Shown: positions 1-64,000 of the stretch, one piece after another | How positions within the stretch are numbered: the stretch's first letter is position 1 | Layout of the letters: the number at the start of each line of letters is the position of its first letter | From: Flexibacter flexilis DSM 6793 | GTDB lineage: Bacteria > Bacteroidota > Bacteroidia > Cytophagales > Flexibacteraceae | Reading direction: 5' to 3' | Length of the DNA: 64,000 bases | Assembly (NCBI RefSeq): GCF_900112255.1 | Contig: NZ_FOLE01000002.1 | Span: forward strand, 441,854-505,853 | Position numbers and translations under genes: made by a program | The notes under the pieces: model-generated | What the model saw: the letters and a program-made list of their open reading frames with translations, nothing else | The model's database searches: none | What the model was told of the DNA's origin: nothing

Positions 1-3000
1 ATAGTGCAAGTAGTTCAGATTCGTTGTATGTAATGGCTTCTACTGACTGCGGCGCAACATTTAGCACGCTCTGGAAAAAAGGTGGTACAGAACTTTCTAC
101 AAATGGAGGTACTGACTTAATGAGCTCTTTCACACCGACTGCTGCGCAATGGAGACGCGATGTAGTGGCTCTTCAAGCCCTCAAAAACGCAGGAATTGTA
201 CAATTAGCCCTTATTGGACGTAATGCTTTTGGTAACAAATTGTATTTGGATAACATCAATATTGCAGAAAGCAACTGTACCAAGCCTGTAGCGACGGTTA
301 CGCCATCGGCAAACAGCATCTGTACTGGCAACATTGCAGCATTGGTATTGTCGAGCACAATTCCGAATACAACTTATAGCTGGACTGTAACAACCACTGG
401 TACTGTAACTGGCGCAACAGCTGGTAGCGGTGCTGGAATTGCCCAAACACTTTCAGGTGTAGGTACAGTTACCTATACAGTTACACCTGTGGCTGGTACT
501 TGCTACGGCTTACCTGTAAGCAAAACTATCACAGTAAATGCAATCCCAACAGCTTCGGCTTCAGCTACCGCAACAGACGTTTGTGCTGGCTCTGCTATCC
601 AACTAAATGCTACGACTGTAGCTGGTGCAACTTACACATGGTCTGGCCCGAATGGATTCACTTCATCTCTGCAAAATCCAACCATTGCTAATGCCACAAC
701 GGCAGCTTCGGGTAACTACGCCTTGACGGTAACCGTAAACAGTTGTACAAGCCCTGTTTCTTCGTTTGATATAGTTGTAAGTGCAAAACCAACGGCTTCT
801 GCATCTTCTACTACTACCATTGCTTGTGCTGGCACTACACTGCAATTAAATGCAGCCACAGTAGCCAATGCTTCGTATGCTTGGACGGGGCCGAACGGAT
901 TTAGCTCGACAAGCCAAAATCCAAGCATTGCCAACGCAACAGTTGCAGCTTCGGGTACGTATTCTTTAACAGTAACTACCAACGGTTGTACAAGTACAGC
1001 TTCTACGGTAGCTATTACGGTAAAACCATTACCAACCGTAACGGCATCTACAACTACTGCATCTATTTGTGCAGGTGGTACGATCCAATTAAATGGTTCT
1101 ACGGTAGCTAATGCATCTTACGCTTGGACTGGCCCGAACGGATTTAGCTCGACAAGCCAAAACCCAAGCATCAGCAATGCAACGACGGCTGCTGCTGGCA
1201 ACTATGCCTTGACGGTAACTGTAAACGGTTGTACAAGTGCTGTTTCTTCGGTTGATGTGATGGTAAATGCCAAGCCAACGGCTTCTGCTTCTAGCACTAC
1301 TACTATTGCTTGTGCTGGTACTACACTGCAATTGAATGCAGCAACAGTAGCTAATGCGTCTTATGCTTGGACAGGGCCTAACGGATTTACTTCTACAAGT
1401 CAAAATCCAAGCATTGCCAACGCAACAGTTGCAGCTTCGGGTACGTATTCTTTGACGGTAACTACTAACGGTTGTACAAGTACAGCTTCTACGGTAGCTA
1501 TTACGGTAAAACCATTACCAACCGTAACAGCATCTACAACTACTGCATCTATTTGCGTTGGTGGAACTATACAGTTGAATGGCTCTACTGTGGCTAATGC
1601 ATCTTACGCTTGGACTGGCCCGAATGGATTTAGCTCGACAAGCCAAAACCCAAGCATCAGTAACGTAACTACATCTGCTGCTGGCAACTATGCCTTGACG
1701 GTAAGCGTTAACGGTTGTACAAGTGCTGTTTCTTCGGTTGATGTGGTGGTAAATGCCAAGCCTACAGCTTCCGCTTCGGTTACAAATGCTTCGGTTTGTG
1801 CTGGTTCTACGATTCAATTGAATGCCGCTACTGTAGTTAATGCGTCTTATGCTTGGACAGGCCCTAACGGATTTACTTCTACAAGTCAAAATCCAACGAT
1901 TACTGGCGCGACAACAGCAGCCTCAGGTAATTACTCTTTGGTAGTAACAACAAATGGTTGTACAAGCGCACCTTCGTTTGTTGATATATTCGTAAACACA
2001 ATTCCAACGGCTTCGGCTTCGGCGGCTGCTACTTCGGTTTGTGTGGGTTCTGCTATTCAATTGAATGCTGCCACTGTTGATAATGCTACTTACGCGTGGT
2101 CTGGCCCTAACGGATTTACTTCGACAGAACAAAATCCATTGGTTGCAACAACAACAACCGCCGCCACTGGTACTTATTCTTTGACCGTAACAACCAACAG
2201 TTGTGCAAGTACCGCTTCTACGGTAACTGTAACTGTGAATGCGATCCCGACAGCACCGACAGTAACGAATACAACAACAACTGTTTGCCAAAATGCAGCC
2301 TTAACAACGCTTCCTACAGTAGCAGGAACAGGTTTGCAATGGTACGCTGACGCGGCACTTACTCAACCGATTACGGTAGCCAACCCAGCAGCACCAACAG
2401 CAAGCGAATTGGTTTCTACCGCCACTGCGGGTGAGTTTACGGTATTTGTAACGCAAAATGTAGCTGGTTGCCAAAGTACGGCTTCTACTTATACGGTGTT
2501 GGTTAATCCCGCTCCTTCTTCTGTGGCAGATGTAGCCGCTTCGGTAGTTTGTGAAGGGTCGCCAATCAATTTATTAGCTACTGCTGTGTCGGGAGCTACT
2601 TACGCATGGTCTGGCCCTAACGGATTCAGCTCTACCCAACAAAATCCAACGATTGCCGCTGCCACAACTGCTGCAACTGGTACTTATACCCTTGTAGTAA
2701 CATTGAATGGTTGTACCACCACTTCTACAGTGAATGCAGCCGTAAATGCGCTACCAAACGTTTTGGTGATTACACAAGCTCTTTGCGATGGAGGTACATT
2801 AAAGCTTTCTACAGAAGAAGTGAATGGTGCTTCTTACGCATGGTCTGGCCCTAACGGATTTACTTCGACAGACCGCGAACCAACAGTAAGCCCACTTACA
2901 GGCGCAAACTCAGGTTTGTATAGCGTAGTCGTAACACTTGTTGGTGGTTGTTCATATACTTCAGTTAATTTCCAAGTAATCGTTTCACCTATACCAACTA

Positions 3001-3479
3001 CGCCAGGTATCACAGTAAGCAATGATACATTGTTTGCAACGGCTGGTGCAGCTACTTATACTTGGCTTTTGAGTGGAGATTCTGTAGCTATTACAACCAA
3101 CAACTTCTATGTAGTACCAACGACTGGTTCTTATTCAGTGATTGTAACTAATACAGGCGGTTGTGCTTCAGATACTTCTGCAACTGTATTAGGCACTGCC
3201 ATTGGGGTAAAATCTACGCTTAACAAACAAATAAGTGTATATCCAAACCCAAGCACAGGTATTTACCAAGTTACAGCAACAGAAGGCCTTGCAGCAGGTA
3301 CCGTTCGCATGGAAGTTTATGATTTGAATGGCCGCAAGCTCAATACTTTCAGCACAGAAAGCACAGCGGGTCGTTTGCAACATACACTTGATTTGCGCGA
3401 GTATGCAGCAGGTTCTTATATCCTAAAAGTAACAAATGCCGCAGGCGTTGGTACTTATCGTTTGGTAAAATCTGAATAG
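1..3479 (+). CDS. T9SS-secreted Ig-like repeat protein, 3' part (5' end outside window)
   Basis: The frame (first whole codon at base 3) is open through the left edge, so the N terminus is missing; 1158 residues are visible. The first ~90 residues (SDSLYVMASTDCGATF and following) look like a choice-of-anchor J/MAM-like jelly-roll domain, often found beside a secreted peptidase or adhesin module. Then come Ig/PKD-like modules: nine copies of W[ST]GPNGF, the first seven spaced 243 bp (81 residues), each with a conserved Cys before and after. The last ~80 residues (YPNPSTG, YDLNGRK, AAGSYILKV) form a type A C-terminal sorting domain, so the product should cross the outer membrane by the type IX system. 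Role probably adhesin or surface enzyme; the catalytic part, if any, is not visible. A strong terminator follows. Confidence 0.9.
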   Translation, partial: SASSSDSLYVMASTDCGATFSTLWKKGGTELSTNGGTDLMSSFTPTAAQWRRDVVALQALKNAGIVQLALIGRNAFGNKLYLDNINIAESNCTKPVATVTPSANSICTGNIAALVLSSTIPNTTYSWTVTTTGTVTGATAGSGAGIAQTLSGVGTVTYTVTPVAGTCYGLPVSKTITVNAIPTASASATATDVCAGSAIQLNATTVAGATYTWSGPNGFTSSLQNPTIANATTAASGNYALTVTVNSCTSPVSSFDIVVSAKPTASASSTTTIACAGTTLQLNAATVANASYAWTGPNGFSSTSQNPSIANATVAASGTYSLTVTTNGCTSTASTVAITVKPLPTVTASTTTASICAGGTIQLNGSTVANASYAWTGPNGFSSTSQNPSISNATTAAAGNYALTVTVNGCTSAVSSVDVMVNAKPTASASSTTTIACAGTTLQLNAATVANASYAWTGPNGFTSTSQNPSIANATVAASGTYSLTVTTNGCTSTASTVAITVKPLPTVTASTTTASICVGGTIQLNGSTVANASYAWTGPNGFSSTSQNPSISNVTTSAAGNYALTVSVNGCTSAVSSVDVVVNAKPTASASVTNASVCAGSTIQLNAATVVNASYAWTGPNGFTSTSQNPTITGATTAASGNYSLVVTTNGCTSAPSFVDIFVNTIPTASASAAATSVCVGSAIQLNAATVDNATYAWSGPNGFTSTEQNPLVATTTTAATGTYSLTVTTNSCASTASTVTVTVNAIPTAPTVTNTTTTVCQNAALTTLPTVAGTGLQWYADAALTQPITVANPAAPTASELVSTATAGEFTVFVTQNVAGCQSTASTYTVLVNPAPSSVADVAASVVCEGSPINLLATAVSGATYAWSGPNGFSSTQQNPTIAAATTAATGTYTLVVTLNGCTTTSTVNAAVNALPNVLVITQALCDGGTLKLSTEEVNGASYAWSGPNGFTSTDREPTVSPLTGANSGLYSVVVTLVGGCSYTSVNFQVIVSPIPTTPGITVSNDTLFATAGAATYTWLLSGDSVAITTNNFYVVPTTGSYSVIVTNTGGCASDTSATVLGTAIGVKSTLNKQISVYPNPSTGIYQVTATEGLAAGTVRMEVYDLNGRKLNTFSTESTAGRLQHTLDLREYAAGSYILKVTNAAGVGTYRLVKSE
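786..1757 (+). repeat. 486-bp tandem superrepeat (two 2-module units) in Ig-repeat gene
   Basis: Within the 243-bp modules, bases ~786-1271 and ~1272-1757 encode almost the same pair of modules (the block starting KPTASASSTTTIACAG recurs 162 residues later). The nucleotide copies differ mainly at synonymous positions, so the duplication of a module pair is not brand new but the protein sequence is being kept. Confidence 0.85.
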
Positions 3480-3507
3480 TATATTTAGGTTTTAGATAAA
3501 CAAGCTC

Positions 3508-3545
3508 GCGGGGGGCTGGCCATCGGCCAGCCCCCCGCATTTTTT
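3508..3545 (+). terminator. Strong rho-independent terminator
   Basis: A perfect 14-bp GC-rich stem (3508-3521 with 3525-3538), a 3-nt loop, then a run of T. It ends the Ig-repeat gene; the converging gene at 3565 may also use the hairpin, but the reverse side has no clean T-run. Confidence 0.9.
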
Positions 3546-3564
3546 AGATATTTACAAAAACTCT

Positions 3565-4527
3565 TTATTGCTGATAATTTATCATCCAATTGATGCCGTA
3601 TTTGTCCGTAAAACTCCCAAAATACGCGCCCCAAAACATATCTTGCAAAGGCATCGAAACTTGACCACCCGCCGATAGCGCATCAAACAAGCGTTGCGCT
3701 TCCGCCCGCGATTCGGGTTCTATATTCAGCTGCATATTATTACCTGCCTTTACCTTAAAACCCATTTCTTCGGGCGCATCAGTTCCCATCAGCACGTGGC
3801 CGCCCGTAATCGGTAGCTCTACGTGCAAAACCATATTTTGAAGTTTTTCGGAAACTGGCGGCTGGCTTGGGTCGGCGGGAATATCGCTAAACAGCTGAAT
3901 GCCGCGCACATAATCCGTACCGAATACCGATTTATAAAGAGCAAAAGCCTCTTCCGTATTGCCCGCAAAATTCAGGTAAGTTGAAACTCGTACTTTATTT
4001 GTAGTAGGCTTTTTTTGTTTGCGTAAATAAAATTGTGCGTTAATGTATTGGTCAAGATTTTCCATGCCCATCGTAAAGCCTTCTTTAAAGCCCATTTGTA
4101 CGAGAGCTTCCAAATCTTCGAGTTTATCGAAAGTAATTTGCACGTTTACCACCGTACGTTCGCCGTCTGGAGTAAAATGATTGTTCCAGCGCGTGCGGGG
4201 CATGGTCATATTGATGTTTGCATTTGCGTCGGCAAAAGCGTCGATGGCTTGATAATGTTGTTCGGGCGAAATCTGCTCATAATCGCACACGCACCAATGC
4301 TTTTCGCCTTCGGGACTCACCATCGCGTAATGCCAACGGCCTCCTTCCACAAAATTCATGGATTTGGTCTCAGCTCGCCAAGGCTTAGGAGCCCACCACA
4401 AATCCAGCAAATCGGCTTCCGTCCAAGCCGCCCAAACCAATGCTACGGGAGCATTAAAGCTGCGCTCAACCAAAATCTTTTTGTTGGGTTTATCCACCCT
4501 AAAATCAAATAAAATTGCTTTGTTCAT
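3565..4527 (-). CDS. SRPBCC (AHSA1-like) - VOC/PhnB-like fusion protein
   Basis: 320 residues in two halves. Residues ~1-165 are an SRPBCC/AHSA1-type START-like fold ([19 protein letters not shown]-type start, [23 protein letters not shown] end), a hydrophobic ligand-binding cavity. Residues ~178-318 are a VOC/glyoxalase domain of the PhnB group ([43 protein letters not shown]). The two families are usually separate neighbouring genes; here they are one chain. The start codon ATG overlaps the stop of the upstream ArsR-type gene by 4 bp, so they are translationally coupled. No enzyme activity can be assigned; this pairing is common with small regulators and is often annotated as stress or environmental response. 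Confidence 0.88.
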
Positions 4528-4850
4528 GATTGCGGTCTTTGTTTTTTGAGGTTTTCCAATACGTCATCCAATTGCTCGAAGCGTTGCGCCATCAGTTGCC
4601 TGAACTGTTCTAGCCATTTTTCTATTTCATTCATTTTCTGCGCGTTAAGGTGATAATAAATTTCTCTTCCTTGCTGCTGCTGCTGAAGTATTTCGCACTC
4701 TGTCAGAATCCGAATATGCTTGGACACGGCTTGGCGCGTCGTATTAAAATGTTCTGCAAGGGCGTTGGGCGTCATGGCACTGACGGCCAACAGTAAAATA
4801 ATTGCCCGTCGGGTCGGGTCGGCTATCGCCTGAAACACATCTCTACGCAT
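4524..4850 (-). CDS. ArsR/SmtB-family winged-helix regulator
   Basis: 108 residues with the standard ArsR beginning ([16 protein letters not shown]) and recognition helix ([14 protein letters not shown]), followed by the winged segment GREIYYHLN. There is only one Cys and no CxC or HxxxH metal site visible, so it belongs to the non-metal ArsR group that commonly sits upstream of SRPBCC genes. First gene of a two-gene operon with the SRPBCC-VOC fusion. Directly repeated 11-mers around its promoter are likely its own operator (inference). Confidence 0.92.
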
Positions 4851-4869
4851 AAAGATTTTTTATTCACGA

Positions 4870-4913
4870 AACCAATCAGTTGCAAATATATGCGCAACCA
4901 ATCAGTTTCACAA
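4870..4913 (-). promoter_or_regulatory. Promoter and putative ArsR operator (direct repeats)
   Basis: Minus-strand -33 TTG at 4911-4913 and -7 TATATTTG at 4883-4890, spacer 20. The 11-mer ACTGATTGGTT (minus strand) occurs twice, at 4896-4906 and 4870-4880, 26 bp apart, one copy in the -33/-7 spacer and one just downstream of the -7 box. Occupancy by the ArsR dimer would block RNA polymerase. Confidence 0.72.
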
Positions 4914-5115
4914 TTTTTTACAAAAAAATAAATTATATTAGAGGTATCAATTATACTATTCGCACATCCGAATATATTGGTTTATAGGATGCTACGGCCA
5001 GCTAATTTTATAAAGGCATTGAATCAAACAGAATTTTTCTTAAATTTTTACTAAAAAAATACGCTCAATGCTAACGTTTTCGTAAATTGACCGCCACAAA
5101 TAACGCAATTCAACC

Positions 5116-7254
5116 ATGAAACCTAATTTTACACAAATTCCCTACACCCCAACTTCGGCTGCAAGCCCCGAAGCTGTGCCTTCAGCCAAAAACTGGCGCA
5201 CAGCCGAAGGCATCAGCATTAAGCCTTTTTATACGGCTGCCGACCTGAAAGGGCTTGAACATCTGCACTTTGGGGCAGGTTCTCCGCCTTATTTGCGTGG
5301 GCCGTATAGCTCCATGTACGTCCAACAACCTTGGACGATTCGTCAGTATGCAGGTTTTTCGACAGCCGAAGAATCCAATGCTTTTTATCGCCGCAACCTT
5401 GCCGCAGGCCAAAAAGGGCTTTCGGTGGCATTCGACTTGCCAACGCACAGAGGCTACGACTCCGACCACCCGCGCGTGGTAGGCGACGTGGGCAAAGCTG
5501 GCGTGGCGATTGACTCGGTTTTGGATATGAAAATTCTTTTCGACCAAATTCCGTTGGATAAAATGTCCGTGTCGATGACCATGAACGGCGCGGTATTGCC
5601 GATTATGGCGTTTTACATCGTAACAGCAGAAGAACAAGGCGTAAAACCTGAGCTTTTGAGCGGAACAATCCAAAACGACATTCTGAAAGAATTTATGGTG
5701 CGGAACACCTACATTTTCCCACCAGAACCAAGTATGCGCATCATTGCCGACATTTTTAAATATACGTCGGAAAATATGCCTAAGTTTAACTCCATCAGTA
5801 TCAGCGGCTATCACATGCAAGAGGCAGGCGCAACGGCTGATTTGGAATTGGCCTATACCTTGGCCGACGGCTTAGAATATTTGCGTACAGGTATTGCCGC
5901 AGGCATGGACATTGATGATTTTGCGCCGCGTTTGTCCTTTTTCTGGGCTATTGGCATGAACCATTTCATGGAAATTGCCAAAATGCGCGCAGGCCGTTTG
6001 CTTTGGGCTAAAATCGTGAAGCAATTCAACCCAAAAAATCCAAAATCGTTGGCTTTGCGCACGCACTGCCAAACGTCGGGCTGGAGCTTAACCGAACAAG
6101 ACCCATTCAACAACGTAGCGCGTACTTGCGTGGAAGCGATGGCCGCCGCTTTGGGTCATACGCAATCTTTGCACACCAACGCCCTCGACGAAGCCATTGC
6201 CTTGCCAACGGATTTTTCGGCGCGTATTGCTCGTAACACGCAATTGTACATACAAGAAGAAACCTACATTACGAAAGCCATTGACCCTTGGGGCGGCTCG
6301 TATTATGTAGAAAATCTCACGCACGAACTGGCCAACAAGGCTTGGAAACTCATCGAAGAAGTAGAAAGTTTGGGCGGCATGACCAAAGCCATCGAAACGG
6401 GACTTCCGAAAATGCGCATCGAAGAAGCTGCCGCACGCAAACAAGCACGCATCGACAGCAGCAAAGATGTGATTGTGGGTGTAAATAAATATTTGGCAGA
6501 TGAGCCAACCAATATTGAGCTTTTAGACATTGATAATCAAGCTGTAAGACAAGCACAAGTAGCGCGTTTGGCGGCTATGCGTGCCGAGCGCGACAATGCA
6601 GCCGTAGCCAAAGCCCTTGACGCAATTACGGAATGTGCCCAAACTGGCAAAGGCAATTTGTTGGCTTTGGCCGTGGACGCAGCGCGTTTGCGTGCTTCTT
6701 TAGGCGAAATATCGGACGCTATGGAAAAAGTATTTGGCCGCCACAAGGCTACGATTCGTTCTATTTCGGGCGTATATGCGGGTGAGGTTTCCGACGATGA
6801 AAACTTTGCTTTGGCACGCCAGCAAGCCGACCAATTTGCGGAAGTGGAAGGCCGTCGCCCTCGTATCCTGATTGCCAAAATGGGGCAAGATGGCCACGAC
6901 AGAGGCGCGAAAGTAATCGCGACGAGCTTCGCGGATTTGGGCTTCGACGTGGACATTGGGCCATTGTTCCAAACGCCAGAAGAAGTGGCACTCCAAGCCG
7001 CCGAAAACGACGTGCACGTAGTTGGGGTGTCGAGTTTAGCAGCAGGCCACAAAACACTTGTACCGCAACTAATCGAAGAATTAAACAAAATTGGCCGCTC
7101 AGATATTTTGGTAGTCGTTGGGGGCGTTATACCTCCGAAAGATTACGATTTCCTTTATCAAGCGGGTGCGGTGGGCGTATTCGGGCCAGGAACAATTATT
7201 TCAGTTTCTGCTCAAAAAATTCTCACTCGCCTCATGAGTGTCCCAGAAAATTAA
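5116..7254 (+). CDS. scpA: Methylmalonyl-CoA mutase, catalytic subunit
   Basis: 712 residues, the normal length of the adenosylcobalamin-dependent catalytic chain that interconverts methylmalonyl-CoA and succinyl-CoA. Seen: substrate barrel motifs ([46 protein letters not shown]) and a C-terminal cobalamin-binding Rossmann domain with DxHxxG ([10 protein letters not shown], about residue 590), [11 protein letters not shown] and GGVIPPKDY. Many Bacteroidota have a noncatalytic small subunit just upstream; none is present here, so the product may act as a homodimer or the partner lies elsewhere. Single-gene unit with its own terminator; no convincing promoter was found in the AT-rich 265 bp upstream. 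Confidence 0.96.
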
Positions 7255-7281
7255 TATTTGTTGATTAATTTCATAGTAACT

Positions 7282-7320
7282 AAAAAGCCGACAGTCTGCA
7301 TAGATTGTCGGCTTTTTTTA
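7282..7320. terminator. Bidirectional terminator
   Basis: Stem AAAAGCCGACA / TGTCGGCTTTT with T-runs on both strands, between converging scpA and the Rpn-type nuclease gene. Confidence 0.85.
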
Positions 7321-7339
7321 TTTGTAAGTCATTGATTCA

Positions 7340-8224
7340 TTATCCAATTTTTCCATTTTTTATTTTTAGGATAAACTCAACGGATACATCAAATACAGCA
7401 GCAATTTGCTCTATATTTAAAATATTTTGTGCTAAAGCCTTTTGAATCCCTTTGATAGTTGCAAGCTCCATTCCAATTTCAATACCTTCTTCTATCCCTT
7501 CCTCGCGGCCTTCTTCTTTAGCGGTATCCAGTGAGTTTTTGACATCGCGGTAATATTTCAAACTGTCCTCGTAGGCCGTGCGCTCGGTTGCGTCCAGTTT
7601 TGCCAGTTCTGCCGTGTCGAAAGCCTGCGCAAAAACGCGTTCTTGCAATCGCACAGGCCGATTTTGTAACTTATGCAAATTCTTCAACAAATATAACCAC
7701 TTGTCTTCCAGTGTTTCCAGTTCATTTTCTGACTTTTGGAAGTTGGGCATTTGCAAATACAAAAACGTGAGTTTTTCGTAAAAAACACGGTTTTGCGCCT
7801 TGTCTTTGAGCTGAACTTCTACTTTCAAATCGTCTTTGAATTGGTCTTCAAAGCAAAAATCCAGAATCGCGACGGTATAAACCGCCTTCAGTTCGTAGTT
7901 CCAATCGCCTTTTTCCGCTTGTTCTTGTATCGGAAAAGTGGCATAGAAAATAGAACGGTCTTTAAAGAAACTTTGCCGCGCTTTTTGTAGCTCCACGATA
8001 AATTTTTCGCCTTGCTCATTTTCACAGTATAAGTCAAAAATGACTTTTCTGTCCAAATCCGACGCGCCCAAATGTTCGGTTTTCTTATAAGTAAGCTCCA
8101 CAATATCGAGTTTCAATATTTCATTTAAAAAGCTCACTAACAAGTTTTTGTTCGGTTCTGAACCAAACAATTTCTTAAAACCAAAATCCGTAAAAGGATT
8201 TATATATTTTTCTTGCGTAGTCAT
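7340..8224 (-). CDS. Rpn-family PD-(D/E)XK nuclease / transposase-like protein
   Basis: 294 residues. Starts with the family signature NPFTDFGFKKLFGSEPNK and carries a PD-(D/E)XK-type core (VIFDLYCENEQGEKFIVELQ: Asp, then Glu-x-Gln). The Rpn/YhgA-like family are endonucleases that promote RecA-independent recombination and are frequently mobile or multicopy. The C-terminal part has a charged repeat EEGREEGIEEGIEIG typical of this family and a predicted helical tail. No inverted repeats or target duplication were seen around it, so it is a solitary gene here and probably not an active element. Single transcription unit. Confidence 0.87.
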   Translation of the reverse strand: MTTQEKYINPFTDFGFKKLFGSEPNKNLLVSFLNEILKLDIVELTYKKTEHLGASDLDRKVIFDLYCENEQGEKFIVELQKARQSFFKDRSIFYATFPIQEQAEKGDWNYELKAVYTVAILDFCFEDQFKDDLKVEVQLKDKAQNRVFYEKLTFLYLQMPNFQKSENELETLEDKWLYLLKNLHKLQNRPVRLQERVFAQAFDTAELAKLDATERTAYEDSLKYYRDVKNSLDTAKEEGREEGIEEGIEIGMELATIKGIQKALAQNILNIEQIAAVFDVSVEFILKIKNGKIG

Positions 8225-8296
8225 GGGCTAAAGCGATAAAAAGCAAATGACAATTTACAAATATTTCCTACAAAATCGACTGGTAACCAACAGATT

Positions 8297-10378
8297 CTAA
8301 TAACTTCCACGCCATTTGCGCAAGAACCATTCGGCACTAATCAGCCCCAGCAGCACCCAAAACAACCAACGCAGATTGATGAGTTCTTGCGTTTGTTCGT
8401 CGGCGTGTACCAAGCCTTTGGGCTGGTTTTTCTTCAAATAATCTTCCAATGCGCCAAGCTGATTCGCCTTGAAAAATGTGCCCGCATTTTGGCGTGCCAC
8501 CTCGCGCAACAGCCCAAAATCGGCGGTGGTGTTGAGCTTTTCAAGTTGCTGCTCGCGTACCGTAAACTCTCCTTCCGACTTTTCTATTTTGCCGCCCAAA
8601 GTAGTGGTAGCCACATATTTATAAATGCCATTGGGCAAATTTCCAACCTCAAAACGTGAAGCATTTTCGCCCGTAACAAACGAGAATTGTTGTACTTTGC
8701 CCGCTTCGGAGATGACGCGCAAATCAACTTTTTGGTTATAAATTTTCTCGTAAATGTTATTGTACGTCTCGGCCTCAAACACTACTTTTTCCGACTCAAA
8801 TACTTCTGTTTCAAGCGGATATACTCTAAATTTGCGTTTGTCTTCTTTGGCCGAAAGATATTGCACCAACTTACGGATTAGCTCGTCTGTTGCCGCGTGC
8901 GATTTGGTGTCGGCGTACTCCTGCAAACGCCATTGCCACAGGCCTTCACCCAACAAAATCGCAGATTTTTTGTTTTGCGACTGCCCCACCGCCAACAACG
9001 GTTTTTCGCTTGCCAAAGCCCCAATTTGTTGTTTGAGCAAAATTTCTGTGCCACCCGCCAGCGTATAATCGCCATACGGCACGGTCATCGGCGGCAATTT
9101 CGGGAACACAAATTGACGTTCTTCTTCAAAAATAAATTTGTCGAAAGTTTTGTTATAACTGGCTGTTACTTTGTCGGTTTGGCCTACACGCGCATCAATT
9201 TTAAGAATATTATTCAAACTATTAACCATCTGAACGTTAGAATTTGTACCCAACATAAACCAAACAGGCGTAGTGCCGTCGTTTATCCATTGTTGTAAGG
9301 CGGTAGGCAAACTGCCGCGTTGGTCGGGCAACTGATGCAAAATCACGAGGTCGTAACGTTCGCCTTCTTTGAGTTGGTCGATGCCCTGAATGTAGGTAAC
9401 TATCTCGTAGTTAGCTTGTTGTTCAATAGCACTGCGTACGGCTTTGATGTCGGGATGCGGCGCGGCGGCGGCAATCAAGATTTTTTCTTTGCCGTCAATT
9501 ACGTCTATGTAAGCGTGTGCAGCATTGTTTTTGGTAGAAAATTCGCCTTTGAGCGGTACGACTTCTATTACCAAATGTTGCAGTCCTTTGGCGTTGGCCG
9601 TTACCAAAAAGTCGGCTTCCACAAAACCATTTTTGAAGGTTACAGATTTTTTGTCCAAAATCTTACCGTTTTGTTTGAGCAAAACATCTGTTTTTTGGCC
9701 TGTGTAGCCCGACTGTTGTATTTCGACTTTGAGCGGAAATTTATTTCCCAAATAAGCTATCTTATTGAAATACAAAGCCCTGAGTGTTACATCAATTTTA
9801 GGAACAGTATCGCCCAAACCCACCGACAACACTTTGTAGTTGTAGGCCTGATACGTCGGGGAAACGCCCGCGTTGCTGATACCGTCCGAAACCAATACCA
9901 CATTAGCCAAATTCCTATTTTCGTAAGTGCTTTGCAGCCCCGAAAGCATTTGGTTTAGGTCAGTAGATTTTTGATTAAATTTTATGCTGTCTAATTGGCT
10001 ATTATGTTGCCCATCAAGTGTTTGTACGGCTACATTAATGCCATCGGCTTTGAGTTGGTCGGCCAAATGCTGTAACTTTTGTTGCAAATGCGCCAGACTG
10101 TCGGGGCGCGTAGTAGCCGCCACCGACTCGGAATTGTCTATGGCCAACACCACCCAAGGTTTTTCGATAAGGCTCAGGCTGGTTTTAATAAGCGGATTGA
10201 GCAACAGAAACGCCAAAAAGCTCACCACCACAAAGCGCAAAAAGGCCAGCGTGTAGTTTAAATTTTTGCTCCAAGGAGCTTTTTTGCTGTACAAAAGATA
10301 CGCATACACGACTCCCGCCAACAGGCAAGGCAACAAATACCACGCCGAAACGGGCAATAAAAAACGAGTTTGTTCCAT
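8297..10378 (-). CDS. vWA-like/BatA-type membrane protein
   Basis: 693 residues from the ATG at 10378 (an upstream TTG-initiated extension lacks family-like sequence). Order of parts: two N-terminal membrane segments (AWYLLPCLLAGVVYAYLLY; LRFVVVSFLAFLLLNPLI), a vWA-like domain beginning WVVLAIDNSESV (a DxS-type metal site) with VVLVSDGISNAG, a middle domain resembling glutamine-amidotransferase-like folds without visible catalytic Cys (RYDLVILHQLPDQRG), a beta-rich region, and a last membrane segment near the C terminus (LFWVLLGLISAEWFL). Bacteroidota have many such paralogues; biochemical role unknown. It may act in envelope stress or protein assembly as proposed for Bat proteins (inference). 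Confidence 0.8.
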   Translation of the reverse strand: MEQTRFLLPVSAWYLLPCLLAGVVYAYLLYSKKAPWSKNLNYTLAFLRFVVVSFLAFLLLNPLIKTSLSLIEKPWVVLAIDNSESVAATTRPDSLAHLQQKLQHLADQLKADGINVAVQTLDGQHNSQLDSIKFNQKSTDLNQMLSGLQSTYENRNLANVVLVSDGISNAGVSPTYQAYNYKVLSVGLGDTVPKIDVTLRALYFNKIAYLGNKFPLKVEIQQSGYTGQKTDVLLKQNGKILDKKSVTFKNGFVEADFLVTANAKGLQHLVIEVVPLKGEFSTKNNAAHAYIDVIDGKEKILIAAAAPHPDIKAVRSAIEQQANYEIVTYIQGIDQLKEGERYDLVILHQLPDQRGSLPTALQQWINDGTTPVWFMLGTNSNVQMVNSLNNILKIDARVGQTDKVTASYNKTFDKFIFEEERQFVFPKLPPMTVPYGDYTLAGGTEILLKQQIGALASEKPLLAVGQSQNKKSAILLGEGLWQWRLQEYADTKSHAATDELIRKLVQYLSAKEDKRKFRVYPLETEVFESEKVVFEAETYNNIYEKIYNQKVDLRVISEAGKVQQFSFVTGENASRFEVGNLPNGIYKYVATTTLGGKIEKSEGEFTVREQQLEKLNTTADFGLLREVARQNAGTFFKANQLGALEDYLKKNQPKGLVHADEQTQELINLRWLFWVLLGLISAEWFLRKWRGSY

Positions 10379-10527
10379 CGAAAACCAAAGAAAAAAGGCT
10401 TTTCCGTAGCAGAAAACGCCGCAACCAACATACTGGCTCAATTTTCAAAAGTAAGAAAACATTACCTAAGCAACAAACGTACAAATGGCCATTGGTGTTT
10501 TGTTTAAAAATATGCTAAAAAAACATT

Positions 10528-10557
10528 TTGTTATACATTAACATCTGCATATATTTA
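10528..10557 (+). promoter_or_regulatory. Promoter of cas6
   Basis: TTG at 10528-10530, 19-bp spacer, TATATTTA at 10550-10557 (one mismatch to TAnnTTTG). Predicted start about 45 nt before the cas6 ATG. Confidence 0.6.
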
Positions 10558-10609
10558 GCCTACGAAATTATAAACCTTAATTTTTATCATCATTTACCCG
10601 AACCATTCA

Positions 10610-11413
10610 ATGAGAGTACGCATTATTTTCTCGCTTCAGAACAAGGGGGCAACGCTACCGTTTCACCACCAATATCTGTTGGCTCAAGTTTTTCAGGAAC
10701 TCGTCCCGAAAACCTACGCAGACTACGATTTTTATTCTTTTTCGGGGTTAAAAGGCCAAATGAAAATTTCGGCAGCAGGCCTTACGGTATTGTCAAATCG
10801 AGTAACTATTGTATTTGCGTGCCCAAATGAAGTGCTTATTAGTGAAATGATAGCACAATTATTTGAAAAAAAGCATATAATGGTGGGGCAGCTACGCCTT
10901 AGCCCCGAAAGTGTTTTGCAAGAAGACAACCCTATTTTATCGCAAGAGCAGAAATACGTTTGTATTTCTCCGATTGTCCCCTGCTTGGAAGATGGCAGCA
11001 CAGACCAACGCCGTTTTATCAGTCCACAAGAAGACGAATTTTCTGATTGGCTTTACGAATCTACCATGAACCGTATGGAAAACTCTGGCTTGTTTACGCA
11101 CGAGCAAACAGCACAATTCTATAAGTTTCAGGTAGTTCCCGACAAAGATTATTTAGAGAAACTAAAATCTGAGGACAAAAAATTTGCACGCGTGTACGCG
11201 GCTTATCCCCAACACAAAAAAGTAGAAGTGCGTGGCTACACCATGCCTTTTACCTTGTTAGCCGAGCCTGCCGTACAGCAATTTGTATATGATTGCGGCT
11301 TTGGGGAATACTCTAATTTGGGGTTTGGAATGCTGGATTTGGCCAACGCAGGAAATTTTTCGTCTCGTGTACGCGGCTACGAAACCAAAAACAAAAAAGA
11401 AGATTTGGTTTAA
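10610..11413 (+). CDS. cas6: CRISPR-associated endoribonuclease Cas6 (stand-alone)
   Basis: 267 residues. Begins with the ferredoxin-like Cas6 pattern (MRVRIIFSLQNKGATLPFHH, then QYLLAQVFQEL) and ends with the diagnostic glycine-rich loop GFGEYSNLGFGML at residues 230-242. His19 or His20 is the candidate general base by position (inference). Cas6 cuts pre-crRNA within the repeat. No other cas gene and no repeat array occur anywhere in these 64 kb; neighbours are a vWA-like protein and a transketolase subunit. It has its own promoter and terminator, so it is built to be expressed alone, presumably serving arrays elsewhere in the genome or doing another RNA-processing job. Confidence 0.9.
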   Translation: MRVRIIFSLQNKGATLPFHHQYLLAQVFQELVPKTYADYDFYSFSGLKGQMKISAAGLTVLSNRVTIVFACPNEVLISEMIAQLFEKKHIMVGQLRLSPESVLQEDNPILSQEQKYVCISPIVPCLEDGSTDQRRFISPQEDEFSDWLYESTMNRMENSGLFTHEQTAQFYKFQVVPDKDYLEKLKSEDKKFARVYAAYPQHKKVEVRGYTMPFTLLAEPAVQQFVYDCGFGEYSNLGFGMLDLANAGNFSSRVRGYETKNKKEDLV

Positions 11414-11416
11414 AAC

Positions 11417-11456
11417 AAAAAGGTGCAGCTCTGATCAGTTGCACCTTTTTTGTTTT
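11417..11456. terminator. Bidirectional terminator
   Basis: Stem AAAAAGGTGCA (11417-11427) with TGCACCTTTTT (11440-11450), T-rich on the plus strand and A-rich on the left, serving cas6 and the converging transketolase gene. Confidence 0.85.
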
Positions 11457-11470
11457 CTTGGAAAGAAAAA

Positions 11471-12427
11471 TTATTTGCGGCGAGCTATTGCGCGTTTGGC
11501 AGCAGCTACGATGTTTTCAGCATCAAGGCCGTATTTTTTCATTAGTTCGTCTGGCGTACCGCTTTCGCCGAAGCTGTCGTTTACGGCAACCATTTCCAAT
11601 GGCGTAGGCAATTCTAAAGCCAACAATTGTGCGATGCTATCGCCCAAACCACCATGGCGTTGGTGCTCTTCAGCCGTTACGACGCAACCCGTTTTGGCAG
11701 CAGATTTAAGCACAGCTTCCGCATCTAATGGCTTGATTGTATGTATGTTAATAATTTCTGCATCAATACCTTCAGCCTCCAACATTTCGCCTGCTTTGAT
11801 GGCTTCCCATACCAAGTGGCCTGTTGCAAAAATACTTACGTCTTTGCCTTCGTTGAGCATTACACCTTTACCAATTTCAAATTTTTGGTCGGCTGGCGTA
11901 AATACTGGCACTACTGGGCGGCCAAAACGCAAATAAACAGGACCTTCGTAGTCGGCAATGGCAAGGGTTGCGGCTTTGGTTTGGTTGTAGTCGCAAGGGT
12001 TAATCACGACCATGCCTGGCAACATTTTCATCAGACCGATGTCTTCCAAAATCTGGTGCGTTGCGCCATCTTCGCCCAAAGTAAGCCCCGCGTGCGAAGC
12101 ACAAATTTTTACGTTTTTGCCCGAATACGCGATAGACTGACGGATTTGGTCGTACACACGTCCCGTAGAAAAGTTGGCAAACGTACCTGTAAACGGAATT
12201 TTGCCGCCGATAGTCAAACCAGCCGCCACGCCCATCATGTTGGCTTCGGCAATACCTATTTGAAAAAAGCGGTCAGGAAATTCTTTAACGAAGTCGTTGA
12301 GTTTGAGCGAGCCAATCAGGTCGGCGCAAAGTGCTACAACATTCGGGTTCTTACGTCCCAACTCCAACATACCAGCTCCGTATCCAGAACGGGTGTCTTT
12401 TTTTTCGGTGAAAGTGTACTTTTTCAT
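11471..12427 (-). CDS. Transketolase, C-terminal subunit
   Basis: 318 residues from ATG 12427 ([19 protein letters not shown]); an upstream in-frame extension has no family similarity. Contains the pyrimidine-binding domain with the catalytic Glu region ([19 protein letters not shown]) and the C-terminal transketolase domain ([18 protein letters not shown]). This is the split type, which needs a separate ~280-residue N-terminal subunit holding the thiamine-diphosphate GDG motif. That partner is usually adjacent but is not in this window. Function: pentose-phosphate carbon exchange, or a related ThDP transfer. Confidence 0.93.
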
Positions 12428-12625
12428 TTGCGATGCTTGGCTCAATGCCTTGAGCCTATTGGTAGAATTATTTTTATACAAATCAACAGCCCGACGGCTT
12501 GGGCTGCAAAGTAAATAAATTCTGTGGAAGGTTTTGCGCAATGTTCGTACAAAACATATTTTAATTTTCAAGAATTTATCTGATATAATTATTTCGTTTG
12601 GCTTGTGCTATTGCCCAACAAGTAC

Positions 12626-12657
12626 AAAAGGCCAACACTTTAAGCGTTGACCTTTTT
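12626..12657 (-). terminator. Probable terminator of lipoprotein gene
   Basis: Imperfect hairpin AAAAGGTCAACGC / GTGTTGGCCTTTT on the minus strand with two non-Watson-Crick positions, just past the stop at 12661; no long T-run beyond the stem. Confidence 0.5.
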
Positions 12658-12660
12658 AGA

Positions 12661-13269
12661 TTATTTTTTGTTCATCGAACTATATATCTCATTTTTAAAG
12701 GCTGGCGTCCAATAATCCTGAATGTCCAGATTCACTTTTATTACCGCAATTTTCGTTTTTTTGTTGCTGGCGGCCAATTCTTCCCACGCTTTTACGTGGT
12801 CTTTGTTGAGCTTGCCCGTAAAGGCCGCCCAATAAATAAACACATAATAATCCGCTTCGGGCAAAGAAGTAAAAGCATTGCCTTTCAGGTCGCGCAGGCG
12901 TTGCGTTTCAGCTTGTAGCGTGGTTACGTTCGTGTATTTGTGCGCGGTGTCCGTGCCAAGTTTGGGGATGTAACTAAAAAGCCCCGCATTACACGATTCT
13001 TCGGTGGCGCGGTATTCGATGTAGCGGCCTTCTTTGTCAAAAATATTCGCGTCGGGAATACCATTTTTTTGCAGCACCAGCAAATAATCGGCTTCGTTGA
13101 CGGTAGCCAAATTATCTGTCCGAAATCCAAATTTTTTGGATTTTTTCAAAAGGCTTTGGTCGGTTTCAATCTTTGGATTTTTGATGCCGTAAGCCATTTT
13201 CATAATGGGTGTACAACTAAATGTCGTGCAAAGCAGTACAGCGGCACAAGCTCTGAAAAGTTTGTTCAT
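12661..13269 (-). CDS. Hypothetical lipoprotein
   Basis: 202 residues from ATG 13269, chosen because it gives a clean lipoprotein signal (MNKLFRACAAVLLCTTFSC, lipidated Cys about residue 19) where the longer upstream frame does not. The mature part contains KKFGFRTDNLATVNEADYLL and a hydrophobic strand YYVFIYWAAFTG followed by a helix and IAVIKVNLD, which is reminiscent of a thioredoxin-like fold but has no CxxC. I do not recognise the family. Single gene with a weak terminator. Confidence 0.75.
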   Translation of the reverse strand: MNKLFRACAAVLLCTTFSCTPIMKMAYGIKNPKIETDQSLLKKSKKFGFRTDNLATVNEADYLLVLQKNGIPDANIFDKEGRYIEYRATEESCNAGLFSYIPKLGTDTAHKYTNVTTLQAETQRLRDLKGNAFTSLPEADYYVFIYWAAFTGKLNKDHVKAWEELAASNKKTKIAVIKVNLDIQDYWTPAFKNEIYSSMNKK

Positions 13270-13807
13270 GTAGATTCGTGTTAAAAAAGATAAACATAAA
13301 GACCGTTGTTGAGAGAAAAAAGTAACAGTCTTTTTCAGATGTTGTGCGAAAGCTATTTCTAAATTTTCAAAAAGTAGAGCAAAAACACATCTCAAATTAC
13401 TTGAAATCCATATTTTACTGGACAAGCGGTTCGTATTGCTTATCTATCCTTATCATCGACCTGCAATTTTGCAAGCTTCACCATTATTCTTTATAACTTT
13501 TATAAAAAAATCTGCAATCGTTTGCGATACTAAAAACGCATTTTTATCTTTACAACCAAATTGCAACTAACACGAGTTTTATTGGACAAAAAACAAAATA
13601 GTTGCTCAAATTGGGAAAAAACAAACGTTTGCCAAATATCATATTGATTTTCAGTCATTTATTTCGTTTTTATATTTCTCTACTGCAAAAATGAAAGCGA
13701 ATAGTTGCTTGATTTTTTTATCTAGTTTTTTTGGCTAAGTTTGACTGTGGATATTTATTTGGTCATAATATTTTAACACTTTTTTATTTCTACTCAGTTT
13801 TATTCAG
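13270..13807. other. 538-bp AT-rich intergenic region with distal promoter
   Basis: Between divergent lipoprotein and fbaA genes. No ORF with family-like sequence was seen. It contains a good plus-strand promoter (13522-13552) about 255 bp before fbaA and a second -7-like TAAGTTTG at 13736-13743 without a well-placed TTG. The intervening stretch could be a long leader or a small RNA. Confidence 0.5.
13522..13552 (+). promoter_or_regulatory. Promoter (distal fbaA or small RNA)
   Basis: TTG at 13522-13524, 20-bp spacer, TATCTTTA at 13545-13552. Both boxes and spacing fit the Bacteroidota consensus apart from the final base. Confidence 0.5.
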
Positions 13808-14881
13808 ATGACAACAACAACCAAATTCAGACCTGGTGTACTTACAGGCGACGAAGTACAAGCGTTATTCAACTACGCAAACGAAAATAACTTTGCGCTT
13901 CCTGCCGTAAACGTAATTGGTACAGATTCTATCAATGCCGTAATGGAAACTGCAAAGGCCGTAAACTCGCCTGTTATCATTCAATTCTCGAACGGTGGTG
14001 CACAATTCTTCGCGGGCAAAGGCGCACCAAACGATAAATTGCAAGCTTGCATTGCTGGGGCTATTTCTGGCGCACAACACGTACACACGTTAGCCGAACT
14101 TTATGGTGTATCGGTAGTTTTGCACACAGACCACGCCGCCAAAAAATTGTTGCCTTGGATAGACGGGATGCTTGATGCTGGTGAGAAATTTTATGAGAAA
14201 AATGGCAAGCCTTTGTTCAGCTCGCACATGCTCGACCTTTCGGAAGAGCCTTTGGAAGAAAACTTGGCTATCAGCAAAAAATACTTTGAGCGCATGAGCA
14301 AAATGGGCATGACGCTAGAAATTGAGTTGGGCGTAACGGGTGGCGAAGAAGATGGCGTGGATAATAGCCACTTGGACAGCTCACACCTTTACACACAACC
14401 TGAAGAAGTAGCACAAGCATACGAAACACTACGCGCTGTAAGTGAACGCTTTACCATCGCAGCCGCTTTCGGTAACGTGCACGGTGTTTACAAACCAGGT
14501 AACGTGAAACTTGAGCCAGTAATTTTGAAAAACTCTCAAGATTACATCAAAAAGAAATTCAATACAGGTGATTTGCCAGTGAATTTTGTATTCCATGGCG
14601 GTTCGGGTTCATCACGCGAAGAAATCCGCGAAGCGATCGAATACGGTGCGATCAAAATGAACATTGATACAGATATGCAATGGGCTTTCTGGGAAGGTAT
14701 AAAAGATTATTATGTAGCGAAAGAAGCTTATTTGCAAGGACAAATCGGCAACCCAGAAGGTGCTGATTCGCCAAACAAAAAGTACTATGACCCACGCGTT
14801 TGGTTGCGCAAAGGCGAAGAATCTTTCGTTAAACGTTTGAAACTTGCGTTTGAAGACCTTAACTGTCTAAACCGTAACTAA
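13808..14881 (+). CDS. fbaA: Class II fructose-bisphosphate aldolase
   Basis: 357 residues, the length of class IIA (E. coli FbaA-type) zinc aldolases that split fructose-1,6-bisphosphate into DHAP and glyceraldehyde-3-phosphate. Visible: VVLHTDHAAKKLLPW with the catalytic Asp and zinc His, TLEIELGVTGGEEDGVDN, FGNVHGVYKPGNVKL with the second zinc His, FVFHGGSGSS phosphate/zinc loop, and IKMNIDTDMQWA. Monocistronic with a strong terminator; the unusually long upstream gap may carry regulation. Confidence 0.97.
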   Translation: MTTTTKFRPGVLTGDEVQALFNYANENNFALPAVNVIGTDSINAVMETAKAVNSPVIIQFSNGGAQFFAGKGAPNDKLQACIAGAISGAQHVHTLAELYGVSVVLHTDHAAKKLLPWIDGMLDAGEKFYEKNGKPLFSSHMLDLSEEPLEENLAISKKYFERMSKMGMTLEIELGVTGGEEDGVDNSHLDSSHLYTQPEEVAQAYETLRAVSERFTIAAAFGNVHGVYKPGNVKLEPVILKNSQDYIKKKFNTGDLPVNFVFHGGSGSSREEIREAIEYGAIKMNIDTDMQWAFWEGIKDYYVAKEAYLQGQIGNPEGADSPNKKYYDPRVWLRKGEESFVKRLKLAFEDLNCLNRN

Positions 14882-14904
14882 TTACCAATAAATACGTTAC
14901 AAAC

Positions 14905-14943
14905 AAAAAAGCCTTTGTACTATCACAGAACAAAGGCTTTTTT
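14905..14943. terminator. Bidirectional terminator
   Basis: Stem AAAAAAGCCTTTGT / ACAAAGGCTTTTTT with A and T runs either side, between fbaA and the converging gene at 14958. Confidence 0.88.
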
Positions 14944-14957
14944 GTTTTTGAATGGCA

Positions 14958-15383
14958 TTAGTTTTCTAAGGCTTCTTCGAGCAACTCGTAATAGCGGACA
15001 TCAAAAAGCGAAAAATCAAAACCATGTTCGCGGGCAATTCTTTCGCGGCCAATGGCAACACTTTTTCTAAAAAGTTTGTCTTCGGGCAAAAGTTTGCGAT
15101 GCTTTTTAAGCCCGATTTCGTTTAATAACTTGGTTTTCCATTCGGTATAATACCACGTCATAGCCGACTGGTCAAACACGTGCATATTACGCTTGTCAAA
15201 TACGATTTTCTCGGCCAAATGCTTTTTGGCGGCCTCTCCTACTGCCAAAAACAATGCTTCAAAATCAGCGCGAACGATAAACTCTTTTTTAGCAACACAA
15301 ACAATGGCTTTATGTTCCGCGACATAATAAGCATAAGTACTGAAATTATCCAGTATCAAATCATGTTGTTCTGATATAATCAT
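14958..15383 (-). CDS. STAS/SpoIIAA-like hypothetical protein (paralogue 1)
   Basis: 141 residues from ATG 15383 (MIISEQHDLILDN); an upstream frame extension has no counterpart in its paralogue. Alternating strand-helix pattern with KIVFDKRNMHVFDQ, then TWYYTEWKTKLL and GLKKHRKLLPEDKLF, similar to a small group of Bacteroidota proteins with a SpoIIAA/STAS-like fold, function unknown. The next gene upstream on the same strand is a clear paralogue with matching blocks along the whole length. Separated from it by its partner's terminator, so the two are probably transcribed independently. Confidence 0.7.
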   Translation of the reverse strand: MIISEQHDLILDNFSTYAYYVAEHKAIVCVAKKEFIVRADFEALFLAVGEAAKKHLAEKIVFDKRNMHVFDQSAMTWYYTEWKTKLLNEIGLKKHRKLLPEDKLFRKSVAIGRERIAREHGFDFSLFDVRYYELLEEALEN

Positions 15384-15491
15384 ATTTCTAAAATGCTTAG
15401 TGTGAAACGTAGAAATATAACCCACGGCACGTCACAATTGTTTAACAAAAAACAATAACAATTCAACAAATTTTAACACAGCAAAATAAAA

Positions 15492-15520
15492 AACCTTTGC
15501 GCCATCATAGCACAAAGGTT
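15492..15520 (-). terminator. Terminator of paralogue 2
   Basis: Minus-strand stem AACCTTTGTGC / GCGCAAAGGTT (one G-U pair) followed by TTTTTTATTTT, directly after the stop at 15546. Confidence 0.85.
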
Positions 15521-15545
15521 CGTGTTAATCACAAAAAATAATTTT

Positions 15546-15986
15546 CTAAAATTCGAGTGCCTGTTCCATCGTCTCGCAATGGCGAATATCAAAAACACTG
15601 AAATCAAAGGCGTGTTGTTTGGCGAGTTGTTCGCGATTCATTGCTACATATTTTCGAAAAAGCTTGTTTTGAGGCAATAACTTTCGATACTTTTTCAGAC
15701 CAATTTCCTTAAATAATCGGGGTTTCCATTCGGTATGATACCACGTCATTATTTTTTGGTCAAAAACTTCCATTTTACGCATATCAAAAATGATTTTATT
15801 GGGCAAATAGATGCGCGCTGCAGCACCTACGGTTTCAAACAATGCCCTAAAATCAGAACGAATAATAAATTCTCTCTTGACAACGCAAACAATAGCACTA
15901 TACTCTGGTAAGTACAAGGCACATGCGCTGGCATTTTCCAGTACAATCATTGCCTTTTCTAATACATTGGTTTCTGTTGCAACCAT
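15546..15986 (-). CDS. STAS/SpoIIAA-like hypothetical protein (paralogue 2)
   Basis: 146 residues from ATG 15986; an in-frame TTG four codons upstream is the alternative. Shares with its downstream neighbour CVVKREFIIRSDF, KIIFDMRKMEVFDQ, MTWYHTEWKPRLFKEIGLKK and FDFSVFDIRH. Both lack a signal peptide or membrane segment, so they are cytoplasmic. The tandem arrangement points to local gene duplication followed by considerable divergence. Function unknown; STAS-like folds often bind nucleotides or act in partner switching (inference only). Confidence 0.7.
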   Translation of the reverse strand: MVATETNVLEKAMIVLENASACALYLPEYSAIVCVVKREFIIRSDFRALFETVGAAARIYLPNKIIFDMRKMEVFDQKIMTWYHTEWKPRLFKEIGLKKYRKLLPQNKLFRKYVAMNREQLAKQHAFDFSVFDIRHCETMEQALEF

Positions 15987-16062
15987 AACCTGAAACAATT
16001 TATCGTTAATATATAGTTAACAGATATTAACGACAAATTATTTCAAATTGTTTAAAAATTTA

Positions 16063-17322
16063 TTATGCCAAGATACGACCACTCAAAGCCATTGCCGCTT
16101 CAATGGCTGCATCCATGTTATAATATTCCCATTCCGCAAAACGACCCAGCAAATACAAGCCATTGGGTTCGGTCAAATTTTTGAGATTTTGGATGCGTTC
16201 GCGCGTATCAGTTTCCTGAATAACGTACGAGTTTGCCTCATGGTTTTGGGAAATTGGCGAAAGATTGCCTGGCAACTTCTTGATTTCCTCGCACATTTGC
16301 TCGTAAGTATAATCTCCCGAAAACTCCACTACGCAAGTACTACGTTTAGAACCTCTGCTATTGGTTTCGCTGAAATTGCCTGTGTAAATAATGCGATGTG
16401 CTTTGATGTGGGCATTAGGCAAATACAGCCAAGAAATATCTGTCGCGTCAGTTTCGCAAAACAAGTTTGATGTGCCATTCGATTTGAGGGCAGTAACTGC
16501 TTCCAAAGCCTTTTTGGTAGCTGCGTCTGGGTGTACAAACAAGGAAGCAAGTTTGCGCACATCGCCACAATAAACCACTTCATCATACGTAACTTCTTCA
16601 TTAAGAAGCCATTGTCCTCCATCTCGCTCAATGGAATGTAGGCCAGTATTTAACCAAATATTTAGACCTTCGGCCAAACGATTGGCAATAAATTGAGAGC
16701 CACCTTCGCGCGGATAGAAAAACGAGGCGTGAACCATTGTAGATTCTTCTTCGCGCACAATGTTGCTCAAAAGCATTTGCTTGAGGTTGGGCATCGGCAA
16801 TTTGCCATCGAGCCAGCCCAGCGGCACTTGCGCCAAATCCGTATGCCAGATTTTGTAATTGTAAGGCTTAAAATACAGTTCGTATAATGTTTGGCCAAAA
16901 TTGCTACGCAAAAACTCCTCAAAGTTCGGATAATCTTGTGGTTTTTTGTCCGTACCGCGCAAAGCGAGCATATCCGACAGAATATTTTCTACGGTTTGTT
17001 TAGGCAACTGGTGCAAATAATTCTCAACAGGATAACCAATAATTTTATCATTCATCAAGATTTTGGCATTGCGACGCGCCTTAATAAACTCATTTTCTTG
17101 GTCAAATTGTCCCCAGAACCAATCCAAAACAGCTTTGTTACGGCTGTTGAACACGTGGCCGCCCACTTTATGAAAAAGATTGTCGTGGACACGGTCGCAT
17201 TTGACAAGGCCACCCACTTTGTCGGCTTGTTCCCAAACGGTTACTTCACACTCGGCGGATTGTAACATTCGGGCAACCGATAGCCCCGACACGCCCGCAC
17301 CAATAACGGCAACTTGTTTCAT
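16063..17322 (-). CDS. UDP-galactopyranose mutase-like FAD flavoprotein
   Basis: 419 residues. N-terminal FAD-binding Rossmann motif VAVIGAGVSGLSVARML, then the acidic E of VWEQADKVGGL, and VGGHVFNS, all arranged as in UDP-galactopyranose mutase and protoporphyrinogen-oxidase-like amine oxidases; C-terminal GLYLLGRFAEWEYYNMDAAIEAA closes the FAD site. Last gene of the polysaccharide operon (21-bp gap from the glycosyltransferase before it). Probably converts a nucleotide sugar (UDP-Galp to UDP-Galf or similar) for the polymer; the exact substrate cannot be read from sequence. Confidence 0.82.
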   Translation of the reverse strand: MKQVAVIGAGVSGLSVARMLQSAECEVTVWEQADKVGGLVKCDRVHDNLFHKVGGHVFNSRNKAVLDWFWGQFDQENEFIKARRNAKILMNDKIIGYPVENYLHQLPKQTVENILSDMLALRGTDKKPQDYPNFEEFLRSNFGQTLYELYFKPYNYKIWHTDLAQVPLGWLDGKLPMPNLKQMLLSNIVREEESTMVHASFFYPREGGSQFIANRLAEGLNIWLNTGLHSIERDGGQWLLNEEVTYDEVVYCGDVRKLASLFVHPDAATKKALEAVTALKSNGTSNLFCETDATDISWLYLPNAHIKAHRIIYTGNFSETNSRGSKRSTCVVEFSGDYTYEQMCEEIKKLPGNLSPISQNHEANSYVIQETDTRERIQNLKNLTEPNGLYLLGRFAEWEYYNMDAAIEAAMALSGRILA

Positions 17323-17343
17323 TTTTTAGTATAATTTTTTGAT

Positions 17344-18321
17344 TTATAACAATTTAGCGTACTGTCCCCAAACCTCTTCCGAATTACTAACGCCATGCAT
17401 CGTTGTCCAATCCGAGTGTGTTTTGAGTCTTTCCAACTTATTTTTTAATCTTAAATAAAGAGAAATAAAAGGCATTGCAGGGCTATCATATTGCGCCAAA
17501 ACAGCCTGATATTCGGGCAAATGCGCCAATGATTTAAGCGTTTTCCACAAGATATTCGTCAAAGCTAATTTATCCAACGGCGACAAATCTTGTGCGGCAG
17601 CTAACGCATCTTTCAGGCAAATTACTTTTTCTTTGTCGCGCTGCGTATTATCGAAATGTGCGCCAGTGGTTTGCGCCCCATGCAAGCGATAAATCATGGC
17701 CGCTTGGTTGGTATGAACAGGATTGGGGCAAAGTTTGCCGATGCGCCACAAATAATCCCAATCTTCGTAAGCCGTAATATCCGTGCGCCACGCGCCCAAT
17801 TTCTCCAAAAATTCCCGACGAAACATAAAACCAGGAATTACGGTAAAGAAATTATAGGCCATACACGCTCGCAGCGTTTGGGTGGCAGGAAAAGGCTGGT
17901 ACTGCACAATCGCACCTTGCCGCAACCAAGAGCCATCAGGTTGCTCTATGGCGTGAATATACGGACTATAAACAAGTGGCGCACCTGTTTTTTGCAAAAC
18001 TTCGTATTGGGCTTGCAAGCAATTTTTCGTCATGACATCGTCAGAGTCAAAGAACTTCACAAACGCTGTATCAGCTATTTTCAGGCCTGTATTACGCGCA
18101 GCCCCTGGCCCTTTGCCCTCGTTTGGGATGCAAGTAACGCGGCCTTCGTATTTGGCTATCACCTGCGGCAAATGATCGGTAGAGCCATCGTCCACCACAA
18201 TTACTTGGGCGGGCAAAAGCGTTTGAGCAAAAATATTATCCAGCGTTATTTCCAATAATCCTGCTCGATTTTTCACAGGAATAATAACAGAAATAGAAGC
18301 TATATTGGGCTGATTTGTCAT
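17344..18321 (-). CDS. Family 2 glycosyltransferase
   Basis: 325 residues, GT-A fold: SVIIPVKNRAGLLEITLDNI, VIVVDDGSTD, GPGAARNTGL and the DxD-type motif FFDSDDV, then an acceptor-side AYEDWDYLWRIGKL containing the probable catalytic ED. No membrane segment. Sits 9 bp downstream of the next glycosyltransferase in the same operon. Transfers a sugar from a nucleotide donor during polysaccharide repeat-unit assembly; sugar specificity unknown. Confidence 0.93.
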   Translation of the reverse strand: MTNQPNIASISVIIPVKNRAGLLEITLDNIFAQTLLPAQVIVVDDGSTDHLPQVIAKYEGRVTCIPNEGKGPGAARNTGLKIADTAFVKFFDSDDVMTKNCLQAQYEVLQKTGAPLVYSPYIHAIEQPDGSWLRQGAIVQYQPFPATQTLRACMAYNFFTVIPGFMFRREFLEKLGAWRTDITAYEDWDYLWRIGKLCPNPVHTNQAAMIYRLHGAQTTGAHFDNTQRDKEKVICLKDALAAAQDLSPLDKLALTNILWKTLKSLAHLPEYQAVLAQYDSPAMPFISLYLRLKNKLERLKTHSDWTTMHGVSNSEEVWGQYAKLL

Positions 18322-18330
18322 AAAACAATG

Positions 18331-19218
18331 CTAAGAAAATGCGATTTTAAGTGTAGCAATCGCTTTTTGTAGGTCTTTTTTATTTCTTAATGAAAGCAAA
18401 TGCAATGCCTTTATCAAAAAATAAAAACTCGTATAAAAATATCCTTTTTGTTTGCGCATTAATAATACCAAATTGGGTAAAGATTTTTTTAATGCTTTCT
18501 CTTCTTCATTTATTTTAGAACTGGCCGAAATATAATGATAAGCTACAGGTTTTGGTGAATACATTATATCATAGCCCAAGTCTTTGATGTACCAACACCA
18601 TTGCAAATCTTCGCCATACATAAAGAAATCATCTTGTAATTTATGTTGGGGAAATTGTTGTAAAATTTTGGCTGGAAAAACAAAAAAAGCCCCCCAAACC
18701 CAACCAACATTTAATGTAGTTTCGTAGTCAAATTCATTACCTAAATAATAAATAGCACGCTGCGCAGGAGTAAGCGATTTATTTAAGCGTAAAAGCTCCT
18801 CAAATTCCATTTTGAGACTCGGCAAACGCCCCGCTACGCCCTGCACTCGCCCATCAGGATACAGTAATTTGCCTGACATTACGCCTGCTTTGGGGTTGGC
18901 TCGCATTACCATTACGGTCTCATATAATGCATTATTTATCAGCTCAGTATCGCTGTTAAGTAGCAAAATATATTCGCCTTTGGCTTGTGCTATTCCCAAA
19001 TTATTTCCTTTGGCAAAGCCACCATTTTCAGCACTTTTTATCAGCGTAATTTCAGGGAATTTTTGCTTAAATAAATCGGCATCACATTCGGCAGAAGCAT
19101 TATCTACCAAAATAATTTCGTAGCTAACATTTTGCGTTTTTTGAATTACAGACTCAATGCACTGACACGTAAGCGTGAAAGTATTATAATTAACAATAAC
19201 GACAGAAATATCAAGCAT
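18331..19218 (-). CDS. Family 2 glycosyltransferase (rhamnosyltransferase-like)
   Basis: 295 residues. Begins DISVVIVNYNTFTLTCQCI with EIILVDNASAE and LLLNSDTEL, the pattern of the WcaA/rhamnosyltransferase-like GT2 subgroup, plus a conserved WVWGAFFVFPAKIL segment and FFMYGEDLQWCWYIK. The presence of an rfbC gene for dTDP-rhamnose in the same operon makes a rhamnosyl donor plausible but not proven. Its first codons overlap the end of the upstream GT4 gene by 8 bp, indicating translational coupling. Confidence 0.93.
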   Translation of the reverse strand: MLDISVVIVNYNTFTLTCQCIESVIQKTQNVSYEIILVDNASAECDADLFKQKFPEITLIKSAENGGFAKGNNLGIAQAKGEYILLLNSDTELINNALYETVMVMRANPKAGVMSGKLLYPDGRVQGVAGRLPSLKMEFEELLRLNKSLTPAQRAIYYLGNEFDYETTLNVGWVWGAFFVFPAKILQQFPQHKLQDDFFMYGEDLQWCWYIKDLGYDIMYSPKPVAYHYISASSKINEEEKALKKSLPNLVLLMRKQKGYFYTSFYFLIKALHLLSLRNKKDLQKAIATLKIAFS

Positions 19219-20353
19219 TTTGAATTGTTTTTAGCAAGTTATCGAGATGAGTTTTAGTGTTACAGACCTGCCAAGACCACTCAAAAGCACGTTGGCTAAT
19301 TTGTTGCAATTGAATAGGGTGTTGCATCGTTTGTGCTACTTTTTGTGCTAAATCTTCTGCATCTCCCATTTGATATAATATACCTCGTTCATTGTTGCCT
19401 AAAAGTTCTGGATTTGCCCCTGCGTCGGATGCAAAAACAACTTTTTTTAACTTCATTGCCTCAATTGTTACACGCCCAAAGGCCTCACAACGCGAGCAAA
19501 TAAATACAAAATCAGCTTCTTGGTAATATTTATATATATTGTCTGTAAACTGAACAAAATCTACAAATGCTGATAATTGATTTTGTTGAATATAATCTTT
19601 AATTTGTTGAGAATATTCGCCTCCTCTATCACCAACAATCGTAAGTTGAGCAGGTATATCATATTTCTTTATCAGAATTTCTAATGCTTTTACAGCATCT
19701 TCTTGCCTTTTTCCCTCTCCCACTCTACCAGTAATCAATAATTTTAAGGGAGAATTTAATGCTATTTTATATGGATTTTCAGCAGAAATAAATTGCTCTG
19801 AATTTGGGATTTCAACGCTACAATATATTGTTTCTATCTTATTATCAGGAATGTATCCCGCTACTTTTTTCTGTACTAAAAAAGACGTTGTTATAATTCG
19901 ATTAGAGAGTTTATTGATCAAATAATAAGATTTTTTTTCACCAAAAAAAAAGGACAAATGATGATCTTCCTTACCCAATTCATGTATATACCAAATGTGT
20001 TTAACACTTGCCAAAGCGGCGGCTATTGCTGCTACTGGTGTCGCTATTGTATTGGTAATCAGTGTATCAGGAGATATATTAGTTATAATTTTCTTTATTT
20101 TAAGTGTTGAAATAATATAGCCGCGCGTAAATTTTATCTTTTGAATAAACGTAAGTGAATGCGTAGCAATCCACCAATCAAAACGTACAATATGTACTAT
20201 AATTTTAGTGCCTTTTAATTTTTTAGAAATCGTTCCTTCGGCAGGCAATATGACATGAATATCGTGGTGCGCCTGTAATGCCAGCATATCTTCAATCAGA
20301 ACCGCTTCTGCACCACCTATCTCGCTATTTGGGCTAAGAAATAATAATTTCAT
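19211..20353 (-). CDS. Family 4 glycosyltransferase
   Basis: 380 residues, GT-B fold. N-terminal acceptor domain starts KLLFLSPNSEIGGAEAVLIE (GGAE loop); the C-terminal domain has LLITGRVGEGKRQ, ADFVFICSRCEAFGRVTIEAM with the conserved E-x7-E region, and GILYQMGDAEDLAQK. Lower GC than the flanking housekeeping genes, as is usual for polysaccharide loci. Retaining transferase within the operon; donor unknown. Confidence 0.93.
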   Translation of the reverse strand: MKLLFLSPNSEIGGAEAVLIEDMLALQAHHDIHVILPAEGTISKKLKGTKIIVHIVRFDWWIATHSLTFIQKIKFTRGYIISTLKIKKIITNISPDTLITNTIATPVAAIAAALASVKHIWYIHELGKEDHHLSFFFGEKKSYYLINKLSNRIITTSFLVQKKVAGYIPDNKIETIYCSVEIPNSEQFISAENPYKIALNSPLKLLITGRVGEGKRQEDAVKALEILIKKYDIPAQLTIVGDRGGEYSQQIKDYIQQNQLSAFVDFVQFTDNIYKYYQEADFVFICSRCEAFGRVTIEAMKLKKVVFASDAGANPELLGNNERGILYQMGDAEDLAQKVAQTMQHPIQLQQISQRAFEWSWQVCNTKTHLDNLLKTIQNA

Positions 20354-20381
20354 TTTTGAAAATTATAAGGAATTTGTGCTG

Positions 20382-21428
20382 CTATGAACGTAAAAAAAGA
20401 AAAGGATTAAACTCTTTTTCTTCTACTTTTCGCGTAAAAAATCTCGTAAATAGCCCCCAAAACCATCTTTTAAAAACGAGTGTTGGTTGATATTTAAACA
20501 ATTCAATCCAGTATTTTCTAGCCTCTGAGATATTTCCTTGAAAAATATTTCTTTTGATTATCACTTGATAATACTCTACTTGAATTTGATGTATTTTATC
20601 CAAAATTTGCTTTTGGGCAGGCGCATTATTTCCAAAAAATTGATTTAAAATAGATTTTTGGAGTGCAATATTCTGCAATAATGCTTTTTCAAAATCAATG
20701 GATTTACAGGAGCTATGATAACGCAAACCCGCCAATGGCTCTTGAATAATAGCAGGGAGCAGCCCATGAAGTTCTAATTTTATCCAATAATCGTAGTCGA
20801 GTATATCTATCGGCGCAAAAAAACCAATGGTATCAAACGTTTTTCTACTCAAAAAAGTAGCGGGATGGCGAATCCAACAACGATCCAAAAAAGACAAACC
20901 AGCCACTTTAGTCTGAGGCATTTCTGGGAAAAACGTATATTTCACTCTCGAAAACTCATCAATGGAATGCGTGGTAGCCGTAAGCCATTGGCAATCTGGG
21001 TTTTGCCTAAAATAATCCACAGCCTGTGCAATGGCATTGGGCATCAGAATATCATCAGAATTAACGATACACCAATACTGTCCAGTCATCTGGGCAAGGC
21101 CTTTATTCATCGCCTCATACGTCCCCTTATCTCTTTCACTTACCCAATGCGTAATCCATTTTTCATATTTTCGGATTACCTCTACGCTTTCATCTTTGCT
21201 ACCACCATCAATAATAATAAACTCCAGATTAGGATAGTTTTGCAACAGAATCGAGCGAATCGTTTCCTCTAAATATTGCCCTTGATTATAACTTGGCGTA
21301 ATAATGCTTACTTTAGGCAAAAAAGAGGCCTCCAAATGATTGGTTTGGCTTTCAAGAGTCCATGGCCAGCCTTTCTTTTGCTGATTATAGGACTGGGGTT
21401 CAGGCAATTGAGAAAGTAATTGTATCAT
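20382..21428 (-). CDS. Family 2 glycosyltransferase
   Basis: 348 residues. The GT2 core is offset by a ~30-residue N-terminal extension: VSIITPSYNQGQYLEETIRS, LEFIIIDGGSKDES, EAMNKGLAQMTGQYWCIVNSDD-type DxD region (IVNSDDIL), and RCWIRHPATFLSRKTF. Ends with a basic region, without a clear membrane helix. Directly follows the Wzc-like kinase gene with a 7-bp gap. Likely an early sugar transferase in the exopolysaccharide pathway. Confidence 0.92.
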   Translation of the reverse strand: MIQLLSQLPEPQSYNQQKKGWPWTLESQTNHLEASFLPKVSIITPSYNQGQYLEETIRSILLQNYPNLEFIIIDGGSKDESVEVIRKYEKWITHWVSERDKGTYEAMNKGLAQMTGQYWCIVNSDDILMPNAIAQAVDYFRQNPDCQWLTATTHSIDEFSRVKYTFFPEMPQTKVAGLSFLDRCWIRHPATFLSRKTFDTIGFFAPIDILDYDYWIKLELHGLLPAIIQEPLAGLRYHSSCKSIDFEKALLQNIALQKSILNQFFGNNAPAQKQILDKIHQIQVEYYQVIIKRNIFQGNISEARKYWIELFKYQPTLVFKRWFWGLFTRFFTRKVEEKEFNPFLFLRS

Positions 21429-21435
21429 ATATGCC

Positions 21436-23862
21436 CTATTGTTTTGTAAACAAGCTTCTCAGCCACATAAGATCCAATCCTTTCTTAGAAGACTTGTCTT
21501 CACTATAATATTCGTAGCCGTAGCCGTAGCCGTAGCCATACGTTTTAAAGTTGTCCAAGCCATTGAGCACAATAGACAGGTTTTTGAAACCATTCACGCG
21601 CACCAACTTATTGATATTTTTGGCATAAGTTCGCTTAGAATACTCTGAACGAACCACATAAATAGGCAAATCCACATGTTGCATTACCAAAATACCATCG
21701 GTTACTAAACCCACTGGCGGACAGTCAATAATAATCGTATCATAACTTTGATGCAATTCGTTGAGTAAGTCCTTGAAGCTCGGGCGCATAATCAACTCTG
21801 ATGGGTTTGGCGGTACTGGTCCTGCCGTAATGAGGTCAATGTTTTCTAAATGTGTATTATGAATACACTCTTTCCATTGATGTCTTCCGCTCAGAATCGT
21901 ACTCATACCTTTGTCATTATTGGAGCTAAAAGCCAAATGTAACTTAGGTTTACGCATATCCATATCCAGCAATACAACCTTCTGATTTGATAAGGCCAAA
22001 ATACCCGAAAGGTTGATAGAAATAAAGGTTTTTCCTTCGCCAGAAATAGTAGAAGTAACTGAGAGAATACGTTTATTCCCGTTTTGAGGCAAAATAAATT
22101 CTATATTGGTTCTGATAGAACGCAGGGCTTCACTAATACTGGATTTGGGGTTTTTGTCCACTACCAAGGTAGCCACTTTCAATTGTTCTTTTACATAAGT
22201 GGGAATAACACCCAGAATAGGAGCAATTGCCACCTTTTCAAGTTCTTTTTGTGTAACAATGGAGTCTTGCAGGAAATAACGGATAATCACTAAAGCACTG
22301 CCCGCAATAATAGCAACCGCCAACCAAGCCAAATACACGTTCGCACGTTGAGGCAATACAGGCACGGTGGGCACTGTGGGAGCTGTAAGGATTTGAAATT
22401 CAGGGACAGTACCTGCTTTAGCAATACTAAATTCTGCTTTTTTCTCTACCAAAAGCAAATAAAACTTTTCGTTCAAATCGTAAAAACGTTTGATGCGATT
22501 CAGTTCTTTATCTTGAGTAGGAACAGCCAAAAATCTATTTTCGTACTGTCTTATTTCCGAATTAACTAAAGAGATTTTTTTACCCAAAAAACGAGTTGTT
22601 TCATTGATAATTTTCAACAAGTCTTCCCCCATTGAGCCTATTTTTTTATCTCTGAGTCGTGCGGCAAGTGTCCCTTCTTTTGCCGTATAAGACATCATTT
22701 CTTTTTGATTCTGCAAATCGCTTAGTGCTTCTGCTAAATCAACCAATTCTTGGTCATTAATGTGCTTTAATGCTGGGATAATTTTTCTTATATCTTGGTT
22801 ATTAATGATAGTATTGCGCAAATCCATTAACAAGGAGTTTTGGATTTCGAGCTCAATTTTATCTTTTTTGAGTTTTTCCACGTGCGTAATCATTTCAGCC
22901 ACTTGATCGCGCACATCAATTACTCTATTTACTTGAATAAAGCGTTCCACTTCCTTTTCGGACATTGCCAGTTTTTGAGCAGTCGTATCCAACTGAGAAT
23001 TCAAAAATGCTAAAGTCTGTTCATTAACTTTATTTTTTTGTTCCAGTGTCTGCTCTAAATAAACGCTATCAATCGTAACCATAATATCATGCGCTTTTTG
23101 CGGATGATGATCTTTGATAATAATCCGAATGGTATTCGCACTCTGATTCAGAATATAAGCAGACGTATTAAAAAACATCTGCATCAATAATTTATTTCGA
23201 CTATTGATAGTAAAGAAATATTCGTAATTAATTACGTCTGGCTTATAAAAAGGTGTTTTAGTTATTTTAAATTTAACATCCTGATTTTCGTATGTTTTAT
23301 CAAAATTAAAATTACGAGAATAATTTACATTTCCGAGCTTGTATTTCAGCGAAAATTGTTTTTCATCTATAAATAAAACATCAACGGGAATATCATAAAA
23401 TGCAGGATTTTTAACCTCATACTCTACCCTAAATGGAGAACTTTTATACATTTCTGAAAACACAAAATTACCTTTTTGCATATAGGTGATATGTATATTT
23501 TCTCCCATTTTATCGATTACCTTATTGTATAGCATAAATGAAGTAATCAATTCTATCTCACCAGAAAGATTAGAGCTTTGCATCTCCTCTCCTGTTGCCG
23601 AATAAACGCGACTAAGCAATCCAGAAGCCTGTTGCTTAATATCTAGTTTTAATACAGAATATGCTTCATAAGTGGGCCTTGTATAACGAACATAAGTATA
23701 TGCTCCCAAAGTTGCGACCACAACGAACATAATAATCCACCAAAGACTCTTATTAAGAATTGAAAGTAATTTATCACTATTAATTCCCTTCTCTGCTCTT
23801 AATTCTTCTTCTTCCTCTAATTCGACAAGTGCATTATTAATAGCTTCTGCGTTTTGCAACAT
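21436..23862 (-). CDS. Wzc-like polysaccharide co-polymerase / tyrosine autokinase
   Basis: 808 residues. Membrane segment near residues 38-58 (LWWIIMFVVVATLGAYTYV), long periplasmic coiled-coil Wzz domain, second membrane segment near residue 510 (VYLAWLAVAIIAGSALVII), then a cytoplasmic BY-kinase: Walker A STISGEGKTFISIN (~600), Walker A' VVLLDMDMRKPK, Walker B TIIIDCPPVG (~710). The C-terminal tail is Tyr-rich (YGYGYGYGYEYYSED), the autophosphorylation cluster. Controls chain length and export together with the Wza-like lipoprotein encoded 12 bp upstream. Confidence 0.96.
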   Translation of the reverse strand: MLQNAEAINNALVELEEEEELRAEKGINSDKLLSILNKSLWWIIMFVVVATLGAYTYVRYTRPTYEAYSVLKLDIKQQASGLLSRVYSATGEEMQSSNLSGEIELITSFMLYNKVIDKMGENIHITYMQKGNFVFSEMYKSSPFRVEYEVKNPAFYDIPVDVLFIDEKQFSLKYKLGNVNYSRNFNFDKTYENQDVKFKITKTPFYKPDVINYEYFFTINSRNKLLMQMFFNTSAYILNQSANTIRIIIKDHHPQKAHDIMVTIDSVYLEQTLEQKNKVNEQTLAFLNSQLDTTAQKLAMSEKEVERFIQVNRVIDVRDQVAEMITHVEKLKKDKIELEIQNSLLMDLRNTIINNQDIRKIIPALKHINDQELVDLAEALSDLQNQKEMMSYTAKEGTLAARLRDKKIGSMGEDLLKIINETTRFLGKKISLVNSEIRQYENRFLAVPTQDKELNRIKRFYDLNEKFYLLLVEKKAEFSIAKAGTVPEFQILTAPTVPTVPVLPQRANVYLAWLAVAIIAGSALVIIRYFLQDSIVTQKELEKVAIAPILGVIPTYVKEQLKVATLVVDKNPKSSISEALRSIRTNIEFILPQNGNKRILSVTSTISGEGKTFISINLSGILALSNQKVVLLDMDMRKPKLHLAFSSNNDKGMSTILSGRHQWKECIHNTHLENIDLITAGPVPPNPSELIMRPSFKDLLNELHQSYDTIIIDCPPVGLVTDGILVMQHVDLPIYVVRSEYSKRTYAKNINKLVRVNGFKNLSIVLNGLDNFKTYGYGYGYGYEYYSEDKSSKKGLDLMWLRSLFTKQ
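21513..21536 (-). repeat. Hexanucleotide repeat (4 units) coding the Tyr-Gly tail of Wzc
   Basis: Plus-strand CGTAGC repeated four times, coding alternating Gly-Tyr on the minus strand. Unit changes keep the frame but alter the number of phosphorylatable tyrosines. Confidence 0.9.
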
Positions 23863-23874
23863 ACTAAAAAAAAT

Positions 23875-24672
23875 TTAACGAAATAAAACAACGATCAACG
23901 ACAACGTGGTTGTCAAAATAGTCAAATAAGGGCCAAAATCTTTTACCGCTTCCCTAACCACACTTCTGCCAGGCTCTATGTAAATAATATCATCAGGAAG
24001 TAGCCTTAAATCTGATTTTTTCATTCCTTCTATGGTCGATAAATCAATCAACATAACAGACGGATTTCGTAAATCACCCCGAATCAATCGTATATGACGA
24101 ATATCAGATTGAGGACCCAAACCTTCTGGTAAAGCAGCAATAGCCTCAATAAGATTCATGCTTTCTTGCCCTAAAGGAATGATTTTACTTTGCGTGCCAT
24201 TTAAAATAACAATGTGTCTGCTGCTGACCTGTGATGTAATGAAAGGTTCTTGATAATAGGCCGAATATTTAACTGCCAGAAGGCTATCAAATTGGGGATG
24301 TGTAATACTATCAACGAATATTTTCCCTATCATTGGTAATAATAAATATCCCCTGTTATCCACAACATAAGACAACTGTGTAGCGGATCCATCTTGTTTG
24401 GTGAATCCTTCTCCTTCACGGCTTGAGCCCAATAGTTTTGCCAAATCGTAGTTAGGGTCTATGACCACTTCACCTTTATTTGTAAACAAACGAAACGAAA
24501 TCACATCTCCTTTTTTGAGACGATAGCCTTGTTTGACTTTTTCCAAGGCAGTCGTAAACTCACCCTCATTGAGTGAGGTCTCTGTCCTAAACATGAGGTC
24601 TCGCTTGTAATAACAACTTGACATCACCCCAACCAAAAGAGCAAACAATACAAGACTTTTTAATATTTTCAT
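23875..24672 (-). CDS. Polysaccharide export lipoprotein (Wza-like)
   Basis: 265 residues. Lipoprotein signal MKILKSLVLFALLVGVMSSC with the lipidated Cys at about residue 20. Poly-export domain starts at YRLKKGDVISFRLFTNKGEV and is followed by SLBB-like strands (VVDNRGYLLLPMIGKIFVD; ILNGTQSKIIPL; DIIYIEPGR). A C-terminal hydrophobic helix (LTILTTTLSLIVVLF) is common in Bacteroidota members. Forms the outer-membrane channel for the polymer, paired with the Wzc-like protein downstream. Eleven bp separate it from rfbC. Confidence 0.95.
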   Translation of the reverse strand: MKILKSLVLFALLVGVMSSCYYKRDLMFRTETSLNEGEFTTALEKVKQGYRLKKGDVISFRLFTNKGEVVIDPNYDLAKLLGSSREGEGFTKQDGSATQLSYVVDNRGYLLLPMIGKIFVDSITHPQFDSLLAVKYSAYYQEPFITSQVSSRHIVILNGTQSKIIPLGQESMNLIEAIAALPEGLGPQSDIRHIRLIRGDLRNPSVMLIDLSTIEGMKKSDLRLLPDDIIYIEPGRSVVREAVKDFGPYLTILTTTLSLIVVLFR

Positions 24673-24683
24673 AGATTTGATTA

Positions 24684-25205
24684 CTAGTTAAAACGGGGCA
24701 AAATTCTATCTTTTTCTGAAACAATAGGATTTTCTACTTCCCAGTCAATATCCAATGTTTCATCTGCCCAGTAAATGCCAGATTCCGATGCTTTATTGTA
24801 TAAATTAGTACATTTATACACAAAAACAGTGTCTTCTAAGGCCGTAAAGCCATGCGCAAAGCCCGCAGGAACATAGAGCATATTTTGCTTTTGAGCATCT
24901 AAAATCACTTTCAAATGCTGGCCATAAGTAGCCGAATCTGGGCGAATGTCCACGATAACATCCAATACTTGACCACTAATTACACGCACTAACTTAGCCT
25001 GCGCATAAGGTGCATTCTGATAGTGCAAACCTCGCACTACATTCTTCAGTGAAAAAGATTGATTGTCTTGGACAAATGTATCCGCTATTCCATTTTCTTT
25101 AAAAACTTTTTCGTTGTACGACTCAAAGAAAAAGCCACGTTCATCTTCAAAAACACGTGGTATAATCTCTATTACTCCTTGCAGAGATAATGCCTTAAAT
25201 TCCAT
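24684..25205 (-). CDS. rfbC: dTDP-4-dehydrorhamnose 3,5-epimerase
   Basis: 173 residues, a cupin of the usual size. Signature DERGFFFESYNEKVF, catalytic NVVRGLHYQ (His), and VPAGFAHGFTALED. It makes dTDP-4-keto-L-rhamnose in dTDP-rhamnose synthesis; rfbA, rfbB and rfbD are not in the window, so they must lie elsewhere. First gene of the eight-gene minus-strand polysaccharide operon, preceded by a -7-like box 22 nt upstream of the ATG. Confidence 0.96.
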   Translation of the reverse strand: MEFKALSLQGVIEIIPRVFEDERGFFFESYNEKVFKENGIADTFVQDNQSFSLKNVVRGLHYQNAPYAQAKLVRVISGQVLDVIVDIRPDSATYGQHLKVILDAQKQNMLYVPAGFAHGFTALEDTVFVYKCTNLYNKASESGIYWADETLDIDWEVENPIVSEKDRILPRFN

Positions 25206-25226
25206 ATTATACGGTTAGTCTTGCCC

Positions 25227-25234
25227 CAAAATTA
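25227..25234 (-). promoter_or_regulatory. Possible -7 box of the polysaccharide operon
   Basis: Minus-strand TAATTTTG matches TAnnTTTG, 22 nt upstream of rfbC, but no TTG is found 19-21 bp further upstream. Confidence 0.35.
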
Positions 25235-25349
25235 GAACGTTATACGGAATTTCCCATAAAAACACATAAAAAAACGCCTTTTTATTTGATAATGCCTTTT
25301 TTGTACCTTTAGCCCCACTATAACCCTTTTTAACCAACTTATACCTGCC

Positions 25350-26288
25350 ATGCGATGCCTCATCATAGACGATATGCACCCTAGTATCTCCCAAATGCTA
25401 CTAGACATTGAGATTACGCCCAACTATCGCCCCGACATCAAACGCGAAGAAATACTCGATATTATAGCTGATTATCAAGGTTTAATCGTGCGTAGCAAAA
25501 CCCCTATCAACGCCGAAATTTTGGCCAAAGCCTCCCAACTTCAGTTCATTGGAAGGGCTGGTGCAGGCCTCGACAACATAGACTTAGAAGCCGTAAAAGC
25601 CGCCAATATTCGGTTATTTCATGCCGCCGAAGGCAACCGCGATGCTGTTGGGGAACACGCCGTCGGCCTGATGCTTTGCCTGCTCAACAAACTGCACACT
25701 TCCGACCGACAAGTACGCCAAAAACAATGGCTACGCGAATACAACAGAGGTTACGAACTGGGCAGCCTTACCGTCGGAATTATTGGCTACGGCAATATGG
25801 GACGCGCCACTGCCCGCAAACTCAGCGGTTTTGGTTGCCGCGTGTTGGCTTACGACAAATACCTGACCCAGTGGCCAGACACGCATGCCCAACAAGTAAG
25901 CCTCCAAACGCTCCAGCAAGAAACCGACCTGCTCAGCCTGCATATTCCGCTTACTGCCGAAACCAAAGGCATGGTAAACGAAAGTTTTATTAATGCTTTT
26001 CATAAAAATATTTGGCTCGTCAATACGGCACGCGGCGAAATAGTCCCGCTACAAGAGTTGGAAAAAACACTCGAAACGGGCAAAGTACGTGGCGCGGCCT
26101 TAGATGTGCTTGAAAATGAAAAACTGGCCAGCCTCTCCCCTTCCCAAATCGAAACCTTTGACCGACTCGCCCAGCGCGAAAACGTTGTATTTTCGCCACA
26201 CGTGGCAGGCTGGACTTTTGAATCGTATCAGCGTATCAATGAGGTGTTGGTAAAACAATTAGCCTCGTTTGTGAAGGAAAATATTTAA
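25350..26288 (+). CDS. D-2-hydroxyacid dehydrogenase (phosphoglycerate dehydrogenase-like)
   Basis: 312 residues. N-terminal substrate domain (LIVRSKTPINAEILAKA, FIGRAGAGLDNID) and NAD-binding domain with GIIGYGNMGRATARKL, LLSLHIPL, LVNTARGEIV (catalytic Arg), and a C-terminal His in FSPHVAGWT. Length and motifs fit the SerA-like short forms without an ACT domain. It may catalyse the first step of serine synthesis, but other 2-hydroxyacids are possible; no serC is adjacent. Divergent from the polysaccharide operon, followed by a good terminator. Confidence 0.9.
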   Translation: MRCLIIDDMHPSISQMLLDIEITPNYRPDIKREEILDIIADYQGLIVRSKTPINAEILAKASQLQFIGRAGAGLDNIDLEAVKAANIRLFHAAEGNRDAVGEHAVGLMLCLLNKLHTSDRQVRQKQWLREYNRGYELGSLTVGIIGYGNMGRATARKLSGFGCRVLAYDKYLTQWPDTHAQQVSLQTLQQETDLLSLHIPLTAETKGMVNESFINAFHKNIWLVNTARGEIVPLQELEKTLETGKVRGAALDVLENEKLASLSPSQIETFDRLAQRENVVFSPHVAGWTFESYQRINEVLVKQLASFVKENI

Positions 26289-26294
26289 CCACAA

Positions 26295-26333
26295 AAAATG
26301 CCCTACTTACATTATATATGAGTAGGGCATTTT
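26295..26333. terminator. Bidirectional terminator
   Basis: Stem AAAATGCCCTACT / AGTAGGGCATTTT with a 13-nt loop, between converging genes. Confidence 0.85.
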
Positions 26334-26338
26334 GGCTT

Positions 26339-27148
26339 TTAGTCTTCTTCGCCTGAGGCTTTGAGCGTGGTCGGGAATCTTAGATTTTTATAACCTTTCA
26401 AATCCACTTCCACCGCACCCACAAACATATCCGCTTGTATTTTGAGTGGAATTTTGTTGCCATCGTCCGAGAGCCAAACCCGAATCGAGTTTTCGCCATC
26501 AAATAATTTATTTTCGGGCATTACAGGCGAAATTACATGCGCATATACTTTCCCGAATTTGGTTTTCACACGCGCTTTTCCACGATACACGATTTTCATT
26601 TTATAAATTTTGTCCTCATGCATCCCAGACACCTTGATAGTATCGTTGATTTTGAGTTTGTCGTAGCTAATAAACCTTAGGTACGCATAGCCACTCACCA
26701 TGTCCATTACGCGGCCAAGCCCCAGATTCACAACCTTCGTTTTTTCGTCGGCCTCCTCGATTCGGGCTATTTTTTGGTCGTAATCAAAAAAAGTTTCGTC
26801 GCGTTGGCGGTATTTTCCTTCCTCTATATTACGAAAAGCCTTTTGTGGCAAAAAAGCCGACGTGTCCATATACGAAGCCCACGTATCGCGTATGCGCAAC
26901 ACACGTTCAAATGCTCCCGTAGAACGTCCAAACACTTCCATTCGGTAGCAATACTTGTCGTTGATGTTATAATAATTGTCGGCAACTCGGATAGTGGCCT
27001 CACCTGCATTGATGAATCCATAGTGTACGCGAAAATTCAGTTCTTCCCCAAAACCCAAAGGAATGTTAGTGCGCTGCGCTAAAGCTGGCAAGGCCAAACA
27101 CAGCAAAAAAAACGACATAACAATATTTTTACGAAATATACTTTTCAT
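26339..27148 (-). CDS. DUF3108 periplasmic protein
   Basis: 269 residues from ATG 27148, which gives a Sec signal (MSFFLLCLALPALAQ, cleavage about residue 25). The mature part shows the DUF3108 pattern: PLGFGEELNFRVHYGFINAG, RIRDTWASYMD, RQRDETFFDY, VSGMHEDKIYKMKI and a final IRVWLSDDGNKIPLKIQA. Predicted beta-barrel-like periplasmic protein of unknown role, widespread in Bacteroidota and often beside glycan or lipid genes. Single unit. Confidence 0.88.
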   Translation of the reverse strand: MKSIFRKNIVMSFFLLCLALPALAQRTNIPLGFGEELNFRVHYGFINAGEATIRVADNYYNINDKYCYRMEVFGRSTGAFERVLRIRDTWASYMDTSAFLPQKAFRNIEEGKYRQRDETFFDYDQKIARIEEADEKTKVVNLGLGRVMDMVSGYAYLRFISYDKLKINDTIKVSGMHEDKIYKMKIVYRGKARVKTKFGKVYAHVISPVMPENKLFDGENSIRVWLSDDGNKIPLKIQADMFVGAVEVDLKGYKNLRFPTTLKASGEED

Positions 27149-27668
27149 ATTTTTTGCATTTGTTGATAAAAAATAGCCCACATAAGCCATATACCAAATA
27201 TTGTACCAAAATTAACGCTCAGATGTATTCAATGTTTTTACCAAGATTTATGCGAAAATAGTATTTTTCGGTAACAAGCAGGCACTTCTAGTAGCGCAAT
27301 AAAGACATAACATTACAAGTCCTACCCTTTTCCTTCTTTTAAGAAAAATCTATTTAGGTATAAAAATACCGCCTTACTTTAATCAAAGTATCAAAAAATT
27401 TGCCAGTTTTTCAACATATCGGCAAAATCCAACACCCATATGTGGACAATTTGTGTAAAACACTTATTTGCAAATACTTAGAAGTGCATCAACATTTATA
27501 ATATGTAATATTTTGAAGTGATGTAGTAACTTAATTTTAATCATTTTTTAAGAACTTTGAATCAAGCAAAAGCAGTAAAAAATGCTGCTGATGTACTCTA
27601 AATAATTTATACACTCCTACTTACAACTTCATTATCAATCTTAATTCAACATCTAAACGCTGAATGTT
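27149..27668. other. 520-bp AT-rich intergenic region
   Basis: Lies between divergent genes. No coding sequence, tRNA or strong hairpin was recognised. A minus-strand -7-like TAATTTTG at 27207-27214 and a plus-strand AGAACTTTG near 27551 are possible -7 boxes, but neither has a well-placed TTG. Confidence 0.4.
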
Positions 27669-28067
27669 ATGAAAACCTTGTTAATTGCCTCCGTTACATT
27701 CCTTATGACCAGTGTGTCAGCATTTGCACAACGCTCTGCATCAGAGCTTCCTATTATGGCTGGAGAGGACGTTTATGCGCATCTTTCAAGCAACAATCCA
27801 TTCAAATTCTGCTCGGACGTTTGGGTGCTTCGCGAAAATGCTGAAGGTCAAATGGATACCGTTCAGCATTTTACATCACACCTTGCAAAACCACTTTTCA
27901 GCATTGGAAAAGCCACCGATTACGATGTAACCGAAGGCGAAGTACACATTGTAGAAGTTTACAGACGTCGCAGCGATGGCCGCACCGTAGAGTACGATTC
28001 TAACGTACCGATGAGCTATCACCTCCGTGATTTGACAACAGCTCACGTGGCACACGCTCGCAAATAG
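27669..28067 (+). CDS. Small secreted hypothetical protein
   Basis: 132 residues with a Sec signal (MKTLLIASVTFLMTSVSAFA, cleavage about residue 20). The mature part is mostly polar beta-like sequence with a single Cys (NNPFKFCSDVWVL) and VHIVEVYRRRSDGRTVEYD. I do not recognise the family. It stands alone with a long upstream gap and its own strong terminator, consistent with an individually regulated periplasmic or secreted product. Confidence 0.75.
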   Translation: MKTLLIASVTFLMTSVSAFAQRSASELPIMAGEDVYAHLSSNNPFKFCSDVWVLRENAEGQMDTVQHFTSHLAKPLFSIGKATDYDVTEGEVHIVEVYRRRSDGRTVEYDSNVPMSYHLRDLTTAHVAHARK

Positions 28068-28087
28068 CTTTAATTTAGCTAATCATC

Positions 28088-28135
28088 AAAAAAGGCCAAC
28101 CCCCAAATTGAAGAGGAGTTGGCCTTTTTATTTTT
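28088..28135. terminator. Bidirectional terminator
   Basis: Stem AAAAAAGGCCAAC / GTTGGCCTTTTT followed by more T; separates converging genes. Confidence 0.88.
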
Positions 28136-28148
28136 AAAAAATGTAGCA

Positions 28149-28604
28149 CTAAGAAGGTAATTGTCTTATTGCCAATACAATACAAACACAAGCCCCCACG
28201 CACGAAAATGCAGGAACTGGGAAAAAATACATAAAACTCGTCGCGGCAAAACCCGCCACACACAAACCCACCACCGCCAGCAGCAGTTTAGACATTTGAG
28301 GTGCCGCCTGCAAATGCTTGGCAATAACCAGCAACAATACCGCAAAAGCCAACAAAGTAAAAATTAGGTTCAGGCTCATGCCCGTATAATTTTCGTCGTA
28401 GCTGCGCATCTGCCCGAACATATCAAATTTGTGCGTCATCATTTGCAGCAATACGGCTTGCGCCTGCGGGTCAGCTACTTGATGGCGCGTAAAATGCCCG
28501 ATGCTATGTCCCAACGCAAAAAACAGCAAACAGCCCGCCGCACCGCGCACCAACCATACAGCTTTTACACTGTTTACCAATGAGTTATCCGTTATTGTTT
28601 TCAT
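28149..28604 (-). CDS. Four-helix integral membrane protein, unknown function
   Basis: 151 residues with four predicted membrane segments (GAAGCLLFFALGHSIGHF; LNLIFTLLAFAVLLLVI; LLLAVVGLCVAGFAATSFMY; VPAFSCVGACVCIVLAI). The GHSIGHF motif in helix 1 and MRSYDENYTGMSLN before helix 2 recall small LIC_13387-like membrane proteins. It is 80 bp downstream of an AraC-type regulator on the same strand and is probably co-transcribed with it and controlled by it. Confidence 0.75.
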   Translation of the reverse strand: MKTITDNSLVNSVKAVWLVRGAAGCLLFFALGHSIGHFTRHQVADPQAQAVLLQMMTHKFDMFGQMRSYDENYTGMSLNLIFTLLAFAVLLLVIAKHLQAAPQMSKLLLAVVGLCVAGFAATSFMYFFPVPAFSCVGACVCIVLAIRQLPS

Positions 28605-28684
28605 GTTTTTTAGAAAATAATTGATGAAAAAGAATAGCTCAAAAGTAAAAGACGGCTTTCTGGAAAAATTGTAAAAACGGGCAA

Positions 28685-29509
28685 TCAGGGCGCGGAACGA
28701 TAAAAAATCTTGCCAAAATCATTAGGCAAATTGGCGTATTGCTTGGGCGCGTGGCCTGTAAACTTTTTAAATTCTTTGATAAAATGCGCTTGGTCGTAAT
28801 AATGTTCGTACAGATTTTCGGCATAAAAATTAGTCATCTGGGCATTGGCCCAACTATAATAAAACCGCTGAAACCGCGAAATAGCCGACAGCGTTTTGGG
28901 CGAAATGCCAACGTATTCCCTAAAAAGCAAGTCAATGTAACGTTTGGAATAGCCCGTTTTTTCTACCAAATCCCCGATCGTAAGCAAACCCGCGCTGCCG
29001 TGAATGAGTTGCACGGAATAATCTATCAACGAATTATGGCGACTTTTTTCCAACAAACCCACCAAAAACAGTTGTAGCAGCTCCACTTTTTCGGTTACGT
29101 TGGGCGTATTGCGCAGTCGTTCGATTAGTTGCCGACCACGACCGCCATACACATCCGCGAAGCTGTATATCTGATTTACAATTTCAAAGGCCGCAAAATC
29201 AGTGAATCGGTGCAAGCCACTGGGACTCAATTCTATGCCAATAGTGCCCGTTACTTGCGCCGTAGAGGTCAGCGTAACGGGTTTGTCCCAAATTCCAATA
29301 AAAAAAATGTCTTGTTCGGGATAACTTGTCAGTACGCCGTTGTCGATAGTAGCCAGTGCGTTGGTGTACGGATAAATAAATTTTGCTTTGCCGTTGGGCG
29401 CAATAATGCGGCTGTCGGTCACGGGAACGCCAAAATCAGCTTCAAAAACCCAAAAAGTGTCTATAAAATCGCGCAATTCGGGACGCGGACAAATGTGTTT
29501 GAGTATCAT
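28685..29509 (-). CDS. AraC-family transcriptional regulator
   Basis: 274 residues. The C-terminal ~100 residues have two helix-turn-helix units (IGDLVEKTGYSKRYIDLLFR; YEHYYDQAHFIKEFKKFTG) ending in the AraC signature with GHAPKQY. The N-terminal domain starts HICPRPELRDFIDTFWVFE and matches the DUF6597-type sensor common in this phylum. Ligand unknown. Likely regulates the membrane-protein gene immediately downstream. Confidence 0.93.
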   Translation of the reverse strand: MILKHICPRPELRDFIDTFWVFEADFGVPVTDSRIIAPNGKAKFIYPYTNALATIDNGVLTSYPEQDIFFIGIWDKPVTLTSTAQVTGTIGIELSPSGLHRFTDFAAFEIVNQIYSFADVYGGRGRQLIERLRNTPNVTEKVELLQLFLVGLLEKSRHNSLIDYSVQLIHGSAGLLTIGDLVEKTGYSKRYIDLLFREYVGISPKTLSAISRFQRFYYSWANAQMTNFYAENLYEHYYDQAHFIKEFKKFTGHAPKQYANLPNDFGKIFYRSAP

Positions 29510-29574
29510 GTTAGCAAAGACACAAAATGAATTTTATCAAAAATTATTCTTGAAATTACCGCTTTTCATTGAAT

Positions 29575-29620
29575 AAAAAAATAGGGCTGCACGGCTTTTT
29601 ATTCCATACAACCCTATTTA
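29575..29620 (-). terminator. Terminator of rpe
   Basis: Minus-strand stem AAATAGGGTTG / CAGCCCTATTT followed by a T-run, directly after the rpe stop. Confidence 0.85.
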
Positions 29621-29638
29621 TCAGCTGATTGACTTTTA

Positions 29639-30286
29639 CTAAATATTTTTGAGAGCTTCGATAGCCGCCGCAGGATTGGCCGCCGCAAACACCGAACTTC
29701 CAGCCACGAGCACATCTGCACCCGCCTCTACCAACGCTTTGGCGTTGCCTTGCCCCACACCGCCATCTATTTCGATAAGCGTAGCGCAACCCGCCTCTTG
29801 TATCATGGCTTTGAGCGCACGCACTTTCGCGTAAGTATGCTCAATGAATTTTTGGCCACCAAAACCAGGGTTTACGGACATGAGGCAAACTACATCGGCC
29901 ATCGGCAAAATATCCGACAACAACGACACGGGTGTATGCGGATTAAGTGCGATACCCGCTTTGCAACCTAAGTCTTTGATTTGCTGCAAAGTGCGGTGCA
30001 AATGCGGACACGCTTCGTAATGCACAGAAAGCACATTTGCGCCAGCATCGCGGAAAGCCTCCAAATAGCGTTCGGGTTGCTGAATCATCAGGTGCACGTC
30101 CAGCGGCTTGGTAGCGTGCTTGGCAATGGCCGCCGTAACGGGTAGCCCAAACGAAATATTAGGCACAAAAACGCCGTCCATAATGTCCACGTGAATCCAG
30201 TCGGCAGTACTGGCGTTGAGCATTTGGGTTTCGGCCTGAAGGTTGGCAAAATCTGCGGCTAATACCGACGGAGCAATAAGAGGCAT
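29639..30286 (-). CDS. rpe: Ribulose-phosphate 3-epimerase
   Basis: 215 residues, a TIM barrel of normal length. Start IAPSVLAADFANLQ, metal-binding DWIHVDIMDGVFVPNISFG (His, Asp), DVHLMIQQPERY, the second metal His in VLSVHYEAC, MSVNPGFGGQKF and IEIDGGVG. Interconverts ribulose-5-phosphate and xylulose-5-phosphate, linking to the transketolase subunit elsewhere in the window. The symporter gene lies 51 bp upstream on the same strand and the two may be co-transcribed. Confidence 0.97.
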   Translation of the reverse strand: MPLIAPSVLAADFANLQAETQMLNASTADWIHVDIMDGVFVPNISFGLPVTAAIAKHATKPLDVHLMIQQPERYLEAFRDAGANVLSVHYEACPHLHRTLQQIKDLGCKAGIALNPHTPVSLLSDILPMADVVCLMSVNPGFGGQKFIEHTYAKVRALKAMIQEAGCATLIEIDGGVGQGNAKALVEAGADVLVAGSSVFAAANPAAAIEALKNI

Positions 30287-30337
30287 ATTTTTATTTTTTT
30301 ATGAAAAAGAAAAGAAACAAATGCTTATCAAATAATC

Positions 30338-31789
30338 TTATTGGTTTTCATTTTTACGCAAAAACCACAAGCCCACAAACGTAATTAAACCATTGATAAT
30401 GAGCAATTCAAAACCAAATTTATAGCCCGAAAACCACGCTTCCGAATGCGTGTTGAGCTGCCAACAAATCAACGGCGAAAGCACACACACCACAGGCACA
30501 GCCTTGTCTTTTACGGCTTGTTTGGTAAAAAGCCCAAACGCATACAACCCCAACAAAGGCCCATAAGTGTAGCCCGCAATTTTGAAAATGGCCGTAATCA
30601 AATTTTCATTGTTATACACATCAAAAAGCAAAACGATAACCAGCAGCAACACCGAAAACCCGATGTGTGTCCGCAGGCGCAAACGCTCTTTTTGCTGCTC
30701 GTCTGTTTTTTTATTAAAATCCAGCATATCAATACAAAACGACGTGGTTAAAGCCGTCAGGGCACTGTCAGTACTGGCATACGTGGCCGCAATAATGCCC
30801 AAAATAAACACGATGCCCGCTATCGGGCTAAAGTGCTGCAAAGCCAACATCGGGAAAAGTTGGTCGGTTTTGGCAGGAATCGCCACGCCTTTGGCCTGCG
30901 CGTACATGTACAAAGCCGCGCCCAAAATCATGAACAATACATTCACGAAAACCAGCGTCAGGCTAAACCAAAACATGTTTTTTTGGGCTTCGCCGATATT
31001 TTTGCAAGTCAGGTTTTTTTGCATCAAATCTTGGTCAAGGCCAGTCATTACAATCGTGATAAACATTCCCGAAAAGAATTGTTTTGGGAAAAAATCGCGG
31101 CTGTTCACATCATCAAAAAAGAAGATTTTGGAATAAGCACTTTCGTTTACACTATTCAGCAATTGCGGCAGCGACTGGCCAAGCGTGTCGGCAATCAAAT
31201 AAATGCTGATTCCCACCGACAAGAGCATAAAAAGCGATTGGAGCGTGTCCGTCCAGATAATTGTTTTCATGCCGCCTTTGAAGGTGTAGAGCCAAATCAG
31301 GCTGATAGCCAACACCACCGTAAGCCAAAACGGCAAACCCAACGGCGCAAAAACGGCAAACTGCAATACATTGATTACCAAATAAAAACGTGCCGCCGAA
31401 CCAATCGAACGCGACAGCAAAAAGAAAAACGCCCCCGTTTTGTACGACCAAAAACCAAAGCGTTGTTCCAAATAAGTATAAATCGAAATGAGATTGAGGC
31501 GATAATACAGCGGCATCAGCACGCCTCCCACCACCAAATAGCCCAGCAAATAACCAAACACCACTTGCAAATACGACCATTGCGTTACGCCCACTTGCCC
31601 AGGCACGGAAATAAACGTTACGCCCGAAAGTGACGTACCAATCATTCCGAAAGCCACCAAATACCATTTGGCTTCTTTGTTGGCACTAAAAAAAGAGGCA
31701 TTGTCCGCACCTTTGGATGTGAAAATGGAGATAACAAACAATCCCAAAAAGTAGCAAATAATAATACTGAGGATAACAATAGGGTTCAT
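30338..31789 (-). CDS. Sodium:solute symporter (SSS family)
   Basis: 483 residues with about 13 hydrophobic segments, the expected size and topology for the SSS family. Family landmarks: KWYLVAFGMIGTSLSGVTF near the N terminus, YRLNLISIYTYLEQRFG, and FILGIIAATYASTDSALTALTTSF containing the sodium-site serines and threonines. Substrate not predictable. Preceded by a very good promoter 23-53 bp upstream of the start codon. Confidence 0.92.
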   Translation of the reverse strand: MNPIVILSIIICYFLGLFVISIFTSKGADNASFFSANKEAKWYLVAFGMIGTSLSGVTFISVPGQVGVTQWSYLQVVFGYLLGYLVVGGVLMPLYYRLNLISIYTYLEQRFGFWSYKTGAFFFLLSRSIGSAARFYLVINVLQFAVFAPLGLPFWLTVVLAISLIWLYTFKGGMKTIIWTDTLQSLFMLLSVGISIYLIADTLGQSLPQLLNSVNESAYSKIFFFDDVNSRDFFPKQFFSGMFITIVMTGLDQDLMQKNLTCKNIGEAQKNMFWFSLTLVFVNVLFMILGAALYMYAQAKGVAIPAKTDQLFPMLALQHFSPIAGIVFILGIIAATYASTDSALTALTTSFCIDMLDFNKKTDEQQKERLRLRTHIGFSVLLLVIVLLFDVYNNENLITAIFKIAGYTYGPLLGLYAFGLFTKQAVKDKAVPVVCVLSPLICWQLNTHSEAWFSGYKFGFELLIINGLITFVGLWFLRKNENQ

Positions 31790-31811
31790 CTCTTACAAAA
31801 AAATTAGTGGG

Positions 31812-31842
31812 CAAAGCTACTAATTAAGTTTTCGTTGCGCAA
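31812..31842 (-). promoter_or_regulatory. Promoter of the symporter gene
   Basis: Minus-strand TTG at 31840-31842, 20-bp spacer, TAGCTTTG at 31812-31819: full match to TTG-N20-TAnnTTTG. Confidence 0.8.
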
Positions 31843-31918
31843 AGGGATTCGCAATACATTTGTCAATCAATACTTTACAAGAAAAATATAAAAAATTTAA
31901 AAGTTTTTGGGCTAAAAA

Positions 31919-31949
31919 TTTGACAAGTATCACAAAAAAGGTAGTTTTG
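31919..31949 (+). promoter_or_regulatory. Promoter of tRNA-Cys
   Basis: TTTG at 31919-31922, 19-bp spacer, TAGTTTTG at 31942-31949; the tRNA starts 17 bp past the -7 box. Confidence 0.82.
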
Positions 31950-31965
31950 CAGTCCCAAAACAAAG

Positions 31966-32036
31966 GGTTTCATGGCCGAGTGGCTAGGCAGAGCTCTGCA
32001 AAAGCTCCTACAGCGGTTCGAATCCGCTTGAAACCT
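31966..32036 (+). tRNA. tRNA-Cys (anticodon GCA)
   Basis: A 71-nt cloverleaf: acceptor GGTTTCA (31966-31972) pairs with TGAAACC (32029-32035); anticodon stem GAGCT/AGCTC closes the loop CTGCAAA, giving GCA; T-arm AGCGG-TTCGAAT-CCGCT; short variable loop. No encoded CCA. It has a perfect upstream promoter and a downstream terminator, so it is a one-gene unit. Confidence 0.95.
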
Positions 32037-32042
32037 CTTCGC

Positions 32043-32078
32043 AAAACGCTATAACTCAAAAAGTTGTAGCGTTTTTTT
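32043..32078 (+). terminator. Terminator of tRNA-Cys
   Basis: Stem AAAACGCTATAACT / AGTTGTAGCGTTTT (one G-U pair), then T-run. Its T-run abuts the A-run used by the opposing ispG terminator. Confidence 0.85.
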
Positions 32079-32080
32079 AT

Positions 32081-32114
32081 AAAAAAAATAGATACGCACT
32101 GTTGTGCGTATCTA
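32081..32114 (-). terminator. Terminator of ispG
   Basis: Minus-strand 11-bp perfect stem TAGATACGCAC / GTGCGTATCTA with a 4-nt loop, followed by eight T. Confidence 0.9.
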
Positions 32115-32126
32115 CTAAATATGTTG

Positions 32127-34118
32127 TTATTCCTCCAATGCCTCTGGCGAAATCCATTTGCCATCTTCACGGATAATCTCAATGAGTTCGTCCACAGCAT
32201 TTTCGGCAGGAACAGCCTTTTTGACTACGTCTTGGCCTCTGTACAGCGCAATTTTGCCTTTGCCCACGCCCACATAACCGTAATCCGCATCAGCCATTTC
32301 GCCCGGCCCATTCACGATACAGCCCATAATTCCGATTTTGATACCTTTCAGGTGGTCGGTACGCTTGCGAATCATGGCCGTAGTTTCTTGCAAATCGAAC
32401 AGCGTGCGGCCACACGACGGACAAGAAATATATTCCGCTTTAGACATACGTGTACGGGCGGCCTGCAAAATGCCAAAAGCGGTGTTATTGCAATTTTTTG
32501 CAATTTCTAAAGCCTCCGTTTTTTCGTTGGTTTCGGGGCGCATACGAATCATTGCACCATCGCCCAAACCATCTATCAACAAACCGCCTACGTCGGTGGC
32601 GGCGTAAAGTTGAAATTCATCGTCTGGCAAATGCGCAAATCCTCTTGCCGTAATTACGGGCACATCTATTCCGCGTTGCATTAGCTCCACGAAAAGGCGA
32701 CGCAATTCGGGCATGGCGTGCGCGTTGGCGGTTTCGGCCACCGCTACCAGCGTTTTATCTTGCTGCAAAGCCGTTGCCAAATCCGCGTTTAATTCTGCTA
32801 AAGAAAATTTGATAAAATTCAGTTGCTCATGCTTTTGCGAAGCCTCAAAATATGTTTTTGGGTCAAAAAGGGGAAATTTATTGACCTTGTCGGCGGCATT
32901 GAGCCAAGTGCCATAATCCAAAATTTCTTTAGAACCATTGGCCAACATAAACGGCACTGGATTTTGACCCGAATACAAATAATCTGCGCCCAAATCATTG
33001 AGTTTCCATTTGTCGAGGGCAGGCAAATAAAAATGTCCTGCTACTTTCAAATCGTCCATCGTAAGGCCAGCGATTTGGCTAATGTCCGTAACAACGCGCG
33101 GCACATTTCCCCCCCCAATATTCAAAACCTCGCGCGTATGGCGGCGTATATGCTGAAACGGATTAATAGGGCTTTCGTCGATGCTCGGAATGGCGGCAGC
33201 TTGCGCGGCGCGTTGAGTGTAGCGGTCGGCCAAAGCACGCGCCACAGGGATTTCCAATTCAGGTTCTTCGGTCAGCGAAACGCGAATAGTGTCGCCTAGT
33301 CCGTCTTCCAGTAATGTACCGATACCAACCGCCGATTTGATACGACCGTCTTCGCCTTCACCCGCTTCGGTTACGCCCAAATGCAACGGATAAGGTTTTA
33401 GATTTTCTTCCGCCAACTTTTGCACCAAAAGTCTGTAAGCCTGCACCATTACTTGCGTGTTGCTGGCTTTCATGGAAATAACAATGTTATAGTAGTTTTC
33501 AGCTTCGCAAATTCTCAAAAACTCCAACGCACTTTCCACCATACCCAGTGGTGTATCGCCGTAGCGACTCAAAATTCTGTCCGAAAGTGAACCGTGATTT
33601 GTCCCGATGCGCATGGCCGTGCCATATTCTTTGCAAATATTGACCAGCGGCACAAAACGCTCTCTGATGCGTTCCAGTTCAGCGGCGTAAGTGGCATCAG
33701 TGTAATCTATGGTTTCAAAACGTTTTTTATCAGCGTAATTGCCAGGGTTAATACGAACTTTTTCCACCAATCGGGCAGCCAATTCGGCGGCGTTGGGCGT
33801 AAAGTGAATGTCGGCCACCAACGGCGTGTTATAACCCATGCGGCGCAACTCGGCTTTGATGTTGCCCAAATTTTCGGCTTCTTTCAGGCTCGGTGCAGTG
33901 ATGCGGATATACTCGCAACCTGCCTCAATCATGCGGATACATTGCGCCACCGAACCCGCCGTGTCCATGGTGTCCACCGTGGTCATGGACTGCACGCGGA
34001 TAGGGTGATGTGCACCCATCGGTACATCTCCGATTTTTACTTCTTGCGTAAGGCGGCGATGATAAGCCGTCAGGCTTTCACAATACTGCCACGCGGCAGC
34101 CAAATTTGTTTTATTCAT
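32127..34118 (-). CDS. ispG: (E)-4-hydroxy-3-methylbut-2-enyl-diphosphate synthase
   Basis: 663 residues: the long IspG/GcpE form of Bacteroidota, chlamydiae and plants, with a central insert of ~250 residues between the TIM barrel and the iron-sulfur domain. N-terminal barrel: HHPIRVQSMTTVDTMDT, VADIHFTPNAAELAA, KVRINPGNYADKK. C-terminal [4Fe-4S] ligands in ISCPSCGRTLFDL and GIMGCIVNGPGEMADADYGY. Catalyses the reductive opening of MEcPP, the penultimate step of the MEP isoprenoid pathway. Monocistronic, ended by its own terminator. Confidence 0.97.
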   Translation of the reverse strand: MNKTNLAAAWQYCESLTAYHRRLTQEVKIGDVPMGAHHPIRVQSMTTVDTMDTAGSVAQCIRMIEAGCEYIRITAPSLKEAENLGNIKAELRRMGYNTPLVADIHFTPNAAELAARLVEKVRINPGNYADKKRFETIDYTDATYAAELERIRERFVPLVNICKEYGTAMRIGTNHGSLSDRILSRYGDTPLGMVESALEFLRICEAENYYNIVISMKASNTQVMVQAYRLLVQKLAEENLKPYPLHLGVTEAGEGEDGRIKSAVGIGTLLEDGLGDTIRVSLTEEPELEIPVARALADRYTQRAAQAAAIPSIDESPINPFQHIRRHTREVLNIGGGNVPRVVTDISQIAGLTMDDLKVAGHFYLPALDKWKLNDLGADYLYSGQNPVPFMLANGSKEILDYGTWLNAADKVNKFPLFDPKTYFEASQKHEQLNFIKFSLAELNADLATALQQDKTLVAVAETANAHAMPELRRLFVELMQRGIDVPVITARGFAHLPDDEFQLYAATDVGGLLIDGLGDGAMIRMRPETNEKTEALEIAKNCNNTAFGILQAARTRMSKAEYISCPSCGRTLFDLQETTAMIRKRTDHLKGIKIGIMGCIVNGPGEMADADYGYVGVGKGKIALYRGQDVVKKAVPAENAVDELIEIIREDGKWISPEALEE

Positions 34119-34643
34119 AACAGGAAGAAAATGCTTGCTTTACGATTGGCTTTTTAGACTTAACCCAATAGCCGTTACAAAGTTTGCGTTTTTCGGGCAA
34201 AAGTAGAAACGATTGGGCAAAATGCTGGTAAGTTTTCAGTTGCAAGCCAAAATCGGTTATTACAGTTTGGTGTTTAAAGTTACTTCAATTGATTAAATAT
34301 CAATAAACCTAGTATTTATTTTATTGTAAAATCAATACTAGCGAAGAAAGTACTAAGCAATAATATCCTTGTTATGAGTTAATTACGTCAAAAGCCCTTA
34401 TTGGTTTCCAAAATCAATAGGAGCTTTTTAGTTGACATAAAAATGTGTGAATACTTAACCGTTCAGATATTAGGCCACCAACATTAGAAACGTTGCGCGT
34501 ATAGCCTTCTGCTACAAAAATTTTAACCTTAGCTGATTGCACATAGTAAAAACTTGGTATCTTGGTAGTAAAAAATGTCGGTGTGGAAATGCCGTAAGTA
34601 TGGTATCTTTGTTATAAGCTCAATAAGAATGTGATAAAATCGC
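34119..34643. other. 525-bp intergenic region between birA and ispG
   Basis: No gene recognised. Holds a moderately paired hairpin at 34390-34429 (AAAAGC...GAGCTTTTT) that may end birA transcription, and a 35-bp block at 34561-34595 that recurs, inverted, at 61880-61918 next to the birA gene fragment. Confidence 0.5.
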
Positions 34644-35408
34644 CTACAAATACACAATCTCTTTAAAGGAAAAATAACGTAGTGTGTTGTTGGTCTGTAC
34701 GGCCAGTTGCCCAGTATCATTGATGCCAATGATTTCGCCTTCAAATGGTTGGCCTGCGGCATCAGCGAAGTTGGCCAAATCGCCGCGGCGGTAGAGTTGT
34801 TGCAAATATTTGGCTTTGAGCGTGGTGTAGTTGCCTGCGCGAAGCTGCAAATAATATTTTTCGATGAGTTTGCACAAATGCCCAAACACTTCGGGTAGCG
34901 TGGTAGTTGTTCCTCGCAGCAGAGCCAACGAAGTGGCGCGAGGATTTCCGAAATTGATTTGATTGATATTAAGCCCAATGCCCACGATACTTTGACCGAT
35001 TTGTGCGCCTTGCAAAATATTTTCGATCAAAATCCCACAAATTTTTTGTTCTTTTACATAAATATCGTTTGGCCATTTGATGCGCACGTCATTTATGGCA
35101 TAAACATTGCCCAATAATTCGGCAATAGCCAGCGTAATTGCGACGTTTAATTGAAATTGAGCCGTAGCCGTAACAAATACGGGTTTGAGAATCAAGGAAA
35201 ACGTCAGATTTTGGCCGCTTGCCGCTTCCCAAGTGTTACCACGCTGCCCGCGCCCAGCCGTTTGAGTGTCAGTAATCAGGCAAGTTCCTTCGGGTGTGTG
35301 TGGGTTTTGTTGCAGTAATGCAGCCGCTTCGTCATTAGTGGACTGACAAGTTGGCATATAAATTATTTTCTGCCCCACAAAAAGTGTATGAATAGATGTG
35401 TTATACAA
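34644..35408 (-). CDS. birA: Biotin--[acetyl-CoA-carboxylase] ligase
   Basis: 254 residues from the TTG at 35408 (LYNTSIHTLFVGQKIIYM). A longer in-frame reading to 35459 is excluded because the -7 box lies there; the first ATG is at 35357 and would remove the conserved TLFVGQ start. Catalytic domain only, no N-terminal DNA-binding region, so not a repressor. Motifs: STNDEAAALL, TAGRGQRGNTWEA (biotinyl-AMP loop), IKWPNDIYV, KICGILIEN and GIGLNIN; C-terminal SH3-like EIIGINDTGQLAVQ. Attaches biotin to carboxyl carrier proteins. Its last 33 codons are duplicated at 61713-61812. Confidence 0.93.
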   Translation of the reverse strand: MYNTSIHTLFVGQKIIYMPTCQSTNDEAAALLQQNPHTPEGTCLITDTQTAGRGQRGNTWEAASGQNLTFSLILKPVFVTATAQFQLNVAITLAIAELLGNVYAINDVRIKWPNDIYVKEQKICGILIENILQGAQIGQSIVGIGLNINQINFGNPRATSLALLRGTTTTLPEVFGHLCKLIEKYYLQLRAGNYTTLKAKYLQQLYRRGDLANFADAAGQPFEGEIIGINDTGQLAVQTNNTLRYFSFKEIVYL

Positions 35409-35456
35409 GATAGTCTTATTTTGGCTAATATTTCTGAAAAAAATACGATACAGGCA

Positions 35457-35487
35457 CAAAATTAGCGCGTAAGTAGTAAGTTTGCAA
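35457..35487 (-). promoter_or_regulatory. Promoter of birA
   Basis: Minus-strand TTG at 35485-35487, 20-bp spacer, TAATTTTG at 35457-35464. On the plus strand a TAAGTTTG at 35477-35484 overlaps it and could be the -7 box of rsfS, without a clear TTG. Confidence 0.72.
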
Positions 35488-35551
35488 TTCGCGCCAAAAC
35501 TGGCCGATATATTTAAGATTTAGCAATTATTTTTTGAACAAAGATAGTACA

Positions 35552-35920
35552 GTGAAGAAAAATCAAATTACATCCACCCAACTCAGCGAATTAGTAGTAA
35601 AGGGTATGCTTGAAAAAAAAGCACAGGAAATTGCCGTGCTTGATTTGCGTCATGTGAAAAATGCCATTGCCGATTATTTTGTTATTTGCTCTGGTGGCTC
35701 AGACACACAAGTAGATGCCATTGCCGATTCTGTAGAAGACGAGGTGTACAAGGCTGCGAAACAAGACGTATGGCACAAAGAAGGTAAAGAAAACAAAGAA
35801 TGGATTTTGTTGGATTATTCCGATGTAGTGGCACACGTTTTCAAAAAAGACCGCCGCAAGTTTTATGCCCTTGAAGAACTTTGGGGTGATGCCAAAATCA
35901 CTTACTTAGCTTCCGAATAA
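35552..35920 (+). CDS. rsfS: Ribosome silencing factor RsfS
   Basis: 122 residues from GTG 35552 (MKKNQITSTQLSELVVKGM); a TTG at 35534 would add six residues. No ATG exists near the start, so a near-cognate codon must be used. Family motifs: VLDLRHVKNAIADYFVICSG, SDTQVDAIADSV, EWILLDYSDVVAHVF, RRKFYALEELWGDA. Binds ribosomal protein L14 (uL14) and blocks subunit joining under starvation. Followed closely by ftsH (65 bp) on the same strand, an arrangement seen often in Bacteroidota. Confidence 0.94.
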   Translation: MKKNQITSTQLSELVVKGMLEKKAQEIAVLDLRHVKNAIADYFVICSGGSDTQVDAIADSVEDEVYKAAKQDVWHKEGKENKEWILLDYSDVVAHVFKKDRRKFYALEELWGDAKITYLASE

Positions 35921-35985
35921 GGCGTTTAGGAACATTTTTTCCTAAAGTATGTTTATATTCTCAAGAATGTTACTAAGAAAAAACA

Positions 35986-38085
35986 ATGACCGAAAACGAA
36001 AATAAAAGCACTCCCAACGGAGATGCAAAACGCAAAAAAATAATCCCACCCACTCCTCCAAACAACAACCGTAACGGAGCTGGATTCCAGATTTGGATTA
36101 TCGCAGGGATTTTGGTGTTGTTGTTGGCCATGATGTTTTTTAACAGAAGCAGCAACGTAGAAGAAATTACCAAAAGCCGCTTCGAGAAAATGGTGCTTCG
36201 CCACGACGTGAAAAACGTAGTGATTTACAGCGATGAAAAAATCGTAGAAGTAACCCTCAAAGAGGAAGCTCTTCAAAATGATGAGTACAAAAAACTCGGC
36301 AAAGAATCGACTTTCCCAAGTTTAGGAGCACCTCATTATCGTTTCCGCGTCATAGATTCGGAGGCTTTCGAGCAATGGCTTGAACAATTGCAACGCAAAC
36401 TTCCAGCCAGCGAACGTGTAGAATACACGGTAGAAGGTCCAAGCAACATGAATAATTTCTTGTTTAGCTATGGTTCTATTTTGTTGCTTATCGTTGGTTT
36501 TTGGTTCTTGATGCGCCGTATGTCTGTTGGTGGGCCAGGTGGTCAAATCTTCAACATTGGCAAATCTCGCGCGGCACTTTTTGATGCTGAAAATCGTGTG
36601 AAAATTACGTTTTCGGACGTGGCAGGCCTCGACGAAGCCAAAGAAGAAATTAAAGAAGTCGTGGACTTTCTCAAAAGCCCAGACAAATTCACCAATTTGG
36701 GAGGTAAAATTCCGAAAGGCGTTTTGCTTGTAGGCCCTCCCGGTACTGGTAAAACCTTGTTGGCCAAAGCCGTAGCAGGCGAAGCGGGTGTTCCGTTCTT
36801 TACGCTTTCGGGTTCTGATTTTGTGGAAATGTTTGTGGGTGTGGGTGCTGCGCGTGTCCGCGACCTTTTCAAACAAGCCAAAGAAAAAGCTCCTTGTATT
36901 GTGTTTATTGACGAAATAGACGCTGTTGGCCGCTCACGTGGCAAAGGTGCTATGCCAGGTGCAAACGACGAACGCGAAAATACGCTTAACTCTTTGCTCG
37001 TGGAAATGGATGGTTTCGCGACGGATTCGGGGGTTATCATCATGGCAGCCACCAACCGCCCAGACGTACTTGACCCCGCTTTGTTGCGCCCAGGTCGTTT
37101 TGACCGCCAAATCAGCGTGGACAAACCAGATATTGTGGGTCGTGAGGCTATTTTCAGAGTTCACTTAAAGCCACTTAAATTGGCTGGCGACGTGGACGCG
37201 AAGAAAATCGCGGCGCAAACACCGGGTTTTGCAGGTGCTGAAATTGCCAACGTTTGTAACGAAGCTGCTTTGATTGCCGCGCGTCGCAACAAACACGCGA
37301 TTGATATGCAAGATTTCCAAGATGCCATAGACCGTGTGATTGGTGGTTTGGAAAAGAAAAATAAAATCATTTCGCCAGAAGAAAAGAAAATCGTGGCTTA
37401 TCACGAAGCTGGACACGCCGTAGTGGGTTGGTTCTTGGAACACGCAGACCCATTGGTAAAAGTAAGTATCGTGCCACGTGGTGTAGCGGCTTTGGGTTAT
37501 GCGCAATATTTACCTAAAGAACAATTCTTGTACACCATCGAACAACTCACGGACGAAATGTGTATGACTTTGGGTGGCCGTGCCGCCGAAGAAATCGTAT
37601 TCGGACGTATTTCTACGGGTGCGTTGAGCGACTTGGAACGTATTACGAAAGTGGCTTACGGCATGGTAACAGTGTATGGCATGAACGACAAAATCGGTAA
37701 CGTTTCGTTTTACGATTCTAAACAATCGGATTACTCGTTCAACAAACCGTATTCGGAAGCTACCGCCCAAACCATCGACGAGGAAGTAAGAGCCATTATC
37801 CAAAAGGCTTATGAGCGTACCAAAGGCTTGTTGCTCGAAAAACGTAGCGAGTTGGAGGTTATCGCACAAGAACTTTTGAAAAAGGAAATTATTTTCCAAA
37901 CAGACCTTGAGCGACTTATCGGCAAACGCCCATTTGCGCACCAAACCACGTATCAGGCTTATACGAACGGAACAGCAGCAACGCCAAGTCCGAGCATTTC
38001 GTTAGAGAAAGAACCTCAGCCTGCTGCACCTGCTACCGATAGCAACGCTTCGCAACCAAATCAGAGTTCGACTCCTGCCTCATAA
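35986..38085 (+). CDS. ftsH: ATP-dependent zinc metalloprotease FtsH
   Basis: 699 residues. Membrane helix near 30-48 ([19 protein letters not shown]), a short periplasmic domain, second helix near 158-176 ([15 protein letters not shown]), AAA+ domain with Walker A GPPGTGKT at ~250, Walker [35 protein letters not shown], and peptidase domain with zinc motif HEAGH at ~473. Pro/Ser/Gln-rich C-terminal tail. Degrades membrane and some soluble proteins. Transcribed downstream of rsfS; a small 7-bp hairpin (TTTAGGA/TCCTAAA) in the gap may attenuate. Ends at a very strong terminator. Confidence 0.98.
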
Positions 38086-38110
38086 GCATTGGTTGAATTG
38101 AAATAATAGG

Positions 38111-38158
38111 CATCGCGCCCCTGTAACCTAAGTAGTTGCAGGGGCGCGATGTTTTTTT
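38111..38158 (+). terminator. Strong terminator of ftsH
   Basis: 17-bp GC-rich stem (CATCGCGCCCCTGTAAC with GTTGCAGGGGCGCGATG, one G-U), 7-nt loop, then seven T. Confidence 0.92.
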
Positions 38159-38228
38159 AGAGGAGCTGAAAAATTAAAATTTATAAACAAATTCAATTAT
38201 TTAACTTCGCTAACAAAACAAAAAACAC

Positions 38229-38840
38229 ATGAACAAAGACGAACTGTTGCAAATGAATGTTGGGATGTTGATTGACTATTTCAATAAGCTGATTCCTTTG
38301 AATGAGTCTGAACGTCAGTTGGTAATGGATTTGTTTAAAATACGTTTGTACCGCAGGCGGCAATACGTTTTGCAGGAGGGAGACGTATGTTCGCAATTTA
38401 GTTTCGTGTTGCGCGGCTGTTTGAGGATGTATAAAGTGGACGATAAAGGTGCAATACATATCATTCAGTTTGCTTCAGAAAATTGGTGGATGATAGACAT
38501 TGGTAGTTTTCATGGCCGCAAGCCTTCCGAATTGAATATTGATGCGTTAGAGGATACGGTTGTTTTGCAGATTAGTTACGACAATTTGATTATGCTGTAT
38601 ATGAGTAGCCCAAAATTTGACCGAATATTTCGGGTATTGATAGAAAATAGCTTTGTGGCTTTGCAAAAAAGATTGTTACAAAATATTAGTTCCACTGCCG
38701 AAGAACGCTATTTGTCTTTTACCGAAACGCATCCGCATTTGATGAATCGGTTGCCGCAAACGCAAATTGCGTCGTTCTTGGGGATTACACCAGAGTTTTT
38801 GAGTCGCTTGCGCAACAAGCAAACGAAGTCAAAATCTTAA
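38229..38840 (+). CDS. Crp/Fnr-family transcriptional regulator
   Basis: 203 residues. N-terminal cyclic-nucleotide-binding-like jelly roll (RRRQYVLQEGDVCSQFSFVL, FASENWWMIDIGSF, LEDTVVLQISYDNL) and C-terminal winged helix (RLPQTQIASFLGITPEFLSR). The cNMP phosphate cassette is not conserved, as in most Bacteroidota Crp-like proteins, so the ligand is unknown. The HTH ends abruptly (RNKQTKSKS). Next downstream are an oxidoreductase and a SnoaL-like protein that may be its targets. Confidence 0.92.
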   Translation: MNKDELLQMNVGMLIDYFNKLIPLNESERQLVMDLFKIRLYRRRQYVLQEGDVCSQFSFVLRGCLRMYKVDDKGAIHIIQFASENWWMIDIGSFHGRKPSELNIDALEDTVVLQISYDNLIMLYMSSPKFDRIFRVLIENSFVALQKRLLQNISSTAEERYLSFTETHPHLMNRLPQTQIASFLGITPEFLSRLRNKQTKSKS

Positions 38841-38951
38841 ACTATGTCAATACTATTTCTTGATGCTGTTCATTGGTGCGGCGGCCTGTTTGGGTGCAAC
38901 TTTGCATCATCAAATCATTGATAAACAACACGAACTAATCAAGTTAAAGTG

Positions 38952-39596
38952 ATGACAACAAAATCAAAAGTAGCCGTTATTGGCTTAGGAAATATTGGTC
39001 AGGCTGTGGCCGCCAATCTCGCTAAATCTAATCGTGCATTTATTGCCGCAGATAGAAATGTAGAAAAAGCGCAAACGCTATCGGCGAAATGGGGCACAGC
39101 CGCAACGCCTCAACCCATTACCGCTGCTGTGAAAGAAGCCGCTATCGTGGTGTTAGCCATTCCCTTTGGTGTTATTGCGGAGTTTTTGCAAGAATATGCA
39201 GCGGATTTGGCAGGCAAAATTATTATTGACCCTTCCAATCCCATTGCTCCAGACGAAAACGGCGGTTTTAAGAAAATCATTGATGCCAACTTGTCCGCAG
39301 GCCAAGTAAACGCGGCGGCTCTCCCTGCTAACGCTAAGTTAGCCAAAGCATTAGGGACATTAGGCGCGGCCTCTCTGACGGCTGCGGCATACCAAACGCC
39401 CGAAAAAGCAGTGCTGTTTTATGCCACCGACGACACGTCTATTAATACCGAAGTGGAGCAATTAATCCTTGACAATGGCTTTGCGCCTGTTCGCGTGGGT
39501 GGACTTGACCAGTCAGCGCGTATAGAAGTGTTTGGCGATTTACATGAGTTTGGCGCATTGGGCAAAACCGTAACGGTACAAGAAGTTATCCTTTAA
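38952..39596 (+). CDS. NADPH/F420-type oxidoreductase (NAD(P)-binding)
   Basis: 214 residues from ATG 38952 (a GTG lies immediately before). Rossmann motif VAVIGLGNIGQAVAANL and the pattern of the F420-dependent NADP reductase-like family: IVVLAIPFGVIAEFLQ, IIIDPSNPIAPDENGG, VRVGGLDQSARIEVFGDLH. Bacteroidota rarely make F420, so it probably uses NAD(P) with another substrate (inference). Part of the Crp - oxidoreductase - SnoaL-like strip on the plus strand. Confidence 0.85.
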   Translation: MTTKSKVAVIGLGNIGQAVAANLAKSNRAFIAADRNVEKAQTLSAKWGTAATPQPITAAVKEAAIVVLAIPFGVIAEFLQEYAADLAGKIIIDPSNPIAPDENGGFKKIIDANLSAGQVNAAALPANAKLAKALGTLGAASLTAAAYQTPEKAVLFYATDDTSINTEVEQLILDNGFAPVRVGGLDQSARIEVFGDLHEFGALGKTVTVQEVIL

Positions 39597-39629
39597 TTTT
39601 TCTCATCTTTTTAATCTATTTATTGTTTT

Positions 39630-40079
39630 ATGAAAAAGCTATTTGCGTTATTAGTTGTATTGTTTAGCGTTTCTTTCAGTAACCAAATTTATGCTCAATC
39701 CTCAGAAAAAGAGGCAGTTACGAAAGTTGTAAAGGCTTATTTTGAAGCACTGAATGCTTCTGATGCCAGTAAAATAGTAGCGTTGTTTACTGCTGATGGC
39801 CAATTGTTTGCACCGAGTGCGCCCACTGCCGTAGGAACAGAGCAGTTGCAAGGAACTTACAAGTATGTTTTTGATAATTTAACCCTTTCGTTGGTGGCTT
39901 CTGTAGCCAATGTTACGGTAGATGGCAATTATGCGTTTGTTACTTCTACTTCTAAGGGGTCGCTTTTGGTGAAGGCCAATAACCAAAAATCAGAACAGAA
40001 TTATAGAGAGCTTTTTGTACTTCAAAAAGTAAAAGGTAGCTGGAAAATAGTCAGATATATGTACAATCAACCAGCATAA
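39630..40079 (+). CDS. Secreted SnoaL/NTF2-like protein
   Basis: 149 residues. Sec signal MKKLFALLVVLFSVSFSNQIYA (cleavage about residue 23), then a single NTF2-like domain: VVKAYFEALNASDASKIVALF, ADGQLFAPSAPTAVGTEQL and YRELFVLQKVKGSWKIVRYM. Closest in pattern to the SgcJ/EcaC group. Fold can bind small hydrophobic molecules, but no catalytic residues are evident. 33 bp after the oxidoreductase, so probably in one operon with it. Confidence 0.88.
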   Translation: MKKLFALLVVLFSVSFSNQIYAQSSEKEAVTKVVKAYFEALNASDASKIVALFTADGQLFAPSAPTAVGTEQLQGTYKYVFDNLTLSLVASVANVTVDGNYAFVTSTSKGSLLVKANNQKSEQNYRELFVLQKVKGSWKIVRYMYNQPA

Positions 40080-40084
40080 ATATC

Positions 40085-40118
40085 AAAGGCGAGAAGGTTA
40101 GAAACCTTCTCGCCTTTT
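40085..40118. terminator. Bidirectional terminator
   Basis: Perfect 15-bp stem AAAGGCGAGAAGGTT / AACCTTCTCGCCTTT with a 3-nt loop between the SnoaL-like gene and mutY. Confidence 0.9.
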
Positions 40119-40125
40119 GTTCGTG

Positions 40126-41190
40126 CTATGGCTGTATTTTCTCCAAATAATTGGCAATCAAAATCGGTTTGGGCAAATCGGCTACTTGCGCGGGCGTATA
40201 AAAGGCAAAGTCGTCTTGCGGCAAAATCGTATCGCCCGAAACGCGCACACGTACAAACCGCACTTGCAAAATCTGGTGCGTAAGTGCGTGTTTAAAGTCT
40301 TGTACATCAATTATTTGTACACTATCCGTATTTTCTAAATAAGGTTTTACGGTTGGGTTTTGCAAAATATCTTCTACCTCCCAAAACTCGTTTTCTGATT
40401 CTACACACAAAAACTCGTACAAGCCTTGCCAAATGCCTTTGCCGCGTCGTTCGCGTAGCAGCAACTCGCCATTTTGCTCCAATACCACGTAATGCAAAAA
40501 GCGGTTTTTGACTTTTGTCTTTTTAATTTTAATGGGCAAAACGCTTTGCTGACCAGTCGCGAAGGCGATACAAGTGTCGTTGAGCGGACAAAAAATACAT
40601 TGTGGCGCGGCGGGTGTACATTGCAACGCCCCAAATTCCATGATGGCCTGATTGTAAAGGTCGGTTTGCGTGTCGGGCAAACATTGCGCTGCCAATGCCC
40701 CAAATTCTTTGCCAGCTTTTGGAGAGGCAATGTCGGTATCTATTCCCCAATAACGCGCCAACACTCTGTACACGTTTCCGTCCAATACCGCTACTTTTTC
40801 TCCGAAAGCAAACGAGGCGATAGCCGCCGCCGTGTAGCTCCCAACGCCTTTTAAACCAATGAGTTGCTTGTAATTGTTGGGGAAATTTCCGCCTAATTCG
40901 TAGGCAATGTATTGGGCGGTGGCGTGCATATTGCGAGCACGCGAATAGTAGCCGAGTCCTTGCCAAAGTCGCAAAATATCACGTTCGGCAGCGGCGGCCA
41001 TGTCCGTAACGGTCGGATAGGCTTCCACGAACCGCAAAAAATAAGGCAGCCCTTGTACTACGCGGGTTTGTTGGAGCATTACCTCCGAAAGCCAAATGTA
41101 ATACGGGTTTTGGGTGTTGCGCCAAGGCAAATCACGGGCATTTTTCTTGTACCACGCCAAAAGCGCAGCCGCAAAAATTGTTTCTTTCAT
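40126..41190 (-). CDS. mutY: A/G-specific adenine glycosylase
   Basis: 354 residues. Catalytic Glu36 in WLSEVMLQQT, helix-hairpin-helix LKGVGSYTAAAIASFAFG, catalytic Asp137 in VAVLDGNVYRVLARY, and a [4Fe-4S] loop with Cys191, 198, 201 and 207 (C-x6-C-x2-C-x5-C). The C-terminal third is the NUDIX-like 8-oxoG-recognition domain. Removes adenine mispaired with 8-oxoguanine. Monocistronic. Confidence 0.97.
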   Translation of the reverse strand: MKETIFAAALLAWYKKNARDLPWRNTQNPYYIWLSEVMLQQTRVVQGLPYFLRFVEAYPTVTDMAAAAERDILRLWQGLGYYSRARNMHATAQYIAYELGGNFPNNYKQLIGLKGVGSYTAAAIASFAFGEKVAVLDGNVYRVLARYWGIDTDIASPKAGKEFGALAAQCLPDTQTDLYNQAIMEFGALQCTPAAPQCIFCPLNDTCIAFATGQQSVLPIKIKKTKVKNRFLHYVVLEQNGELLLRERRGKGIWQGLYEFLCVESENEFWEVEDILQNPTVKPYLENTDSVQIIDVQDFKHALTHQILQVRFVRVRVSGDTILPQDDFAFYTPAQVADLPKPILIANYLEKIQP

Positions 41191-41281
41191 GCAACCAGTT
41201 TATTCCTAAAAAATAAAAGCAGACCAACTAGTTAAGGTCGGGTGCTAATTGTTATCTCGTATGTTAAAAACCTAAAACTAC

Positions 41282-42283
41282 TTACGCGCAATAAATGTTT
41301 TTCATTCGCTCGATGCTTGTTTCACTGCCAAACACAATCAGAATTTCGGACGGTTTGAGTATGGTTTGCGGGTCAGGGTTCACGGTAAATTGTTTGTAAG
41401 CGTTTCTCAAGCCAATAATAACTACGTCCGTATTTTGGGCAAGTTTCCATTCGGCAATGGATTTTTCTCTAAAATCTAGCGCAATGTTATGGAATGAAAT
41501 TTCATCTAATTTGAAGCGATTACTTTCCGTGCCATTGAGCAAACTCAAAAACTCGATTACTTCAGGGCGTGTTACCAAATTGGCCATATGCCAACCGCCC
41601 AGCGCGTCGGGCATTACTACGTTGGTTACGCCCGCACGGTTGAGTTTGGCCACAGAACTTTCCTGCGAAGCCCGTGAAATCACTCGAATAGACGAGTTAA
41701 ACTCTCTGGCTGTCAGGGTAATAAAAACATTATTGGCATCGTCGGGGAGTGTAGTAATAATCACGGAAGCACGCGTAATGCCTGCTTTTTTGAGTATTTC
41801 GTCGTCGGTGGCATCACCTTCCACATACAGCAAGCCCAGCAAATTGGTTTTGCGAATATTGGCAACAATTACCTCTGGTTTTTCAATTACCACAAAAGAT
41901 TTTTTAGCTAAAAAAAGTTCTTCGGCTACTTTTTGGCCATTGCGCCCAAAGCCGCACACAATCGTATGCCCATCAAGCAAATCAATTTCACGCTGGAGGT
42001 GTTCCGTTCCAAACATAGATTCTATTTTTTTCTCAATAAACTGCACCGTAAAATAACCGAGCATCAAGAGGTTGAAACTCACATAAAAAACCACAAAAAG
42101 CCGCCCTGCCGCCGAAAAAGTCTTTACTTCGCCATAGCCCACAGTGGAAAGCGTAGTAACGGACATGTACAGCGCGTCCACAAAACTAAGGTCTTCGATG
42201 AGCATAAACCCCGTCACGCCTACAAAAAGGCTGACAAGCACAATCATGATTTTCCAATATGCTCCGTAACGCTCCGAGTCCAT
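41282..42283 (-). CDS. Potassium channel with RCK/TrkA domains
   Basis: 333 residues. Two membrane helices (IMIVLVSLFVGVTGFMLI and LFVVFYVSFNLLMLGYF) flank a pore loop with the K+ selectivity filter TVGYGE at 47-52. Then a TrkA-N Rossmann domain (HTIVCGFGRNGQKVAEEL, YVEGDATDDEILKKA) and a TrkA-C domain. A ligand-gated K+ channel of the MthK/Kch type, 2-TM form. 39 bp downstream of miaA on the same strand, so likely co-transcribed. Confidence 0.94.
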   Translation of the reverse strand: MDSERYGAYWKIMIVLVSLFVGVTGFMLIEDLSFVDALYMSVTTLSTVGYGEVKTFSAAGRLFVVFYVSFNLLMLGYFTVQFIEKKIESMFGTEHLQREIDLLDGHTIVCGFGRNGQKVAEELFLAKKSFVVIEKPEVIVANIRKTNLLGLLYVEGDATDDEILKKAGITRASVIITTLPDDANNVFITLTAREFNSSIRVISRASQESSVAKLNRAGVTNVVMPDALGGWHMANLVTRPEVIEFLSLLNGTESNRFKLDEISFHNIALDFREKSIAEWKLAQNTDVVIIGLRNAYKQFTVNPDPQTILKPSEILIVFGSETSIERMKNIYCA

Positions 42284-42322
42284 AAATTGCCGTTTTTCTT
42301 CACCAAATCTACGAAATTTGGC

Positions 42323-43240
42323 TTAGTCTTTTTTGTTTAATTCTTGCTCCAGCCATTGCAAGTGTTGCTGTTGCTCCAAAGCCTGCGCCGAAAACCAACG
42401 TACTTGCTCGTCGCGCCCAAACCACGTGAGTTGCTTTTTGGCATAACGGCGTGTGTTTTGTTGTATGCGTTCGATGGCTTGCTCGCGGCTATAAAGTCCG
42501 TCCCAATGCTCAAACCATTCCGAATAACCCACCGTTTGCAGGCAATTCAGTTCCCTGAACGGCAAAAGGGCGCGGGCTTCGGCCTCCAAACCGTCAGCAA
42601 CCATTTGCAACACGCGGCGGTTGATGCGGTCGTAGAGTTGCTCCCGCGGCAAGTCGATGGCCAACTTTAGCACCCGAAAAGGGCGTTCGGCTTGGGCTTT
42701 TTTTCGGAAAGAAGAATAAGGCTGCCCTGTGGCCATGCACATTTCCAACGCACGGATTACGCGCTGATGGTTGGCTTTATCGACTTGCTCGAAATACACG
42801 GGGTCAAGGGTTTGGAGTTGCACCAAAAGTGGCTCAAGTCCTTGTTTCTGAAATTGTTCGGTGAGTTGTTCGCGCAGCGAAAGCGGCACGTTGGGCATAT
42901 CGTCCATGCCTTCGCACAAGGCTTTGACGTACAGGCCAGAACCTCCGACCAACACGGCAACATCTTGCGTCCGAAAGATTTTGTCCAAACAAACTAAGGC
43001 TTCGCGTTCAAAATCCCCGACGCTGTACAGTGGCGCATGAATGCTGCGCGAGGCCACGAAATGATGCGGCACTGTGCCCATTTCCTGTGGCGTGGGGCGT
43101 GCCGTCCCGATGCACATTTCTTCATAAAACTGCCGTCCGTCTGCCGAAAGCACTTCCGCCCCAAAATGCTTGGCCAATTCGATGCTCAGGGCGGTTTTGC
43201 CCGAAGCCGTCGCGCCAACTACTGCGATTAAAGTTTTCAT
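42323..43240 (-). CDS. miaA: tRNA dimethylallyltransferase
   Basis: 305 residues. P-loop GATASGKT (9-16), SADGRQFYEEMCIGTARPT, HHFVASRSIH, VLVGGSGLYVKAL, and C-terminal YAKKQLTWFGRD. Adds the dimethylallyl group to A37 of tRNAs reading UNN codons, using DMAPP from the MEP pathway, of which ispG is encoded in this window. First gene of a probable two-gene unit with the K+ channel. Confidence 0.96.
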   Translation of the reverse strand: MKTLIAVVGATASGKTALSIELAKHFGAEVLSADGRQFYEEMCIGTARPTPQEMGTVPHHFVASRSIHAPLYSVGDFEREALVCLDKIFRTQDVAVLVGGSGLYVKALCEGMDDMPNVPLSLREQLTEQFQKQGLEPLLVQLQTLDPVYFEQVDKANHQRVIRALEMCMATGQPYSSFRKKAQAERPFRVLKLAIDLPREQLYDRINRRVLQMVADGLEAEARALLPFRELNCLQTVGYSEWFEHWDGLYSREQAIERIQQNTRRYAKKQLTWFGRDEQVRWFSAQALEQQQHLQWLEQELNKKD

Positions 43241-43370
43241 TCAATTTGTTTAAGGCTGCAATTTTAACTTTTTAATACGCCTTAGCAAAATATTGATATG
43301 GATATTGTATTTGTTTTTTTATCAAAAAAAGTGCTTTCTTGTGCTAAATTTTATCAAAATCAAATGCACC

Positions 43371-44612
43371 ATGAAACAGTATTTTTTTGCTTTAACAGTC
43401 GCCCTTAGTCTGTTGAGTAGCTCCGTTTGGGCTGGAATTAATGCCCCAAAATCAGCGAAAATTTTTAGAACGCAAGGCCAACAACTCATTACGCCCAACG
43501 GCCAACCGATTATCCTAAAAGGGACGAATTTGGGCAATTGGCTTGTACCCGAAGGCTATATGTTCAAAACGGGAAAAGTGAGTTCGCCAGCCAAAATTGA
43601 TGAATTATTTTTACAATTGATTGGGCCAGACAGCACCGAAAGATTTTGGCAACAATTTTTGGAAAATTATATCACGTATGAAGATATAAAATACCTCAAA
43701 AAAAGCGGTGCAAATCACGTAAGAGTGCCATTTCATTACAAATTATTTACCAATGATTTGTATATGGGAACACGCAATGCAGGATTCAAATATTTGGATA
43801 AAGTAATAGAATGGTGCAAGCGTGAAAATATGTATGTGTTGTTGGATATGCACTGCGCACCAGGTGGCCAAACAGGTGATAACATTGACGATAGCAACGG
43901 TTATCCGTATTTGTATTTTAGCGAATCGTCTCAGCAACTCATGAGCGATATTTGGGTTAAAATCGCTAAAAAGTATAAAAACGAATCTATTGTAATCGGT
44001 TATGATATTGTAAATGAACCATTTGCACATTATTTCTTAAAAGACATCAAAGACTATAACCACCGTTTGTTTTTGTTGTACAAACGAATGATTGCCGATA
44101 TTCGGAAAGTGGACAAATCGCATGCTATTTTCTTGAATGGTTCGGTTTGGGCGGGCGATTTCGGTGTTTTTGAAAGTATTTTGGACGATAATGTCGTATA
44201 TGAATTTCATAAATATTGGTTTGAAGTCAATCAGGAATCCGTACAGCAATATTTGGATTTTAGCAAAAAACACAATGTGCCTATTTATATTGGCGAGACA
44301 GGCGAAAACAGCGACGAATGGGTCAAAAAATTTAGAATTTTATTGGACGAAAATAAAATAAATTGGTGCTATTGGCCGTACAAAAAAATGAATAATACAG
44401 CAGGAATTATGAATTTTGAAGAGCCCGAAGATTTTAATCTTATTTCCAAATTTGCGGAAAGCGACCGCAGTTCTTTTGAAAAAATAAGAGAAAATATGCC
44501 AGACCGTAACAAAGTGCAAAAAGCACTTCATTTGTTCCTGAAAAATTCTTTATACCAACATAATTTTCAGAACAAAGGTTATATAGACGGCTTGGGTTTT
44601 AAAGTGCAATAA
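43371..44612 (+). CDS. Secreted GH5-family glycoside hydrolase
   Basis: 413 residues from ATG 43371, which gives a signal peptide (MKQYFFALTVALSLLSSSVWA). A (beta/alpha)8 GH5 catalytic domain: ILKGTNLGNWLVPEGYMF, HVRVPFHYKLF, YVLLDMHCAPGGQ, IVNEP with the acid/base Glu at ~216, and YIGETGENSDEW with the nucleophile Glu at ~309. The NLGNWLVPEG and CAPGGQ patterns are close to exo-1,3-glucanase-type GH5 enzymes. Low GC and many Lys/Asn codons compared with its neighbours. Substrate probably a beta-glucan (inference). Confidence 0.9.
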   Translation: MKQYFFALTVALSLLSSSVWAGINAPKSAKIFRTQGQQLITPNGQPIILKGTNLGNWLVPEGYMFKTGKVSSPAKIDELFLQLIGPDSTERFWQQFLENYITYEDIKYLKKSGANHVRVPFHYKLFTNDLYMGTRNAGFKYLDKVIEWCKRENMYVLLDMHCAPGGQTGDNIDDSNGYPYLYFSESSQQLMSDIWVKIAKKYKNESIVIGYDIVNEPFAHYFLKDIKDYNHRLFLLYKRMIADIRKVDKSHAIFLNGSVWAGDFGVFESILDDNVVYEFHKYWFEVNQESVQQYLDFSKKHNVPIYIGETGENSDEWVKKFRILLDENKINWCYWPYKKMNNTAGIMNFEEPEDFNLISKFAESDRSSFEKIRENMPDRNKVQKALHLFLKNSLYQHNFQNKGYIDGLGFKVQ

Positions 44613-44630
44613 ATCCAGAGAAATAAATAC

Positions 44631-44680
44631 AAAAAAGCGAGATATATTTAGCTTGTTAGTTAAATGTGTCTCGCTTTTTT
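44631..44680. terminator. Bidirectional terminator
   Basis: Stem AAAAAAGCGAGA / TCTCGCTTTTTT with a 26-nt loop, between converging GH5 and TPR genes. Confidence 0.82.
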
Positions 44681-44681
44681 A

Positions 44682-45953
44682 TTAATAAACTTTTAGCACT
44701 ACTTTTTCATTTATCCAGCAGCCTGTGGCGGCTATGTCGCCTTCTTTGAGTCCCGCTTTGAGCAAATCGTCTTTGGTCGGTAGCTTGGGCTTTAAGATGG
44801 CTTGTTGGTTGCGTTCGCCTGCACGTCCGTAGTAATAGTAAGCCACCAAATAAATGAGTTTTTCTTGAAATACCGAGGTCGTTTTGGCGCAATCGGGGGC
44901 GGCTGTGGCGTAAAGCTCGGCCAAAAATTGATATACTTTTGGTTCGTGTTGTTGGCTCATCGACCATGCGGTTTGGGCGTATTTTTTTGCCAAAACATAC
45001 TGTTTTTCAGCCGAATAAGTAGCGGCTATTTGCAAATAACATTCAGCTTGCACCTCACAATTGGGCTTGGCGGCAATGGCTTTGTAGAAATATTCGCGCG
45101 ATTTGGCGTATTGCTGATTTTTCTTGGCATCGCGGCCAAGTCTTACGAGCAAATTGGTGCTGGGCTGAAATTGTTGCACGTGCAAAGCGGCTTTTTCGTA
45201 CAGTGGGTCGGTGGTGCAGCCGTGTTGCTGCATGAGCACCATGATTTGTTTGGCAAGCGTAAGGCTGTCGGGATGCTTTTCGTAAACGGGTTTCAGGAAC
45301 TCAAACACATACGGACAATCTTTTTTGAGGCATTTTTGCGAAAGCTGATACATCACGCGGCGCAAGCTGTCCAATTGGCGGTCCTTGCGGTTGGTTTTGT
45401 GTTGCTCGGCTGTTGCGCGGTGCATACGGTCGTATTGCGCCAGTGCCGAATCTTTGCGAATGTATTTGCTTTCGGTTACTTCGCAAAGACTTTCAAGTAA
45501 ATGTAAATTATTGACAGGCAATATTTTACTTCCTGACACGTCGAGCAAATGCGAATAAAACGTATAACGTTTTTCGGGGGAATCTTGCCAATATGTTGCG
45601 GCTTTCAGGCCTTTTTGGTTGAGTGCCCAAACGGCACTGTCGGGGAATGTAACGGCCATTCGCTCAAAAATCTGCAAGGCTGTGTCTTTCATGGCGATGG
45701 CACGCAGCGCGTCGGCGGGGTCTTCTGCCCAATACACATACACGCGGCTGGTAGCCTGCAACGTTGCCCACGAAATAGGCTGTTCGTTGCGCAACAAATA
45801 CCGCGCAGGCGGCAGCGCATTTTCGTAGTCATTTCCCGTAAGGGCTTTTTCTAATTTACGTTGGTTTTTGCTAATGTTTTTGTCTTGTGCCCAACTGCTG
45901 GTCGCTATCGTTAGGCACAAGGCAAGCGCGATAAAAATTTGATTGGTTTTCAT
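44682..45953 (-). CDS. Periplasmic TPR-repeat protein
   Basis: 423 residues with a Sec signal (MKTNQIFIALALCLTIATSSWA). Helical repeats follow, including TPR-like units such as YAKSREYFYKAIAAKPNCEV and YVLAKKYAQTAWSMSQQH. Resembles Bacteroidota periplasmic TPR proteins of unknown role, possibly in envelope or type IX assembly (inference). It lies 38 bp downstream of yitT-like gene on the same strand, so the two probably form an operon. Confidence 0.82.
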   Translation of the reverse strand: MKTNQIFIALALCLTIATSSWAQDKNISKNQRKLEKALTGNDYENALPPARYLLRNEQPISWATLQATSRVYVYWAEDPADALRAIAMKDTALQIFERMAVTFPDSAVWALNQKGLKAATYWQDSPEKRYTFYSHLLDVSGSKILPVNNLHLLESLCEVTESKYIRKDSALAQYDRMHRATAEQHKTNRKDRQLDSLRRVMYQLSQKCLKKDCPYVFEFLKPVYEKHPDSLTLAKQIMVLMQQHGCTTDPLYEKAALHVQQFQPSTNLLVRLGRDAKKNQQYAKSREYFYKAIAAKPNCEVQAECYLQIAATYSAEKQYVLAKKYAQTAWSMSQQHEPKVYQFLAELYATAAPDCAKTTSVFQEKLIYLVAYYYYGRAGERNQQAILKPKLPTKDDLLKAGLKEGDIAATGCWINEKVVLKVY

Positions 45954-45991
45954 ATCTTTATAAAAAACTATAAATCAGTTTGTTAGGCGCA

Positions 45992-46873
45992 TCAATGGAA
46001 AGTACGTTTCTTAATCATACCGCCTTTGGTGTCGTTGATGCTGTGCAAGATAATGAAAGCTTGTTCATCTATTTTCTCTATTTCTGCTTTTACTTTAGAA
46101 ATTTCCAGACGCGTAACGATACAGTACAAAATATCCAAGTCCATCGACGATGGCGCAGTTCCTTGCGGCTTAAAGCCTCTTTCGCCTTTGTAAACGGTTA
46201 CGCCCATCCCTAATTCTTTGGTAATCACTTGTTTAATTTGTTCGCTGCGGTCAGAAATAATGGTCATGGCGGTATATTCTTCCAAACCATTGATAATAAA
46301 ATCGACGGTTTTGGAGGCCGACAAATACGTCAGGATGGCGTAAAGAGCCGTTTCTATGTTGATAAGAAATGCCGCAAAACTAAAGATGATGATATTGACC
46401 ATCATAATAATATCACCTACCGAAAGCGAAGTGTTTTTGCTCAAATAAATGGCAAAAACTTCCGTACCGTCCAGCACGCAGCCGCCGCGCATGGTAAGCC
46501 CGATGCCTGCACCCAAGAAAAAGCCACCAAACACTGAAATCAAAAGTTTGTCGGCGGTAATGACAGGATAAGGGACAATAGAAAGACAAATTGCCAGTAA
46601 AGCAATGGCAATCAGGGTTTTGAAGGCAAACCACCGCGAAACTTGTCGGTAGCCAATGATAATGAACGGAATGTTGATGATGACAACGAGAATAGCCAAG
46701 TTCACGTCTGTGAGGTTTTCGATAAGTAGCGAAATTCCCATTACACCACCATCCAGAAAGTTACTTGGCAATAAAAAACCTTTCAGCCCCAGCCCTGCCG
46801 AAAGCACCCCCAATACCATCAAAATGGTGTTCTTAATCGTTCGTCTAAATTCAATGCTTACCGATGCTGTCAT
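45992..46873 (-). CDS. YitT-family membrane protein
   Basis: 293 residues: five or six membrane segments (ILMVLGVLSAGLGLKGFLL; LAILVVIINIPFIIIGY; LIAIALLAICLSIVPYPVI) then a soluble C-terminal DUF2179 domain (YTAMTIISDRSEQIKQVITK, GVTVYKGERGF). Typical size and architecture of the YitT/DUF161 group, conserved but without an agreed function. LGAGIGLTMRGGCVLDGTE is the hallmark loop. Upstream of the TPR gene in one unit. Confidence 0.93.
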   Translation of the reverse strand: MTASVSIEFRRTIKNTILMVLGVLSAGLGLKGFLLPSNFLDGGVMGISLLIENLTDVNLAILVVIINIPFIIIGYRQVSRWFAFKTLIAIALLAICLSIVPYPVITADKLLISVFGGFFLGAGIGLTMRGGCVLDGTEVFAIYLSKNTSLSVGDIIMMVNIIIFSFAAFLINIETALYAILTYLSASKTVDFIINGLEEYTAMTIISDRSEQIKQVITKELGMGVTVYKGERGFKPQGTAPSSMDLDILYCIVTRLEISKVKAEIEKIDEQAFIILHSINDTKGGMIKKRTFH

Positions 46874-47156
46874 AATTTTTTTAAAAATGATTTAGTTGAA
46901 AGAATATACTAATGCGTACTTTTAAAGGAACATGATTTAGTTTTAAAAAATTTCCAAAAATAACGAAAAAAATCTGAAATTTTCCTTAAAATATTCCCTT
47001 TCATGCCCGATTTATTGTTTTTTTCTTAAAAATAGCTTAAGCCCCAACTTCAGAAGGAGATTGAATAATTTTCTGATTTTTCTTTTTTTGTTTAATATTG
47101 AACCTCAAAAGCATAGTTAGCCAATAGGTTAGTAGTTGGGTATAAGTCAAGAGAAT

Positions 47157-47867
47157 ATGCACGCAGGCATCGCATTTACGAAAAGGGTCGCCACTCCATC
47201 GGCATCGGCACGCCGTTGGGTGGTTCCTGATGTGCATGGCTGTGCCCGCACACTCAATGCCTTGCTCAATCGCTTGGCGGTTACGGCTGGCGACCAGCTT
47301 TTTTTCTTGGGCGACTACATCAACAAAGGGCCAGACAGCAAAGGCGTTTTGGATACGCTGATTGGCTTGGAACAACAACATTTTCAGGTTTATTGTTTGC
47401 GCGGCAACCACGAACAAATGTTTCTGAATGCAGCCCAGCACCCCGACCAACTGCGCCGCATTTTGGCACTGCAAAGAGGCCTTAACTTGCTGGATTGTAA
47501 TGGTTTGCCCGACGCGCGTCATTTGGCTTTTATTGCCCAAATGCCTTATTATTTTCAGCTCGACGATTTTTATTTGGTTCATGCAGGCTTCAAATTTGCG
47601 CAAAATGCACCGCTCCAAGACGGAATGTCTATGCTCACGATTCGGCGTTGGCACGCTGACAATACACTTACGGGAGGCCGCCGCATTATTCATGGCCACA
47701 CACCTACGGAGCTTTATTTTATCGAAAAGAATATAGAATTGGGCAGCCTGATTCTGCCCATCGACAACGGCTGCGTGTATGCTGGCGAAATCATGGGACA
47801 AGGCCATTTGCTGGCACTGGACATGAACAGCATGGAACTTGTCGCGCAACCAAATATAGACAAATAA
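47157..47867 (+). CDS. Metallophosphoesterase (PphA-like serine/threonine phosphatase)
   Basis: 236 residues from ATG 47157 (an upstream TTG lacks family sequence). All calcineurin-type motifs are present: WVVPDVHGC, FFLGDYINKGPDS, CLRGNHEQMF, LVHAGF and IIHGHTP, with metal-binding Asp, His and Asn. INKGPDS replaces the usual VDRGPDS, so the Asp and Arg of that motif are Asn and Lys. Cytoplasmic; target unknown. 34 bp ahead of a glycosyltransferase gene, so possibly the start of that operon. Confidence 0.9.
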   Translation: MHAGIAFTKRVATPSASARRWVVPDVHGCARTLNALLNRLAVTAGDQLFFLGDYINKGPDSKGVLDTLIGLEQQHFQVYCLRGNHEQMFLNAAQHPDQLRRILALQRGLNLLDCNGLPDARHLAFIAQMPYYFQLDDFYLVHAGFKFAQNAPLQDGMSMLTIRRWHADNTLTGGRRIIHGHTPTELYFIEKNIELGSLILPIDNGCVYAGEIMGQGHLLALDMNSMELVAQPNIDK

Positions 47868-47901
47868 TTTTTCAAATCATTATAAAACAAATAGTTACAT
47901 T

Positions 47902-49104
47902 TTGAAAGTCGTTTACTTTTACCAATATTTTTCTACGCCCAAAGGCTCTTGGGGAACACGTGTATATGAGTTTGCCAAAGACTGGGTGAACAAAGGCCAT
48001 GAAGTAACCGTAGTTACGAGTGTGTATTACAAATCTGACATTAAGGCCGAAGGCCTAATCGACCGCCAAAATTTTGAGGGAATCGACGTGCGGATTATCA
48101 ACGTGGAAATCAACAACAAACAGCCCGTTTTGAAACGAATCTGGACGTTTTTGCAATATAGTTTCTTGTCGTCGTGGTACGCGCTGACGCTGCCCGCCGA
48201 TGTGGTCATTGCCTCGTCGGGGCCGATTACGGTCGGCATACCAGGACTTGTGGCGTGGATACGCGGTCGGAAACTGGTATTTGAAACGCGCGATTTGTGG
48301 CCAGATGGCGCGATTGAACTGGGAATTATTAGTAATCCGCTTATCAAAAAGTTTTCGTATTGGTTTGAAGGATTTTGTTATCGTGCCTCGCGCCTGATAG
48401 TTACGCTTTCGCCTGGCATGAAAGACGATATTGTTCGCCGCCATGCGCACCCGTTTGTTATTTCCGTGCCCAACTCGGCCAATAGCGAACTTTTCGGCAA
48501 AAAAGTAGAAGGTTTCCGTCTGCCCGATTTTGCCCAAAACAAGAAAATTGCGATTTACACAGGCAATATTGGCATGGTAAATAACTCGGTTTTGTTGTTT
48601 GAAGCGGCGCGTATTTTGCAAGCACAAGGCCGCCACGATATTCTGATTTTGTTGGTAGGTGATGGGCAGCAGCGCGAAGAATTTGAGCAAAAAGCCGCCG
48701 CCGCCAAGCTGGACAACTTCAAGATTTTGGGTTTGATGCCCAAAAAAGATTTGGTGGGTTTTGTGCAAAATTCGATGGTTTCGCTTGTGCCGCTCAAAGG
48801 TACACCCGTATTGGATACATCTTCGCCCAACAAATTATTTGAGTCGTTGGCCTCTGGCGTGCCCGTGATTCAGACGACGCAAGGTTGGATAAAAACCTTT
48901 TTGCAAGAAGAACAATGCGGTATTACGATAGATGCCGACAGCCCGCAGGAGCTTGCCAACGCACTTATCCGCATGGCCGACAACGAAGCCGAAACCAAAG
49001 AGATGGGCGCGAAAGCCTTTAGCATTGCCGAAACTAAATTTGGCCGCGACTATTTGGCCGCCACCATGCTCGATGCTTTGGTGAAAGTACACGAGCAGAA
49101 ATAA
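47902..49104 (+). CDS. Family 4 glycosyltransferase
   Basis: 400 residues starting at a TTG (VVYFYQYFSTPKGSWGTR follows the first two codons); the conserved N terminus leaves no other choice. GT-B fold with AKDWVNKGHEVTVVTS, the PGMKDDIVRRHAH linker, and the donor domain IAIYTGNIGMVNN, LLVGDGQQREEF, SVALVPL-type SLVPLKGTPVLDTSSPNKLFE segment, close to WbuB-like transferases. Part of a second glycan region. Confidence 0.93.
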   Translation: MKVVYFYQYFSTPKGSWGTRVYEFAKDWVNKGHEVTVVTSVYYKSDIKAEGLIDRQNFEGIDVRIINVEINNKQPVLKRIWTFLQYSFLSSWYALTLPADVVIASSGPITVGIPGLVAWIRGRKLVFETRDLWPDGAIELGIISNPLIKKFSYWFEGFCYRASRLIVTLSPGMKDDIVRRHAHPFVISVPNSANSELFGKKVEGFRLPDFAQNKKIAIYTGNIGMVNNSVLLFEAARILQAQGRHDILILLVGDGQQREEFEQKAAAAKLDNFKILGLMPKKDLVGFVQNSMVSLVPLKGTPVLDTSSPNKLFESLASGVPVIQTTQGWIKTFLQEEQCGITIDADSPQELANALIRMADNEAETKEMGAKAFSIAETKFGRDYLAATMLDALVKVHEQK

Positions 49105-49112
49105 TTTTTGTC

Positions 49113-49153
49113 CCCGACCTTATAGGCGTTGAAAGTCTGTAAGGTCGGGTTTT
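49113..49153 (+). terminator. Terminator after GT4 gene
   Basis: Stem CCCGACCTTA (49113-49122) with TAAGGTCGGG (49140-49149) followed by TTTTAAATATTTTT. Confidence 0.75.
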
Positions 49154-49174
49154 AAATATTTTTCCCAAAACATT

Positions 49175-49729
49175 ATGCCCAGACTTGCCACGCCTTTCAA
49201 TCGCTACACGCTGCCCGAATATCTGGCGGCTCTGGATGACTACAAGCAAACCAAACGCGACTTTAATACGCTTGGTTTCTATCGGTCAATCCTTGAAAAT
49301 GAGAAACTTACTTTGGAAGAAAAACAGCAAGTTTTGGCGTATGCGTATCCTGTCATTGGCAAAAGTTTTGAGTTTTTGGTGCTCAAAGACCCGCACACGT
49401 ATTACAATATTTCGATTTTAGGGCGCGAGCAAGAGCCGACCATTCCCGAATACAGGCATATTTGGCAAGAAATAAAAGCCAAGCAACAGGCTATTTTGGA
49501 AGCCAAAGATTTCGGACATCGCAGTTTCGGGACATATTCCAAGCACGATTGCGGCTACGAGGATTGCCCGTACAACGGCCTAATGATACAAAAAGGCTCT
49601 GTGTTGTCGGAAGGAGAATTGCATTTTTGTAGCGACCGCGACCGCACCAGTGCCAAGAAAAAATCTTTAGCCCACAAAAAAGACCGCAAACAAGAACATC
49701 GCCTTATTCGGCGCGATGAGGAGTTATAA
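49175..49729 (+). CDS. Hypothetical protein with Cys/His cluster
   Basis: 184 residues, no signal peptide or membrane helix. N-terminal half is helical (TLPEYLAALDDYKQTKRDF); the middle has KHDCGYEDCPYNG and later HFCSDRDR, giving three Cys and two His that could hold a metal (inference). Very basic C terminus (KKKSLAHKKDRKQEHRL). Family not recognised. In-frame codons continue for 18 residues past the TAA before another stop. Confidence 0.7.
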   Translation: MPRLATPFNRYTLPEYLAALDDYKQTKRDFNTLGFYRSILENEKLTLEEKQQVLAYAYPVIGKSFEFLVLKDPHTYYNISILGREQEPTIPEYRHIWQEIKAKQQAILEAKDFGHRSFGTYSKHDCGYEDCPYNGLMIQKGSVLSEGELHFCSDRDRTSAKKKSLAHKKDRKQEHRLIRRDEEL

Positions 49730-49882
49730 AAGGTTATATTAAGTGCATTTGGAGAAGATCCACAACAATTAATCATTGATTATTAAGGATTTACACCTAA
49801 CATATAATTATTTTGCCAAACCAATTCTATTACTTTATTTCTCAATTCGCATTCTTTAAAACATGATTCTCCGCAACTTTTC

Positions 49883-49913
49883 TTGGGCTAAAAAGCAGAC
49901 ATCGTTACCTTTG
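49883..49913 (+). promoter_or_regulatory. Promoter of ccmB
   Basis: TTG at 49883-49885, 20-bp spacer, TACCTTTG at 49906-49913; full consensus, giving an mRNA leader of only ~10 nt. Confidence 0.82.
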
Positions 49914-49930
49914 CGCCAAATTTTTTTTGT

Positions 49931-50602
49931 ATGGCTTTAGCGCAAGAAATTAAAACACTCATTACCAAAGACATCGTTTTGGAATGGCGGCAACGCTACG
50001 CCCTCAACGGCATGATTCTGTACATTGTCAGTACGGTAGTGGTGTGTTATATGAGTTTTAATTTACAGCGCGTTCCGCTCAACGTCGTTACTTGGAACGC
50101 TCTTTTCTGGATTATTTTGCTTTTTACCTCCGTCAATGCCATTGCCAAAAGTTTTATGCAAGAGCGACAAGGCCGACACTTATATTACTACACGCTCGTG
50201 AGTCCGCAAGCGATTATTTTATCCAAAATAATTTATAACACGCTGTTTATGTTGCTGTTGTCGGGAATTGGCTTGCTCGTGTACGGCGTTGTGCTCAACA
50301 ATCCTGTGCAGGATATGCCACTGTTTTTGTTGAATTTGGCTTTGGGTTCGATGGGCTTCGCCTCTACCCTTACCATGATTTCGGGCATCGCCTCGAAAGC
50401 CAACAACAACAGTACACTGATGGCCGTATTGAGTTTTCCCGTCATTATCCCGATGTTGCTAATGCTCATCAAGGTTTCTAAAAATGCCCTTGATGGCCTC
50501 GAACGCGCCAGCAGCACCGACGAAATCGTTACACTTTTGGCCATCAATGCCATTGTTTTGGCCGTGTCCTATATTTTATTTCCATATTTGTGGAGAAGTT
50601 AA
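49931..50602 (+). CDS. ccmB: Heme exporter subunit CcmB
   Basis: 223 residues, six predicted membrane helices. Family-like start (EIKTLITKDIVLEWRQRYAL) with membrane segments MILYIVSTVVVCYMSF, LFWIILLFTSVNAIA and LLLSGIGLLVYGVVL, and YYTLVSPQAIILSKIIYN. CcmB is the permease of the CcmABCD cytochrome c maturation transporter; ccmA, ccmC and others are not adjacent in the window. Own promoter, effectively leaderless-short mRNA. Confidence 0.9.
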   Translation: MALAQEIKTLITKDIVLEWRQRYALNGMILYIVSTVVVCYMSFNLQRVPLNVVTWNALFWIILLFTSVNAIAKSFMQERQGRHLYYYTLVSPQAIILSKIIYNTLFMLLLSGIGLLVYGVVLNNPVQDMPLFLLNLALGSMGFASTLTMISGIASKANNNSTLMAVLSFPVIIPMLLMLIKVSKNALDGLERASSTDEIVTLLAINAIVLAVSYILFPYLWRS

Positions 50603-50640
50603 TTTTTTGATAGTCAAATCATTAACTCTTGAAATGCTTT

Positions 50641-50671
50641 TTGGCTGCTAAAGCAAAAAGCTATATATTTG
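50641..50671 (+). promoter_or_regulatory. Promoter of GT2 gene
   Basis: TTG at 50641-50643, 20-bp spacer, TATATTTG at 50664-50671. It overlaps an 8-bp hairpin (GCTTTTTG/CAAAAAGC, 50636-50661) that may end ccmB. Confidence 0.8.
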
Positions 50672-50698
50672 AGGCCTTTTATTTATTTAAAATCATAG

Positions 50699-51721
50699 AT
50701 GAATAAACCATTTACATTAGTTAGCACGGTTTTTAACGAAATAAATCGTCTTGACCAAACGATTGCCGACATCGAGGCACAGACGCTGCCGCCTACACAG
50801 ATTATCATCACGGACGCTGGTTCTACGGACGGCACATATGAGCGGCTAATGCGCTGGAAAACAGAGAGTAAAATCGAAATTGTAGTGCTGGTAAAAGAGC
50901 GTTGCAACGTAGCCGAAGGCCGCAATATGGCCATCCAAGCCGCCAAATACGACTTGATTGCTTCTACGGATTTTGGTTGCCGTTTTCTTCCCAAATGGCT
51001 CGAAAGCATCATGACACCGTTTGAGGACGAGAAAATTCGTATCGTGGCGGGTTCGTACAAAGTGCGCGAAGAGTATGTGGACACACTGGCCGCCAAAGCC
51101 GATTGGGTGCTGGCCAATGCCTATCAAATCCAGATGGATCAATATTTTGTGCCGTCTTCGCGTTCAATTGCCTATTACAGAGAGATTTGGGAAAGTGTCG
51201 GGGGCTATCCTGAATGGGTAACATTGGCCGCCGATGACTCTACGTTTGCCTACCTGATTTTTAAGAAAGGGATCAAAATGCACTACGTGGACGAACCGAA
51301 TGTATATTGGTTGCGCCACAAGACATTTACTGGATTTAAGAAAGAATGTTGGCGTTATGGTTTGGGCGAAGGCGAAACGCAAGTAGGCATGCGCAACTTT
51401 TTGTCTAATCTCGTCGAAACAAGCTGTCGTTATACACTTCCGATTGGTATTATGTTGTTAATCAGCGGCTTGTTACCTTTGTGGTTCATCTTGCCTGTGG
51501 TTGCGGTGCAAACTTTTGGTTTACGTTCGTATAAAAATGCGTTCAAAAATTGGTGGCGTTTGCGTTCGGACAAATATAATTTTCAGGTGTTTTTGGCTTC
51601 GTTGTACCTAACGGAAATTTCCAGACTTACGCACATGAAAGGCTACATACAAGGCTATTGGTACAGCCCAGAATTTCGTAAGCAAGAGGCCAAGAAATTA
51701 CAAGCCATTCTTAACGCCTAA
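50699..51721 (+). CDS. Family 2 glycosyltransferase with C-terminal membrane region
   Basis: 340 residues. FTLVSTVFNEINRLDQTIAD, IIITDAGSTDGTY, AEGRNMAIQAAKYDLIASTD, AGSYKVREEY and VTLAADDSTFAYLIFKKG are GT2 core motifs with the acidic catalytic pair. C-terminal hydrophobic stretch (LPIGIMLLISGLLPLWFILPV) anchors it in the inner membrane. Followed after 7 bp by a GT4 gene, so the two form an operon behind a strong promoter. Confidence 0.92.
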   Translation: MNKPFTLVSTVFNEINRLDQTIADIEAQTLPPTQIIITDAGSTDGTYERLMRWKTESKIEIVVLVKERCNVAEGRNMAIQAAKYDLIASTDFGCRFLPKWLESIMTPFEDEKIRIVAGSYKVREEYVDTLAAKADWVLANAYQIQMDQYFVPSSRSIAYYREIWESVGGYPEWVTLAADDSTFAYLIFKKGIKMHYVDEPNVYWLRHKTFTGFKKECWRYGLGEGETQVGMRNFLSNLVETSCRYTLPIGIMLLISGLLPLWFILPVVAVQTFGLRSYKNAFKNWWRLRSDKYNFQVFLASLYLTEISRLTHMKGYIQGYWYSPEFRKQEAKKLQAILNA

Positions 51722-51728
51722 CGCCTGT

Positions 51729-52871
51729 ATGAACATCATCATTTATCACCCCAACTCTTTTGGCGGCACTTACGACTACGCTATCCAAATTTTTGAGGCT
51801 TATCGCCAGCACCCAGCCGTAAACCGCTGCGTGTTGCTTTTGCCCGAAAATGCCGCGTATTCGGGCGAAAACGTCCACAAAATTTTGCCAACGGACTTGG
51901 TAGAGGGCAGCAAATGGTACAAAAAACTGCATTTTGTGTACCGAAATTTTGCCAATCCGCTGAAACTGTGGCGTTATTTGCGCAGCCAAAAGCAACAAAA
52001 AAGTGTGGTGGTATTTGATGAGTTTGAGCAAATTACGTCGTTTTTTTGGTCGCCGTTTTTCCGTGCTACCAAGCCTGCGGCGCACCGTTACGCGGTGGTG
52101 CTGCACGACCCCGACCGCGACGCGTACCCGCCTACACCCGCCATCGCCAAACGCAGCATGAAATGGGTAATGGATGCCATGGATTTTGGGATTTATCACG
52201 AACTTTTGCCCGACCGTATTTATTATAAATCAAACCCTAAAGTGCAGTATATCAACTCGCATTTGGGGATTTATCCGCCATTTCCGCCCAATTCTGCGCT
52301 GTTGGCCGACCTACAAAAGCAAAAAGCAGATAGCCAGTTGGCCGTGATTATTGGCAATATTCGCGCCGAAAAAAACTACGATTTGGCTATCAAATCGCTG
52401 CCAGATTTCCCTAATCTCAAATTGTTGGTGGCGGGTCGTGCGGCCAATTCGGGCATGGACACGGGCATTTATAAACGTTTGGCCGCAGAGTTGGGCGTAT
52501 CGGATAGAGTGTTGTGGATAGAGCGTTTTTTGTCGGACGAAGATTTGGCAGCCGTCATACAAGCCTCTGATTTGGTGCTACTTAACTACTCCGCTACCTT
52601 CAAATCGCAAAGCGGCGCATTGTGTCTTATTGCTCCATACAAGAAAAAATTATTGGCTTCGGCGGGTGAAAGTGCTTTGGCCATTGCCGTCGAAAATTTC
52701 GAGATTGGCAGCCTTGCCCAGCCCGACGATTTGGCCAGCATGAAACAGCAATTAGCCGCACTTTTGGCGCAGCCGAAAGCCCCCTTGCTGCAATGGGAAC
52801 ATTTCTTGCAAGAAAGTTCGTGGGAAAGTAATGCCGAAAAAGCGATTAGCGTTTTTGCAAAATCTTTTTAA
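51729..52871 (+). CDS. Family 4-type glycosyltransferase
   Basis: 380 residues. GT-B fold, though the N-terminal half is divergent. MNIIIYHPNSFGGTYDYAIQ start and donor-domain motifs AVIIGNIRAEKNYDLAIK, KLLVAGRAANSG, DLVLLNYSATFKSQSGALCL; the usual E-x7-E is weak. Second gene of the GT2-GT4 pair. Acceptor and donor unknown. Confidence 0.85.
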   Translation: MNIIIYHPNSFGGTYDYAIQIFEAYRQHPAVNRCVLLLPENAAYSGENVHKILPTDLVEGSKWYKKLHFVYRNFANPLKLWRYLRSQKQQKSVVVFDEFEQITSFFWSPFFRATKPAAHRYAVVLHDPDRDAYPPTPAIAKRSMKWVMDAMDFGIYHELLPDRIYYKSNPKVQYINSHLGIYPPFPPNSALLADLQKQKADSQLAVIIGNIRAEKNYDLAIKSLPDFPNLKLLVAGRAANSGMDTGIYKRLAAELGVSDRVLWIERFLSDEDLAAVIQASDLVLLNYSATFKSQSGALCLIAPYKKKLLASAGESALAIAVENFEIGSLAQPDDLASMKQQLAALLAQPKAPLLQWEHFLQESSWESNAEKAISVFAKSF

Positions 52872-52875
52872 TCAG

Positions 52876-52924
52876 CTTGTAATAAAGCGGTTTAATTAAT
52901 TAGTCAAACCGCTATTATTACAAG
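52876..52924. terminator. Long hairpin after GT4 gene
   Basis: Near-perfect stem CTTGTAATA-A-AGCGGTTT / AAACCGCTATTATTACAAG with one bulge; no T-run on either side, so termination is likely but not certain. Confidence 0.6.
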
Positions 52925-52958
52925 CAATTGTATTTGATACACGCTTGAAATTACTCCG

Positions 52959-53645
52959 TTACAAAGGCGAAAGATGTATTTCGTCCGTTACGGCTTGTGC
53001 CGAAAGCGAGTAAGCCGCCCAAATACTTTCGGCTATGTCTGTGGGTTGGAGAATGTTGGTTGGCTTGTTGGGTTCGTCGTCCCAGCTTGAGGTAAGCGTT
53101 GCGGCAGGCAATACAGCCGTTACTTTGATGTTGTGTGGCCTTAGTTCTTCGCGCAATACCTTCGTAAAGCCATACAATGCCGCTTTGCTCACACAATAAG
53201 AACCTGCATCTGGAATGGGTTTGTAGCTTGCAACCGAACAAATCGTAAAGATGTGTCCCGCGGCAGCTTGTTTCATGGCTGGTGCAAATATTTGTGCTAA
53301 AATATAATTCGGCAATAAATTTACGGCCAACAAATCCGATAAAACATTAGGGGTTTCCTCTGTTAGGCGGCCTGTTGCGTAAATTCCTGCATTGCCTACC
53401 CACACGGCAGGCGTTCCGTAGGTAAGTACTGCACGCCCAAATGCTTCCACTTGCGCCGCGTCGGAAAGATCTGCGGCAAATGTGCTAACACGTGCGCCAT
53501 AATTCAAACGCATTTCTTCGCGTAATGCCACCAAATCTATCTCATTGCGAGCGCAAGTAATGACATGAAATCCTTCTCGTGCAAATTTTTCTACAATGGC
53601 ACGACCTATGCCTTTTGTGCCTCCCGTTACTACTACTATTTTCAT
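52959..53645 (-). CDS. SDR-family oxidoreductase
   Basis: 228 residues, a classical short-chain dehydrogenase. Cofactor motif VVTGGTKGIGRAIVEKF, ADLSD, WVGNAGIYATG, catalytic Ser in FTICSVASYKPIPDAG and YxxxK in SYCVSKAALYG. NADP preference is suggested by the basic CARNEIDL segment. Substrate unknown. Own promoter, divergent from murB. Confidence 0.93.
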   Translation of the reverse strand: MKIVVVTGGTKGIGRAIVEKFAREGFHVITCARNEIDLVALREEMRLNYGARVSTFAADLSDAAQVEAFGRAVLTYGTPAVWVGNAGIYATGRLTEETPNVLSDLLAVNLLPNYILAQIFAPAMKQAAAGHIFTICSVASYKPIPDAGSYCVSKAALYGFTKVLREELRPHNIKVTAVLPAATLTSSWDDEPNKPTNILQPTDIAESIWAAYSLSAQAVTDEIHLSPL

Positions 53646-53717
53646 ATCCTTTTATTTTCTGTTTAAACACCGTACAAAACGGGTTCTAGTTCATTTTTAT
53701 TCTTAAAAATATTGGCG

Positions 53718-53750
53718 CAAAAATATAGAAGACCTTCATTTCCTACCCAA
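53718..53750 (-). promoter_or_regulatory. Promoter of SDR gene
   Basis: Minus-strand TTG at 53748-53750, 22-bp spacer, TATTTTTG at 53718-53725. Confidence 0.55.
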
Positions 53751-53790
53751 GCATTTGCAAAAACCTTTCGTTTTATTTTCAAAATGAATG

Positions 53791-53798
53791 TAGTTTTG
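53791..53798 (+). promoter_or_regulatory. Probable -7 box of murB
   Basis: TAGTTTTG, 30 nt before the murB ATG; upstream TTTC (53766-53769) is only a weak -33 match. Confidence 0.45.
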
Positions 53799-53828
53799 CG
53801 GCCATAATAGACATTACTTTTTGGTTTT

Positions 53829-54851
53829 ATGCACGTACAAACAAACGTTTCGCTTCGTCCTTTCAACACTTTTGGCATAGATGCCCGCGCCCAATACCTC
53901 GTACACATCGACACGGAGGCGGCTTTGTTGGAGGCTTTGCGCCAACCACAATGGCAGGCTTTGCCCAAGCTCATACTCGGAGGCGGCAGCAATATGCTTT
54001 TTACCAAAGACTACGAAGGCGCAGTGTTTCGCATTGAGCTAAAAGGAATTAGCGTAGTGCAAGAATCTGAAAAAGAGGTAATTGTACGCGCTGGAGCTGG
54101 CGAAGTTTGGCACGAATTTGTACAGCATTGTTTGCGCAACGGTTGGGGCGGCTTGGAGAATTTGTCGCTGATACCAGGCACGGTGGGAGCTTGCCCAATC
54201 CAAAATATTGGGGCGTATGGCGTAGAAATCAAAGAAATTTTTGAAAGTCTGGAGGCCGTGCACATTGCCACTGGCGAAAAACGCGTATTTAGTCATGCAC
54301 AATGCGCTTTTGGTTACCGCGACAGCTATTTCAAACAAGAAGGCAAAGGCCAATATATCATCACGGCGGTTACGTTTCGCTTGCACAAAAAACACGAAAA
54401 TTTAAACGTGAGTTACGGGGCAATTCGGGACGTGTTGGCCGAGCGAGGCATCACGAATCCGTCTTATCTTGATGTAAGTGAAGCGGTTATCTCTATCAGA
54501 CAAAGCAAATTACCGAATCCTGCGGAGCTTGGCAACGCGGGTAGCTTTTTCAAAAATCCCGAAATTCCGTTGGCACAATACGAGCAGTTGCGCGAGCAAT
54601 TCCCGAATGTTCCGTCTTATCCCGTCAATGCCCAAACCGTGAAAGTTCCTGCGGGTTGGCTCATCGAACAAAGCGGCTGGAAAGGCAAACGCGTCGGCAA
54701 TTGTGGCGTACATCATTTGCAAGCCCTCGTAATCGTGAATTATGGTGGTGCCACTGGTGCAGAAATCAAGGCACTTTCCGAGCAAATACAGGCCGATGTT
54801 TTTACTAAATTTGGCGTAACGCTCTCGGCAGAAGTCAATTTTATTGGATAA
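53829..54851 (+). CDS. murB: UDP-N-acetylenolpyruvoylglucosamine reductase
   Basis: 340 residues, the type I (E. coli-like) MurB. FAD-binding motifs NTFGIDARAQYLVHI, LILGGGSNMLFTKDYEG and IPGTVGACPIQNIGAYGVE; catalytic region GYRDSYFK, then LGNAGSFFKNPEI with the proton-donating Ser, and C-terminal PAGWLIEQSGWKGKR. Reduces enolpyruvyl-UDP-GlcNAc to UDP-MurNAc for peptidoglycan. Monocistronic with a bidirectional terminator. Confidence 0.97.
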   Translation: MHVQTNVSLRPFNTFGIDARAQYLVHIDTEAALLEALRQPQWQALPKLILGGGSNMLFTKDYEGAVFRIELKGISVVQESEKEVIVRAGAGEVWHEFVQHCLRNGWGGLENLSLIPGTVGACPIQNIGAYGVEIKEIFESLEAVHIATGEKRVFSHAQCAFGYRDSYFKQEGKGQYIITAVTFRLHKKHENLNVSYGAIRDVLAERGITNPSYLDVSEAVISIRQSKLPNPAELGNAGSFFKNPEIPLAQYEQLREQFPNVPSYPVNAQTVKVPAGWLIEQSGWKGKRVGNCGVHHLQALVIVNYGGATGAEIKALSEQIQADVFTKFGVTLSAEVNFIG

Positions 54852-54861
54852 ATAATAAAAT

Positions 54862-54899
54862 AAAAAGCCCCAAAATATCAACTACTTTGGGGCTTTTTA
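54862..54899. terminator. Bidirectional terminator
   Basis: Stem AAAAAGCCCCAAA / TTTGGGGCTTTTT between murB and the efflux cassette. Confidence 0.88.
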
Positions 54900-54912
54900 T
54901 TAGTAAAATTAA

Positions 54913-56058
54913 TTACTCTTCTTCCGCTACATTTTTGAGTTTCATTAGCAATGAATATGCGCCTTTATACACAATTTTTTGCTTTTCGGAAGGCAAATCT
55001 TTTGCATTTTTTATTTCTACAAATCCCTCTTCCTCGCCACCTGTTTTTACTTCTACCATTTGGAATTTGTGGGCATTTTCGGCCACAAAAACATAATCTT
55101 TGTTTTCATAATGTACGATGGCCTCTTCTGGCAACGCCGAAACCGCCGCGTTACGGGTTTCTATTTCGGCATTCATAAACATACCAGGGATAAGCGTATG
55201 GTCGTATTGCTCAAAATGGCAATGCACTTCTACATTACGGCTTGCTGATAAGTTCTTGCCTATCAGGATTATTTCGCACAAATGCTTGTTGGTTGGGTCG
55301 GCGTTGGTGTAGGCGTAGAGCTTCTGACCAAGTTTAATTTTACTCAAATCTTGCTCAAAAACCGACAAATTCAAGTGAATATCCGTTGGATTTATCAGCT
55401 CAAAAAGCACTTCTGTTGGTGCCACATATTTGCCAATATTGACATTTACCACCGACACATAACCCTCGATTGGCGATTTAATATTCACGGATTTTGAAAT
55501 ATTATCTGCTGTGAGTTTTTCGGGATTTATGCCAATAATTAATAGTTTTTCTTTGAGTGCTTTTAATTTAATTTTTTCGGACTGAAAATCCGCTAAAGCC
55601 TGTTGATAAACTTTATCGCTGGCCGCATTACTGGCATTCAATTCTTTTTGTCTTTGCAAATCTTTTTCCAACAATCCCAACATATTTTTTGCCGTCAGGA
55701 AATCTTGTTGCAATTGGATGTATTGTTGGTCTTCCATGATGGCAATTACTTCGTTTTTGCTCACGTGCATTCCTGGCAACAATTTCGTAGATTTCAAGTA
55801 GCCACCCAACGGCGCACTGATCGAAACCAAATTTTGTGGTGGCACATCAATTACGCCGTTTACTTTTAGCGTAGAAGAAATACTTTTTGGCGTAATTTCA
55901 CCTAATTGTATGCCCGATGTTTTAATTTGAGCATCCGTAAGTGTTACTTCCGTTTCGATGGTTTCTTTTTCGGTTTCTTGTGCCGTATTTTCAGCTTTTT
56001 TTCCACAAGAACCTAACAAAAATAATGCTGATATATAAACAAAAATGAGGTTTTTCAT
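54913..56058 (-). CDS. RND efflux periplasmic adaptor (CusB/CzcB-like lipoprotein)
   Basis: 381 residues. Lipoprotein signal MKNLIFVYISALFLLGSC; lipidated Cys at ~18. Then NGVIDVPPQNLVSISAPLGGYLKST (lipoyl/barrel half), a helical hairpin (QLQQDFLTAKNMLGLLEKDL), the second lipoyl half (NIKSPIEGYVSVVNVNIGKYV) and a beta-barrel domain ending VEVKTGGEEEGFVEI. The adaptor bridges the inner-membrane pump and the outer-membrane channel. Last gene of the metal-efflux cassette, 25 bp downstream of the CusA-TolC fusion. Confidence 0.92.
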   Translation of the reverse strand: MKNLIFVYISALFLLGSCGKKAENTAQETEKETIETEVTLTDAQIKTSGIQLGEITPKSISSTLKVNGVIDVPPQNLVSISAPLGGYLKSTKLLPGMHVSKNEVIAIMEDQQYIQLQQDFLTAKNMLGLLEKDLQRQKELNASNAASDKVYQQALADFQSEKIKLKALKEKLLIIGINPEKLTADNISKSVNIKSPIEGYVSVVNVNIGKYVAPTEVLFELINPTDIHLNLSVFEQDLSKIKLGQKLYAYTNADPTNKHLCEIILIGKNLSASRNVEVHCHFEQYDHTLIPGMFMNAEIETRNAAVSALPEEAIVHYENKDYVFVAENAHKFQMVEVKTGGEEEGFVEIKNAKDLPSEKQKIVYKGAYSLLMKLKNVAEEE

Positions 56059-56083
56059 TTTCTTAAATTTTTAGAAATTAAAA

Positions 56084-59000
56084 TTATTTGTTTAGGAGCG
56101 AATAAATCTCTACAGCTTCTCGATTTTGGGCTTCGATGGCGTTGAGATATTCGGTTTGGATACTGATACTTTGGCTAATAAGCAGCGTCCAATCCAAGTA
56201 ATTGATTTGCCCCGCGTTGAGTTGTAAGTTTGCCAACTGCTGCAATTGTTGGGCTTTTTGCAAAGCATTTTGTTCATAAAAACCGATACTTGCTTGCGCT
56301 TTTTGGTAACGCAATTGGGCTTGTTGCCATTGGGCGTGCAGTTGTTTTTGGCTGTTTTGGTAGCTACTTTCCGCGATTTGTTGTGCAATGTTAGCGGCTG
56401 CAATGCGGCTTTTTTGTGCTTTTGCCCACAGCGGAATCCCCACGCCCAATTGCACAGATTGAAAGCGTTTGTTGTAGCCATAATATACATCATCGCTGCC
56501 TACTCCTCTGATAGTCATGTTGTTGTAGGCGAGCATAAGGCTTGGCAAAAGTTTTGCTTTTTCGAGGCGATAGGCCGTAAGGCTTTGCGTGCGTTGCTGC
56601 TGGGCAAGTTGCGCGTGTGGGTGTTGGCGCAACGCTGCCGTATCGCTCCACACCACCGACACAGGCAAAACGGCACTAGCCGCAGGGCTTGGAACAAATG
56701 CCGTGTGGGTATTGAGCAAATACCGAAATTCCGCTTGCAAAATGCCGTAGTCGTGTTGCACTTGTTGGAGTTGCAAAGCGATTTGGCCGCGTGTGAGTTC
56801 GGCACTGTTGGCTTCCAACACATTACTTTCGCCTTTGCGGAAACGTAGCGTAGATTTTTGCACAAATTCGCTCAAAATACTATCATTTTTCTGCAAAATA
56901 GTGCGCCTTTTTTCCAACAAAAGCATTTGAGAATATACCAAACGAACTTGTTTTTTTAGCTCATTTTCTTTGAGCGTAGCGACAAGCAAACTTTTTTTCA
57001 ATTCGTCAGATAAAAGCTCTTTTTGGTGCTTATAAACCGTCGGGAATTGGAAATTTTGAGCCAAAGAAATTTTATTATCTTTATAAATGCTATTGAATTG
57101 CCCATATTCAAAACTCACGTCTGTTGGGGCAATATCCACGCCCGATTTTTTGAGTTTTTCGGCGTGCGAAACCATTAATTTTTCTGTTTTTAGGCTCAAA
57201 TTATTGGCTACTGCCGAATCCAAAGCGGCTTGCAAACTAATCGGTGTTTGGGCTTGGGCAGCATTTCCGAAAAGCACCAACAAAACAATACTTACGGCTG
57301 TGGTCGTTGTGCCAGATTTGGGGTTTTCGTTTTTTTCAAAAAGCATATAAAGTGCTGGTAACACAAAGAGTGTGAGCAATGTAGCCAACATCAGGCCACC
57401 GATTACGACCGTTGCCAAAGGGCGTTGTACTTCCGCGCCTGCGCCATTGCTGACGGCCATCGGCAAAAAGCCCAACGAGGCCACAAACGCCGTCATGAGC
57501 ACAGGCCGCAAACGCAAACTTGTACCTTCCAGCACCACACGGCGTAAATCTGTCTGGCCATCGTGTCGGATTCGGTTAAACTCGGCCACCAACACAATGC
57601 CATTGAGCACGGCCACGCCAAACAGCGCGATAAAGCCCACGCCCGCCGAAATACTAAACGGCATACCACGACCCGCCAGCGCAAAAATGCCGCCAATGGC
57701 CGAAAGCGGAATCGCCGAATAAATCAACAAACCTTGTCGTACGGAGCTAAACGCAAAATATAACATCAAGAAAATTAGCAACAAAGACACTGGAACGGCA
57801 ATACTGAGGCGTTGCGTAGCTTTCTCCAAATTCTCGAAAGCACCGCCATACACAATGTAATAGCCCGACGGCAGTTTTACTTTTTTCTGAATTTTTTGTT
57901 GCAATTCCTTCACAATGCTTTGCACGTCGCGGCCTCGCACGTTGAAACCCACCACGATACGGCGTTTGGCATCTTCGCGCTGAATTTGGCTGGCGGCTTC
58001 CTTGAGCGAAACATTGGCCACCTGATACAACGGAATTTGTGAGCCGTTGGGCGTTGGGATAAGTAAATTTTGAATGTCGCTGAGGCGTTGGCGTTGGTCG
58101 CCTGCCAAACGAACCACCAAATCAAAACGGCGTTCGCCTTCAAATATCAGACCGCTACTTTGTCCCGCAAAAGCTGTGTTAATGGTTTGGTTAATGTCCT
58201 TAATATTCAAAGCGTATTCGGCGATGGCCGCGCGGTTGTACTCGATAATAATTTGCGGCGTGCCCGTAATGGTTTCGATGTACAAATCTTTCGCGCCGTC
58301 CACCGTCTCCACGATAGCACCTAACTTCTTGGAATACAAGGCCAACGTATCCAAATCTTCCCCGAAAATCTTACAAACTACGTCTTGGCGTGCGCCTGTC
58401 ATTAGCTCATTAAAACGCATCTGAACAGGAAATTGAAACCCAAAACTAACGCCCGTTACGTCTTCCAGCGAATGACTCATTTTTTCGGCCAGTTCTGGGA
58501 ATGTTTCCGCCGAAGTCCATTCACTTTTGTCTTTGAGAATAATCATCAAATCTTGCGCCTCCATCGGCATGGGGTCGGTCGGGATTTCGGCACTGCCAAT
58601 TTTGGCCACCACTTTTTCTACTTCAGGATATTTGAGCAAAATTTTAGACGCTTTTTGCGCCGCATCAAGACTTACATTGAGGTTGCTCCCTGGCAAAACA
58701 CGCGTTTCGAGTGCAAAATCGCCTTCTTCCAACGCAGGAATAAATTCGCCTCCCATTTGGCTCAAAATCAGCACGGCAATCACGAGCAAGCCCACCGACG
58801 CGGACACGATGAGTTTGGGGAACGACAAAATTTTGTCCAAAAGTTTTTGATAACGCTTTTCGATAAAGTCAATCAGATGGTCAGAGAAATTCTTTTTGTG
58901 CGCCACTTTTTTACTCAAAAACAAAGCACTCATCGTCGGGATATAGGTCAGCGACAAAATAAATGCACCCAACAACGCAAACGCAACTGTCTGAGCCATA

Positions 59001-60430
59001 GGCTTAAACATTTTACCTTCGATGCCTTCGAGCGTAAAAATCGGGAGGTACACAATCAGGATAATAATTTGCCCGAAAACCGCACTGTTCATCATGCGGC
59101 CAGCCGAGTAATTGACTTCGTCGTCCATTTGTTTTTGAGAAATGCGCGTAAGTCCCGCAAAATTGGGGCTGCTGGCCAGTCGGTGCATCACAGATTCCAC
59201 AATAATTACTGCGCCGTCCACTATCAAACCAAAATCCAACGCGCCCAAACTCATCAGGTTGCCACTCACGCCAAACAAATTCATCATAATAATCGCGAAA
59301 AGCATCGCCAACGGAATCACGGAAGCGACCAGCAAACCCGCGCGAACATTCCCCAAAAACAGCACCAACACAAACACGACAATGAGTGCGCCTTCCAACA
59401 GGTTTTTTTCTACCGTCCCGATGGCATTGTTTACCATTTTGGTACGATCAAGAAACGGCTCAATCACCACGCCTTCTGGCAAAGTTTGCTGAATTTGGGC
59501 AACGCGTTCTTTTACGTTGCGGATTACCTCGCTGCTGTTTTCGCCTTTGAGCATCATCACGACCGCACCCGCTACTTCGCCTTTGTCGTTATAAGACATT
59601 GCGCCATAGCGTGTTGCGTGTCCAAATTGTATATCGGCCACATCGCGCACGTACACGGGATTGCCTTTGTCGGTGTGCGTAACGGCAATGTTACGCAAGT
59701 CGTCCAGCGAACTGATAAGCCCTTCGCTACGAATGTAGAGCGTAGTCGAACCTTTTTCGATGTATGCACCGCCCGTATTTTCGTTATTTTTTTCTAAAGC
59801 ACTAAAAACGTCCGAAATGGTCAGGCCAAAAGATTTGAGTTTGGCAGGATTAACGGCCACTTCGTATTGTTTGAGTTTGCCGCCGAAACTGCTCACATCG
59901 GCCACGCCTTTCACGCCCAACAACTGACGGCGAACAATCCAGTCCTGAATCGTGCGCAAATCCATTTCGGAATATTTACCTTCATAGCCTTTTTTGGGGC
60001 GCACAACATACTGGTAAATTTCACCCAAACCCGTCGTTACAGGGCCAAGTTCGGGCGTGCCCACTCCTTGCGGAATTTGGACTTGTTGTAGGCGTTCGGC
60101 AATTTGCTGACGCGCCCAATAAATGTCGGTGTTGTCGTCAAAAACCACCGTAACCAGCGACAAACCGAAGCGCGAAAAGCTCCGAATTTCCAAAAGCCCC
60201 GAAATATTACTGTTGGCTTGTTCTATCGGAAATGTGATAAGTCGCTCAATATCAGGCGCACCCAACGCAGGGGCAACCGTAATAATTTGTACTTGGGTGT
60301 TGGTGATGTCGGGCACGGCATCAATGGGCAGGCGCGTAACCTCGTAGCTCCCATAGCCGATAAGCCCCAGCATAAACAACAAAATGATAAGTTTATTTCT
60401 TACCGAAAAATTGATGATGGCATTTAGCAT
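56084..60430 (-). CDS. CusA/CzcA heavy-metal RND pump fused to TolC-type outer-membrane channel
   Basis: 1448 residues, longer than the ~1040 of a normal CusA. Residues ~1-1030 are an HME-RND pump: PDITNTQVQIIT near the N terminus, the metal-type proton relay DFGLIVDGAVIIVESVMHR, and twelve membrane helices. At ~1042-1062 a second signal-like hydrophobic stretch (AVSIVLLVLFGNAAQAQTP) starts a TolC-family domain (LQAALDSAVANNLSLKTEKL and QQLANLQLNAGQINYLDWTLL) running to the C terminus. With the adaptor downstream this one gene supplies two of the three components. Such fusions occur in other Bacteroidota. Substrate likely Cu/Ag or Co/Zn/Cd. Confidence 0.95.
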   Translation of the reverse strand: MLNAIINFSVRNKLIILLFMLGLIGYGSYEVTRLPIDAVPDITNTQVQIITVAPALGAPDIERLITFPIEQANSNISGLLEIRSFSRFGLSLVTVVFDDNTDIYWARQQIAERLQQVQIPQGVGTPELGPVTTGLGEIYQYVVRPKKGYEGKYSEMDLRTIQDWIVRRQLLGVKGVADVSSFGGKLKQYEVAVNPAKLKSFGLTISDVFSALEKNNENTGGAYIEKGSTTLYIRSEGLISSLDDLRNIAVTHTDKGNPVYVRDVADIQFGHATRYGAMSYNDKGEVAGAVVMMLKGENSSEVIRNVKERVAQIQQTLPEGVVIEPFLDRTKMVNNAIGTVEKNLLEGALIVVFVLVLFLGNVRAGLLVASVIPLAMLFAIIMMNLFGVSGNLMSLGALDFGLIVDGAVIIVESVMHRLASSPNFAGLTRISQKQMDDEVNYSAGRMMNSAVFGQIIILIVYLPIFTLEGIEGKMFKPMAQTVAFALLGAFILSLTYIPTMSALFLSKKVAHKKNFSDHLIDFIEKRYQKLLDKILSFPKLIVSASVGLLVIAVLILSQMGGEFIPALEEGDFALETRVLPGSNLNVSLDAAQKASKILLKYPEVEKVVAKIGSAEIPTDPMPMEAQDLMIILKDKSEWTSAETFPELAEKMSHSLEDVTGVSFGFQFPVQMRFNELMTGARQDVVCKIFGEDLDTLALYSKKLGAIVETVDGAKDLYIETITGTPQIIIEYNRAAIAEYALNIKDINQTINTAFAGQSSGLIFEGERRFDLVVRLAGDQRQRLSDIQNLLIPTPNGSQIPLYQVANVSLKEAASQIQREDAKRRIVVGFNVRGRDVQSIVKELQQKIQKKVKLPSGYYIVYGGAFENLEKATQRLSIAVPVSLLLIFLMLYFAFSSVRQGLLIYSAIPLSAIGGIFALAGRGMPFSISAGVGFIALFGVAVLNGIVLVAEFNRIRHDGQTDLRRVVLEGTSLRLRPVLMTAFVASLGFLPMAVSNGAGAEVQRPLATVVIGGLMLATLLTLFVLPALYMLFEKNENPKSGTTTTAVSIVLLVLFGNAAQAQTPISLQAALDSAVANNLSLKTEKLMVSHAEKLKKSGVDIAPTDVSFEYGQFNSIYKDNKISLAQNFQFPTVYKHQKELLSDELKKSLLVATLKENELKKQVRLVYSQMLLLEKRRTILQKNDSILSEFVQKSTLRFRKGESNVLEANSAELTRGQIALQLQQVQHDYGILQAEFRYLLNTHTAFVPSPAASAVLPVSVVWSDTAALRQHPHAQLAQQQRTQSLTAYRLEKAKLLPSLMLAYNNMTIRGVGSDDVYYGYNKRFQSVQLGVGIPLWAKAQKSRIAAANIAQQIAESSYQNSQKQLHAQWQQAQLRYQKAQASIGFYEQNALQKAQQLQQLANLQLNAGQINYLDWTLLISQSISIQTEYLNAIEAQNREAVEIYSLLNK

Positions 60431-60551
60431 AAGTTTAAAAGCATTTTAGCCCTGCACGCTAAAAACAAACGTACAAGGTTTGGGCTAAGTAGCCGTAAGG
60501 CCAACGTAGTCCAAGTGTTTTTTTATAAAATAAAAATTGATTATCAGTGAT

Positions 60552-60950
60552 TTATGCTAAATATTTGGGCGGCTGCCAAATAGAAGTTCCGTGCCAAGCG
60601 GGAAGGCTGGCATTGTCGGGAAGTGGATATTTTTCCTTTACGAAACTGATTAATTTGCTCGAAAGACTAAGAATTTGTTGGGCTGTATTGGGCAAAACCG
60701 CAAAAACACTCACCATCGGCGCAGGGACTTTGAACGGCAAAGCCATGTCGCGGTCTTGGTCGTGGTCGGTGTGTGCTTTTTGAGAAATAAGATAATGCTC
60801 ATGCAGGAACTCCAAGAAATTCAGGGACTTATGTTCTGTTTTGTGTTCGATAAAATGCTGTATTAGGGCAGGCATCTTCAGCAATTGGTTGCAGGAAGTG
60901 GCCGCCAACAGATAAGTAGTCAAGAAAAATATGCCAACTAATCTTTTCAC
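60552..60950 (-). CDS. Small His-rich protein of the metal-efflux cassette
   Basis: 132 residues. N-terminal hydrophobic signal (VGIFFLTTYLLAATSC) with a Cys that could be lipidated, then FIEHKTEHKSLNFLEFLHEHY and KAHTDHDQDRDMALPFK, eight or more His and acidic residues. Small proteins with this HDQDRDMALPFK pattern are commonly found at the head of CusA-type operons in Bacteroidota; role unproven, probably metal binding or sensing (inference). First gene of the cassette, 121 bp before the CusA-TolC gene. Confidence 0.75.
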   Translation of the reverse strand: MKRLVGIFFLTTYLLAATSCNQLLKMPALIQHFIEHKTEHKSLNFLEFLHEHYLISQKAHTDHDQDRDMALPFKVPAPMVSVFAVLPNTAQQILSLSSKLISFVKEKYPLPDNASLPAWHGTSIWQPPKYLA

Positions 60951-60973
60951 AGACGCAGTATTTTATGTGCGAG

Positions 60974-60981
60974 CAAATATA
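60974..60981 (-). promoter_or_regulatory. Possible -7 box of the metal-efflux cassette
   Basis: Minus-strand TATATTTG, 24 nt upstream of the small protein's start; no TTG 19-21 bp further up, which suits an activated promoter. Confidence 0.4.
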
Positions 60982-61118
60982 CAAAGCGATAACAACAAAA
61001 CAGCCGAAGGGGTTTATTATTGCCCTAATTTAGAATTGGTTTATTTATGGCAGATAGAACCCGATACGATTTAAACGGGCAAATTGTTGCATATTTGCCG
61101 CCCAAATCATGTTTTGCT

Positions 61119-61715
61119 ATGCTGCAACCGCGTATTTTGTTGTTAGATAATTTCGACTCATTCACCTACAATTTGGCCGATTACATGGGGCGTTTGGGTG
61201 CAAATTGCCACGTCGTGCGCAATAACATTCCTTTTGAGGAGATTATTAACCAACAATATGATGCAGTTTTGCTTTCGCCAGGCCCTGGTGAACCTGCGCA
61301 AGCGGGTTGCCTGATGCAAATTATAGCGCATTACGAAAACCGTTTGCCGATACTGGGCATTTGCTTGGGTCATCAGGCTTTGGGCTTGCATTTTGGGGCA
61401 AAGTTGCGACGTGCGGCCAAGCCCATGCACGGCAAAACGTCTGTTATCCAGACACATTTATCCAACCCCAAAACCCTATTTGTAGGGTTACCGCCGCAAA
61501 TGGAAGTAGTGCGTTATCATTCTCTTATTTTGGAAGAATTACCTGAATGCCTGCGAGTTACGGCCTGCACTACCGACGCGGAAATCATGGGTTTTGTTCA
61601 CGAAACCTTGCCCATCGAGGGGCTACAATTTCACCCAGAAGCCATTCTCACACAATACGGCTTGGAAATGCTCGGCCATTGGCTGAAACGCAACGTAATG
61701 CCTGTAACTACCTGA
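61119..61715 (+). CDS. Anthranilate/aminodeoxychorismate synthase glutamine amidotransferase (TrpG/PabA)
   Basis: 198 residues from ATG 61119; an ATG at 61047 would add 24 residues not typical of the family. Class I glutamine amidotransferase: LLLDNFDSFTYNLADYMG, LLSPGPGEPAQAG (oxyanion region), nucleophile Cys82 in LGICLGHQALG, and the HxE pair in GLQFHPEAILTQYG. Supplies ammonia for anthranilate or aminodeoxychorismate synthesis; no trpE or pabB is adjacent, so which pathway cannot be told. Its TGA stop uses the first three bases of the duplicated birA segment. Confidence 0.92.
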   Translation: MLQPRILLLDNFDSFTYNLADYMGRLGANCHVVRNNIPFEEIINQQYDAVLLSPGPGEPAQAGCLMQIIAHYENRLPILGICLGHQALGLHFGAKLRRAAKPMHGKTSVIQTHLSNPKTLFVGLPPQMEVVRYHSLILEELPECLRVTACTTDAEIMGFVHETLPIEGLQFHPEAILTQYGLEMLGHWLKRNVMPVTT

Positions 61716-61812
61716 AGGCAAAATCATTGGCATCAATGATACTGGGCAACTAGCAGTACAGACCAACAACACACTACGTTATTTTTCTTTTAAAGAAATT
61801 GTGTATTTGTAG
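61713..61812 (+). pseudogene. birA: Fragment of birA (last 33 codons), inverted duplicate
   Basis: A 100-bp stretch matching 34644-34743 (minus strand) with 95 matches and 5 substitutions; translates to IIGINDTGQLAVQTNN and then LRYFSFKEIVYL followed by the same TAG stop. No start codon or upstream birA sequence is present, so it cannot make ligase. The flanking block 61880-61918 also matches the sequence downstream of birA (34561-34595) with a 4-nt insertion. Confidence 0.9.
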
Positions 61813-61941
61813 ATAATTTTTGCATATTCAAAATGAATTTTATTGTTTTTGAATAATTGATTTTAAAGATGTCGCGCCCACGGCATTTATTCCCACACCA
61901 ACACTTTTTACTACCAAGTCAAAGGCTCTTTATTTCTGCAC

Positions 61942-61984
61942 AAAAAAGCTCTTATAGATTTCTGAAATCCATAAGAGCTTTTTT
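61942..61984. terminator. Bidirectional terminator
   Basis: Perfect 14-bp stem AAAAAAGCTCTTAT / ATAAGAGCTTTTTT, extended by GATTT/AAATC inside; serves the OmpA-family gene and anything coming from the left. Confidence 0.9.
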
Positions 61985-62003
61985 GTAATACTCTCATAAT
62001 CTT

Positions 62004-64000
62004 CTACTTATCCACTACATAAAACTCCGCGCGGCGGTTCATTTTACGCCCGTAAGCCGTCGTATTTGGCATGAGCGGGAAGGCTTCCCCTTTACCTTCG
62101 GGCATCACGATCGTGGTTTTTACACCGCGTTTGGTGAGGTATTCTTTGGCGTTTTTCGCACGTTTTTTGGAAAGTTCCAAGTTGTAATCGTCGTTACCGA
62201 AACTATCACTATGCGCCAAAATATACAGACGTTTTTCGGGGTGCTGCTTTAGGTGCGTGGCCAAATGATCTAAGAATTTGTAACCATCTACCCGAATATT
62301 GGTTTGGTTGGCATCAAAAAACACGCGTCCCATCATGGCGGGTTCGCCGTGATAGTGACCAGCCCGTAACTCGCCATCGCTCAATACCAATTTGGTCGCT
62401 GTGCGGGTATTGATGATGTTGTCCATAGCAGCTTTGGCTTCTGGTGTCAGGTTTTTATAATACAAATCATCGCCTTTCTTGAAATGTGCTTTATCGCCTT
62501 CATAAACATCTTTGCCCAAACGCTCCTGCACCATGCGGTTAAGTCGTTCCTTTTCCTCTGGCGAAAGCGAGTAATAATAATTTTTGTCTTTTTCGAGCAA
62601 ACCAGCCGTGAGGTCTTCGCCTTTCTTGGCCGTAGCCTTGCGGCGAGCCGCTACAATCGCATCTATACTTGCTTTCTGTTCGGGAGAAAGATTTTTGTAA
62701 AACTGCTCGTCTTCTTCTTTCAGCGCAGGGTCGCGGCTATAGACATTGTGTCCCAACAAAGACTCAATGATGCGGTCTATGCGTTTGCGGTCTTCGGCTT
62801 CGAGTTGCTGATAATAAAACTTGTCTTTCTCGGAAAGTGCCAAATCATCCACCACCGTTTTCTTGCCCGACCTGCGATGCGCAATCATTTTGTTAATGGC
62901 CGTTTTGCTGCTGTAAGGCAAGTTTTTGTAATACAAATCATCTTCTTTTTTAAGCAACTCATCATTGCCATACACGCCATGCCCCAAACGCGCCTCAATG
63001 ATGCGGTCTATGCGTGCTTTTTCTTCGGCAGAAAGTCCGCGATAATTAAAATCGTTTTTCTCTTTGAGTTGCAAATCATCGGCGGCTCGCATATTGGCCA
63101 AACGATTGGCTACGCTTCTTTCCAGCTCTTCTTTTGCCTCAGCATCAAGGTTTTGATAATAGAAATTATCTTTTTCTTTTAACTTCAAATCATCGTCGTG
63201 GGCATTACGTTTGGCCATTGCGTCCACGATACGCGCCACTTGGTCGCGTTCTTCGGGAGCCATTTTGCGATAAGTTACGCGGTCTTTCGCCTTAATTTTG
63301 GTGTCTTCATTTTTGTATTTGCCCGCCAAACGACTTTCGATAAGCTTGTCCACCAACTCGCGTATATTCGGTGGCAAATTCTGATATACCAACTCATCTT
63401 CTTTGAGCAAAGCATCATTATCTCCATAGAAATATTTGCCTGCACGTGCTGCCGCCCAACGCTCCACAGCCAAACGTTGTTCGGTCGGAAGCTCTTGATA
63501 ATGAAGCAAATCAGCATTAAGTAAATTAATTGTACCATCGTCGTACACCAACGTCATCAGACGCATAGCGGCCATGCGTTCGATGCGGTTCTTTTCACTT
63601 TGCGGCAATTTTGTGTAATAATCTTTTTCCTTCTCTCTCAAATTTACGTCTTTCTGATACTGCACATTTGAGATACGAGCCGCAATGATTCTATCCACGC
63701 TGGCGCGTTCTTCGGGCGAAAGTTTATCATAATACAACTTGTCTTTTAGCTTCAAGGTTGGGTCTTTGGCGTAGGCCTCTTCCATGAGCTTGAAGGCAAT
63801 AATACGGTCTATTTTATTTCTTTCCTCTAAAGTCAAATTGCTATAAAAACGGTCGTCTTGCTCTTTGAGAGCAGGCGTAAGCGCGTAGATTTTATCGCCG
63901 TTGCGAGATTTGGCCATTCGATCCACCGCATTGCGAACATCTGCGGGCAAGTTTTTGTAAAATGCCTCGTCTTCGGCCTGCAACGATGGGTCGTGTATGT
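62004..64000 (-). CDS. OmpA-family protein with 14 tandem 38-residue repeats (5' end outside window)
   Basis: The frame is open through the right edge, so the N terminus is missing; 665 residues are visible. About 530 of these form at least 14 units of ~38 residues with the pattern L-x3-D-x2-[YF]-Y-x2-L-x2-E-x4-[IV]-[DE]-R-[IM]-[IV]-x3-R, likely two short helices per unit (for example LKEKDNFYYQNLDAEAKEEL). The C-terminal ~110 residues are an OmpA peptidoglycan-binding domain (GRVFFDANQTNIRVDGY, ILAHSDSFGNDDYNLELSKK, GRKMNRRAEFYVVDK). Predicted to be envelope-anchored and to bind peptidoglycan. I do not recognise the repeat. Confidence 0.88.
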   Translation of the reverse strand, partial: IHDPSLQAEDEAFYKNLPADVRNAVDRMAKSRNGDKIYALTPALKEQDDRFYSNLTLEERNKIDRIIAFKLMEEAYAKDPTLKLKDKLYYDKLSPEERASVDRIIAARISNVQYQKDVNLREKEKDYYTKLPQSEKNRIERMAAMRLMTLVYDDGTINLLNADLLHYQELPTEQRLAVERWAAARAGKYFYGDNDALLKEDELVYQNLPPNIRELVDKLIESRLAGKYKNEDTKIKAKDRVTYRKMAPEERDQVARIVDAMAKRNAHDDDLKLKEKDNFYYQNLDAEAKEELERSVANRLANMRAADDLQLKEKNDFNYRGLSAEEKARIDRIIEARLGHGVYGNDELLKKEDDLYYKNLPYSSKTAINKMIAHRRSGKKTVVDDLALSEKDKFYYQQLEAEDRKRIDRIIESLLGHNVYSRDPALKEEDEQFYKNLSPEQKASIDAIVAARRKATAKKGEDLTAGLLEKDKNYYYSLSPEEKERLNRMVQERLGKDVYEGDKAHFKKGDDLYYKNLTPEAKAAMDNIINTRTATKLVLSDGELRAGHYHGEPAMMGRVFFDANQTNIRVDGYKFLDHLATHLKQHPEKRLYILAHSDSFGNDDYNLELSKKRAKNAKEYLTKRGVKTTIVMPEGKGEAFPLMPNTTAYGRKMNRRAEFYVVDK
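62390..63986 (-). repeat. 114-bp protein-coding tandem repeat, at least 14 units
   Basis: Units are diverged at DNA level but keep a 38-codon period (DNA ~114 bp). Conserved positions are mostly Leu, Asp, Tyr, Glu, Ile and Arg. Most units begin LKEKD or a variant; the last one (FKKGDDLYYKNLTPEAKAAM) precedes the OmpA domain. Confidence 0.85.

Follow-up and report, generated by a model that had tools for sequence, protein, structure and literature searches.

PorE of P. gingivalis is a lipoprotein that has been called essential for the type IX secretion system (T9SS) (PMC7192894). It is described as binding PorP, which in turn binds the type B protein PG1035, and the same work postulates that type B proteins which do not move are held to the wall by PorP-PorE-like complexes (Gorasia et al., PMC9143113). 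A type B protein of F. johnsoniae that appears static is likewise described as being encoded with a PorE homologue (PMC12618676). For SprF, a Cys-Xaa-Cys motif in the C-terminal tail has been reported whose cysteines matter for gliding, and a disulfide is reported to form between SprF and GldK (PMC12635249). A further OmpA family protein, CHU_0125 of Cytophaga hutchinsonii, has a reported role in outer membrane integrity (PMC5891637).

Here we describe a PorE-like protein that adds an undescribed repeat domain to the anchors of type IX secretion, and suggests a way for bacteria to adjust how far a wall-tethered surface adhesin reaches. Examination of the carriers that such anchors accompany points to a tail-cysteine pattern that would give a cheap, sequence-based prediction of whether type B adhesins are track-driven or fixed. 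This question was raised by two papers of 2025, one on SprF (PMC12635249) and one on shuttle proteins (PMC12618676).

A PorE-like protein and its gene neighbourhood

The window, by which we mean the whole 64,000-nt stretch that was analysed (G000:C2:441854-505853), comes from the 4.25 Mb assembly of Flexibacter flexilis DSM 6793, contig NZ_FOLE01000002.1. A minus-strand frame at 62004-63998 is the 3' part of the repeat-protein gene, which crosses the right edge of the window; because the gene is cut there, neither the PorE-like head of the protein nor the T9SS gene set can be seen within the window. Recovered from the host assembly, the whole gene has a TTG start and encodes 1292 aa (Table 1). 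The protein begins with a signal peptide-like stretch that by eye has no clear lipobox, followed by a TPR-like part (residues 45-137), a PD40 propeller (about 180-450), 18 repeat units (478-1168) and an OmpA domain (1188-1283). Several Pfam TPR models match residues 45-137, all below cut-off (TPR_14 at 23.1 vs 23.5), and the WD40-like propeller reaches 28.6 bits with PD40 (cut-off 20.9). The OmpA domain, which is presumed from its family to bind the cell wall peptidoglycan, scores 60.5-62.9 bits with PF00691 over the whole protein and the window part (cut-off 27.2). The earlier note on this DNA had joined the repeats to an OmpA domain and set both within positions 62390-64000; the junction is real, but the domain itself lies just to the left of that interval, at about 62034-62321.

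Table 1. Features of the repeat-protein gene inside the window (window positions)
Feature	Position	Strand	Remarks
3' part of the PorE-like protein gene	62004..64000	-	residues 629 to end; whole gene G000:C2:503857-507735, L016:7858-11736
14 of the 18 two-helix units (R5-R18, 37-40 aa each)	62379..63992	-	HMM matches at 14 positions, spacing 38-41; R1-R4 lie past the right edge
Link of 19 residues from last unit to OmpA	62322..62378	-	too short for a CRD (carboxypeptidase-regulatory-like domain)
OmpA C-terminal-like domain (PF00691), presumed peptidoglycan binding	62034..62321	-	62.9 bits, cut-off 27.2

A PD40 propeller and an OmpA domain, preceded by a TPR-like part (here below cut-off), make up the combination described for PorE of P. 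gingivalis and the PorE-like proteins of F. johnsoniae, whose genes likewise follow genes for a PorP/SprF family protein and a T9SS substrate (PMC9143113, PMC12618676). The repeat protein departs from PorE in having 18 two-helix units where PorE has a CRD, in its length (1292 aa against the 648 positions of the PorE model), and in showing no lipobox by eye where PorE is a lipoprotein (PMC7192894). No Pfam row for CarboxypepD_reg was returned for the repeat protein at E up to 1. The curated T9SS_PorE model (NF052230) covers residues 20-447 and the OmpA end with 211.7 bits against a cut-off of 600. The best NCBIfam match, also below its cut-off, is the CHU_0125_OmpA family (NF053607; 226.2 bits vs 620), whose best stretch spans residues 46-450, with the OmpA end matched as well; to this family the repeat protein adds the array.

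On the same strand, a CHU_C substrate gene, a PorP/SprF gene and the repeat-protein gene follow one another with gaps of 3 and 40 bases. The PorP/SprF gene (L016:11777-12862), which ends 40 bases upstream of the repeat-protein gene, is recognised by TIGR03519 with 206 bits (cut-off 90.55). The substrate gene product is secreted and carries a CHU_C type IX signal (PF13585, 36.1 bits, cut-off 27) together with PKD/Ig-like domains. Its type B label rests on the Pfam CHU_C match, because the NCBIfam type B tail model TIGR04131 returned no row for it at E up to 0.1; on the substrate-like genes of relatives, the same model gave sub-threshold rows in 4 of 6 cases. SprA and GldK are both over cut-off in the F. 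flexilis genome, which encodes nine PorP/SprF proteins, and a different one of these adjoins GldK on another contig. Published accounts of type B adhesins that are static and anchored to the wall describe the same arrangement (PMC9143113, PMC12618676), and we read the repeat protein as such an anchor.

Two of the nine PorP/SprF proteins are fused to OmpA in one frame (L103:3356-5296 and L106:2985-4649). Like the locus described here, the fusions link a carrier barrel of the outer membrane with an OmpA domain, but they do so within one polypeptide, of 646 and 554 aa, respectively, which leaves no length for a propeller and array as well. With L152, L161 and L201 from other genomes, such fusions make up 5 of the 108 PorP proteins classed below, and would join carrier and wall anchor directly. 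Elsewhere in the window (56084-60430), a 1448-aa frame reads by eye as a single protein made up of a CusA-like RND heavy-metal efflux pump and a TolC-like outer membrane factor.

The 38-residue repeat unit

At least 14 copies of a repeat of about 38 residues had been proposed from the window, and we find 14 units there and 18 consecutive units, of 37-40 aa each, in the whole gene. At lag 38 the BLOSUM62 score averages 0.796, whereas the maximum in 2000 shuffles over lags 20-60 is -0.387; the period of about 38 residues is far beyond chance. The unit consensus, DEKLKEEDKFYYEKLSPEEKNRIDRIIAARLAAK, has 34 modelled positions and includes the Asp, Tyr-Tyr, Glu and Asp-Arg-Ile-Ile positions that had been named as conserved, with single units departing from it. 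Mean identity among the F. flexilis units is 0.30, the same as between these units and those of a relative, L025 (0.30). As the units resemble those of L025 as much as they resemble each other and yet keep the pattern, the array looks old rather than recently duplicated. Within L025 and L061 themselves, unit identity is higher (0.41 and 0.39, vs 0.30 and 0.29 to the window-protein units), which would be a sign of some expansion or homogenisation of units in these two arrays.

A two-helix unit had also been proposed, and AlphaFold agrees: given four units (R13-R16, 7-row alignment), it predicts two short helices per unit, of 9-12 and 14-24 residues. This model has a pLDDT of 75.2 and a pTM of 0.44, with its ends and middle linker below pLDDT 50, and a second job of 664 residues with 3 rows gave a poor model (pLDDT 56.1, pTM 0.28). 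The unit is thus predicted to be two-helical, with the packing between units poorly determined, and at a pTM of 0.44 for four units and a pLDDT of 56 for 664 residues the array may or may not form a rod. Fold comparison says little for the same reason, the pTM of the 4-unit query being 0.44: Foldseek returned nothing at E <=0.001 (best E 2.2), and VIA-align gave a best Z of 4.1 and no convincing match.

TPR, Sel1, HEAT and similar repeats consist of tandem two-helix units of roughly similar length. The array is like them in this respect and differs in its consensus; with E allowed up to 1, Pfam gave no row for any of these families over residues 478-1168 or over the part inside the window, and none of TPR, Sel1 and HEAT is among the best 25 of the 27 families matched by 15 two-unit blocks. 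Profile and sequence scans against Pfam, NCBIfam (best 25 of 35 and best 25 of 33 rows), PHROGs and PDB sequences (best 60 of 62 rows in one search) gave only short, weak or sub-threshold matches of the array, and no credible match to a described family, so the unit remains as unrecognised as it had first appeared. The sole Pfam match over cut-off within the array is a WHIM1 fragment (PF15612) in the window part, at 20.5 bits against 19.1, which spans 15 residues where the profile has 46 positions; in the whole protein its score drops to 17.1, under the cut-off. LTXXQ (Spy/CpxP) reached 16.5 bits against a cut-off of 24.3. A DUF7173 match that is a short stub only (the WHIM1 and DUF7173 stubs are 15-21 residues long), the PHROG matches to head scaffolding (8.1e-5) and an Arc-like repressor (8.9e-5, 23 residues), and HlyD (0.037 and 0.12) were judged to reflect composition or short motifs. 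In one open library, neither a paper on the array nor a phrase naming a 38-residue repeat was found among the matches listed. Within these searches the repeat unit is undescribed, and the anchor protein that carries it is an unusual version of a known type, not a new system.

Relatives of the array and its proposed role

Arrays of this kind are rare. No second array was found in the F. flexilis genome at E up to 10, and the nearest paralogue there (L074, a separate gene, 45% identity over residues 66-488) has LysM domains and, at the place of the 19-residue link, a CRD, but no array. An array query matched 5 of 98 genomes, F. flexilis included. The A1 profile, built from two-unit blocks of close units, matched 10 of 390 genomes of the order and, in a phylum sample of 395, F. 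flexilis only; the wider A6 profile matched 11 of the 390 and, in the phylum sample, F. flexilis and two others. These two (G550 and G725) are marginal, with E about 9e-4 in frames of 348 and 130 aa, near chance for 395 genomes. All matches in order genomes fall within three families of the order, and the named records among them are Xanthocytophaga flavus YF14B1 and MAGs labelled Cytophagales, Cyclobacteriaceae and Flammeovirgaceae. The 11 genomes include G087 (E 3.1e-4, a 174-aa frame); arrays were read in the other ten, and in 10 of 10 they belong to PorE-like proteins. That homologues might track gliding Bacteroidota finds no support in the genome data, in which arrays occur in 11 of 390 order genomes.

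Across the 13 array loci that were read (the F. flexilis locus L016, L025-L028, L059-L064, L067 and L068), a TPR/PD40 model built from nine of these proteins matches the array gene in 12, the exception being the fragment L059. An OmpA model also matches in 12, the exception being L060, which is cut by a contig end; in L068 the OmpA part lies in a second frame. Pfam places OmpA over cut-off in all eight array proteins scanned and PD40 in seven (L064 has no PD40 row). Only L062 has a CRD over cut-off between its array and OmpA. The CRD matches at that place in L061, L067 and L028 stay below cut-off, and CarboxypepD_reg gave no row at E up to 0.001 in L025, L027 or L064. The number of detected units is 18, 12-13, 7, 9, 5, 6 or 3-4, the last in L028. 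In 9 of the 13 loci the array gene has a PorP/SprF gene as a neighbour, which in L062 faces it on the other strand, and none was detected in the sequence covered at L028 (17 kb), L063 (18 kb), L068 (10 kb) or the fragment L059 (5.5 kb). Scanned with Pfam, 7 of 9 neighbours of relatives' array genes are PorP/SprF, those scanned for L028 and L063 being the two that are not. Among the neighbours inspected by eye, none recurs as a rule except the substrate-like and PorP genes. The 1685-aa array protein at L062:3426-8483 has blocks of units and CRD domains that alternate twice, followed by OmpA and two LysM domains. L059 and L060 are from two contigs of G100, a genome with 7% contamination; the array gene portions at the ends of these contigs are very similar, and may be two copies or variants of the assembly.

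We consider it probable that the repeat protein is a PorE-like periplasmic anchor, which ties an outer-membrane type B adhesin complex to the wall with the array as a spacer. The PorP-PorE complex and the binding of peptidoglycan are reported for other species; that this protein works alike, and that its array is a spacer, is what we infer. In this reading, the PorP/SprF-family barrel encoded just upstream would be gripped on its periplasmic side by the TPR-like part and PD40 propeller, and would itself carry the secreted T9SS substrate whose gene adjoins its own. The OmpA domain would bind peptidoglycan, and the 18 units, in place of a CRD, would serve as an extended helical spacer or tether of variable length. 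Most likely the array separates the PorP-holding head from the wall-holding tail, and the variation in unit number among relatives fits a spacer. The earlier note's proposal of a spacer or scaffold across the periplasm is plausible. A bolder proposal, which we put forward tentatively and with some doubt, is that the unit founds a new helical repeat family, which would give type B adhesin complexes anchored to the wall a tether or shock absorber of adjustable length, and that, more broadly, PorP/SprF carriers have two fates written in their gene context and C-terminal tail: a Cys tail that forms a disulfide to the moving GldK track, or a Cys-free tail with a PorE-like or fused OmpA anchor that keeps the carrier fixed.

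The array could instead be a binding scaffold with charged hairpins on which peptidoglycan, the secreted substrate or other periplasmic proteins dock, in the manner of TPR arrays. Conservation extends to polar as well as core positions (R26 and D47 are the invariant columns in the 15 two-unit blocks of alignment A1), the composition is strongly charged (K 10.6%, D 9.4%, E 9.3%, R 7.5%), and an LSPEEKxRIDR-like motif is retained in many units of distant relatives, all of which would suit a docking surface. We nevertheless think a scaffold unlikely, as a detected unit number ranging from 3-4 to 18 suits length better than a defined binding surface, and the neighbourhoods, read by eye, offer no recurrent partner besides the substrate-like and PorP genes. 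The essential role claimed for P. gingivalis PorE (PMC7192894) would be in keeping with the repeat protein being a core part of the T9SS or gliding machine, in which the array ties the PorK/N ring or the gliding track to the wall. However, it is a different PorP, on another contig, that lies beside GldK, and the repeat gene sits with a substrate gene and PorP of its own. The array is also without a match in 379 of 390 order genomes, although the T9SS is common in Bacteroidota, and a core role is accordingly improbable. Finally, a neutral, expandable linker under low constraint and with no specific function would account for varying unit numbers and linker lengths, for the pLDDT below 50 at the ends and middle linker of the 4-unit model, and for the greater likeness of units within L025 and L061. 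It is very improbable in view of the age of the window-protein array, whose units are about 30% identical, as they are to those of L025, yet have retained their pattern over long times.

Tail cysteines of PorP/SprF carriers

If carriers linked to a PorE-like anchor are static, they should lack the tail cysteines through which SprF is joined to GldK. The idea was suggested by the nine F. flexilis PorPs and the tails of the array partners, so the absence of a tail Cys from all 9 PorPs adjoining array genes (two of them near-identical and one from the F. flexilis locus) does not test it independently. Counted from the end, residue four is Ser or Thr in 7 of these 9 partners; all 3 Cys-tailed PorPs of F. 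flexilis have their Cys there.

For a wider sample, PorP/SprF was found in 14 of 61 phylum genomes searched, and the PorP rows from these were fetched with their surroundings (loci L099-L106 and L107-L205). We classed 108 of 109 rows, the one dropped being a fragment with a stop at 62 bits, below cut-off. Any Cys in the last 15 residues counted as a tail Cys, the published SprF motif being a Cys-Xaa-Cys pair, and PorE-like neighbours were called with the TPR/PD40 model built from nine array proteins. A tail Cys is present in 4 of 32 PorPs with a downstream PorE-like gene and in 40 of 71 without one (Fisher p 2.9e-5, a statistic that ignores kinship), and in none of the five PorP-OmpA fusions. 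Of 20000 shuffles within genomes, 7 reach the observed count. The difference persists when F. flexilis is excluded (4/30 vs 37/66, p 1.1e-4), and when four PorPs with less than 1.9 kb downstream, near contig ends, are excluded as well (4/30 vs 36/63, p 5e-5). The rule is loose, because 31 of the 71 PorPs without a PorE-like neighbour also lack a tail Cys and 4 of the 32 with a neighbour have one. A tail Cys and a downstream PorE-like gene tend to exclude each other, a possible rule for telling track-driven from fixed type B adhesins by sequence.

Within the limits of this test, the PorP complex encoded beside the repeat gene would fall in the static class. The earlier note had offered a motility-related part as one role for the array; array partners and PorE-adjoining PorPs are poor in tail Cys, a feature expected of static rather than track-driven carriers, and a motility role for the repeat protein is therefore unlikely. 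Of the two 2025 papers, PMC12635249 does not mention PorE, and "cystein" occurs in PMC12618676 only within the reference list. Among the sampled loci, the PorP/SprF match sits inside a very long frame in L170, L183 and L187 (970-1527 aa).
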